Position numbers and translations under genes: made by a program
Shown: one piece after another, positions 1 through 37,613 of the stretch
Layout: each line of letters opens with the position of its first letter
How positions within the stretch are numbered: position 1 is the stretch's first letter
Notes under the pieces: generated by a model
Told to the model about the DNA's origin: nothing
The model's input: the letters and a program-made list of their open reading frames with translations, nothing else
Databases searched by the model: none
Assembly (NCBI GenBank): GCA_013388435.1
Contig: JACAFE010000026.1
Location: 1 to 37,613, forward strand
Source: Nitrospirota bacterium
Lineage (GTDB): Bacteria > Nitrospirota > Thermodesulfovibrionia > Thermodesulfovibrionales > SM23-35
Length of the DNA stretch: 37,613 nt
Direction: 5' to 3'

Positions 1-1524
1 GGTCTTTTAACTGTAAAAGGATTGCGCTGTCTTCAAAAAGCTGATGTTGTTGTGTATGATTTTCATCTTAATGCACAGATTTTAAATTACATTAGTCAAA
101 AGGCAGAATTTATCTACGCAGGGAAACGCGGCGGACATCATACAATGACTCAGGATGAGATTAATGCTGTTCTTGTTCAGAAGGCAAAAGAAGGAAAGAC
201 AATTTGCAGGCTTAAAGGCGGCGATCCTTTTGTTTTTGGACGTGGCGGAGAAGAAGCAGAGGTACTTGCAAATGAAGAAATAGAATTTGAAATAGTTTCA
301 GGTGTAAGTTCAGCAGTAGCTGCTCCTGCATATGCCGGAATACCATTAACTCACAGGCTGTATTCTTCTTCTTTCGCGGTAATTCCCGGATATGAAGATG
401 TAACAAAAAAAGAAAGCGCAATAGATTGGGAAAAACTCGCAACAGGGGTTGGAACACTCGTTTTTCTTATGGCTGTTAAGAATATTGACCAGATCACTCA
501 GAAACTGATTGAAAATGGACGTGCTCCTGACACGCCTGTTGCTGTTATAAGATGGGGGACAAGACCCGATCAGAAAACATTGACAGGAACTCTCCAGAAC
601 ATTGCAGAAGTTATAAAAGAAAAGGAAATTAAACCTCCTGCTGTTATGGTGGTAGGAGAAGTTGTAAAACTCAGAGATAAACTTAAATGGTATGAGAAAA
701 AACCCATGTTTGGACAAAGAATTCTTGTAACCCGTGAACACATGGAAGGATTTGAGCCATTAGAAGAACTCGGGGCTGAAGTAATTGATTTTCCGACCAT
801 TACTATTGTTCCGCCTTTAACTTATGATGATCTGGATAAATCAATAGACGCGATTGAAACTTATAACTGGCTGATTTTTACAAGCAGAAACGGTGTTAAA
901 TACTTTTTCAAAAGATATTTTGAGAAAGACAAGGATATTAGAGATTTAAAAGGCATTAAAATATGCGCAATTGGAACAAAAACAGCTTCAGAAATAAAAA
1001 AATATGGGTTAAAAGTAGATATGGTGCCTGAAGAATTCAGAGCCGAAGGACTGGTAGAAGCTTTTGCGGCATTGCAAAAACAGGAAAATTCTAATTCCGA
1101 TATTCAAAACTCAAAACCATTCACAGGAATTCGTTTTTTACTTCCTCGTGCCGAGAAAGCAAGAGAAATTTTCCCCGAAAAAATAAGAGAACTTGGCGGA
1201 GAAATTGATATCCCTGTAGTCTATAGAACAATTAAACCCGAATATCACGGCAAAAGATTAAGAAGATTTTTAAAAGAAGGAAGAATTTCTATAGCAACTT
1301 TTACAAGCGCCTCAACATTTAATAATTTTGTTGAGATTATGGGTTCTGATTCCGAAGAACTTTTGCGTGGAGTAACAATAGCAGTTATAGGTCCTATTAC
1401 TGCGAATGCGGTTAAGAAGGCAGGGTTGCCTGTTCATATAATGCCAGAACAATCAACAGTTGATGCAATGGTCGAAGAAATAATTAAATGGGTGAGAGCT
1501 AAAAAATTTGGGGAAAATATTTAA
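1..1524 (+). CDS. cobA-hemD: Uroporphyrinogen-III C-methyltransferase / uroporphyrinogen-III synthase fusion (CobA-HemD), 5' truncated by window edge
   Basis: Frame is open from base 1 (GLLTVKGLRCLQKADVVVYD), so the Met at 22 is internal. SUMT motifs: RLKGGDPFVFGRGGEE, VSGVSSAVAAPAYAGIPLTHR. C-terminal HemD-like half: RILVTREHMEGFEPLEELGAEVIDFPTI...FTSRNGVKYFF. Confidence 0.93.
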   Translation, partial: GLLTVKGLRCLQKADVVVYDFHLNAQILNYISQKAEFIYAGKRGGHHTMTQDEINAVLVQKAKEGKTICRLKGGDPFVFGRGGEEAEVLANEEIEFEIVSGVSSAVAAPAYAGIPLTHRLYSSSFAVIPGYEDVTKKESAIDWEKLATGVGTLVFLMAVKNIDQITQKLIENGRAPDTPVAVIRWGTRPDQKTLTGTLQNIAEVIKEKEIKPPAVMVVGEVVKLRDKLKWYEKKPMFGQRILVTREHMEGFEPLEELGAEVIDFPTITIVPPLTYDDLDKSIDAIETYNWLIFTSRNGVKYFFKRYFEKDKDIRDLKGIKICAIGTKTASEIKKYGLKVDMVPEEFRAEGLVEAFAALQKQENSNSDIQNSKPFTGIRFLLPRAEKAREIFPEKIRELGGEIDIPVVYRTIKPEYHGKRLRRFLKEGRISIATFTSASTFNNFVEIMGSDSEELLRGVTIAVIGPITANAVKKAGLPVHIMPEQSTVDAMVEEIIKWVRAKKFGENI

Positions 1525-1532
1525 ACCCAGAA

Positions 1533-3050
1533 ATGCAGACAACAAAATCAAATTATAAGGAAAAATCATATATAACTATACTTTTTGCATTTATAACAGC
1601 CCTGAGTCTTTTCCGGATTTACTACATTTTAAACTGCCCTTTTGATTTAAGTCCTGACGAAGCTCATTACTGGGAATGGTCTCGCAGGCTTGATTTAAGC
1701 TATTATTCAAAAGGACCTTTAATAGCTTATTTAATATATATTGGAACTGCATTATTTGGTGATACAGTTTTTGGGGTCAGGTTTTTTGCTGTAGTTTTTT
1801 CTTTCCTGAGCAGTTTTTTCCTTTTCCTTATTGGCAAAGAACTTTATGATATAAAAACAGGGGTTATTGCCGGTATCATATTTCAGATTATACCTTTGTT
1901 TTCTGTTTATGGTGTTCTTTTTACAATTGATTCACCTTTTATTTTTTTCTGGATACTTTCTTTATTTTTATTCCTGAAATCATTAAATTCATGCACAGCT
2001 TCAGATAAATCCGTAAATATCACACTCTGGATATTGCTCGGAATATCAATTGGCATTGGCCTCCTCGCAAAATATTCAATGGCATTTTTTTATATATGTG
2101 CTTTTCTATATATGATATTAAATAAAGAAAAAAGAGAGCTCCTCTTTACAAAGGAGCCTTACATAAGTTTTTTGATCAGCATACTTTTATTTTCTCCTGT
2201 AATTTTATGGAACGCAAAAAACAACTGGGTCACTTTGAGACATACAGCAGGACAGGCACATGCATATGATGGGCTCCAATTTCAATTTAAAGATCTTATT
2301 GAATTTATCGGTTCTCAGTTCGGGGTTATTACTCCATTGTTATTAATCATAATATTTTATTCTCTGTTTTTATTCAGGAAAAAAGAGCAGGGAAATTTTC
2401 TTTTCTGGTTTTCAATACCAATTCTTGTTTTTTTCGTATTAAAAAGCATTCAAGGTAAAGTTCAAGGAAACTGGCCCATGCCAGGTTATATAACAGGGTT
2501 GATTGCTTTCTCAAAATTTTCTGTTGAACAATTCTTTTACAGAAAATCCTGGTTGAAAATAACAATAGTCTTAGCAATCTTGATTTCTTTTACAATTACT
2601 GCCTTTGCCCACTATCCATTTTTACTGAATTTGCCACCAAAGAATGACCCTTCTGTAAGACTCTATGGCTGGAATGCCCTCGGGAAGAAAGTTTCAGAAT
2701 TATATAAGGAATTGCCGGGACCGGTTTTCATTTTTTCTGATAAATACCAAATATCAAGCGAACTCGCATTTTATGTTGAAGGAAAGCCTTTTACATATTG
2801 CATCAATATTGACCGAAGAATGAACCAATACGATATCTGGCCTGACTTTCATAATTTTATTCATTATAACGCTATTTTTGTCAGGTCAGGAGATGTTTCC
2901 ATACCCGATGATGTCAGAAAGGCTTTCGGTAAGGTTGAGAAAAACCTTTTTACAATTTATACTAAGAATCGTGACAGAATTAAAGATTTCTCAATTTTTA
3001 TCTGTTACGACTTTAAAGGAATGAAAGAAAGGAAGCCTGATACTTATTAA
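1533..3050 (+). CDS. Glycosyltransferase family 39 (ArnT/PMT-like) integral membrane protein
   Basis: N-terminal LSPDEAHYWEWSRRLDLSYYSKGPLIAYLI motif typical of GT39/ArnT-like proteins; many TM segments. Confidence 0.85.
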   Translation: MQTTKSNYKEKSYITILFAFITALSLFRIYYILNCPFDLSPDEAHYWEWSRRLDLSYYSKGPLIAYLIYIGTALFGDTVFGVRFFAVVFSFLSSFFLFLIGKELYDIKTGVIAGIIFQIIPLFSVYGVLFTIDSPFIFFWILSLFLFLKSLNSCTASDKSVNITLWILLGISIGIGLLAKYSMAFFYICAFLYMILNKEKRELLFTKEPYISFLISILLFSPVILWNAKNNWVTLRHTAGQAHAYDGLQFQFKDLIEFIGSQFGVITPLLLIIIFYSLFLFRKKEQGNFLFWFSIPILVFFVLKSIQGKVQGNWPMPGYITGLIAFSKFSVEQFFYRKSWLKITIVLAILISFTITAFAHYPFLLNLPPKNDPSVRLYGWNALGKKVSELYKELPGPVFIFSDKYQISSELAFYVEGKPFTYCINIDRRMNQYDIWPDFHNFIHYNAIFVRSGDVSIPDDVRKAFGKVEKNLFTIYTKNRDRIKDFSIFICYDFKGMKERKPDTY

Positions 3051-3997
3051 TGACTCTATCTGTGGTTGTTCCATTATATAACGAAGAAGAAAATGTAAGA
3101 TTGCTCCATCAAAAACTTCGTGAAGCTCTTGACCCTGCGGTTGAAGAATATGAACTGCTATTTGTTGATGACGGAAGTACAGACAGCACCCTTCGGATAC
3201 TCGAGGAATTACAGGCAAAAGATAATCATATAACCGTACTCAGTTTACGCCGTAATTTTGGTCAGACAGCAGCTTTTGCCGCAGGTTTTGATTTTGCACG
3301 TGGAGAGGTCATCGTAACCATGGATGGAGACCTTCAAAATGATCCTGCTGACATACCAAAGTTTCTAAACTTAATCAAGGAGAATGATCTTGTAAGCGGA
3401 TGGAGGAAAAAAAGAAAAGATCCGTTCTTTTCGAGAAGGCTGCCATCAATAATTGCTAATTGGTTAATCAGTAAAGTAACAGGGGTTAAATTACATGATT
3501 ACGGCTGTTCATTAAAAGCATACAGAAGGGATGTTATTAAAAATTTAAGATTATATGGCGAGATGCACAGATTTATTCCAGCAGTTGCAAGCTGGTATGG
3601 CGTGAGAGTTGCAGAGGTGGAAACCGTACATCATCCAAGATTGCGCGGAAAATCAAAATATGGAATATCACGCACAATAAAAGTCGTCCTTGATTTAATA
3701 ACAGTCAAGTTTTTACAAAGCTTCTCTACCAAACCCATTCAATTCTTCGGGACAATAGGTGTTATAAGCGATGTGTTAGGTTTTCTTATTTTATTATATC
3801 TCAGTCTCGAAAAACTTCTGCGCGGTAAAGACATCGGTGGAAGACCTTTGCTTCTTCTCGGAGCTTTATTAATGATTGTCGGAATACAGCTTATCGGGAT
3901 GGGACTTTTAGGTGAAATGCTCGTAAGGGTTTATCATGAAAGCCAGAGAAAACCCATCTATGTAATAAAGAAAATACTTGGCCCGGAAATTAAATAA
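3050..3997 (+). CDS. Glycosyltransferase family 2, polyprenyl-phosphate sugar synthase type (DPM1/ArnC/GtrB-like) with C-terminal TM helices
   Basis: SVVVPLYNEEENV, LFVDDGSTDST, TMDGDLQNDP motifs; two C-terminal hydrophobic helices. Confidence 0.9.
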   Translation: MTLSVVVPLYNEEENVRLLHQKLREALDPAVEEYELLFVDDGSTDSTLRILEELQAKDNHITVLSLRRNFGQTAAFAAGFDFARGEVIVTMDGDLQNDPADIPKFLNLIKENDLVSGWRKKRKDPFFSRRLPSIIANWLISKVTGVKLHDYGCSLKAYRRDVIKNLRLYGEMHRFIPAVASWYGVRVAEVETVHHPRLRGKSKYGISRTIKVVLDLITVKFLQSFSTKPIQFFGTIGVISDVLGFLILLYLSLEKLLRGKDIGGRPLLLLGALLMIVGIQLIGMGLLGEMLVRVYHESQRKPIYVIKKILGPEIK

Positions 3998-4898
3998 AAC
4001 AATCTTATTTGCGCTGAAAGTTTCTGTCAGCTCTGCTTTACTCTATTATGTCCTTGCTAAGACAGGAATCAAGCAGGTTGCCAGTACTTTGAAGACTGTA
4101 AATATTTATGCTTTTTTTTCTTCTGTTGGTATTTATATCTTTACCCAGATTATTTCTACAATGAGATGGAAACTTTTTCTGCCGGAAGGATTTAAGACAA
4201 AAAAGCTTTTTTCGCTTTATATGATAGGTTCTTTCTTCAATACTTTCATGCCCGGGGTCATCGGAGGAGACGCTGTGAAAGCATATTATCTTTATCGTGA
4301 AACAAATATGGCAAATATAAGTTTTGGCTCTATTTTTATGGATAGGTATCTTGGCTTCATTGGTTTACTTATTTTATGCTCCATTGCTTTCCCTTTTGGT
4401 CTAAATTATTTTCACGGATCAAAAACAGAATGGTTGTTGCCTTTTGCTATATTTATTTTTTTCTTTGCAAGTTTTCTAATCTTCGGGTTGCGTCTCGGAC
4501 AGAGAATAAGGTTCCTCGCAGAATTCTACAATTATTTTCATACCTATAGAAGTCAGAAAAATAAAATTATAAAAGGTTTAATTTTATCCATGATTATCCA
4601 GTTTTTCGGTGTAACTTCTGTTAGTGTTCTTGCTTATGGACTCGGAGAAAATATTCCATTTCTTTCATTTTTAATATTTGTTCCTTTGATAATACTTTTT
4701 GCGATGCTTCCTGTCTCTATATCAGGATTTGGTGTCAGGGAAGGAGCATTTGTTTTTTTCTTTGGACTGATTGGTGTCAGATCTGAAACAGCAACAGCCC
4801 TCTCATTATTATGGTTTTTAACTATGGCTACAGCTGGAATTATAGGACTGATAGAATATTTAAAATATAAGAAAGAAATAATAACTCTTAAAGAGTAA
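3978..4898 (+). CDS. Lysylphosphatidylglycerol synthase-type TM protein (AglD/UPF0104-like)
   Basis: GSFFNTFMPGVIGGDAVKAYYLYRE and PVSISGFGVREGAFVFFF motifs typical of the family. TTG start overlaps the preceding gene; a slightly downstream start is possible. Confidence 0.85.
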   Translation: MARKLNKTILFALKVSVSSALLYYVLAKTGIKQVASTLKTVNIYAFFSSVGIYIFTQIISTMRWKLFLPEGFKTKKLFSLYMIGSFFNTFMPGVIGGDAVKAYYLYRETNMANISFGSIFMDRYLGFIGLLILCSIAFPFGLNYFHGSKTEWLLPFAIFIFFFASFLIFGLRLGQRIRFLAEFYNYFHTYRSQKNKIIKGLILSMIIQFFGVTSVSVLAYGLGENIPFLSFLIFVPLIILFAMLPVSISGFGVREGAFVFFFGLIGVRSETATALSLLWFLTMATAGIIGLIEYLKYKKEIITLKE

Positions 4899-4920
4899 TT
4901 CACAAAAAGAGGAGGGTAAG

Positions 4921-5421
4921 ATGTTTTTATACCTTGTCCAGCATGCAGAAGCAAAAAAAGAGGAAGAAGACAAAGAAAGACCTTTATCAGAACATGGGTT
5001 AAAGGATATTACGAGAATGGCTGAATATGCGTCCCATTTGAATATCAAGCTTGACAGTATTTACCACAGCACAAAACTTAGAGCAAAACAGACAGCTCAA
5101 ATATTGTTTGAATACCTGAAACCAATTAAAGGTTTAACCGAAACAACAGGCCTATCTCCAATGGATGCTCCTGAAATCTGGCATGCCCGGCTTAAAGAAA
5201 CGGATGAAAATATAATGCTTGTAGGACATCTGCCCCATCTGGCGAGACTATCTTCTCTTTTACTTACAGGAAATGCAGAGAAAATTATAATTTCTTTTAA
5301 AATGGCAGGGATTGTGTGTTTTAAAAGAAGTGATGAAAATCTCTGGTCATTACAGTGGATGCTGACACCTGAAATTATTTTAAGTGAAGGGCGAGCTGTC
5401 AATTCCTGCGATAGTCTATAA
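4921..5421 (+). CDS. sixA: Phosphohistidine phosphatase SixA-like
   Basis: LYLVQHAEAKKEEEDKERPLSEHG N-terminus and VGHLPHLARLSSLLL; upstream AGAGGAGG Shine-Dalgarno. Confidence 0.85.
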   Translation: MFLYLVQHAEAKKEEEDKERPLSEHGLKDITRMAEYASHLNIKLDSIYHSTKLRAKQTAQILFEYLKPIKGLTETTGLSPMDAPEIWHARLKETDENIMLVGHLPHLARLSSLLLTGNAEKIIISFKMAGIVCFKRSDENLWSLQWMLTPEIILSEGRAVNSCDSL

Positions 5422-5514
5422 AACAAAATGCATATGATATTAACCAAAAAATGCAATTGAAATAGTGGAGATGTAAAAATAAATTTATCTTTGCGGTTGA
5501 AAGGTGTTAATTAA

Positions 5515-6897
5515 ATGAAATTAAGATTCTTAGGTGGAGCGAGAACTGTTACTGGTTCATGTTTTTATATTGAAAGCGATCAAATAAAATTTCTTGTTGA
5601 CTGCGGTTTATATCAGGGAGAAGATTCCGAAGAAATTAATAGAGCAGCCTTTGAATTTTCTCCTGAGGAAATCGATTATATATTTATTACCCACTCTCAT
5701 ATGGACCACTCGGGCATGCTGCCGAGAATTGTAAAAGAAGGATTTAGTGGAAGAATTATCACTACCCCGGCTACAAAAGATTTGCTCGAGATAATGCTTT
5801 ATGATTCAGCGCAGGTGCAGGAACATGATTCAGCATGGCTGACAAAGAAAGCTGAAAGAGCCGGGAAACCTCCTGTCTATCCCATTTATACTTCAGAAGA
5901 TGTAAAAAACGTCATACCTTTAATTGATGTAGTACCATATGACAAAATATTCAGTCTCGGGCAGAGTATCAAATATAAATTTCTTGATGCCGGGCATATT
6001 CTCGGTTCAGGCACTCTTGAGATATGGTTTCAGGATAAAGAGAAGGAAAAGAAAATTGTATTTTCGGGTGATATTGGCAAAAAAGCCAATCCTATCATAC
6101 GAGACCCTTCAGCGCCCATTGAAGCAGATTATATTGTGATGGAATCAACTTATGGAAATCGCCAGCATAAACCAATGAATGAAAGTATAGATGAGCTTGT
6201 AAATGCTATAAAAATTACTTTTAAAAGAGGGGGAAATGTTTATATCCCTGCTTTTGCTGTTGGAAGAACACAGGATTTGCTTTATATACTTAATAATCTT
6301 GTAAGAGAGAAAAGACTTTACAGGATGAATGTATATCTTGACAGTCCTCTGGCTGAAGAAGCAACAAAGGTTTATCTTGCACATCCTGAGTGTTTTGATG
6401 AAGAAGCTTTAAAATTTTTTCAAAGCAATGACTTAAACTCCGCAGTAAAGCTGCATTTTGTTCAGACTGTTCAGGAGTCTATGGCTTTAAATAAAATTAA
6501 ATCAGGCATTATTGTAATTGCAGGGAGTGGAATGTGCGAAGGCGGGAGAATAAGGCATCATCTTAAGCACAATCTCTGGAGGCGCGAATGCAGCATAGTC
6601 TTTGTTGGTTTTCAGGGTAAAGGAACGCTCGGAAGAAAAATTGTTGATGGTCTAAAAATAGTAAATATTCTCGGCGAAGAGATTGCGGTTAACGCAAAGA
6701 TTTATACTATTAACGGCTTCTCTGCCCACGCTGACCAGACTGAATTATTGCAATGGCTTGGTTGCTTCAAGAACTCTCCTGAAGTTTTTGTAGTACATGG
6801 CGAGGAAGAAACTGCAATTTCATTCGGAGAAACTATCAAAGAAAAGTTTGGTTTCAAGGTTAATGTTCCAGAAAAACAGGATGAGTATATTTTATAG
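5515..6897 (+). CDS. MBL-fold beta-CASP RNA/DNA metallo-hydrolase (YSH1/CPSF-like)
   Basis: THSHMDHSGMLP metal motif, DAGHILGSGTLEI, ESTYGNR, SGMCEGGRIRHHL, FSAHADQTELLQWL. Confidence 0.93.
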   Translation: MKLRFLGGARTVTGSCFYIESDQIKFLVDCGLYQGEDSEEINRAAFEFSPEEIDYIFITHSHMDHSGMLPRIVKEGFSGRIITTPATKDLLEIMLYDSAQVQEHDSAWLTKKAERAGKPPVYPIYTSEDVKNVIPLIDVVPYDKIFSLGQSIKYKFLDAGHILGSGTLEIWFQDKEKEKKIVFSGDIGKKANPIIRDPSAPIEADYIVMESTYGNRQHKPMNESIDELVNAIKITFKRGGNVYIPAFAVGRTQDLLYILNNLVREKRLYRMNVYLDSPLAEEATKVYLAHPECFDEEALKFFQSNDLNSAVKLHFVQTVQESMALNKIKSGIIVIAGSGMCEGGRIRHHLKHNLWRRECSIVFVGFQGKGTLGRKIVDGLKIVNILGEEIAVNAKIYTINGFSAHADQTELLQWLGCFKNSPEVFVVHGEEETAISFGETIKEKFGFKVNVPEKQDEYIL

Positions 6898-6954
6898 GAT
6901 TTACCATTACCATCCGGCTGGTTCGAGCATCGAAAGTAAATTTTCGGAGTAATT

Positions 6955-8784
6955 TTGGAAGAGATAAATTCAACTTTTAAATTACTTGAAAAAACTTTGC
7001 CTGATTATGAAACAAGGCCACAGCAAATAAAAATGGCAGGTGAAGTTTACAGGACATTTCTAAACAAAGAAAAAATTATTGTTGAAGCTGGTACAGGTGT
7101 TGGCAAATCATTCGCATATCTTATACCCGCCATCCTGACAAAAAATAAAACTATTGTGTCCACTGCATCTATCGCTCTTCAGGATCAGCTTGTCAATAAA
7201 GATCTTTCTTTTCTTCAAAAAGCACTGCCGTTAAAATTTTCATATGCGATTCTCAAAGGTAAAAACAATTATCTCTGTCTGAAACGTGAAAAGGAATTCT
7301 CAGAGTTAAGCACAGACTTTATGAAATTCAGGCAATGGACAATTGAAACAAAGACAGGGGATAAAGATGAACTCTCTTATGTTCCAGAGTTCTGGTCTAA
7401 AGTTTGCGGGGATTCTGATGACTGTAATGTTGTAAAATGCCCTTATTATAAAGATTGTTACTATTACAAACATTATAGAAGTCTTTATAAAAAAGATATT
7501 CTCGTTATAAACCACCATCTGCTCGCGTTTGATTTGTTGTCAGATTTCAACCTGCTTCCCTTTCATGAACAACTCGTTATTGATGAAGCACATCAAATCG
7601 AGGATGTTATCTCCCATGTTTTAGGAAATGTATTAACTCATTCCCGTATAACCTGGTTGCTTTACCGCCTGCGAAGCTTAAAAATATCTGTGGACCATAT
7701 TTTTGAAGCGGTTGATTCATTTTTTAAACGCAGAGAAATTCCCCAGCATGCTTTTTATCCAATACCTGAAGATATAATTGATGAATTGATTAACATTCAT
7801 TCTGTCCTTTCATTAAATAATGTCATGGAAAGACTTGATAGTTATAATGAAGAAGAGCTTAATGATGAACTGTCAGATAAGATTCAAACAACAAAAAAAT
7901 ATGTTGCATCTCTTGAATTTACTATTAATGAATTCATAGAACAAAATGATAGGAACAAGGTCTATTTTGTGACAGGCAACAAAGGCAAAATCGAATTGAA
8001 AAGCAATCTTATCGAATCCGACAAACATTTTCTCACCCTCGAGAGAGGTTTTGAAAGTCTGGTAATGACATCCGCCACACTGGCAACAGGTGGTTCATTC
8101 TTTTTTTTCAAGCAGAGACTCGGCATTAGAGATTTTAAAGAAATGCTTATAGGTTCTCCTTTTAATTACAGTAAACAGACTTTGCTTTATGTTGATAGGG
8201 GGTTGCCTCCTCCTGATAAAGAAAACAATGATATTTTTATGAAAGAGAGTCTTAAAGTTATAGAGAATCTCATAAAAGCATCAAAAGGAAGGGCTCTCGT
8301 TCTTTTTACATCATATAAACACCTTGATTATGCTGCTGAACATATTTCAATTGATTATCCTTTTAAATCTCAGGGTAAAATGCCTCCATCTCATATGATT
8401 AACTGGTTCAAGAAGACTCCTAATTCTGTGCTTCTCGCTACAGCTACTTTCTGGCAGGGGATTGATATTAAAGGAGAGGATTTGAGCCTTGTTATTATAG
8501 TTAAAATTCCTTTTGGTTCTCCCGGAGACCCTGTCTATGATGAACGCTGCAAAAGACTTGGCGACAGATGGTTTAGCGACCTTGCATTGCCTTCAGCAAT
8601 TTTAATGCTAAGACAGGGATTTGGAAGGCTTATCAGAAGTTCTTCAGATTACGGAGTAGTGGCAATTCTTGACTCAAGACTTCTTACGAGTTCATATGGT
8701 AAAATTATTCTTTCTTCACTCCCTGACTTAAAGATAAGTCATGATATTTCTGAGGTTGAAAAGTTTTTTTATCAACACAAGTAA
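6955..8784 (+). CDS. DinG/XPD-family ATP-dependent helicase with predicted Fe-S cysteines
   Basis: Walker A VEAGTGVGKSFAYLIP, DEAH (VIDEAHQIED), motif VI LRQGFGRLIRSSSDYG; cysteine set C-x(n)-CGDSDDC-CPYYKDC. TTG start. Confidence 0.9.
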   Translation: MEEINSTFKLLEKTLPDYETRPQQIKMAGEVYRTFLNKEKIIVEAGTGVGKSFAYLIPAILTKNKTIVSTASIALQDQLVNKDLSFLQKALPLKFSYAILKGKNNYLCLKREKEFSELSTDFMKFRQWTIETKTGDKDELSYVPEFWSKVCGDSDDCNVVKCPYYKDCYYYKHYRSLYKKDILVINHHLLAFDLLSDFNLLPFHEQLVIDEAHQIEDVISHVLGNVLTHSRITWLLYRLRSLKISVDHIFEAVDSFFKRREIPQHAFYPIPEDIIDELINIHSVLSLNNVMERLDSYNEEELNDELSDKIQTTKKYVASLEFTINEFIEQNDRNKVYFVTGNKGKIELKSNLIESDKHFLTLERGFESLVMTSATLATGGSFFFFKQRLGIRDFKEMLIGSPFNYSKQTLLYVDRGLPPPDKENNDIFMKESLKVIENLIKASKGRALVLFTSYKHLDYAAEHISIDYPFKSQGKMPPSHMINWFKKTPNSVLLATATFWQGIDIKGEDLSLVIIVKIPFGSPGDPVYDERCKRLGDRWFSDLALPSAILMLRQGFGRLIRSSSDYGVVAILDSRLLTSSYGKIILSSLPDLKISHDISEVEKFFYQHK

Positions 8785-8836
8785 CCTCTGGCATACATAA
8801 AAGTGTATAATACATTTATATTTCAAAGGTAAAAAG

Positions 8837-10267
8837 ATGTCAGCATCAATTATTTTTTTTATTTCTGGACTTATAATTGGAACTGTTATTGCATGGTTAA
8901 TAGTATATGCAAGGCAGCAGAAGATCCACAGTTTAAAGATTTCAGAACTTCAAGCTCAGCATTCACAAAAGGTCTCTGAAATCGAAAAAGAATTAAGCGC
9001 TTCCATAGCACGACTTGAAGAATTAAGACAGCACCTGAACCAAAAAGATGCTGATATTACAAAACTACGCGAAGAATTAAATTATGAAAAGCAAAATAAA
9101 ATTGAAGCTCTGACAAAGCTTGATATAGCCCAAAAAAGCTTTGAAGAACAAAAAGCAATGATTGACATGCTGAAAACCGAGATGATCGACACATTTAATG
9201 CTCTTTCTTCTGCAGCTCTGAAAAGTAGCAGTGAGGATTTCCTAAGACTCGCATCAGAACATCTTGGGAAAATAGTGGCAGAGACAAAAGGCAAGCTCGG
9301 TGAGCATCAGGCAGCATTAGACAATGTTATCAAACCATTGCATCAGGCGTTGCAGCGTTACGAAGAAAATTTAAGATCAATTGAAGAAAACAGGCACAAA
9401 GCATACGGAAGTCTTACCGAACAGATAAGATCCCTTGCATCAACCAACGAGAGTCTCCAAAGGGAAACAAGCAATCTTGTTTCAGCCCTTAGAAAACCAC
9501 AGATTAGAGGAAGATGGGGCGAGATGCAATTAAGAAGGGTTGCTGAACTTTCCGGAATGACAAAGCATTGCGATTTTACTGAGCAAGTTACGGTTGATAC
9601 TGAAAAAGGGAAAATAAGACCTGATATGATTGTTCATTTGCCGATGGAAAGAGAAATTGTTGTTGATGCAAAAGTGCCCCTCGATGCATATCTTGAAGCA
9701 ATTTCTGCCTCGAATGACGAAGAACGAAAAACAAAAATGGAAAAACACGCCCAACAGGTGCGTTCCCATATGAATAAACTTGCTTCAAAAGAATACTGGA
9801 GTCAGTTCAGTCATTCTCCGGAATTTGTTATATTGTTTATTCCGGGAGAATCCTTTCTCAGTTCTGCTATTGATATTGACTCTACCCTGATTGAGGATGG
9901 GATACAGAAAGGAATTATTATTGCAACTCCGACCACTTTTATTGCATTATTAAGAGCAATAGCTTATGGCTGGAGACAGGAACAATTGACAAAAAATGCA
10001 CAGGAAATAAGTGAGTTAGGAAAACAGCTATACGAGAGAATTAATGTTATTGTTCAGCATTTTGAAAATATAGGAACAAATCTTGAGAAATCTGTCTCAG
10101 CTTATAACAAAGCGGTTGGTTCGTTTGAGACAAGGATATTGCCAACAGTAAGACGATTCAAAGAACTCGGAATTTCAACCGGTTCTGACATATCTGTCCT
10201 TGAACAAATAGACCGTAACCCAAAAAAATTGTATATACTTGAAGATGAACAAAACAAAGTTTCATAA
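8837..10267 (+). CDS. rmuC: DNA recombination protein RmuC
   Basis: N-terminal TM plus coiled coil; KPQIRGRWGEMQLRRVAELSGM, RPDMIVHLP..EIVVDAKVPLDAYL, PTTFIALLRAIAYGWRQE. Confidence 0.95.
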   Translation: MSASIIFFISGLIIGTVIAWLIVYARQQKIHSLKISELQAQHSQKVSEIEKELSASIARLEELRQHLNQKDADITKLREELNYEKQNKIEALTKLDIAQKSFEEQKAMIDMLKTEMIDTFNALSSAALKSSSEDFLRLASEHLGKIVAETKGKLGEHQAALDNVIKPLHQALQRYEENLRSIEENRHKAYGSLTEQIRSLASTNESLQRETSNLVSALRKPQIRGRWGEMQLRRVAELSGMTKHCDFTEQVTVDTEKGKIRPDMIVHLPMEREIVVDAKVPLDAYLEAISASNDEERKTKMEKHAQQVRSHMNKLASKEYWSQFSHSPEFVILFIPGESFLSSAIDIDSTLIEDGIQKGIIIATPTTFIALLRAIAYGWRQEQLTKNAQEISELGKQLYERINVIVQHFENIGTNLEKSVSAYNKAVGSFETRILPTVRRFKELGISTGSDISVLEQIDRNPKKLYILEDEQNKVS

Positions 10268-10297
10268 TAAAGAACTTTTTTAAAGGAGGGGTTGAAG

Positions 10298-10576
10298 ATG
10301 TCAGAGAAATTGAGCCATGAAGAATTTATAAGGAAAGCAATTATTAGTTTAAGGAAGGAAGGGTTTAAAGGCATTCATTCTGTTTATTCAGGATTTAATA
10401 ATGCATTTAAAAAATATTTTGAGGGTGAAAATCCTGTTGAAGTAACAAACAAGCTCGCTGCAGAAGGCAAGATAGTTATAAGACCAGTCAAAGGCGGGGT
10501 CATGCTTTATCTTCCTGAAGATGCTCCTGCATCAAGAGATTCTGCTGATGAAGCATTAAAGAAAATGGGGTTATAA
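10298..10576 (+). CDS. Small conserved-type hypothetical protein (~93 aa)
   Basis: Strong Shine-Dalgarno AGGAGGGG six bases upstream of ATG 10298; the ORF track's TTG at 10292 is less likely. Tightly packed between rmuC and uvrA. Confidence 0.75.
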   Translation: MSEKLSHEEFIRKAIISLRKEGFKGIHSVYSGFNNAFKKYFEGENPVEVTNKLAAEGKIVIRPVKGGVMLYLPEDAPASRDSADEALKKMGL

Positions 10577-10596
10577 TCCTATTTAGATAGTTTTTA

Positions 10597-13389
10597 ATGT
10601 CTTTCAAAGAACTTGTCATTGAAGGCGCAAGGCAGAACAATTTAAAAAATATTAGTCTTACTCTGCCTCACAATAAAGTTATTGCTGTTACCGGTGTTTC
10701 CGGTTCAGGAAAATCTTCACTGGCTTTTGACACAATTTTTGCCGAAGGACAATGGAGATTTATAGAGTCCCTTTCTACATATGCAAGACTTTTTCTTGAA
10801 AAGATCGACAGACCCGATGTTGATGCAATACACAATATTCGTCCTGCTATAGCGCTTGAACAGAAAAATCCTGTAAAAGGTTCACGTTCTACAGTTGGAA
10901 CACTAACCGAACTTTATGATCTTTTCAGGCTTTTATATTCAAAAATAGCCCATCCATTCTGCCCTAATTGTTCAAAAGAAATTCGCATATGGGATACATC
11001 GCAGATATTCATGGAGTTAATTGAAAAATACACAGATAAAAAAGCAATTATAGTTTTTGAAGCTCCTGCTGATTTTAATGAGTTATTAAAAAATGGTTTT
11101 CACAGAATCTGGCTGAATAATGAAATTATTGACATTGAAGATTTAGAAACCTTAATAAATCGAATATCTGTAGATGAAATTAAAGATAAATTGAATATTG
11201 TCGTTGATCGTCTGCTGATTAAAGATGAACCCAGATTGTCTGATTCTATAGAACTTGCATGGAATCATGGGAAAGGTAAAATCAAGATAATTATTATGGA
11301 CGAGACAGTAAAAGTACTAACCTTTTCCTCAAAAAATTCCTGTGACGAATGTAACATTGAACTGCCATTACCCAATCCTTTATTGTTTTCCTTTAATCAT
11401 CCACTTGGCGCATGCCCAAAATGTAATGGATTCGGAAACTTACTACATTATGATGAGACCCTCATTATACCGAATAAAAGTCTTTCTCTGTCTGATGGTG
11501 CAATTGACCCGTGGAATAAACCTGCATACAGATGGTGGAAACAACAGCTTATTAAAAATGCAGAGAAAGCTGGATTAAGTACTTCAAAACCCTATTCGGA
11601 ATTTTTAGATAGCGAAAAAGAGATTCTTTTTAATGGCACTGCTGATTTTTATGGTATAAACGATTTTTTTCAGAAGCTTGAAACAAAAAAATACAAACTT
11701 CATATACGGGTATTTCTCAGTAGATACAGAAGCCCCGCTATATGCCCTTTATGTAAAGGGAAAAAACTAAAAAAAGAGGCTCTTTCATATAAAGTTTCAG
11801 GACTGGATATTGGCGAATTATGTTCAATGCCGGTAATTGAGATAGCACACTACTTTGAACAACTTGATATATCTCCTTTTCAGAGAGATACTGCCAGAGA
11901 AATACTCAGGCAGATAAAATTAAAGCTCGATTTTCTTAAACGTGTCGGTCTCGATTATCTAAGTCTGAATCGGGATGCCCGCACTTTGTCAGGTGGAGAA
12001 TATCAGAGGATAAATCTCTCAAATCAAATAGCTTCATTCTTAACAGGAACTCTATATGTTCTTGATGAACCAACTGTAGGGTTGCATGCACGCGATACTC
12101 AAATAATAGCAGGCATAATGTCTGAACTTTCTAAACTTGGCAATACTATTATTGTTGTTGAACATGATAAGAATATAATAAATTCCGCAGACGTAATTGT
12201 AGAACTTGGTCCGGGCGGAGGGTATAAAGGAGGAGAAGTTATTTTTTCAGGAAACAGGGAAGAATTTCTTTTTTCAGATACTCCCACTTCAAGATATATA
12301 AAAGGAATTGAATACATTTTCCCTCCTTCAAAGAAAAAAAGTTTTACTGTTAAATCTCCCATACAAAACAAGATAGTGCTTATAGGAGCAAAGGGGAACA
12401 ATCTCAAAGACATTAATCTGAGTATTCCTTTACAGACATTTACAACTATAACAGGGGTCTCGGGTTCAGGTAAAAGCTCTCTTATAGTAGAGACCTTATA
12501 TAGAGCATTGGCTCGAGAGTTCAAGCAAAGTGTTGAGATGCCGCTTGCTTTTGATAAACTTATTGCGCCTAAAACATTAAAATCTGTGAAACTTATTTCT
12601 CAATCTCCGATTGGGAAAAGCCCCCGCTCAAATCCTGTTACTTATTTAAAGATATTTGATTTAATAAGAAATCTATTTGCTTCTCAACCCGAAGCAAGAA
12701 CTCAAAGATACAGTCCCGGATATTTTTCCTTTAATGTTTCAGGAGGAAGGTGTGAAACCTGTAAAGGAGCGGGGTATCAAAAAATGGAAATGTATTTCTT
12801 TGAGGATTTATATATAAAGTGCGAGACATGTAATGGAAAAAGATATAAGCCCGAGGCTTTGAAAGTTTATTATAGAGGCAAAAATATTGACGATGTTTTA
12901 AGAATGACTGTTGATGAAGCTGTAGAATTGTTTCGAGATGAAAGAAAAATTGTTAATAAATTATCTTTAATGCAGGATATAGGTCTGGGTTATCTGATAC
13001 TCGGTCAACCTGCTACAACTCTTTCAGGCGGTGAAGCACAGAGATTAAAAATATGCGCTGAGTTTGCCGAAAATTCAAGACATACAGGAGATGTTCTTTA
13101 CATTCTTGATGAACCAACCATAGGATTACATTTCAAGGATATAAAAGCTTTGCTTAACATTCTTCAGAGACTTGTTGACTCAGGCAATACAGTCATAATC
13201 ATCGAACATAACCTTGATGTTATTAATTATTCTGACTGGATAATTGACCTCGGCCCTGAGGGAGGGGAAAAGGGAGGCAAAATTATATTTGAAGGCACTC
13301 CTGATGAGATAATAAACTGTCAGGAATCATACACAGGAAAATATCTCAGAGAGCATCTTTACACTCAGCAAGCAAGTCATAATATTTAA
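10597..13389 (+). CDS. uvrA: Excinuclease ABC subunit A (UvrA) or UvrA paralogue
   Basis: Two ATPase cassettes (VTGVSGSGKSSLAFDT; ITGVSGSGKSSLIVET), two LSGGE signatures, paired CxxC zinc motifs (CETCKGAG...CETCNGKRY). Confidence 0.92.
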   Translation: MSFKELVIEGARQNNLKNISLTLPHNKVIAVTGVSGSGKSSLAFDTIFAEGQWRFIESLSTYARLFLEKIDRPDVDAIHNIRPAIALEQKNPVKGSRSTVGTLTELYDLFRLLYSKIAHPFCPNCSKEIRIWDTSQIFMELIEKYTDKKAIIVFEAPADFNELLKNGFHRIWLNNEIIDIEDLETLINRISVDEIKDKLNIVVDRLLIKDEPRLSDSIELAWNHGKGKIKIIIMDETVKVLTFSSKNSCDECNIELPLPNPLLFSFNHPLGACPKCNGFGNLLHYDETLIIPNKSLSLSDGAIDPWNKPAYRWWKQQLIKNAEKAGLSTSKPYSEFLDSEKEILFNGTADFYGINDFFQKLETKKYKLHIRVFLSRYRSPAICPLCKGKKLKKEALSYKVSGLDIGELCSMPVIEIAHYFEQLDISPFQRDTAREILRQIKLKLDFLKRVGLDYLSLNRDARTLSGGEYQRINLSNQIASFLTGTLYVLDEPTVGLHARDTQIIAGIMSELSKLGNTIIVVEHDKNIINSADVIVELGPGGGYKGGEVIFSGNREEFLFSDTPTSRYIKGIEYIFPPSKKKSFTVKSPIQNKIVLIGAKGNNLKDINLSIPLQTFTTITGVSGSGKSSLIVETLYRALAREFKQSVEMPLAFDKLIAPKTLKSVKLISQSPIGKSPRSNPVTYLKIFDLIRNLFASQPEARTQRYSPGYFSFNVSGGRCETCKGAGYQKMEMYFFEDLYIKCETCNGKRYKPEALKVYYRGKNIDDVLRMTVDEAVELFRDERKIVNKLSLMQDIGLGYLILGQPATTLSGGEAQRLKICAEFAENSRHTGDVLYILDEPTIGLHFKDIKALLNILQRLVDSGNTVIIIEHNLDVINYSDWIIDLGPEGGEKGGKIIFEGTPDEIINCQESYTGKYLREHLYTQQASHNI

Positions 13390-14650
13390 AATTCTTTATT
13401 AATACATTCACCAAATTACCCTTATTTTTCTGATAACCTGTTACAAATACCGAACCATCAACTTCAGGTGCTTGTGAGTATATTCTGCCACTCCATACCG
13501 CGCCATATTCATCAACAGGCATCTCAATAAGACAAGGAAATTCTCTACCTATCAAAGCCTTATTTTTGTCCTTTGCAATTTCCTGCTGTATCTGCATTAA
13601 TGTCCTTTTCCTTCTTCGCTTGATACTGCATTGAATGCGTTCTTTTATAGAAAATGCCGATGTCCCTTCTTCTTCGGAATATTCAAATACACCGAGATGG
13701 TCAAACTTTACCTGTTTTACGAAATCAGCAAGCTCTTCGAACTCTTCTTCTCTTTCTGACGGGAAACCGACTATAAAAGTTGAACGTATCACAATATCGG
13801 GTATCTTTTCTCTGAGCATATGAATTTTCTCCAGTAATAATTTCTTTGAATATCTTCTGTTCATTAACCTTAAAATCCTGTTGTTAACATGCTGAACAGG
13901 AATATCAAGATAATTTAATATCCTTTGGTCGGATTTTATTAAGTTGATAATCCGGGGAGTTATACCTGATGGATAAAGATATAGTAATCGCAGCCAGAAA
14001 TCCTTTTTGATTTTAAGAATTGACTCGAGCAACATGTCAAGAGAGGGTTTCCGGTATAAATCTTTACCGTACGATGTTAAATCCTGGGCTATTAAATTTA
14101 TTTCATAAACATTATTATCAAGGGCTTTTTTAATATCTTTAAGTATTTCATCAACTGGAATGCTCTTTAATGGTCCTCTAATCAGCGGAATTGTGCAATA
14201 TGAACAACGATTATTGCATCCATCTGCTACTTTGATATAAGTGTATGAAGGAGGTGTAAAGCATATTCTTTTTATTGAAGCATCCGTACATTGCACCTTT
14301 ATGGGTGAAAAGCTTTTTCTTATTTTTTCCGCAAGCTTTTTATATGGAAGCACAGGAAGAAAAAGCTCCACTTCAGGAATTAAGTCCCTAAGCTCTTTTT
14401 GATACCTTTGCACAAGACAGCCAAAGACTATAACCCTGGAATCCTTTGGTTTTTCCTGAATTACCGAAAGTATAGTATCAATAGATTCCTGTTTTGCATT
14501 CTTGATAAATCCGCATGTATTTATCAAAATAAGGTTTGATTCTTCAATTCTATCGGTAATTATGTATCCATATTTTGAAAGTATTTTTGATATTTTCTCG
14601 CTGTCAACAAGATTCTTTGCACATCCAAGACTTATAAAATAATACTTCAT
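13346..14650 (-). CDS. rimO: 30S ribosomal protein S12 methylthiotransferase RimO (radical SAM)
   Basis: MKYYFISLGCAKNLVDSEKI, radical-SAM CNNRCSYCTIPLIRG, C-terminal TRAM-like domain. Conserved Met at 14650 preferred over the TTG extension to 14680, which reads into repeat DNA. 3' end overlaps the uvrA 3' end by 44 nt. Confidence 0.93.
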   Translation of the reverse strand: MKYYFISLGCAKNLVDSEKISKILSKYGYIITDRIEESNLILINTCGFIKNAKQESIDTILSVIQEKPKDSRVIVFGCLVQRYQKELRDLIPEVELFLPVLPYKKLAEKIRKSFSPIKVQCTDASIKRICFTPPSYTYIKVADGCNNRCSYCTIPLIRGPLKSIPVDEILKDIKKALDNNVYEINLIAQDLTSYGKDLYRKPSLDMLLESILKIKKDFWLRLLYLYPSGITPRIINLIKSDQRILNYLDIPVQHVNNRILRLMNRRYSKKLLLEKIHMLREKIPDIVIRSTFIVGFPSEREEEFEELADFVKQVKFDHLGVFEYSEEEGTSAFSIKERIQCSIKRRRKRTLMQIQQEIAKDKNKALIGREFPCLIEMPVDEYGAVWSGRIYSQAPEVDGSVFVTGYQKNKGNLVNVLIKNFKYYDLLAECKDAL

Positions 14651-14694
14651 TCTATTAGCATAACATAGAGCGAAGAGCAAAAAAGGCTGAAGGC

Positions 14695-14820
14695 GATAGC
14701 GTTTATAGCGTTCATTGCGTTCATAGCGTTTATAGCGTTTATTGCGTTTATTGCGTTTATTGCGTTATAGCGTTTATTGCGTTATAGCGTTATAGCGTTT
14801 ATTGCGTTGTAGCGTTTATC
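14695..14820 (-). repeat. AACGC-WAY(R) tandem array A (14 units by hand count), reading on the minus strand
   Basis: Plus strand is (GCGTT + TATA/TATT/CATT/CATA/ATA/GTA) repeated with mixed 9/8-bp spacing. Confidence 0.95.
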
Positions 14821-14841
14821 AAATAGCATAGAGCGAATAGC

Positions 14842-14866
14842 AAAAAAAGGCTGAAGCCTTCAGCCT
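14842..14866 (-). terminator. Candidate intrinsic terminator for the opp/dpp operon, built from repeat sequence
   Basis: Minus strand GGCTGAAGGCTTCAGCC followed by TTTTTTTG; downstream of the minus-strand ABC transporter operon. Confidence 0.5.
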
Positions 14867-15037
14867 TCAGCCTAACGCCTTCAGCCTATGATAGTTTATT
14901 TTGATTCATAAATTGAATTATTGCCAGTAAACAACCTCTCTATTCTATTTAATAAAGTAGGAATCAAAAGGGGGATGAGGGCTGAAGAATAAGACAAACA
15001 ATAAACAATTACGGTTAATTCGATTGAATTTTTCTGA

Positions 15038-15898
15038 TTAACCCTGTTCAGCTTCCCAGAGTCTTGGATCAAAAGCATCTCTTATTCCTTCGCCTAATAA
15101 ATTATACCCGAGAACTGTTAAAAGAATAGCGAACCCCGGGAAAACAGAGAGCCACCATGCAATTTCTATGTTGTCTTTGCCAAGTGTAAGAATATTTCCC
15201 CATGTTGGTGTCGGAGGCTGAACTCCAAGTCCGAGAAAACTTAGACCTGATTCAAGGAGCACAGCACCTGCTATTCCAAGAACCGCTGAAACAAAAACAG
15301 GTGCAAGACTGTTGATTAGAATATGCTTAAAAATAATTCTTTTATCACTAACTCCTATAGCTTTTGCAGCAAGCACAAATTCCCGCTCCTTTAAAGATAG
15401 GAATTCAGCCCTTACAAGTCTTGCAACACCCATCCACGAAGTAAGTCCTATAACAACCATTATGTTCCAGATGCCTGGGCCTATAAAAGCAATTACAGCA
15501 AGAATCAGAAAAAAGGTTGGTATTGTTAGCATTATATCGATGAATCTCATAATTATTCTGTCAGTCCATCCACCATAATAGCCTGCTATAGAACCAAAGA
15601 AAATTCCAATAATTGTTGATATTCCAACCGCGACAAAGCCGACCAGCAAAGAGGTGCGCGCGCCATAAAGCATTCTGCTGAAAACATCCCTTCCGAGGTC
15701 ATCAGTGCCAAAAGGGTGTTTGAAAGAAGGTGGCTCAAGTATATGATTTCTATCAATATCATTCTGATTATATGGGGAAAACAAAGGAGCAAACATGGCA
15801 ATAATAAAAAGCAAAAAAACAATAATTGCGCCTATTACAGCAATTTTATTTCTCTTGAATCTTTTCCAGAAAATATTTCTTAATAAAGAAGTCTTCAT
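15038..15898 (-). CDS. Peptide/nickel-type ABC transporter permease (DppC/OppC family)
   Basis: HPFGTDDLGRDVFSRMLYGARTSLLVG; ESGLSFLGLGVQPPTPTWGNIL. Confidence 0.93.
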   Translation of the reverse strand: MKTSLLRNIFWKRFKRNKIAVIGAIIVFLLFIIAMFAPLFSPYNQNDIDRNHILEPPSFKHPFGTDDLGRDVFSRMLYGARTSLLVGFVAVGISTIIGIFFGSIAGYYGGWTDRIIMRFIDIMLTIPTFFLILAVIAFIGPGIWNIMVVIGLTSWMGVARLVRAEFLSLKEREFVLAAKAIGVSDKRIIFKHILINSLAPVFVSAVLGIAGAVLLESGLSFLGLGVQPPTPTWGNILTLGKDNIEIAWWLSVFPGFAILLTVLGYNLLGEGIRDAFDPRLWEAEQG

Positions 15899-15901
15899 AG
15901 T

Positions 15902-16897
15902 TTAATGTCTGATTCTCGGGTCAGCGAGCATATAACCTATATCTGCAAGAAGGTTCCCGAGAAGTGTCAGGAACCCTACTATAATTACTATTCCCATAAT
16001 AACAGGATAATCACGGGTCATAACACTCATAAAAAGCAACTGACCCATGCCGGGAATACCAAATATGCTTTCCATTATTACACTACCTCCGATAAGTCCG
16101 GGGACTGAAAGTCCAATAAGTGTAATTAAAGGCAGAAGCGCGTTTCTCAGAGCATGCCTGTAAATTACAATCCTCTCAGGAAGTCCTTTTGCTCTTGCAA
16201 CTTTTATGTAATCCTGTCTTATCACTTCAAGCATACTGCTTCTCATATACCTTGAATCTCCGGCAAGGCCACCAAATGCATAGACAAATACAGGTAATAT
16301 AAGATGATTTATCCTGTCAATTATTTTGCCTGCGAGGGATAAAGAATCATAATTCATTGATTTCAACCCCGAGATTGGAAGCCATCCGAGATATACTCCA
16401 AAAAACATCATAAGAAGAAGAGCCAGCCAGAAAGATGGCGTAGCAAAGCCAATAAATACAGAAGTAGTTGTAATCCTGTCATAAAGAGTATTCTGGTGTG
16501 TGGCAGATGTAATACCTAAAGGGATTGCTATTACTAAAATTACAAACATTGTTATAACATTCAACATGAATGTTATAAATAATCTTCTTTCAGTCAAGGG
16601 TTGTTTTTTATCCCATATTTTATCAATAACAGGCCTTCTGTCAGAGGAGAAAGATTCTCCAAAATCAAACTTCACTATTTTGTTAAGCCATAAAACATAT
16701 TGGACGATAACGGGTTTATCAAGATTGTACATTTTTTCGAGTCTTTCTCTGGCTTCGGGTGTTATTTTTGGATTGAAATCTGCAAGGACATCAGTTGGTT
16801 TTCCCGGGGCAAGATGCAGTATCATAAAAGAAATCAGTGTAATACCGAACAGAGTGGGTATCATTTCAAAGATCCTTTTAAAAAGGTAGTTAATCAT
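15902..16897 (-). CDS. Peptide/nickel-type ABC transporter permease (DppB/OppB family)
   Basis: YLFKRIFEMIPTLFGITLISFMILHLAPG; DYIKVARAKGLPERIVIYRHALRNALLPLITLIG. Confidence 0.94.
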   Translation of the reverse strand: MINYLFKRIFEMIPTLFGITLISFMILHLAPGKPTDVLADFNPKITPEARERLEKMYNLDKPVIVQYVLWLNKIVKFDFGESFSSDRRPVIDKIWDKKQPLTERRLFITFMLNVITMFVILVIAIPLGITSATHQNTLYDRITTTSVFIGFATPSFWLALLLMMFFGVYLGWLPISGLKSMNYDSLSLAGKIIDRINHLILPVFVYAFGGLAGDSRYMRSSMLEVIRQDYIKVARAKGLPERIVIYRHALRNALLPLITLIGLSVPGLIGGSVIMESIFGIPGMGQLLFMSVMTRDYPVIMGIVIIVGFLTLLGNLLADIGYMLADPRIRH

Positions 16898-18544
16898 CTA
16901 AGGCTCCATAGCATGTTTTTGCAAAGGTTTTGGTACATACCATTTCGGGAGATTATAGCTTATACCTATTGGAGAAGGTTTTATTCCTTTAAATCTCGAA
17001 TGAACAATTGGGGTAGCATCAGGCACATAAAGAAAAATATAAGGAAGTTCTTCTGCAAGAATTTCCTGTATTCTGAAATAAATTTTTTTTCTTTCTCCGG
17101 TATTAAAAGTTCTCCGGCCTTTCTCAAGAAGTTCGTCCACTTCAGGATTATTATAACCTATGAAGTTGAATTCTTTTTCTCTTGTTTTGCTTGAATGCCA
17201 TATATCATATTGATCAGGATCAGGACTTATGCTCCAGCCGAGTATCACTGCTTCGAATCTTCTTTTATCAATAAATTCATTGACAAATGTTGACCATTCA
17301 AGCACCCTGATATTTACTTTTATTCCAATTTTTGCGAGTCTCCACTGGATAATGGTAGCTGTATTTTTTCTTAGATTATTTCCCATATTTGTGAGTATCG
17401 TAAATTCAAATGGTTTCCCATCCTTATCGAGAATCCCGTCACCATTGGTATCTTTCCATCCAGCTTCTCTCAGGAGTTGTTTTGCTTTTTCTGGATTGTA
17501 TTCATAATTTTTTACATCAGGATTATAAGGCCATGTATTCGGGACATAAGGTCCTGTAGCAGGGCTACCGAGTCCGAATAGAACAACGTCTATTATTTCT
17601 TTTTTGTCAATCGCATAAGCTATTGCCTGTCTTATACGTTTATCTTTGAACCATGGATGTCTTAAATTAAAAGCCATGTGTGTATAGGAGAATACAGGAT
17701 AACGGAATTTCTGGAAATTTTTCTTAAATATTTCGGTATCAGTCTGTTTTGTATATTGAAGAGGAGTCAGACCCATCATATCAAGCCCTCCAGCCTGAAG
17801 TTCGAGAAACATTGTTGCAGGGTCAGGGATAATTCTATAGATATATCCATCAATATAAGGTCTTCCTTCAAAATAATCTTTATAAGATTCAAGAATAAGT
17901 TCCTGCCCCGGAACCCATTTTTTCAATTTATAAGGTCCCAGTCCAACAGGTTCTCTTGTCATTGTGGTTTTTGTGATATCTTTGCCTTTAAGTAAATGTT
18001 CGGGCAGTACTACAAGATTTCCCCATGAACTCAAAGCAGGAGCAAAAGGTTTCTTATATGTAACTCTAAAAGTATATTTATCGAGCACCTCGGCTTTGCT
18101 TACCTGCAAGAAATCTTCTTTATATGCAGTCGGTGTCTTTTCATCAATAATTGTATTGAAACCAAACAATACATCACTTGCTGTGAATTCGACTCCATCA
18201 GACCACTTAACGCCTTTTTTTAAATGGAATGTAATTATAAGTCCGTCTTTTGATATTTCCCATGATTCAGCGAGGTCGCCAATTATACTCAAATCAGTAT
18301 CATATTTAACAAGTCCGTTGAATATAAGCCCTGCAATATCATGAGATGCGCTGTCACCCGCAAGCATCGGGATTAATACAGAAGGCTCACCTATTGAACC
18401 TGTAATGAGTGTATCTCCATAAGCAGGCTCGTACCCGGTTTCTTTGGTATCGGATTGGATGTAAGAGACAGATTTCTCTTTACAGCCTGTTAATAATATA
18501 AGGAGCATAAAAATGTATAACAAATTCTTTCTGAGAAATATCAT
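16898..18544 (-). CDS. Extracellular solute-binding lipoprotein, SBP family 5 (DppA/OppA)
   Basis: Lipoprotein signal LLILLTGCKEKS; AESWEISKDGLIITFHLKKGVKWSDGVEFTASDVLFGF. Confidence 0.94.
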   Translation of the reverse strand: MIFLRKNLLYIFMLLILLTGCKEKSVSYIQSDTKETGYEPAYGDTLITGSIGEPSVLIPMLAGDSASHDIAGLIFNGLVKYDTDLSIIGDLAESWEISKDGLIITFHLKKGVKWSDGVEFTASDVLFGFNTIIDEKTPTAYKEDFLQVSKAEVLDKYTFRVTYKKPFAPALSSWGNLVVLPEHLLKGKDITKTTMTREPVGLGPYKLKKWVPGQELILESYKDYFEGRPYIDGYIYRIIPDPATMFLELQAGGLDMMGLTPLQYTKQTDTEIFKKNFQKFRYPVFSYTHMAFNLRHPWFKDKRIRQAIAYAIDKKEIIDVVLFGLGSPATGPYVPNTWPYNPDVKNYEYNPEKAKQLLREAGWKDTNGDGILDKDGKPFEFTILTNMGNNLRKNTATIIQWRLAKIGIKVNIRVLEWSTFVNEFIDKRRFEAVILGWSISPDPDQYDIWHSSKTREKEFNFIGYNNPEVDELLEKGRRTFNTGERKKIYFRIQEILAEELPYIFLYVPDATPIVHSRFKGIKPSPIGISYNLPKWYVPKPLQKHAMEP

Positions 18545-18757
18545 CGTTTAAGTATAACCGAATAATTCATACATTGCTAAAAAATATTTAGCCTGATAAT
18601 TATAATTTAAATATAATATCCGGGCTGAATTTCTGAAACAATTTAACCTGCTATATTTAAAATGTAAAACTCTTTACATAAAATACAATTGAAACAATGC
18701 AGATATTGCAAACAAATTTATTTTTTTAACAACCCTTTCTATAAATGGTTATATGGC

Positions 18758-18827
18758 CATGAGTCATGAGTCAATAGCCAATAGTCGTGAGCAAAGAGCC
18801 ATTAGCAAAGAGTCATTAGCTATTTGC
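18758..18827. repeat. Degenerate 7-bp-period array (10 heptamers)
   Basis: CATGAGT CATGAGT CAATAGC CAATAGT CGTGAGC AAAGAGC CATTAGC AAAGAGT CATTAGC TATTTGC, no indels. Confidence 0.9.
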
Positions 18828-19019
18828 CGTAATTTTGTATTATTTTTTTGCTCTTCGCCCACTTCCCCTTTGTTAAGGGGGTCAGGGGGTTGTATATTCC
18901 TTTGTCAAGTTATTTATAAGGTTGTTTACTATAAGCTCTTCGCTTGTTGTTTTTTATTCTTCAGCCTTCAGCCTAAAGCCTTCAGCCTTTTTTTGCTAAT
19001 CGCTCTATGTTATTTGATA

Positions 19020-19088
19020 AACGCTATAACGCAATGAACGCTATAACGCTATGAACGCAATAAACGCTATAACGCTATGAACGCTACC
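19020..19088 (+). repeat. AACGC-WAY(R) tandem array B (8 units)
   Basis: AACGCTAT AACGCAATG AACGCTAT AACGCTATG AACGCAATA AACGCTAT AACGCTATG AACGCTACC. Confidence 0.95.
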
Positions 19089-19192
19089 GCCTTCAGCCTT
19101 TTTTATGAGATAAGTTCCCCTCTACTAAGAGGGGTGCAGGGGTGTGTAAGCTGTTTTGCGCCTTTGCGCCATATTCCTTACAGTTTTAAATA

Positions 19193-19251
19193 AACGCTTT
19201 AACGCAATAAACGCTATAACGCAATAACGCTATAACGCAATGAACGCTATC
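19193..19251 (+). repeat. AACGC-WAY(R) tandem array C (7 units)
   Basis: AACGCTTT AACGCAATA AACGCTAT AACGCAAT AACGCTAT AACGCAATG AACGCTATC. Confidence 0.93.
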
Positions 19252-19296
19252 GCCTTCAGCCTTTTTGAGCCGGGAGAAATGTCTGTATTTTTCGGG

Positions 19297-19761
19297 TTAA
19301 AAAATATTTGTAAGACGTTCGGTTGCCTTTCGCAGGCGGAGAGAGAGAATTCTTATAAGGCCTTTTAGTAATTTTGCGCCAATATATGGAAATTGTTCGA
19401 TTAAAGAATTAATTGAATCATTTTTTATTATTAAAAGATTTGTATCTTCAACAGCTTCGACAGTTGCAGAACGTTTATGTTCATCAAATATAGAAAGTTC
19501 TCCAACCATTGAGCCTTTTCCGAGTATTGCTATAATGAGCTGGTTCCCTTTAAATTCAGTTTGTTTCTTTACTTCTAATTTCCCTGAAAGAACAAAACCT
19601 ATAAATTCTCCCGGCTCTCCTTCTTTGAAAACTATGGTTCCTAAAGGGTAATTTTTTAATTCAAAAAAAGGTGCGATTATAACAAAATCCTGCTCATTAA
19701 GGAATTCAAATATCATTTCATCTTTAATATTTTTTAACTGCTCTATAACTTCCTTACTCAT
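19297..19761 (-). CDS. Stand-alone cyclic nucleotide-binding domain protein
   Basis: YPLGTIVFKEGEPGEFIGFVLSGKLEV...GKGSMVGELSIFDEHKRSATVEAVEDTNLLII; no DNA-binding domain visible. Start at MSKEV overlaps the mlaD stop. Confidence 0.85.
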   Translation of the reverse strand: MSKEVIEQLKNIKDEMIFEFLNEQDFVIIAPFFELKNYPLGTIVFKEGEPGEFIGFVLSGKLEVKKQTEFKGNQLIIAILGKGSMVGELSIFDEHKRSATVEAVEDTNLLIIKNDSINSLIEQFPYIGAKLLKGLIRILSLRLRKATERLTNIF

Positions 19762-20218
19762 TTGTCTGTTTCCCGTTTTCCTTCTTTTCAAAAATGTATT
19801 TGCTTACAAGTTCTTCGATTTCAATCGAGGATTCTGTTTCTGTAAGGAGTCCGTTTGGCTTTATAAACTCATCAGCGCCTCCCGGTGAAATCTTGATATA
19901 TTTATCACCTATAATACCTTTTGTTCTTATACTTGCGATAGAATCTTCCTGAAGCTTAACTCCGGGATTTAAAAGCATCTCGACCAGAGCACGATCATTT
20001 TCAAGAGATATTTTTGATACTTTTCCAACTTTCACCCCGGCTATTTCAACTTCAGCACCTTCTTTGAGTCCTGTTATACTCGTAAAATAAGCTTTAACAG
20101 GATATTGCTTGGTTTCAAAAATGCCTATATGTCCTAACTTAACTGAAAGATATGCAAGGCATAAGAAACCTATAATTAGAAATAAACCAACGCCTGTTTC
20201 GACATTTATTCTATTCAT
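19754..20218 (-). CDS. mlaD: MlaD/MCE-domain lipid transport protein
   Basis: One N-terminal TM plus MCE domain: VKAYFTSITGLKEGAEVEIAGVKVGKV...GIIGDKYIKISPGG. Confidence 0.93.
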   Translation of the reverse strand: MNRINVETGVGLFLIIGFLCLAYLSVKLGHIGIFETKQYPVKAYFTSITGLKEGAEVEIAGVKVGKVSKISLENDRALVEMLLNPGVKLQEDSIASIRTKGIIGDKYIKISPGGADEFIKPNGLLTETESSIEIEELVSKYIFEKKENGKQTNE

Positions 20219-20221
20219 ATC

Positions 20222-20989
20222 CTAACCCTCCACTTTTTCACTTTCATATATACGTCCCATTGTTTTTTCTACAAATGCTCTAATCACAGGATTCTCCGAT
20301 GTCTGAAAATCTTCAGGAGGCAAAGAATCCTGTATAATACCGTTATGCATTAATGCAACATAATCAGCAAGTTTAAAAATCTTCGGGACATCGTGGCTTA
20401 CAATGAGCGCAGTATATTTTAATGCTGTCTGCGTTCTGAAAAAAACCCTGTACATCTCGTTACTTAAGGCAACATCAAGTCCTGTTGTTGGTTCATCAAA
20501 GAAAACGATTTTTGGATTCAAAACAAGAGCTCTTGCAAGCCCCACCCTTTTACGCATTCCACCGCTCAATTGAGCGGGGTATTTGTCATTACTATCATGA
20601 ATATCCATCATTTCAAGTTTTTCATTGACTATTTCCTTAATCTCTTCCTCACTTTTATTCGTTCTCTCACGAAGCGGAAGCGCAACATTATCAAACACTG
20701 TCATTGAATCAAATAAAGCCGAATTCTGAAAGAGCACACCAAAATTTGCTCTTATATCTTTCAGTTCTTTACTGCTTATTTTATTAATATCTTTTCCATA
20801 AACAATAATTTTGCCTTTATCGGGTTTAACAAGACCAAGAATATGTTTTAGTATCGAACTCTTACCCTGACCGCTTTCTCCTACAATAACCGTTGTTTTA
20901 CCTTCGTATAAAGAAAGATTGACACCCTTCAGAACCTGTTGCTTTCCGAAAGTTTTAAAAACATTTATCATTTGAATAATAGGTTCCAT
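20222..20989 (-). CDS. mlaF: MlaF-type ABC transporter ATPase
   Basis: GESGQGKSSILKHILGL, LSGGMRKRVGLARALVLNPKIVFFDEPTTGLD. Confidence 0.94.
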   Translation of the reverse strand: MEPIIQMINVFKTFGKQQVLKGVNLSLYEGKTTVIVGESGQGKSSILKHILGLVKPDKGKIIVYGKDINKISSKELKDIRANFGVLFQNSALFDSMTVFDNVALPLRERTNKSEEEIKEIVNEKLEMMDIHDSNDKYPAQLSGGMRKRVGLARALVLNPKIVFFDEPTTGLDVALSNEMYRVFFRTQTALKYTALIVSHDVPKIFKLADYVALMHNGIIQDSLPPEDFQTSENPVIRAFVEKTMGRIYESEKVEG

Positions 20990-21787
20990 TTATATCATCA
21001 AAGAAGTGATAATATAATCAAAAACAAGCACAGCAACTGAAGAGATCACAACAGCGCTTGTTGTTGCTCTGCTGACTCCCTCTGCGCCAAATCCTCCGCG
21101 TCTTTCCAAATGAACAAAATATCCTTTTGCTGAACATATCCATACCACAAGCAATCCAAAACAAAGAGATTTTATGAATCCCATGTTAACATCAGCAAAT
21201 TCCACATCCTTGTACATGGTATAGAAATATGTGCCTTCATTGAGTCCCATCATGCCAACCCCGACAACATACCCTCCAAGAATTCCAATTACATCAAAGA
21301 TTGCGGTTAATAAAGGCATTGATAAAATGGTTGCAATAAATTTTGGAGCAACTACGTATTTATGCGGATCTATCGCCATGCATTCGAGAGCATCAATCTG
21401 CTCCGAGTTCCTCATAATTCCTATTTCAGCGCAAATCGCCGAACCTGCCCTTCCTGTTACCATCAATGCTGTAAGAACAGGTCCTAATTCTTTTATCAGG
21501 CTTAATGCAACAGCAGATCCAAGCATTCCCTCTGAGCTAAATTTACTCAATGTATTGTATCCCTGTAATCCGAGAACCATACCTGTAAAGGCGCCAGTGA
21601 AAATAATTACAAAAATTGAAAGAGAGCCTATAGAATAAATCTGCCTGATTATATTTGTTATTTTATAATACGGTGGTTTTAGAATGTTATAAAATACAAG
21701 CAGTAAAAATATACCCATCCTTCCTGCCTGATTTACATAATAGAGAGCATGGTCCCCGAGTGTTTCGGCAAATTTTATTAAAAACAT
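20990..21787 (-). CDS. mlaE: MlaE-type ABC transporter permease
   Basis: ALSLIKELGPVLTALMVTGRAGSAICAEIGIMRNSEQIDALECMAIDPHKYVVAPK. Confidence 0.95.
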   Translation of the reverse strand: MFLIKFAETLGDHALYYVNQAGRMGIFLLLVFYNILKPPYYKITNIIRQIYSIGSLSIFVIIFTGAFTGMVLGLQGYNTLSKFSSEGMLGSAVALSLIKELGPVLTALMVTGRAGSAICAEIGIMRNSEQIDALECMAIDPHKYVVAPKFIATILSMPLLTAIFDVIGILGGYVVGVGMMGLNEGTYFYTMYKDVEFADVNMGFIKSLCFGLLVVWICSAKGYFVHLERRGGFGAEGVSRATTSAVVISSVAVLVFDYIITSLMI

Positions 21788-21918
21788 ATAGTTATTATAT
21801 ACTTAAAACGCAGACTTGTAAATTTTTAAATCTTAGTCTTATAGTAGAAGAAATATAATCGATATACAGGAAAATATCAAATAAACCCCAAAAATACAAT
21901 TAAAATAATATAGATGTT

Positions 21919-22389
21919 ATGAAAAAATTTAGTGCGGGTTTACTTGTTTACCGTTTTAAAAATAATAAACTTGAAGTCCTTCTTGTTCATCCCGGAGGAC
22001 CATTCTGGGCAAAAAAAGATGAAGGTGCATGGTCTATTCCGAAAGGTGAATATCTTGAAGGAGAAGATCCTTTGCTTGCAGCAAAACGCGAATTTCTTGA
22101 AGAAACAGGCTATGAAATTAATGGTAATTTCAGAAAATTAACCCCGCTTAAACAGCATAGCGGCAAGATTATCTCTGCATGGGCAGTTGAAGGTGACCTT
22201 AATGTTAATAATATCAAAAGCAATACTTTTACAATCGAATGGCCTCCTCATTCCGGAAAAGTCGCAGAATTTTTAGAGATCGATCGCGCTGAATGGTTCA
22301 CAGTAGATATAGCGATTAAGAAGATATTAAAAGGGCAGGCAGGGTTTATTGAAGAATTGTGTGGCATATTAAATTATAAAGTTAAATAA
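21919..22389 (+). CDS. NUDIX hydrolase
   Basis: NUDIX-like box GEYLEGEDPLLAAKREFLEETGYEI (GX5EX7REXXEEXGX). Confidence 0.92.
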   Translation: MKKFSAGLLVYRFKNNKLEVLLVHPGGPFWAKKDEGAWSIPKGEYLEGEDPLLAAKREFLEETGYEINGNFRKLTPLKQHSGKIISAWAVEGDLNVNNIKSNTFTIEWPPHSGKVAEFLEIDRAEWFTVDIAIKKILKGQAGFIEELCGILNYKVK

Positions 22390-22857
22390 TCATGAAACTG
22401 CACACGGAGGAATTTTAACCTTTAATTTTTTTCTTAGCTCCTGAGTAAGCGCAGTTTTCATAACAAAATCCGACTGTGCAAATTGATCCTTCATTTTTAT
22501 CAAAAGCCATTCTTTTTGTTTACCTGACATTCTCATAAGAACAAAGCCACCCTTTAATTTTTTGCCATTAAGATAAAATTCTATTCTTCCTTCATCAATA
22601 CTACCTTTGAGTAATTCATAATCTCCGCTGTCCCATATCACTACAGCTCCTGCTCCATAATTTCCCTCTGGTATTATACCCTCATAATTACCATATTCAA
22701 GCGAGTGGTCATCAACCATTATCGCAAGTCTCTTATCTTTTGGATTCATTGAAGGGCCTTTTGGTATTGCCCATGATTTAAGAACTCCTCTGATTTCAAG
22801 TCGGAAATCGAAATGCAGATGAGTTGAATGATGCTCATGAACAACAAATTTTGACAT
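22390..22857 (-). CDS. Stand-alone DNA ligase D 3'-phosphoesterase (LigD PE) domain protein
   Basis: FVVHEHHSTHLHFDFRLEIRGVLKSWAIPKGPSMNPKDKRLAIMVDDHSLEYGNYEGIIPEGNYGAGAVVIWDSGDYE. Confidence 0.93.
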   Translation of the reverse strand: MSKFVVHEHHSTHLHFDFRLEIRGVLKSWAIPKGPSMNPKDKRLAIMVDDHSLEYGNYEGIIPEGNYGAGAVVIWDSGDYELLKGSIDEGRIEFYLNGKKLKGGFVLMRMSGKQKEWLLIKMKDQFAQSDFVMKTALTQELRKKLKVKIPPCAVS

Positions 22858-23163
22858 TATGAAAATATTATAATTTATATATCAAAACAATGCATTCAAA
22901 ATAATGCATATGTTAAAAAAATTTTCCTTTCTATAACAACCCTTTCTCCCTCTTTTATAATTGGTTATAGAGCCATGACCCATTAGCTATTTGCCGTAAT
23001 TTTGTATTATTTTTTTATTTGCTCTCCGCTCACTTCCCCCTTTGTTAAGGGGGTCAGGGGGTTGTATATTCCTTTGTCAATTTAGTTATAAGTTTTTTAT
23101 TGGCAATAATTCAATTTATGAATCAAAATAAACTATCATAGGCTGAAGGCTTTAGGCTGAAGG

Positions 23164-23187
23164 CTGAAGGCTTCAGCCTTTTTTTAT
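23164..23187 (+). terminator. Candidate hairpin plus T-tract inside R3
   Basis: GGCTGAAGGCTTCAGCC followed by TTTTTTT; same sequence as the R1 hairpin in the opposite orientation. Confidence 0.4.
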
Positions 23188-23214
23188 TCGCTATTCGCTC
23201 TATGCTATTTGATA

Positions 23215-23396
23215 AACGCAATAACGCAATAAACGCTACAACGCAATGAACGCAACAAACGCTATGAACGCTACAACGCAATGAACGCTACAACGCAATA
23301 AACGCTACAACGCAATAAACGCAATAAACGCAACGAACGCAACAAACGCTATGAACGCTATAACGCTATAACGCTATAAACGCTATGAACGCTATT
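23215..23396 (+). repeat. AACGC-WAY(R) tandem array D (21 units, the longest)
   Basis: 21 AACGC cores with spacers AAT/AATA/TAC/AATG/AACA/TATG/AACG/TAT/TATA/TATT. Confidence 0.95.
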
Positions 23397-23516
23397 TGCC
23401 TTCATCCTTTTTGAGTTAGGGGTAATGTCTGTATTATCTGGTTCAGGTTAAATTTTTTTATTTAAATTTCCGATACATATATAAGTAAAAGCTTTTAACG
23501 TTTGAACGAGGCCGGG

Positions 23517-25559
23517 ATGAACAAGAATAATAAAAATGTTCTAATAGTGGATGCTGATGCTCATATAAGGGCAATAATTAAAAAATGCATCATACCTGAT
23601 GGATATGAAATACATGAATGCAAAACCGCAATTGAAGCGTTTGATTTATATAAAAAATATAATAGCAATCTTATAATTACAGACACTTTTCCACACGAAG
23701 AATCAGGAATTGAATTCATTAAGAAAGTCCGTTCAATTTCCAATATTGTACCGATTATAGCAATTACTGAATATAACAACGTTAATAAATCATATGACCT
23801 AATTATACAGAATATCTTTCTTTATCTGAAAAAACCTTTTGTTGAACCTGACAGAATGGGAATAGTAATTAAAAATGCAATCGAGCATAGCACTGAAACT
23901 GTCTCTAAAATTAATGGACAGTTTATCAAGAAATATCCGGATAATCCTGAAAAATTCATCCATGAAATCACGATCGCAAAACAGGAATGGGAATCAGCAG
24001 TTGATTTTATTGACAGACTTATAATGATTGTTGACACAGAAAGAAATATATGCAGATGTAATTACTATTTAACCGAAATATCCGGACTCGTATATAAAGA
24101 AATAATAAATAAAAAATGGGATAACGTTTTAAAAAATATTGGATTTAATCCGATCCCGGGTGATTGCTATTTATACGGCGGAGTTGAATTATACAATGAC
24201 ATAACTAAAAAATGGATGCTTCTACAAATGTATCCTTTTTATGAAATTTATACAAAAGACAGAAAAGTTACCCGTCAGGTAATAACACTCTATGACATTA
24301 CTAAACTTAAATCAGCTACAGAAGAAACGCGCAGGCAGAGAGAAAAAATACGTTCCCAAAATATTGAATTGCAAAATCACAAAGAAAAGCTTGAAGCCGC
24401 TCTGGATCAATTATCTGAACTTATTATACAGGCTGAGACAGAACAAAGTTTCAGTGTAAGATTTGAAAATCCTGATCTTGTTTCATGCAGTGAAAGTCTT
24501 GACTGTAAAAAAACAACTTGTCCGTGTTACGGTCAACGCAATATCAGATGCTGGCAGATTTCAGGAACTCACTGCGGTGGAGAAATTCAGGGAGACTTCG
24601 CCCAAAAACTTGGCCGTTGTGAACACTGTCCAGTTTATATTAAAGCGACAGAAAATCCTATTTTCAGAATAGGAGAACATTTCAATAATATGATGAATAT
24701 GCTTGAAAAGAAAAATAAAGAAGCCAAAGAAGCATATGAAAAACTCAAATCAACTCAGGCTCAGGTACTTCAGCAGGAAAAAATGGCTTCAATAGGACAG
24801 CTTGCAGCAGGTATAGCGCACGAGATCAATAATCCTGTTGGCTTTATTATGAGCAACCTTAATTCATTGCAAAAATATATGACAAGACTTGGTGAATTTA
24901 TTAATATTCAAAATGAAGCTAATTCTCAACTAATTTCAGAAGGAGCTTCATCCGAAATTATTAAAAACATTCAGGAAAAAAAGAAATCCTTGAAAATAGA
25001 TTTTATTCTTGAAGATTCTAACAATTTGATTAAAGAATCTCTTGATGGTGCTGATAGAGTAAAACATATTGTGCAGGATTTAAAGAGCTTTTCACGGATT
25101 GATGAAGCAGAATTTAAAATGGCAAATATCAATGAAGGTATTGAAAGCACGATTAATATTGTCTGGAATGAGCTTAAATATAAAGCCAGACTTAATAAAG
25201 AATATGGGGATATTCCTTTGACTAAATGTAATCCAGGGCAATTAAATCAGGTGTTTATGAATATACTTGTTAATGCAGCTCAAGCGATTGAAAAAAAAGG
25301 AGAAATCACTGTAAAAACATGGGCAAACGATGGCTATATAAATATTGAAATTTCAGACACAGGCTGCGGGATTCCCGAAGATAAGATAGGAAGAATATTT
25401 GAGCCATTTTTCACAACAAAAGAAGTCGGGAAAGGAACCGGCTTGGGACTTAGTATTGCGTATGATATCATTAATAAACATAAAGGATTTATAAGCGTTG
25501 ATAGCGAAGCTGGAAAAGGAACAACTTTTACAATACAAATACCTATAGTTGATCAGTAG
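23517..25559 (+). CDS. Sensor histidine kinase: REC - PAS-like - coiled coil - Cys-rich insert - HisKA - HATPase
   Basis: REC (VLIVDADAH...LIITDTFPHEESG...YLKKPF); Cys-rich segment CSESLDCKKTTCPCYGQRNIRCWQISGTHCGGEIQGDFAQKLGRCEHCPVYI; H-box GQLAAGIAHEINNPVGFI; G-box GKGTGLGLSIAYDII. ATG 23517 preferred over TTG 23502. Confidence 0.92.
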   Translation: MNKNNKNVLIVDADAHIRAIIKKCIIPDGYEIHECKTAIEAFDLYKKYNSNLIITDTFPHEESGIEFIKKVRSISNIVPIIAITEYNNVNKSYDLIIQNIFLYLKKPFVEPDRMGIVIKNAIEHSTETVSKINGQFIKKYPDNPEKFIHEITIAKQEWESAVDFIDRLIMIVDTERNICRCNYYLTEISGLVYKEIINKKWDNVLKNIGFNPIPGDCYLYGGVELYNDITKKWMLLQMYPFYEIYTKDRKVTRQVITLYDITKLKSATEETRRQREKIRSQNIELQNHKEKLEAALDQLSELIIQAETEQSFSVRFENPDLVSCSESLDCKKTTCPCYGQRNIRCWQISGTHCGGEIQGDFAQKLGRCEHCPVYIKATENPIFRIGEHFNNMMNMLEKKNKEAKEAYEKLKSTQAQVLQQEKMASIGQLAAGIAHEINNPVGFIMSNLNSLQKYMTRLGEFINIQNEANSQLISEGASSEIIKNIQEKKKSLKIDFILEDSNNLIKESLDGADRVKHIVQDLKSFSRIDEAEFKMANINEGIESTINIVWNELKYKARLNKEYGDIPLTKCNPGQLNQVFMNILVNAAQAIEKKGEITVKTWANDGYINIEISDTGCGIPEDKIGRIFEPFFTTKEVGKGTGLGLSIAYDIINKHKGFISVDSEAGKGTTFTIQIPIVDQ

Positions 25560-25563
25560 AAAA

Positions 25564-26382
25564 ATGGAAGAAAAAATTAAAATACTATGTGTTGATGACG
25601 AAGAAAATGTCCTTAAGGCTATTAAGAGGCTTTTCTTTGATGAGGATTATGAAATATTTACTGCTTCCTCAGGAGCAGAAGGTCTCGATATTTTAAAGAA
25701 AATAAATATCCAGATAATTATCTCCGACTACAGAATGCCTGGAATGTCGGGAGTTGATTTTTTGAAAGAGGTGCGTAAAAAATGGCCTGAAACTGTCAGA
25801 ATAGTTTTATCAGGATACGCAGATATTGCTTCAATTGTTATGGCAATAAACGAAGGAGAAATTTACAAATTTATTCCCAAGCCATGGAATGATACTGAAT
25901 TAAAAATAACAGTACTTAATGCTATTGAAAGGTATTACCTTTATAAAAAAAATGTAGAATTGACTCATGAATTAAAAGAAAAAAATGAAGAATTAATCAG
26001 ACTGAATAACGAGCTTAAAAGGCTTCTTGAAAAAGAAACTGAAATCGCAAAATTTCAGAGTAAAGTTTTAACTACTCAGCAAAATATATTAGACATGTTG
26101 CCTGTTGGAATAATGGGAATTGATTTAAATAATATTGTTGTTATGTGTAACAGCTTATGTATAGAAATAACTAAAAATAATGAATTTCCTCTTGACCAGA
26201 ATATTGAACATGTTGTTCCTGAAATCGTACTCAATTTTATTGAGAGTGTCAGGAAAAGAAAAAGAGCGGTGACTTCGATTGATATTTATGGAAAAAGGGG
26301 AACCTTAATGGGCTCCTTGCTTGAGAGTAATGATATTCAAAAAGGAATTATTCTTGTCTTCATTAGAGAAGATAATATTTAA
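25564..26382 (+). CDS. Response regulator: REC + coiled coil + PAS-like domain, no output domain recognised
   Basis: ILCVDDEENVLKAIKRLFFDEDYEIFTASSG...IIISDYRMPGMSGVDFL...KPWNDTEL; C-terminal ILDMLPVGIMGIDLNNIVVMCN is PAS-like. Confidence 0.85.
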   Translation: MEEKIKILCVDDEENVLKAIKRLFFDEDYEIFTASSGAEGLDILKKINIQIIISDYRMPGMSGVDFLKEVRKKWPETVRIVLSGYADIASIVMAINEGEIYKFIPKPWNDTELKITVLNAIERYYLYKKNVELTHELKEKNEELIRLNNELKRLLEKETEIAKFQSKVLTTQQNILDMLPVGIMGIDLNNIVVMCNSLCIEITKNNEFPLDQNIEHVVPEIVLNFIESVRKRKRAVTSIDIYGKRGTLMGSLLESNDIQKGIILVFIREDNI

Positions 26383-26391
26383 GGATATTTT

Positions 26392-27711
26392 ATGGTTGAA
26401 AAAAAAATTCCCAAAATACTCTTTGTCGATGATGAGGAAAATATCCTGAAGTCACTCAAGCGCCTTTTTATTGACGAAGAAATAGAAGTTTTAACAGCAA
26501 ATTCAGGATTTAATGGTCTCGATATTATTAAAGATAATGAGATAAGCGTTGTAATATCAGATCAGAAAATGCCTGAAATGAATGGAGCTGAATTTCTTGC
26601 CAGAGTAAAAGAAATTTCACCTGATTCAATAAGGATTATTCTTACAGGATATGCAGACATAAATGCTGCAATGGATGCCATTAATAAGGGCGGTGCGTTC
26701 AGGTATATTACAAAACCATGGAATGATGCAGATTTACTTCTTCTAATAAAAGATGCGATCGAGAAATATCGCCTTATCAAAGAAAATAAATATCTCACAG
26801 AGCTGACAAAAAAACAAAATGAAGAACTGAAAAAATGGAACACACAGCTCGAGATTATGGTTCAGGAACAGACCATTGACATTCAGAACCAGAATAAAAA
26901 ACTTAAGGAACTGAATGAACAACTTAAAAAGAATTTCAGGCAGTCTATAGAAGCTTTTTCCAGTTTAATAGAAATGCGCGATAAATCAATGTCCTGCCAT
27001 TCAAAAAATGTTGCTTCAATCTCAAGAGAGGTTGCAAAAGAAATGGCTTTAAGTGAAGACGAAATAAACAGGATAACTATAGCGTCTCTTCTTCATGACA
27101 TTGGAAAAATAGGAATTCCTGATTCTATTCTTGCTAAAAGGGAGGAAGAATGGAATGAATATGAAAGAAATGAATATAGACTGCATCCTGTCCGTGGACA
27201 GGTCATAATTGCACAAATTGAAGGTTTTAAAGAAATAGGACAGATAATACGGTATCATCATGAAAATATTGATGGCACAGGGTTTCCCGACCATCTTAAA
27301 AAAGATGCCATTCCATTAGGAAGCAGGATTATTTCTATGGCAGATGCTATAGATAGAAGCGCAAACGTAAATCCATTAGCTAAAAACAATTATCAAAAGG
27401 CGTTAAATGAAATTGAACTTTATCTTGATAAAAAATATGACCGTCAAATCTTTCCTTACCTTAGATATATTATATCCCGAAAGATAAACGAAATATCAGC
27501 GCGGGATTTTTCAAATGAAATAGAAATACATCCCTCAAAACTTGTTCCCGGGATGGTTATTTCCCGTGAAATCAGAAGTGGTAGCGGGATATTAATATTA
27601 GCGCAAGGCGTAATACTTGACAAGAAAATAATAAATGCAATTCAGAGGTATTATGAAATCGACCCTCCTAAAACAGGCATATTTGTTATAAGAGAGAAAA
27701 AAGCCGCATAA
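26392..27711 (+). CDS. Response regulator with HD-GYP domain (putative c-di-GMP phosphodiesterase)
   Basis: REC (ILFVDDEENILKSLKRLF...VVISDQKMPEMNG) plus LLHDIGKIGIPDSIL...YHHENIDGTGFPDHL. C-terminal LVPGMVISREIRS...LILAQGVILDKKIINAI. Confidence 0.92.
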   Translation: MVEKKIPKILFVDDEENILKSLKRLFIDEEIEVLTANSGFNGLDIIKDNEISVVISDQKMPEMNGAEFLARVKEISPDSIRIILTGYADINAAMDAINKGGAFRYITKPWNDADLLLLIKDAIEKYRLIKENKYLTELTKKQNEELKKWNTQLEIMVQEQTIDIQNQNKKLKELNEQLKKNFRQSIEAFSSLIEMRDKSMSCHSKNVASISREVAKEMALSEDEINRITIASLLHDIGKIGIPDSILAKREEEWNEYERNEYRLHPVRGQVIIAQIEGFKEIGQIIRYHHENIDGTGFPDHLKKDAIPLGSRIISMADAIDRSANVNPLAKNNYQKALNEIELYLDKKYDRQIFPYLRYIISRKINEISARDFSNEIEIHPSKLVPGMVISREIRSGSGILILAQGVILDKKIINAIQRYYEIDPPKTGIFVIREKKAA

Positions 27712-27773
27712 CCAAAAAAATGCATATGAAATTTAATCAAAAAAAATTATAATAAATTTTGAGAGCTTATCTT

Positions 27774-28121
27774 ATGAAGACTATTAAAATTCAAGATGCA
27801 ATAAAAGGAATGATTCTCGCAAAGGATGTTAAAAATAATTATGGCCAGGTGCTTCTTCAAAAAGGAACCGAGCTTTCAGAAGAAAATATAAAAAGCCTTA
27901 TGAATAGAAATATTGCTAAGGTAGTAGTTGAAGAAAAAAACGATTTAAAAGAATTTACCAGAGAAGACATTGAAAAAACAAAGGAAATTTATCGCGCTGT
28001 CGTTGAACAAAGATTTATCAATCCGCATTCAGATTCAATGACTGAAGCTTTATTTAATGCAGTGCTTGAGCTTACAGCTGTAAGAGTTTTATCAGGTGGG
28101 ACATGGACGAAAACAGAATAA
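27774..28121 (+). CDS. Small protein resembling the C-terminal GMxxA domain of the HD-GYP protein upstream
   Basis: IKIQDAIKGMILAKDVKNNYGQVLLQKGTELSEENIKSLMNRNIAKVVVEE. ATG 27774 preferred over TTG 27759; overlaps the next gene by 19 nt. Confidence 0.75.
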   Translation: MKTIKIQDAIKGMILAKDVKNNYGQVLLQKGTELSEENIKSLMNRNIAKVVVEEKNDLKEFTREDIEKTKEIYRAVVEQRFINPHSDSMTEALFNAVLELTAVRVLSGGTWTKTE

Positions 28122-28948
28122 TAAGCAGTATAAATGAATTGCCTGTTTTGCCTGAAGTTGTATTACATATAAATGAACTTCTTAAAAAATCTGCAAGCAG
28201 TATAGATGAAGTTGCAGATTTGATTGAAAAAGATTCAGCCCTGTCGTCAAAAGTGCTGCGTCTCGCTAATTCGAGCTATTATGGACTTTCCTCCCAGGTT
28301 GATTCTGTTTCCCGTGCAATAATTGTTCTTGGTTTTAACAATGTTTGTAATGTCGTAACTTCAATCGGCGTGTCCGCCATATTTAAAGAGAATTATAAAG
28401 GTATAGGGATAGACTTATCAGGTCTATGGATACATACACTTGGTTGTGCTGTTGCTTCAAAGGTGCTAATGTCTTTAAAAAATGATTCTGAATCTGAAAA
28501 GGCATTTATCTGCGGAATACTTCATGATATCGGAAAAATTATTATTGCAAAGACATTGCCTTCAGAACAAAAAAAAGTGTTTGATGCTCTTAAAAAATCA
28601 AACAAAACAATAAGTGAATTAGAAAATGAAATTATAGGCACTGACCATGCTAAAGTTGGTTTTGCTATTGCAAAAAAATGGCGTTTCCCTGACTATATTC
28701 TTGATGTTATCAGGTTTCACCATATTCCGCATCTTTCAAAAGAAGCCTCTGATATTACTGTATCCGTACATCTTGGTAATGCTATTGCAAAAGCTTTATC
28801 CTTGGGAATCAGCACTGATCCAAAAGTAGCTATTATTGCTCCTGATTTATGGAAACAGATTGGTATTGATGAGAAAAAAATTCATTCTGTAATTTCAGCT
28901 ATCCAGAATGAATTTGATCTTGCTATGGAATTCTGGATGGAAATATAA
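28103..28948 (+). CDS. HDOD-domain protein
   Basis: SINELPVLPEVVLHINELLKKSASSIDEVADLIEKDSALSSKVLRLANSSYYGLSSQVDSVSRAIIVLGFNNVCNVV; GILHDIGKIIIAKTL. Confidence 0.94.
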   Translation: MDENRIISSINELPVLPEVVLHINELLKKSASSIDEVADLIEKDSALSSKVLRLANSSYYGLSSQVDSVSRAIIVLGFNNVCNVVTSIGVSAIFKENYKGIGIDLSGLWIHTLGCAVASKVLMSLKNDSESEKAFICGILHDIGKIIIAKTLPSEQKKVFDALKKSNKTISELENEIIGTDHAKVGFAIAKKWRFPDYILDVIRFHHIPHLSKEASDITVSVHLGNAIAKALSLGISTDPKVAIIAPDLWKQIGIDEKKIHSVISAIQNEFDLAMEFWMEI

Positions 28949-28959
28949 TAGCATAAAAA

Positions 28960-29343
28960 ATGCGCGCTGATTATAAATATCTTAAATTTGGCAGGTTTCT
29001 GCTTGATAGAAAACTTGTGACTCCTACTGACATAATAAATGCCCGTATTCTTCAAAAAAACAATAATTTAAAAATAGGTCAGCTTGCCATATCAAAAGGA
29101 TGGCTGACAGGAGAACAGGTTGAAAAAGTTCTTATTATACAAGAAGATACTTTTGAAAAATTCGGAGAAATTGCTGTAAGAGAAAATTTATTAAGTCAGA
29201 AACAGGTTGAAGAACTTCTAAAGGAGCAATCTGACAATTACATGTTTTTTGGTGAAGCATTGGTTAAGCTTGGTGCAATTACCGAGAAACAACTTATTGA
29301 AGAACTTAAAGAATATAATCGTTTAAAATTATCAATTCATTGA
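28960..29343 (+). CDS. Tandem MshEN/T2SSE_N-like domain protein without an ATPase
   Basis: Repeated GRFLLDRKLVTPTDI / GQLAISKGWLTGEQVEKVL / GEIAVRENLLSQKQVEELL / GEALVKLGAITEKQLIEEL, the pattern of type II secretion ATPase N-terminal domains. Confidence 0.75.
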   Translation: MRADYKYLKFGRFLLDRKLVTPTDIINARILQKNNNLKIGQLAISKGWLTGEQVEKVLIIQEDTFEKFGEIAVRENLLSQKQVEELLKEQSDNYMFFGEALVKLGAITEKQLIEELKEYNRLKLSIH

Positions 29344-29373
29344 AAATTTACAACTTGTTAAGCATTGGGCAAG

Positions 29374-30108
29374 CTATTTTTTAGTTTTTAACAACTCTGA
29401 TAACTCCAGAGCATTTTTCGGAGCATAACCATGGGCGTCATTATTAAAATAAATAAAAACATCTTTCTTTTTTCTGAGGCATGACTTAATAAATTTTGCA
29501 TCTTCTTTAAGCTCTTCAATTGAGTAGCAGGTTAAATGATTACCGTTTTTTCCGTGTCTTCTGATGTAGACAAAATCTGCTGTTACAGGTAATTTTGATA
29601 AATATTCGGGATAATCTGCGATACATAATACTGCATTATATTTTTCAAGAATCGAAAAATTTTTCTTGTTTATCCATGTTTTATTCCTGAACTCGAATGC
29701 ATTTCTCACGCCGTAAGGTTCAATCATTTCGAGAAATACTTTTAAGCGTTCAGGGTCTGTATTAAAAGTGGGTGGCATCTGCCATAAAATAACTCCAAGT
29801 TTTTCTTTAAGCATTAATGCTCTCGAAAAGAACGCTTCAAGAGGTTCTGAGCAGTCTTTGAGTTTTTTTACATGGGTGATAAATTTGCTTCCTTTAAGCG
29901 AGAATACAAAATTTTCTGGTGCTAAAGCATACCATTTTGAAAAATTTTCGCGCTCAGGAAGTCTGTAAAAAGTTACATTTAACTCTACAGTCGTAAAATT
30001 ATTGCAATAATAATCAAACCAGCGATTTTTTGAAATATCATCAGGATAGAAGTTCCCCTTCCAATGATCATACATAAAACCACTGCAACCAATTCTTAAA
30101 TCGCTCAC
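29374..30108 (-). CDS. DUF72 (YecE-like) family protein
   Basis: IGCSGFMYDHWKGNFYPDDISKNRWFDYYCNNFTTVELNVTFYRLP...VYIRRHGKNG...DVFIYFNNDAHGYAPKNALEL. Confidence 0.93.
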   Translation of the reverse strand: MSDLRIGCSGFMYDHWKGNFYPDDISKNRWFDYYCNNFTTVELNVTFYRLPERENFSKWYALAPENFVFSLKGSKFITHVKKLKDCSEPLEAFFSRALMLKEKLGVILWQMPPTFNTDPERLKVFLEMIEPYGVRNAFEFRNKTWINKKNFSILEKYNAVLCIADYPEYLSKLPVTADFVYIRRHGKNGNHLTCYSIEELKEDAKFIKSCLRKKKDVFIYFNNDAHGYAPKNALELSELLKTKK

Positions 30109-30140
30109 ATTATAATTATATCACAATATTTTTATTTTAC

Positions 30141-32270
30141 CTATCTTCTGACCTTTATAACTCCTTCAAGCTGCATTATCTTATTGGTAAGATTTATAAG
30201 CTGGGACCTATCTTTAATCTCAAGAACAACAGAAATATGTGCTTTTTTATCTTCAGTGGAAACAGCTTTCAGGCTACTGATGTTTACATTAACAGAAGAT
30301 ATAAGCGCACTCAGACTCGCAAGAATGCCGGGGCGATCAACTGTTTCAAGTAAAAGTTTTACAGGTGTAGTGGTCTCACCTTCTGCTTTCCATGTAACTT
30401 CAACTAATCTTGCATCATCAACAGCAAGATTATCAAGGTTGGGGCAATCTTTTCTATGAATAGTGACCCCGCGGCCTCTCGTAACAAAACCTACAAGACC
30501 GTCTCCGGGCACAGGAAAACAACACTTTGCTGTATGATACAGAACATTATCAACACCCTTAATTGTAATACCTTTCTGTTCACGCGGTTTTACAATTTTT
30601 TGTGGAGGTATTTCTACTTCAGGTTTTTCAGGAAGGAGTCTGTTAACGATCTGGTGAGGAGAAAGTTTTCCATGACCGATAAATGCGTGAAGATCATCTA
30701 TTGAAGCTATGTTGAAATACTTGAGAACTTTTTGCATCTCTTCAGATTTAAGAACAGAAGGGCCAAGGTCATGCCTTCTCAGTTCCTGTTCAAGAAGTTT
30801 TATACCAAGTTCTATGCTTTGTTTCCTCTCTTCAGCTTTTACCCACTGTTTAATCTTGCTTTTTGCACGCTGTGTAACAACATATTTCAACCAATCTCTA
30901 CTCGGATGCTGTGCAGGAGATGTTATTATCTCAACAGTATCACCATTTTTAAGAATGTGTTTGAGTGTTACAATCCTTCCATTAACTTTTGCTCCTATAC
31001 ATTTATTCCCCACCTCTGTGTGAACACTATAGGCAAAATCTACAGGAGTTGAACCAATGGGCATTTCTTTTATCTGTCCCATCGGGGTAAAAACATATAT
31101 AACTTCAGGAATAACTTCTCCCTTAACAGCTTCAAGAAAGTCCTTTGCATCGCTTAAGTCCTTCTGCGTCTGTATAATCTCTCTTAACAGAGATATATAA
31201 CGGTTGCTTCTTTCATCAATTTTGCCTTTTTCTTTATATCTCCAGTGCGAGGCTACACCATGCTCAGAAATCATATGCATTTCTTTGGTTCTTATCTGAA
31301 ATTCTACTCTTTCACCCTTTGGACCTATTACTGTTGTATGTAGGGACTGATACATATTTGATTTAGGCATGCCTATATAATCCTTAAACCTACCCGGAAC
31401 AGGCGTCCATAAAGAATGGATAAGACCGAGAATTGCATAGCAATTTGCCTTTGAATCAGTAATAATTCTTAACCCGAGAACATCATGAACCTGTTCAAAA
31501 GGAATTTCCTGTTTAAGCATTTTTTGATAGATGCCGTAATAGTGTTTTATTCGCCAGGAAACTTCTCCTGGAATACCTTCTTCTTTTAGCTTTGATTTAA
31601 TTATCTCGGTAACTCCTTTTAGATATTCTTCCTGATCTTCTTTCCTTTTTGCGACCTTTCTGACAAGATCTTCATAAAGTTCAGGCATAAGAGCTTTAAA
31701 ACTCAGGTCCTCGAGTTCAGTTCTTATCCATCCTATTCCGAGTCTATTTGCTATGGGAGCGTATATTTCTAATGTCTCGTTAGCTATTCTCTGCCGTTTA
31801 TTTTCCGGAAGGTGCTGTATTGTCCGCATATTATGAAGTCTGTCAGCAAACTTTATAAGAATAACTCTGATATCTTCAGACATCGCAAGCAACATTTTTC
31901 TGAAATTTTCAGCCTGTGCTTCTTCTTTAGTCTTGAATTCCATACGGGAGATTTTTGTAACTGATTCTACAAGAAAAGCAATTTCCTTTCCGAATTTGTC
32001 CTGAATATCTTTAACTGTTATCTGAGTATCTTCCACTGTATCGTGTAAAAGACCTGCTGCAATGGTAGCTACATCCATTTTCATATCAGCAAGCAGTGAA
32101 GCAACAAACAGGGGATGTTCAATATAAGGAGAGCCCTCAACCCTTCTTTGCATGCCATGGGCTTCAGTTGAAAACCGATGAACCTGCTTGAGCAGTTCTA
32201 TATCAGCATCAGGATTGTATGCAAGAACTTTTTTTATTAAAAGATCAATATCAACAACTTCTTCTTCCAT
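30141..32270 (-). CDS. Bifunctional (p)ppGpp synthetase/hydrolase, RelA/SpoT homologue (HD-Syn-TGS-ACT)
   Basis: HD: AAGLLHDTVEDT; synthetase: LGLRIITDSKANCYAILGLIHSLWTPVPGRFKDYIGMPKSNMYQSLHTTV; TGS: VYVFTPMGQIKEMPIGSTPVDFAYSVHTEVG; C-terminal ACT. Confidence 0.95.
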   Translation of the reverse strand: MEEEVVDIDLLIKKVLAYNPDADIELLKQVHRFSTEAHGMQRRVEGSPYIEHPLFVASLLADMKMDVATIAAGLLHDTVEDTQITVKDIQDKFGKEIAFLVESVTKISRMEFKTKEEAQAENFRKMLLAMSEDIRVILIKFADRLHNMRTIQHLPENKRQRIANETLEIYAPIANRLGIGWIRTELEDLSFKALMPELYEDLVRKVAKRKEDQEEYLKGVTEIIKSKLKEEGIPGEVSWRIKHYYGIYQKMLKQEIPFEQVHDVLGLRIITDSKANCYAILGLIHSLWTPVPGRFKDYIGMPKSNMYQSLHTTVIGPKGERVEFQIRTKEMHMISEHGVASHWRYKEKGKIDERSNRYISLLREIIQTQKDLSDAKDFLEAVKGEVIPEVIYVFTPMGQIKEMPIGSTPVDFAYSVHTEVGNKCIGAKVNGRIVTLKHILKNGDTVEIITSPAQHPSRDWLKYVVTQRAKSKIKQWVKAEERKQSIELGIKLLEQELRRHDLGPSVLKSEEMQKVLKYFNIASIDDLHAFIGHGKLSPHQIVNRLLPEKPEVEIPPQKIVKPREQKGITIKGVDNVLYHTAKCCFPVPGDGLVGFVTRGRGVTIHRKDCPNLDNLAVDDARLVEVTWKAEGETTTPVKLLLETVDRPGILASLSALISSVNVNISSLKAVSTEDKKAHISVVLEIKDRSQLINLTNKIMQLEGVIKVRR

Positions 32271-32403
32271 AACTTATTATACATAAAAGCGTTTAAGAGT
32301 TATAAGTTAGAAACAAAACATTCTATGGATTTAATAAACTGAAACCATAATAGCCTATTAATGTGAAACTGATGTAAAATATTTCAGGAGGTGTAAAAAT
32401 ACA

Positions 32404-33282
32404 ATGAAAAAATTTCTAACAATATTTCTTTTGCTAATTTCTATATGTTTTAATCCAAGTAATTCCCATGCAGAAAAAATCAAAGTAATTGCAAGTATCC
32501 ACCCTCTCGGAGATTTTGTTAAACAGGTTGCAGGCGATAGTGTAGATGTAAGAGTTCTGCTTCCGGCAGGAGCAAGCCCCCATACTTTTGAGCCAACTTC
32601 GAAAGCAGTAAAAGATGTTTCAGAAGCGCGTGTTTTTATAAAAATCGGTGCTGGTCTGGAATTCTGGGCTGAAAAGATGATAAAGTCTTCAGGAAATAAA
32701 AAATTAATTGTAATAGACTGTTCCGAAGGTCTTCCTTTGATTAAATTACAAGAAAAACACAACCATCATATATCAGAATATGACCCTCATATATGGCTTG
32801 ATCCTTTAAATGTCTTGAAAATTATTGACAAAATTTCTAAAACCTTATCTTCAGTAGATCCACTAAATGCTGCTTTATACAAAAAAAATGCAGAATCATA
32901 TAAAGAATCAATTATAAAGCTCGATAATGAAATATCAAAAAGGGTTAATAATTTTAAAATCAAAGAATATGTAACATTTCATCCTGCGTGGAATTATTTC
33001 TCAAAAAGGTATGGTCTTAAAGTCGCGGGAGTTATTGAAGAAAGTCCAGGGAAGGAACCCGGACCAAAGCATATCAGTAAAATCATAAAAGAAATCAAAC
33101 GTATTGGAAGTAAAGTTGTATTTGTAGAGCCCCAATTCAACCCCAAGATTGCTTCAGTGATTGCCAAAGATGCAAATGCTCAAATTGTATATCTTGATCC
33201 AATTGGTGGTCAAAAAGGAAAAGAAACATATATTGACATGATGAAATATAATATATCTTCTCTTGAAAGTGTTATGAGATGA
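32404..33282 (+). CDS. Metal ABC transporter substrate-binding protein (ZnuA/TroA family)
   Basis: Signal peptide; VIASIHPLGDFVKQVAGDSVDVRVLLPAGASPHTFEPT; DPHIWLDPLN. Confidence 0.93.
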   Translation: MKKFLTIFLLLISICFNPSNSHAEKIKVIASIHPLGDFVKQVAGDSVDVRVLLPAGASPHTFEPTSKAVKDVSEARVFIKIGAGLEFWAEKMIKSSGNKKLIVIDCSEGLPLIKLQEKHNHHISEYDPHIWLDPLNVLKIIDKISKTLSSVDPLNAALYKKNAESYKESIIKLDNEISKRVNNFKIKEYVTFHPAWNYFSKRYGLKVAGVIEESPGKEPGPKHISKIIKEIKRIGSKVVFVEPQFNPKIASVIAKDANAQIVYLDPIGGQKGKETYIDMMKYNISSLESVMR

Positions 33283-34055
33283 AAGCACTTGAAATAAATA
33301 ATTTAAATGTCAGACTTAATGAACGAGATGTTTTAAGCAATATTTCTTTATCCCTTGAAGAAGGAAAATTTCTTGGCATTGTTGGACCAAATGGTGGCGG
33401 AAAAACAACTTTTTTCAGAGTAATACTTGGCTTAATAAAACCGTCTTCCGGAACTGTTTTTGTTTTTGGTAAGAAACCAGAAGAAATGCTCAAATTGGGA
33501 AATATTTTCGGTTACCTGCCGCAGATTTCAAAGACTCCTCCTGATTTCCCTGTAAGGGTTATAGATGTTGTTTTAATGGGAAGATATGGCAGGCTTGGAA
33601 TGTTCAAAATGCCTAAGGAAGAAGATAAACAAAAAGCCCTCGAGTATCTTTCCATGATGGGGATAGAGGATCTTAAGAATATGCCTTTCGGACAGCTTTC
33701 AGGAGGACAACAACAGAGAGCTTCTATTGCAAGAGCACTGGTCTCGGAACCAAGAATTTTAATCTTAGATGAACCGAGCACCGGAATTGATGTAATAGGA
33801 CAGGAGGACTTTTATCACCTCCTTAAAGGACTTCAGAAAAAATTCAATATTACTATACTTATGGCTTCACATGATACAGGTGCGATCACATCTTATGTAG
33901 ATGAAATCGCCTGTCTTAATAATACACTTCATTATCATGGCAGTCCTTTATCAGCGCTGAATGAAACAGTATTATCAGGACTTTACGGGAAAAATGTTGA
34001 TCTTCTTATGCACACTGAAATATGCGAAAAATGTGAACGATTGAGAAGGGTTTAG
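33279..34055 (+). CDS. Metal ABC transporter ATPase (ZnuC-like)
   Basis: VGPNGGGKTTFFRVILGL, LSGGQQQRASIARALVSEPRILILDEPSTGID. Confidence 0.93.
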   Translation: MKALEINNLNVRLNERDVLSNISLSLEEGKFLGIVGPNGGGKTTFFRVILGLIKPSSGTVFVFGKKPEEMLKLGNIFGYLPQISKTPPDFPVRVIDVVLMGRYGRLGMFKMPKEEDKQKALEYLSMMGIEDLKNMPFGQLSGGQQQRASIARALVSEPRILILDEPSTGIDVIGQEDFYHLLKGLQKKFNITILMASHDTGAITSYVDEIACLNNTLHYHGSPLSALNETVLSGLYGKNVDLLMHTEICEKCERLRRV

Positions 34056-34056
34056 A

Positions 34057-34851
34057 ATGTTAGAAATCATTAGCGCTTCTTTTATGCAAAAGGCTTTTTT
34101 CGTAGGAATTATTATAAGTCTATTGGCCGGCATTATTTCTGTGTTTGTAGTATTAAGAAAGATGTCTTTTATAGGTGCCGGAATCTCTCATTCAGCGTTT
34201 GGTGGTGTAGCAATAGGTTTTCTTACAGGCATTGACCCTATATTTACTGCGATAATATACTGTATTGCTGTTGCGCTCGGGATAGAAAACATGAGCAGAA
34301 AGGGCAGGGTTTCCGAAGATGCCTCAATAGGGGTCTTTTTCGCAGGTTCAATGGCTTTAGGAATAGTGCTTTTAAGTCTTTCACGGGATTATGCTGTTGA
34401 TTTATTTGGCTATCTTTTTGGCAATATACTTACTATAACACAAAATGAAATTATTGTTTCTACAATTTTATCAGTGGCGGTTATTTTGATTATCTTACTT
34501 TTTCTAAAAGAAATTTTTATGATTACTTACAATGAAGAAATCGCGATTGTAAGTGGCATACCTGTCAGAGTTATAAACACAATCTTTCTTATAAGCCTTG
34601 CTGTATCCATAGTTATTTCCATGAAAGTCATTGGTATTATTTTAATTTCTGCTTTACTTGTTATTCCCGGAGCAACGGCAAAACTATATTCAAAAAACCT
34701 TTTTTTTATGATCACGGTATCCTGCATTGTTTCGGTATTCTCAACAATTACAGGGCTTATTGTTGCTTATTATTTTGATACAGCTCCAGGAGGTACTATT
34801 GTTCTTGTATTAACGTGTATATTCCTTCTGGGTTTATTAACTAAAAAATGA
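34057..34851 (+). CDS. Metal ABC transporter permease (ZnuB-like)
   Basis: SVFVVLRKMSFIGAGISHSAFGGVAIGFLTG; VIGIILISALLVIPGATAKL. Confidence 0.93.
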   Translation: MLEIISASFMQKAFFVGIIISLLAGIISVFVVLRKMSFIGAGISHSAFGGVAIGFLTGIDPIFTAIIYCIAVALGIENMSRKGRVSEDASIGVFFAGSMALGIVLLSLSRDYAVDLFGYLFGNILTITQNEIIVSTILSVAVILIILLFLKEIFMITYNEEIAIVSGIPVRVINTIFLISLAVSIVISMKVIGIILISALLVIPGATAKLYSKNLFFMITVSCIVSVFSTITGLIVAYYFDTAPGGTIVLVLTCIFLLGLLTKK

Positions 34852-35639
34852 ACATGAAAATTAAAAACCTTGTTGAAATAATGAAAAAACTTAGAAGTAA
34901 AAACGGATGCCCATGGGACAAAAAACAGACGAGGGAATCCTTAAAACCTTATCTTATTGAAGAAGCATATGAAGTGCTTGAGGCTATAGAAGAAAATAAC
35001 CCTGAAAAAATCAAGGAAGAGCTCGGGGATTTACTTTTCCAGATAATTTTTCATTGCCAGATTGCGAAAGAGCGAAACGAATTTGATATAAATGATGTTA
35101 TAGAATCTATATCTCAGAAAATGATTTCAAGACATCCGCATGTTTTTGGAGAAAGTGAATGCCATACTCCCGAAGATGTCATCAAACAATGGGAGGTCTT
35201 AAAAAAAAGGGAAGGAAAACTTCGTAGTTCTATTCTTGAAGGAGTACCAAAAGCCATGCCATCACTTCTCAGAGCTCATAGACTTCAGAAAAGAGCAGCG
35301 CAAGCCGGGTTTGATTGGGAAAAGCTTGATGATGTGCTTTTAAAACTCGATGAAGAAATAGAAGAATTCAAAGATGCAATAAAAAAAGGAAATAAGGAAA
35401 TGATTGAAGAAGAGTTCGGGGACATAATGTTTATGTTTGTTAATTTATCCCGTTTTATCGGTATAAATCCTGAAGATGCCCATAGAAAAACGATTAGCAA
35501 ATTTATACATCGCTTTCGTTACATTGAAACAAAAGCAGCAGAACAAAATAAAGAGCTTTCAGAAATGACTCTTAAAGAAATGGACAAATTATGGGATGAG
35601 GCAAAAAGCAAAGAGATAAAATACATGAAAGCCAGATAA
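34848..35639 (+). CDS. mazG: Nucleoside triphosphate pyrophosphohydrolase MazG
   Basis: NGCPWDKKQTRESLKPYLIEEAYEVLEAIEENNPEKIKEELGDLLFQIIFHCQIAKE; RRAAQAGFDWE-like KRAAQAGFDWEKLDDVL. Confidence 0.95.
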   Translation: MNMKIKNLVEIMKKLRSKNGCPWDKKQTRESLKPYLIEEAYEVLEAIEENNPEKIKEELGDLLFQIIFHCQIAKERNEFDINDVIESISQKMISRHPHVFGESECHTPEDVIKQWEVLKKREGKLRSSILEGVPKAMPSLLRAHRLQKRAAQAGFDWEKLDDVLLKLDEEIEEFKDAIKKGNKEMIEEEFGDIMFMFVNLSRFIGINPEDAHRKTISKFIHRFRYIETKAAEQNKELSEMTLKEMDKLWDEAKSKEIKYMKAR

Positions 35640-35669
35640 TGCAAGTGAAGATTCTTAATAAACTTTAAA

Positions 35670-36809
35670 ATGATTCTTTTCCTTCTCATTTTTTTTCTTA
35701 TTTATGGAAGTATGCATTTGTATGCATTCTTACGTATAAGAACTGCTTTTGCTCTTTCCGAGACATATAGTATTCTGATAGGTCTAATAATGATAATTAT
35801 GATATTTGCACCTATAATAGTCCGCCTTTCTGAAAAATCAGGGTTTGATAATTTTGCAAAAATAATGTCCTATGCTGGTTATATATGGATGGGAGTTCTT
35901 TTTCTTTTTGTCTCAGCTTCCATTTTTATTGATATTTACAGATTTGTTGTCTATTCTTTATCTTTAATAATTAAAAAAGATTTAACTTTTATCACTCTTA
36001 CGCCGAGAGCTGTTTTCATATTCCCATTTATTGCTGCCGTAATAATAAGTATTTATGGATATTTTGAAGCTCTAAACATTGTTACTGAAAAAATAGTCTT
36101 AAAAACTCATAAAATAAATGGGAAAATCAGAATAGTACAAATATCCGATGTACATCTTGGACTAATTGTAAGAGAAAAAAGATTAGAAAAGATTCTTTCA
36201 AAAGTCAGGGAAGCAAATCCTGATATTCTTGTTTCCACCGGAGATCTGGTTGATGGCCAGATAGATAATTTGAATGGTCTTTCAAGGTTACTAAAAGAAA
36301 TAAATCCTCCGATGGGTAAATTTGCTGTTACAGGCAATCATGAATACTACGCTGGACTTGAACAGTGTTTGAAATTTACAGAAGATTCTGGTTTTAAAAT
36401 CTTAAGAAATGAAGCGTTATTGATTAACAATAATATATTAATTGCCGGTGTTGACGACCCGCAGATACAAAAGGTAAATCATTCTCAAAACCTTAAAGAA
36501 GATAAATTATTTAATTCAGAAAATAAAGGAAAGTTTGTTTTACTTTTAAAACACAGACCTTTTGTTGAAAAAAATTCTATAGGGTTATTTGATCTGCAGC
36601 TCTCAGGTCATGTACACAAAGGTCAAATCTTTCCTTTTAGTCTGGCTACAAAATTCTATTATCCAGTACATGCAGGATTTAAGAAACTCGCTGATAGTTC
36701 TTATCTATATGTAAGCAGAGGTTCAGGCACATGGGGTCCGCCAATAAGATTTCTATCAAAACCTGAAGTAACCCTTATTGATATTTCCAATCCTGATTTA
36801 CATATTTAA
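35670..36809 (+). CDS. Membrane-anchored metallophosphoesterase (YkuE/YaeI-like)
   Basis: N-terminal TM segments; RIVQISDVHLGLIV, STGDLVDGQ, AVTGNHEYYAG, QLSGHVHKGQIFPF. Confidence 0.9.
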   Translation: MILFLLIFFLIYGSMHLYAFLRIRTAFALSETYSILIGLIMIIMIFAPIIVRLSEKSGFDNFAKIMSYAGYIWMGVLFLFVSASIFIDIYRFVVYSLSLIIKKDLTFITLTPRAVFIFPFIAAVIISIYGYFEALNIVTEKIVLKTHKINGKIRIVQISDVHLGLIVREKRLEKILSKVREANPDILVSTGDLVDGQIDNLNGLSRLLKEINPPMGKFAVTGNHEYYAGLEQCLKFTEDSGFKILRNEALLINNNILIAGVDDPQIQKVNHSQNLKEDKLFNSENKGKFVLLLKHRPFVEKNSIGLFDLQLSGHVHKGQIFPFSLATKFYYPVHAGFKKLADSSYLYVSRGSGTWGPPIRFLSKPEVTLIDISNPDLHI

Positions 36810-37038
36810 CCCGGCTATACTTTTAGATTAACCCAAAAAATACATTTGAAATAATGCAGATGTTGCGAAAAAATGCATTTTTCTATAATAGACCCATTGA
36901 TCCCTTTTTCTAATTGGTTATATAGCCATGAGCCATTAGCTATCTGCCGTAATTTTGTATTATTTTTTTATTTGCTATCAGCTATTCGCTATTTGCCAGA
37001 TTCCCCCTTTGTCAAGGGGGATTAAGGGGGTTGTTTAT

Positions 37039-37205
37039 TGGCAATAATTCAATTTATGAACCAAAATAAACTACCTTAATATAAAAACATTGCTTTATTT
37101 TATATTTTTATGTAGTTACCTATTTTATCTCTGAGGCTTACGCTTCGACTTCAGCCTCAGTGAAAAGAGACCCGTGATTTTGTTTCATAAATTGAATTAT
37201 CGCCA
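37039..37205. mobile_element. MITE-like 167-bp element E1 with ~29-bp terminal inverted repeats
   Basis: Left arm TGGCAATAATTCAATTTATGAACCAAAAT; right arm (revcomp) TGGCGATAATTCAATTTATGAAACAAAAT; internal hairpin CTGAGGCT...AGCCTCAG. Confidence 0.8.
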
Positions 37206-37310
37206 TTTGATTATGTTAATAGTTTTTACTATAAGCTCTTCGCTTGTTGTTTGTTTTATTCTTCAGCCTTCAGCCTTTTTTTTGCGCCGTGCTCCGTGCA
37301 GTTTTAATTA

Positions 37311-37378
37311 AACGTTACAACTCAACGAACGCAATAACGCTATAACGCTATAAACGCAACGAACGCAACAAACGCTTT
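37311..37378 (+). repeat. AACGC-WAY(R) tandem array E (8 units, decayed at the 5' end)
   Basis: AACGTTAC AACTCAACG AACGCAAT AACGCTAT AACGCTATA AACGCAACG AACGCAACA AACGCTTT. Confidence 0.9.
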
Positions 37379-37447
37379 TTGCCTTCAGCCTAAAGCCTTC
37401 AGCCTTTTTTATTCCCCCTTTGTTAAGGTGGTCAGGGGGTTGTTTAC

Positions 37448-37613
37448 TGGCAATAACTCAATTTATAAAACAAAATAAACTACCTTTGTATAAAAACATG
37501 GCTTTATCTTATTTTTGATGTAGTTGCCTATTTTATCTCTGAGGCTTACGCTTCGACTTCAGCCTCAGTATAAATAGACCCGTGATTTTGTTTTATAAAT
37601 TGAGCTATTGCCA
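37448..37613. mobile_element. MITE-like element E2, second copy of E1; ends at the last base of the window
   Basis: Left arm TGGCAATAACTCAATTTATAAAACAAAAT; right arm (revcomp) TGGCAATAGCTCAATTTATAAAACAAAAT; same internal hairpin. Confidence 0.8.

Follow-up and report, generated by a model that had tools for sequence, protein, structure and literature searches.

AACGC-core tandem arrays in a Nitrospirota genome as a probable module of a MITE-like dispersed element

Repeat arrays and surrounding elements at the locus

The window, that is, the whole stretch of 37,613 nucleotides that was analysed, carries opp transporter genes and five tandem arrays of a short unit, AACGC-WAY(R), in which an AACGC core is followed by a W-A-Y spacer and an optional R. 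Array A (14695-14816, - strand) consists of 14 units, array B (19020-19088, + strand) of 8, array C (19193-19251, + strand) of 7 and array D (23215-23396, + strand) of 21. Array E (37311-37379, + strand) has 6 clean units (37328-37379) and, upstream of these, two degenerate ones, AACGTTAC and AACTCAACG. The first unit of array C, AACGCTTT, also occurs at another locus behind an identical leader. The hand count in the first-pass annotation, 14+8+7+21+8 = 58 units, 2 of them degenerate, is thus reproduced, and so is the two-length period, the core spacing within arrays being 8 or 9 bp and nothing else.

The three-unit pattern has 44 matches in the window and 0 in 100 dinucleotide-preserving shuffles. 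A scan of the source genome (G000) with the unit expression, proposed in the same annotation, yields 378 three-unit matches (225+153) and 0 for the reversed control; the repeats number in the hundreds in this species. About one fifth of the genome was sampled as contiguous stretches, to which targeted loci were added. The claim that the arrays are non-coding agrees with the sampled set, where 16 of 19 arrays lie outside open reading frames of at least 90 aa; array B overlaps just the final few codons of a 94-aa frame that runs through the repeats. Sampled arrays are 9-1029 bp from the nearest gene in mixed orientations, with no consistent orientation or distance relative to neighbouring genes.

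The arrays of the window lie in composite elements. Element D (22893-23440, + strand) encloses array D between an L-type end at ~22893-22915, 319 bp before the array, and an R-type end at ~23423-23440, 23 bp after it. It contains a CCCCCTTTGTTAAGGGGG hairpin repeat (23036-23063, + strand) that recurs in other elements; a GGCAATAATTCAATTTATGAATCAAAATAAACTATCATA module (23100-23139, + strand), which is half of a palindromic module; terminator-like AGGCTGA heptads (23140-23187, + strand), arranged as an inverted repeat ahead of a T run; and a leader, ATTCGCTATTCGCTCTATGCTATTTGATA (23188-23214, + strand), directly before the first AACGC unit. The palindromic module is complete in element E (36846-37613, + strand), where GGCAATAATTCAATTTATGAA...TTCATAAATTGAATTATCGCC occupies ~165 bp (37040-37204); this element has an L-type end at 36846-36865 and runs off the contig end. 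Element B/C (18686-19293, + strand) has TIR-like ends at ~18692 and ~19277-19293, and element A (14660-15038, - strand) has degenerate ends and no clear TIR. The segment with the opp transporter genes (15039-18594) is bounded by elements A and B/C.

The composite element and its congeneric comparison

The arrays had been described as free-standing, a description that has to be replaced: most of them form a single module within a larger dispersed element, bounded by TIRs, whose parts keep a fixed order and orientation. The composite is intergenic, ~0.25-0.7 kb long, and combines terminal inverted repeats (TTAACCCAAATAATGCAGACATTG...) with ordered modules. Two related end types face each other, as terminal inverted repeats do, and the genome contains 75+79 (~154) matches to these inverted-repeat ends, compared with 2+2 for the reversed control. 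An R-type end lies within 250 bp downstream in 20 of the 33 testable array groups, where ~1.6% is expected by chance; in 18 of these 20 it is 2-71 bp away, always of the R type and in one orientation, and the other 13 groups have no detectable downstream end. An upstream end is found within 700 bp in 19 of 27 groups.

The module order, read from whole intergenic regions, begins with the inverted-repeat left end, the CCCCCTTTGTTAAGGGGG hairpin and the palindromic module or its half, continues with GGCTGAAGGC heptads and a T run, a leader ending in TTTGATA or TTTTAATTA, and the array, and closes with an optional 121-bp four-hairpin insert and second array, GCCTTCAGCCTTTTTT and the right end; modules vary, and some copies are without some of them. 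Identical leaders precede arrays at several loci. The 121-bp module, (YTTCCA + hairpin) x4, occurs in at least 15 places (e.g., L240, L248, L034 and L024 in G000) at 98-100% identity and therefore appears to have spread recently; where fully read, it lies between AACGC arrays. The printed elements span 71-567 bp between their ends and are AT-rich, and no transposase gene was seen in them by eye. Most bare copies have TTAA at both outer ends, a palindrome that may itself belong to the ends. The family shares three traits with MITEs: terminal inverted repeats, shortness with no transposase gene, and dispersed copies with empty orthologous sites.

A rival reading takes the composite as a transcribed structured or regulatory RNA, such as a 3' UTR or an attenuator, in which the array would be an unstructured stretch separating hairpins. 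Hairpins and the terminator-like GGCTGAAGGC/GCCTTCAGCCTTTTTT indeed flank the arrays on both sides, and several complete elements give better folds than shuffles, whichever strand is taken, but MITE-like elements would be expected to have hairpins in any case. Moreover, Rfam gives 0 matches at gathering score within the window, the orientation to flanking genes is random, the array strand is weakly paired in the folds (0.31-0.57), and the fold of element D has z=0.0 on the array strand (-3.3 on the other strand). An RNA module is accordingly a very improbable reading. A tRNA search found nothing.

Comparison with a congeneric genome (G001), which has ~86% nucleotide identity to the source genome over 135 kb of aligned DNA, provides a clear within-genus contrast: 0 three-unit matches as opposed to 378. 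In ~440 kb of each genome, two-unit matches number 0 in G001 and 134 in G000. Some orthologous sites are empty in G001; for example, at C44:40496-41101, where G000 has a 606-bp element, the orthologous site consists of a few bp.

In the window, the ~3.5-kb segment 15039-18594 runs in the opposite direction to its counterpart in G001 (L313). Its ends coincide with element A, with the array on the - strand, and element B/C, with arrays on the + strand; in G001, one end has no element and the other has an old degenerate right end. The simplest reading is that insertion in the G000 lineage was followed by recombination between two inverted elements, which would have produced the inversion. Being bounded by two array-bearing elements, the inversion suggests that such elements reshape gene order. 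Genome-wide, the proximity of synteny breaks to inverted-repeat ends amounts to no more than a trend (4 of 11, with 1.8 expected, p=0.07). A separate observation concerns a 3.7-kb region of G000 (C53:30330-34040, L243) that has no alignment to the G001 sample and lies at a synteny break, with inverted-repeat ends on either side.

Unit grammar and unit order

The 328 internal units used for the unit statistics come from 51 arrays, at both sampled and targeted loci. Nine words account for nearly all spacers. The AAT spacer is followed by no fourth nucleotide in 30 units, by A in 62 and by G in 53, and the TAT spacer by none in 54, A in 56 and G in 11, such that both unit lengths occur with either. 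The AAC spacer is followed by a purine in 39 of 39 cases (A 25, G 14) and always makes a 9-bp unit, whereas TAC has R in 0 of 10 and always makes an 8-bp unit (Fisher p=2e-10 for unit length). The W-A-Y-(R) spacer is, then, constrained as had been noticed; it is not freely variable, its nine words showing strong W/Y/R coupling. The core is near-invariant, also as noticed, with ~9 changes in ~340 units, mostly at the G, giving AACTC or AACAC.

The arrangement of units bears on the most conventional explanation, an ordinary short tandem repeat whose growth reflects slippage in replication or unequal crossing-over inside single arrays. The units do lie head-to-tail in tandem with varying copy number, TRF reports higher-order periods of 17, 26 and 52 bp, and two-unit words are repeated within arrays slightly more often than expected (26 and 19.8, p=0.037). 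Adjacent identical units, however, number 31 against 36.6 expected and repeated three-unit words 2 against 2.7, so slippage within each array is disfavoured, as the first-pass annotation had surmised from the lack of homogenisation. The mixed 8/9 period and the fixed place of the arrays within a dispersed composite also speak against it, and no local block duplication that would explain the unit order was found. We regard this account as improbable; a by-product of replication is conceivable in principle.

Non-randomness of spacer order, which had been proposed for scrutiny, takes the form of a weak lag-1 dependence between neighbours and does not extend to an excess of identical neighbours. 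At lag 1, the W-W and R-to-next-W associations are significant; W-W is not at lag 2 or 3, and R-W is again at lag 3. Different arrays have three-, four- and five-unit words in common more often than shuffles (p 0.017, 0.003 and 0.023). Taken together, these unit statistics speak against slippage inside single arrays and are in keeping with exchange among copies, the tests being many and the effects modest.

Origin of the arrays and related systems

We consider it likely, with a probability of roughly 0.7, that the arrays form the inner part, variable in copy number, of non-coding, TIR-bounded elements of a MITE-like family dispersed in intergenic regions of this species, and that their unit order was scrambled by recombination between copies. 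Under this scenario, the element would be moved by a trans-acting transposase preferring TTAA-like targets; the array would grow out of a few founder types of unit within a single copy and spread along with the element; and recombination or gene conversion among the numerous copies, with the AACGC core supplying homology, would then scramble unit order. That homology probably also drove the inversion in the window. The scrambling step is supported indirectly, and the weak lag-1 dependence that is present between units counts against it. The scenario requires no host function. Any parent transposase element would have to match the end sequence CCCAAATAATGCAGACATTG. A search of the IS1380 family turned up no transposase with these ends: they are present in 0 of 10 fetched IS1380-family loci, and IS1380 is rejected as a parent for those loci.

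Bare elements of ~165 bp are found in G000, G001 and G007, and G000 also has an array between the same ends. Element ends are present in 7 of the 21 genomes examined, all from one family, with 15 ends in G001. Arrays of similar grammar lie outside the element in related genomes (G006 L003, G032 L006 and BMS3Bbin05 L001), and therefore an array can exist without it. A phylum-wide search for the 9-bp grammar gives 2 of 118 genomes. In a separate genome-wide pattern scan, the non-Nitrospirae among the matches listed have mostly homogeneous 8- or 9-bp repeats. Element D has no match in phage and plasmid collections, and a literature search with the literal unit strings returned no relevant paper.

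Three loci are recorded in their own right. In G032 (L006, ~1500-1560), an 8/9-bp array lies, by eye, just upstream of an apparent rpoB start; the Nitrospirae genome S009_28 (WFMM01, L041-L124) has many 9-bp AACNCNAYN arrays; and in G006 (L003, 1-260), AACGC units are interspersed with 14-bp units, AACGGTTTTTTATT.

The wider occurrence of the grammar is relevant to the possibility that the arrays are binding sites for a DNA-binding protein that recognises AAC-N-C-N-A-Y, with selection keeping the core while spacers drift and the clustered sites serving nucleoid organisation, silencing or titration. The near-invariant core with variation confined to other positions, and adjacent identical units that are not enriched, are what such selection would leave. 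The positional grammar AACNCNAYN recurs in S009_28, BMS3Bbin05 and an Elusimicrobia bin, but these loci were fetched by the AACGCWAY pattern, with AAC as the anchor for their units, and part of the likeness in grammar is therefore ascertainment. In mixed 8/9 arrays of other genomes, nearly all of the few 8-bp units have T. Founder haplotypes with recombination would likewise leave the core unchanged, however; the arrays are absent in the congeneric G001 and therefore not essential to the genus; and the orientation and distance of neighbouring genes are inconsistent. Protein binding thus appears rather unlikely. Also unlikely is a reading in which the AAC-N-C-N-A-Y grammar, its fixed and variable positions alike in arrays of several bacterial groups and its 8-bp units mostly with T, would reflect a shared undescribed constraint, either a bound protein or templated synthesis, that builds and preserves arrays, the MITE-like element having merely spread them in the source species.

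If the MITE-like reading holds, a seemingly cryptic repeat code would come down to the inner, filler-like part of a mobile-like element and would not constitute a new regulatory code. The family would also be a natural system for asking what keeps a bacterial tandem array from homogenising, exchange among dispersed copies or selection acting on the core.

Several known repeat systems resemble this one in part. The cyanobacterial STRR heptamers are degenerate short 7-bp tandem units scattered over intergenic regions. Heptads of this kind are also present in the window, AGGCTGA and GCTATTC, whereas the array unit is 8/9 bp, not 7, and lies inside TIR-bounded composites. The TAACTGA heptamers of marine Beggiatoaceae form many intergenic direct-repeat sets with a patchy distribution across phyla; their unit is a uniform 7 bp, and the short sets lie mostly just upstream of start codons (MacGregor 2015, PMC4679880). 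The AACGC arrays resemble them in forming numerous sets of short direct repeats between genes and in being patchy across phyla but have a two-length unit, belong to a larger element and lie at no fixed distance from start codons. Bacterial MITEs, of which Nezha (mentioned in PMC3049150) is an example, are, like the present elements, short, non-coding, TIR-bounded and multi-copy; here, the interior is replaced by repeat modules, which makes many copies larger than the bare element.

A close counterpart is the BOX element of Streptococcus pneumoniae, boxA-(boxB)n-boxC, a dispersed, intergenic, MITE-like repeat that has many copies in one species, is scarce or absent in close relatives and is considered parasitic (Croucher et al. 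2011, PMC3049150). The two families share fixed end modules around a variable number of internal tandem modules, a likeness that is architectural only, as well as high copy number in one species with scarcity or absence in close relatives. Unlike BOX, to which it is unrelated in sequence, the present family has an internal unit of 8/9 bp where boxB is larger, contains further modules, including a second array and the four-hairpin insert, and has no identified parent IS. The AACGC arrays are a real feature, well beyond what chance would give, and for the most part appear to be explained as the inner tandem module of a dispersed MITE-like family whose architecture resembles that of pneumococcal BOX.
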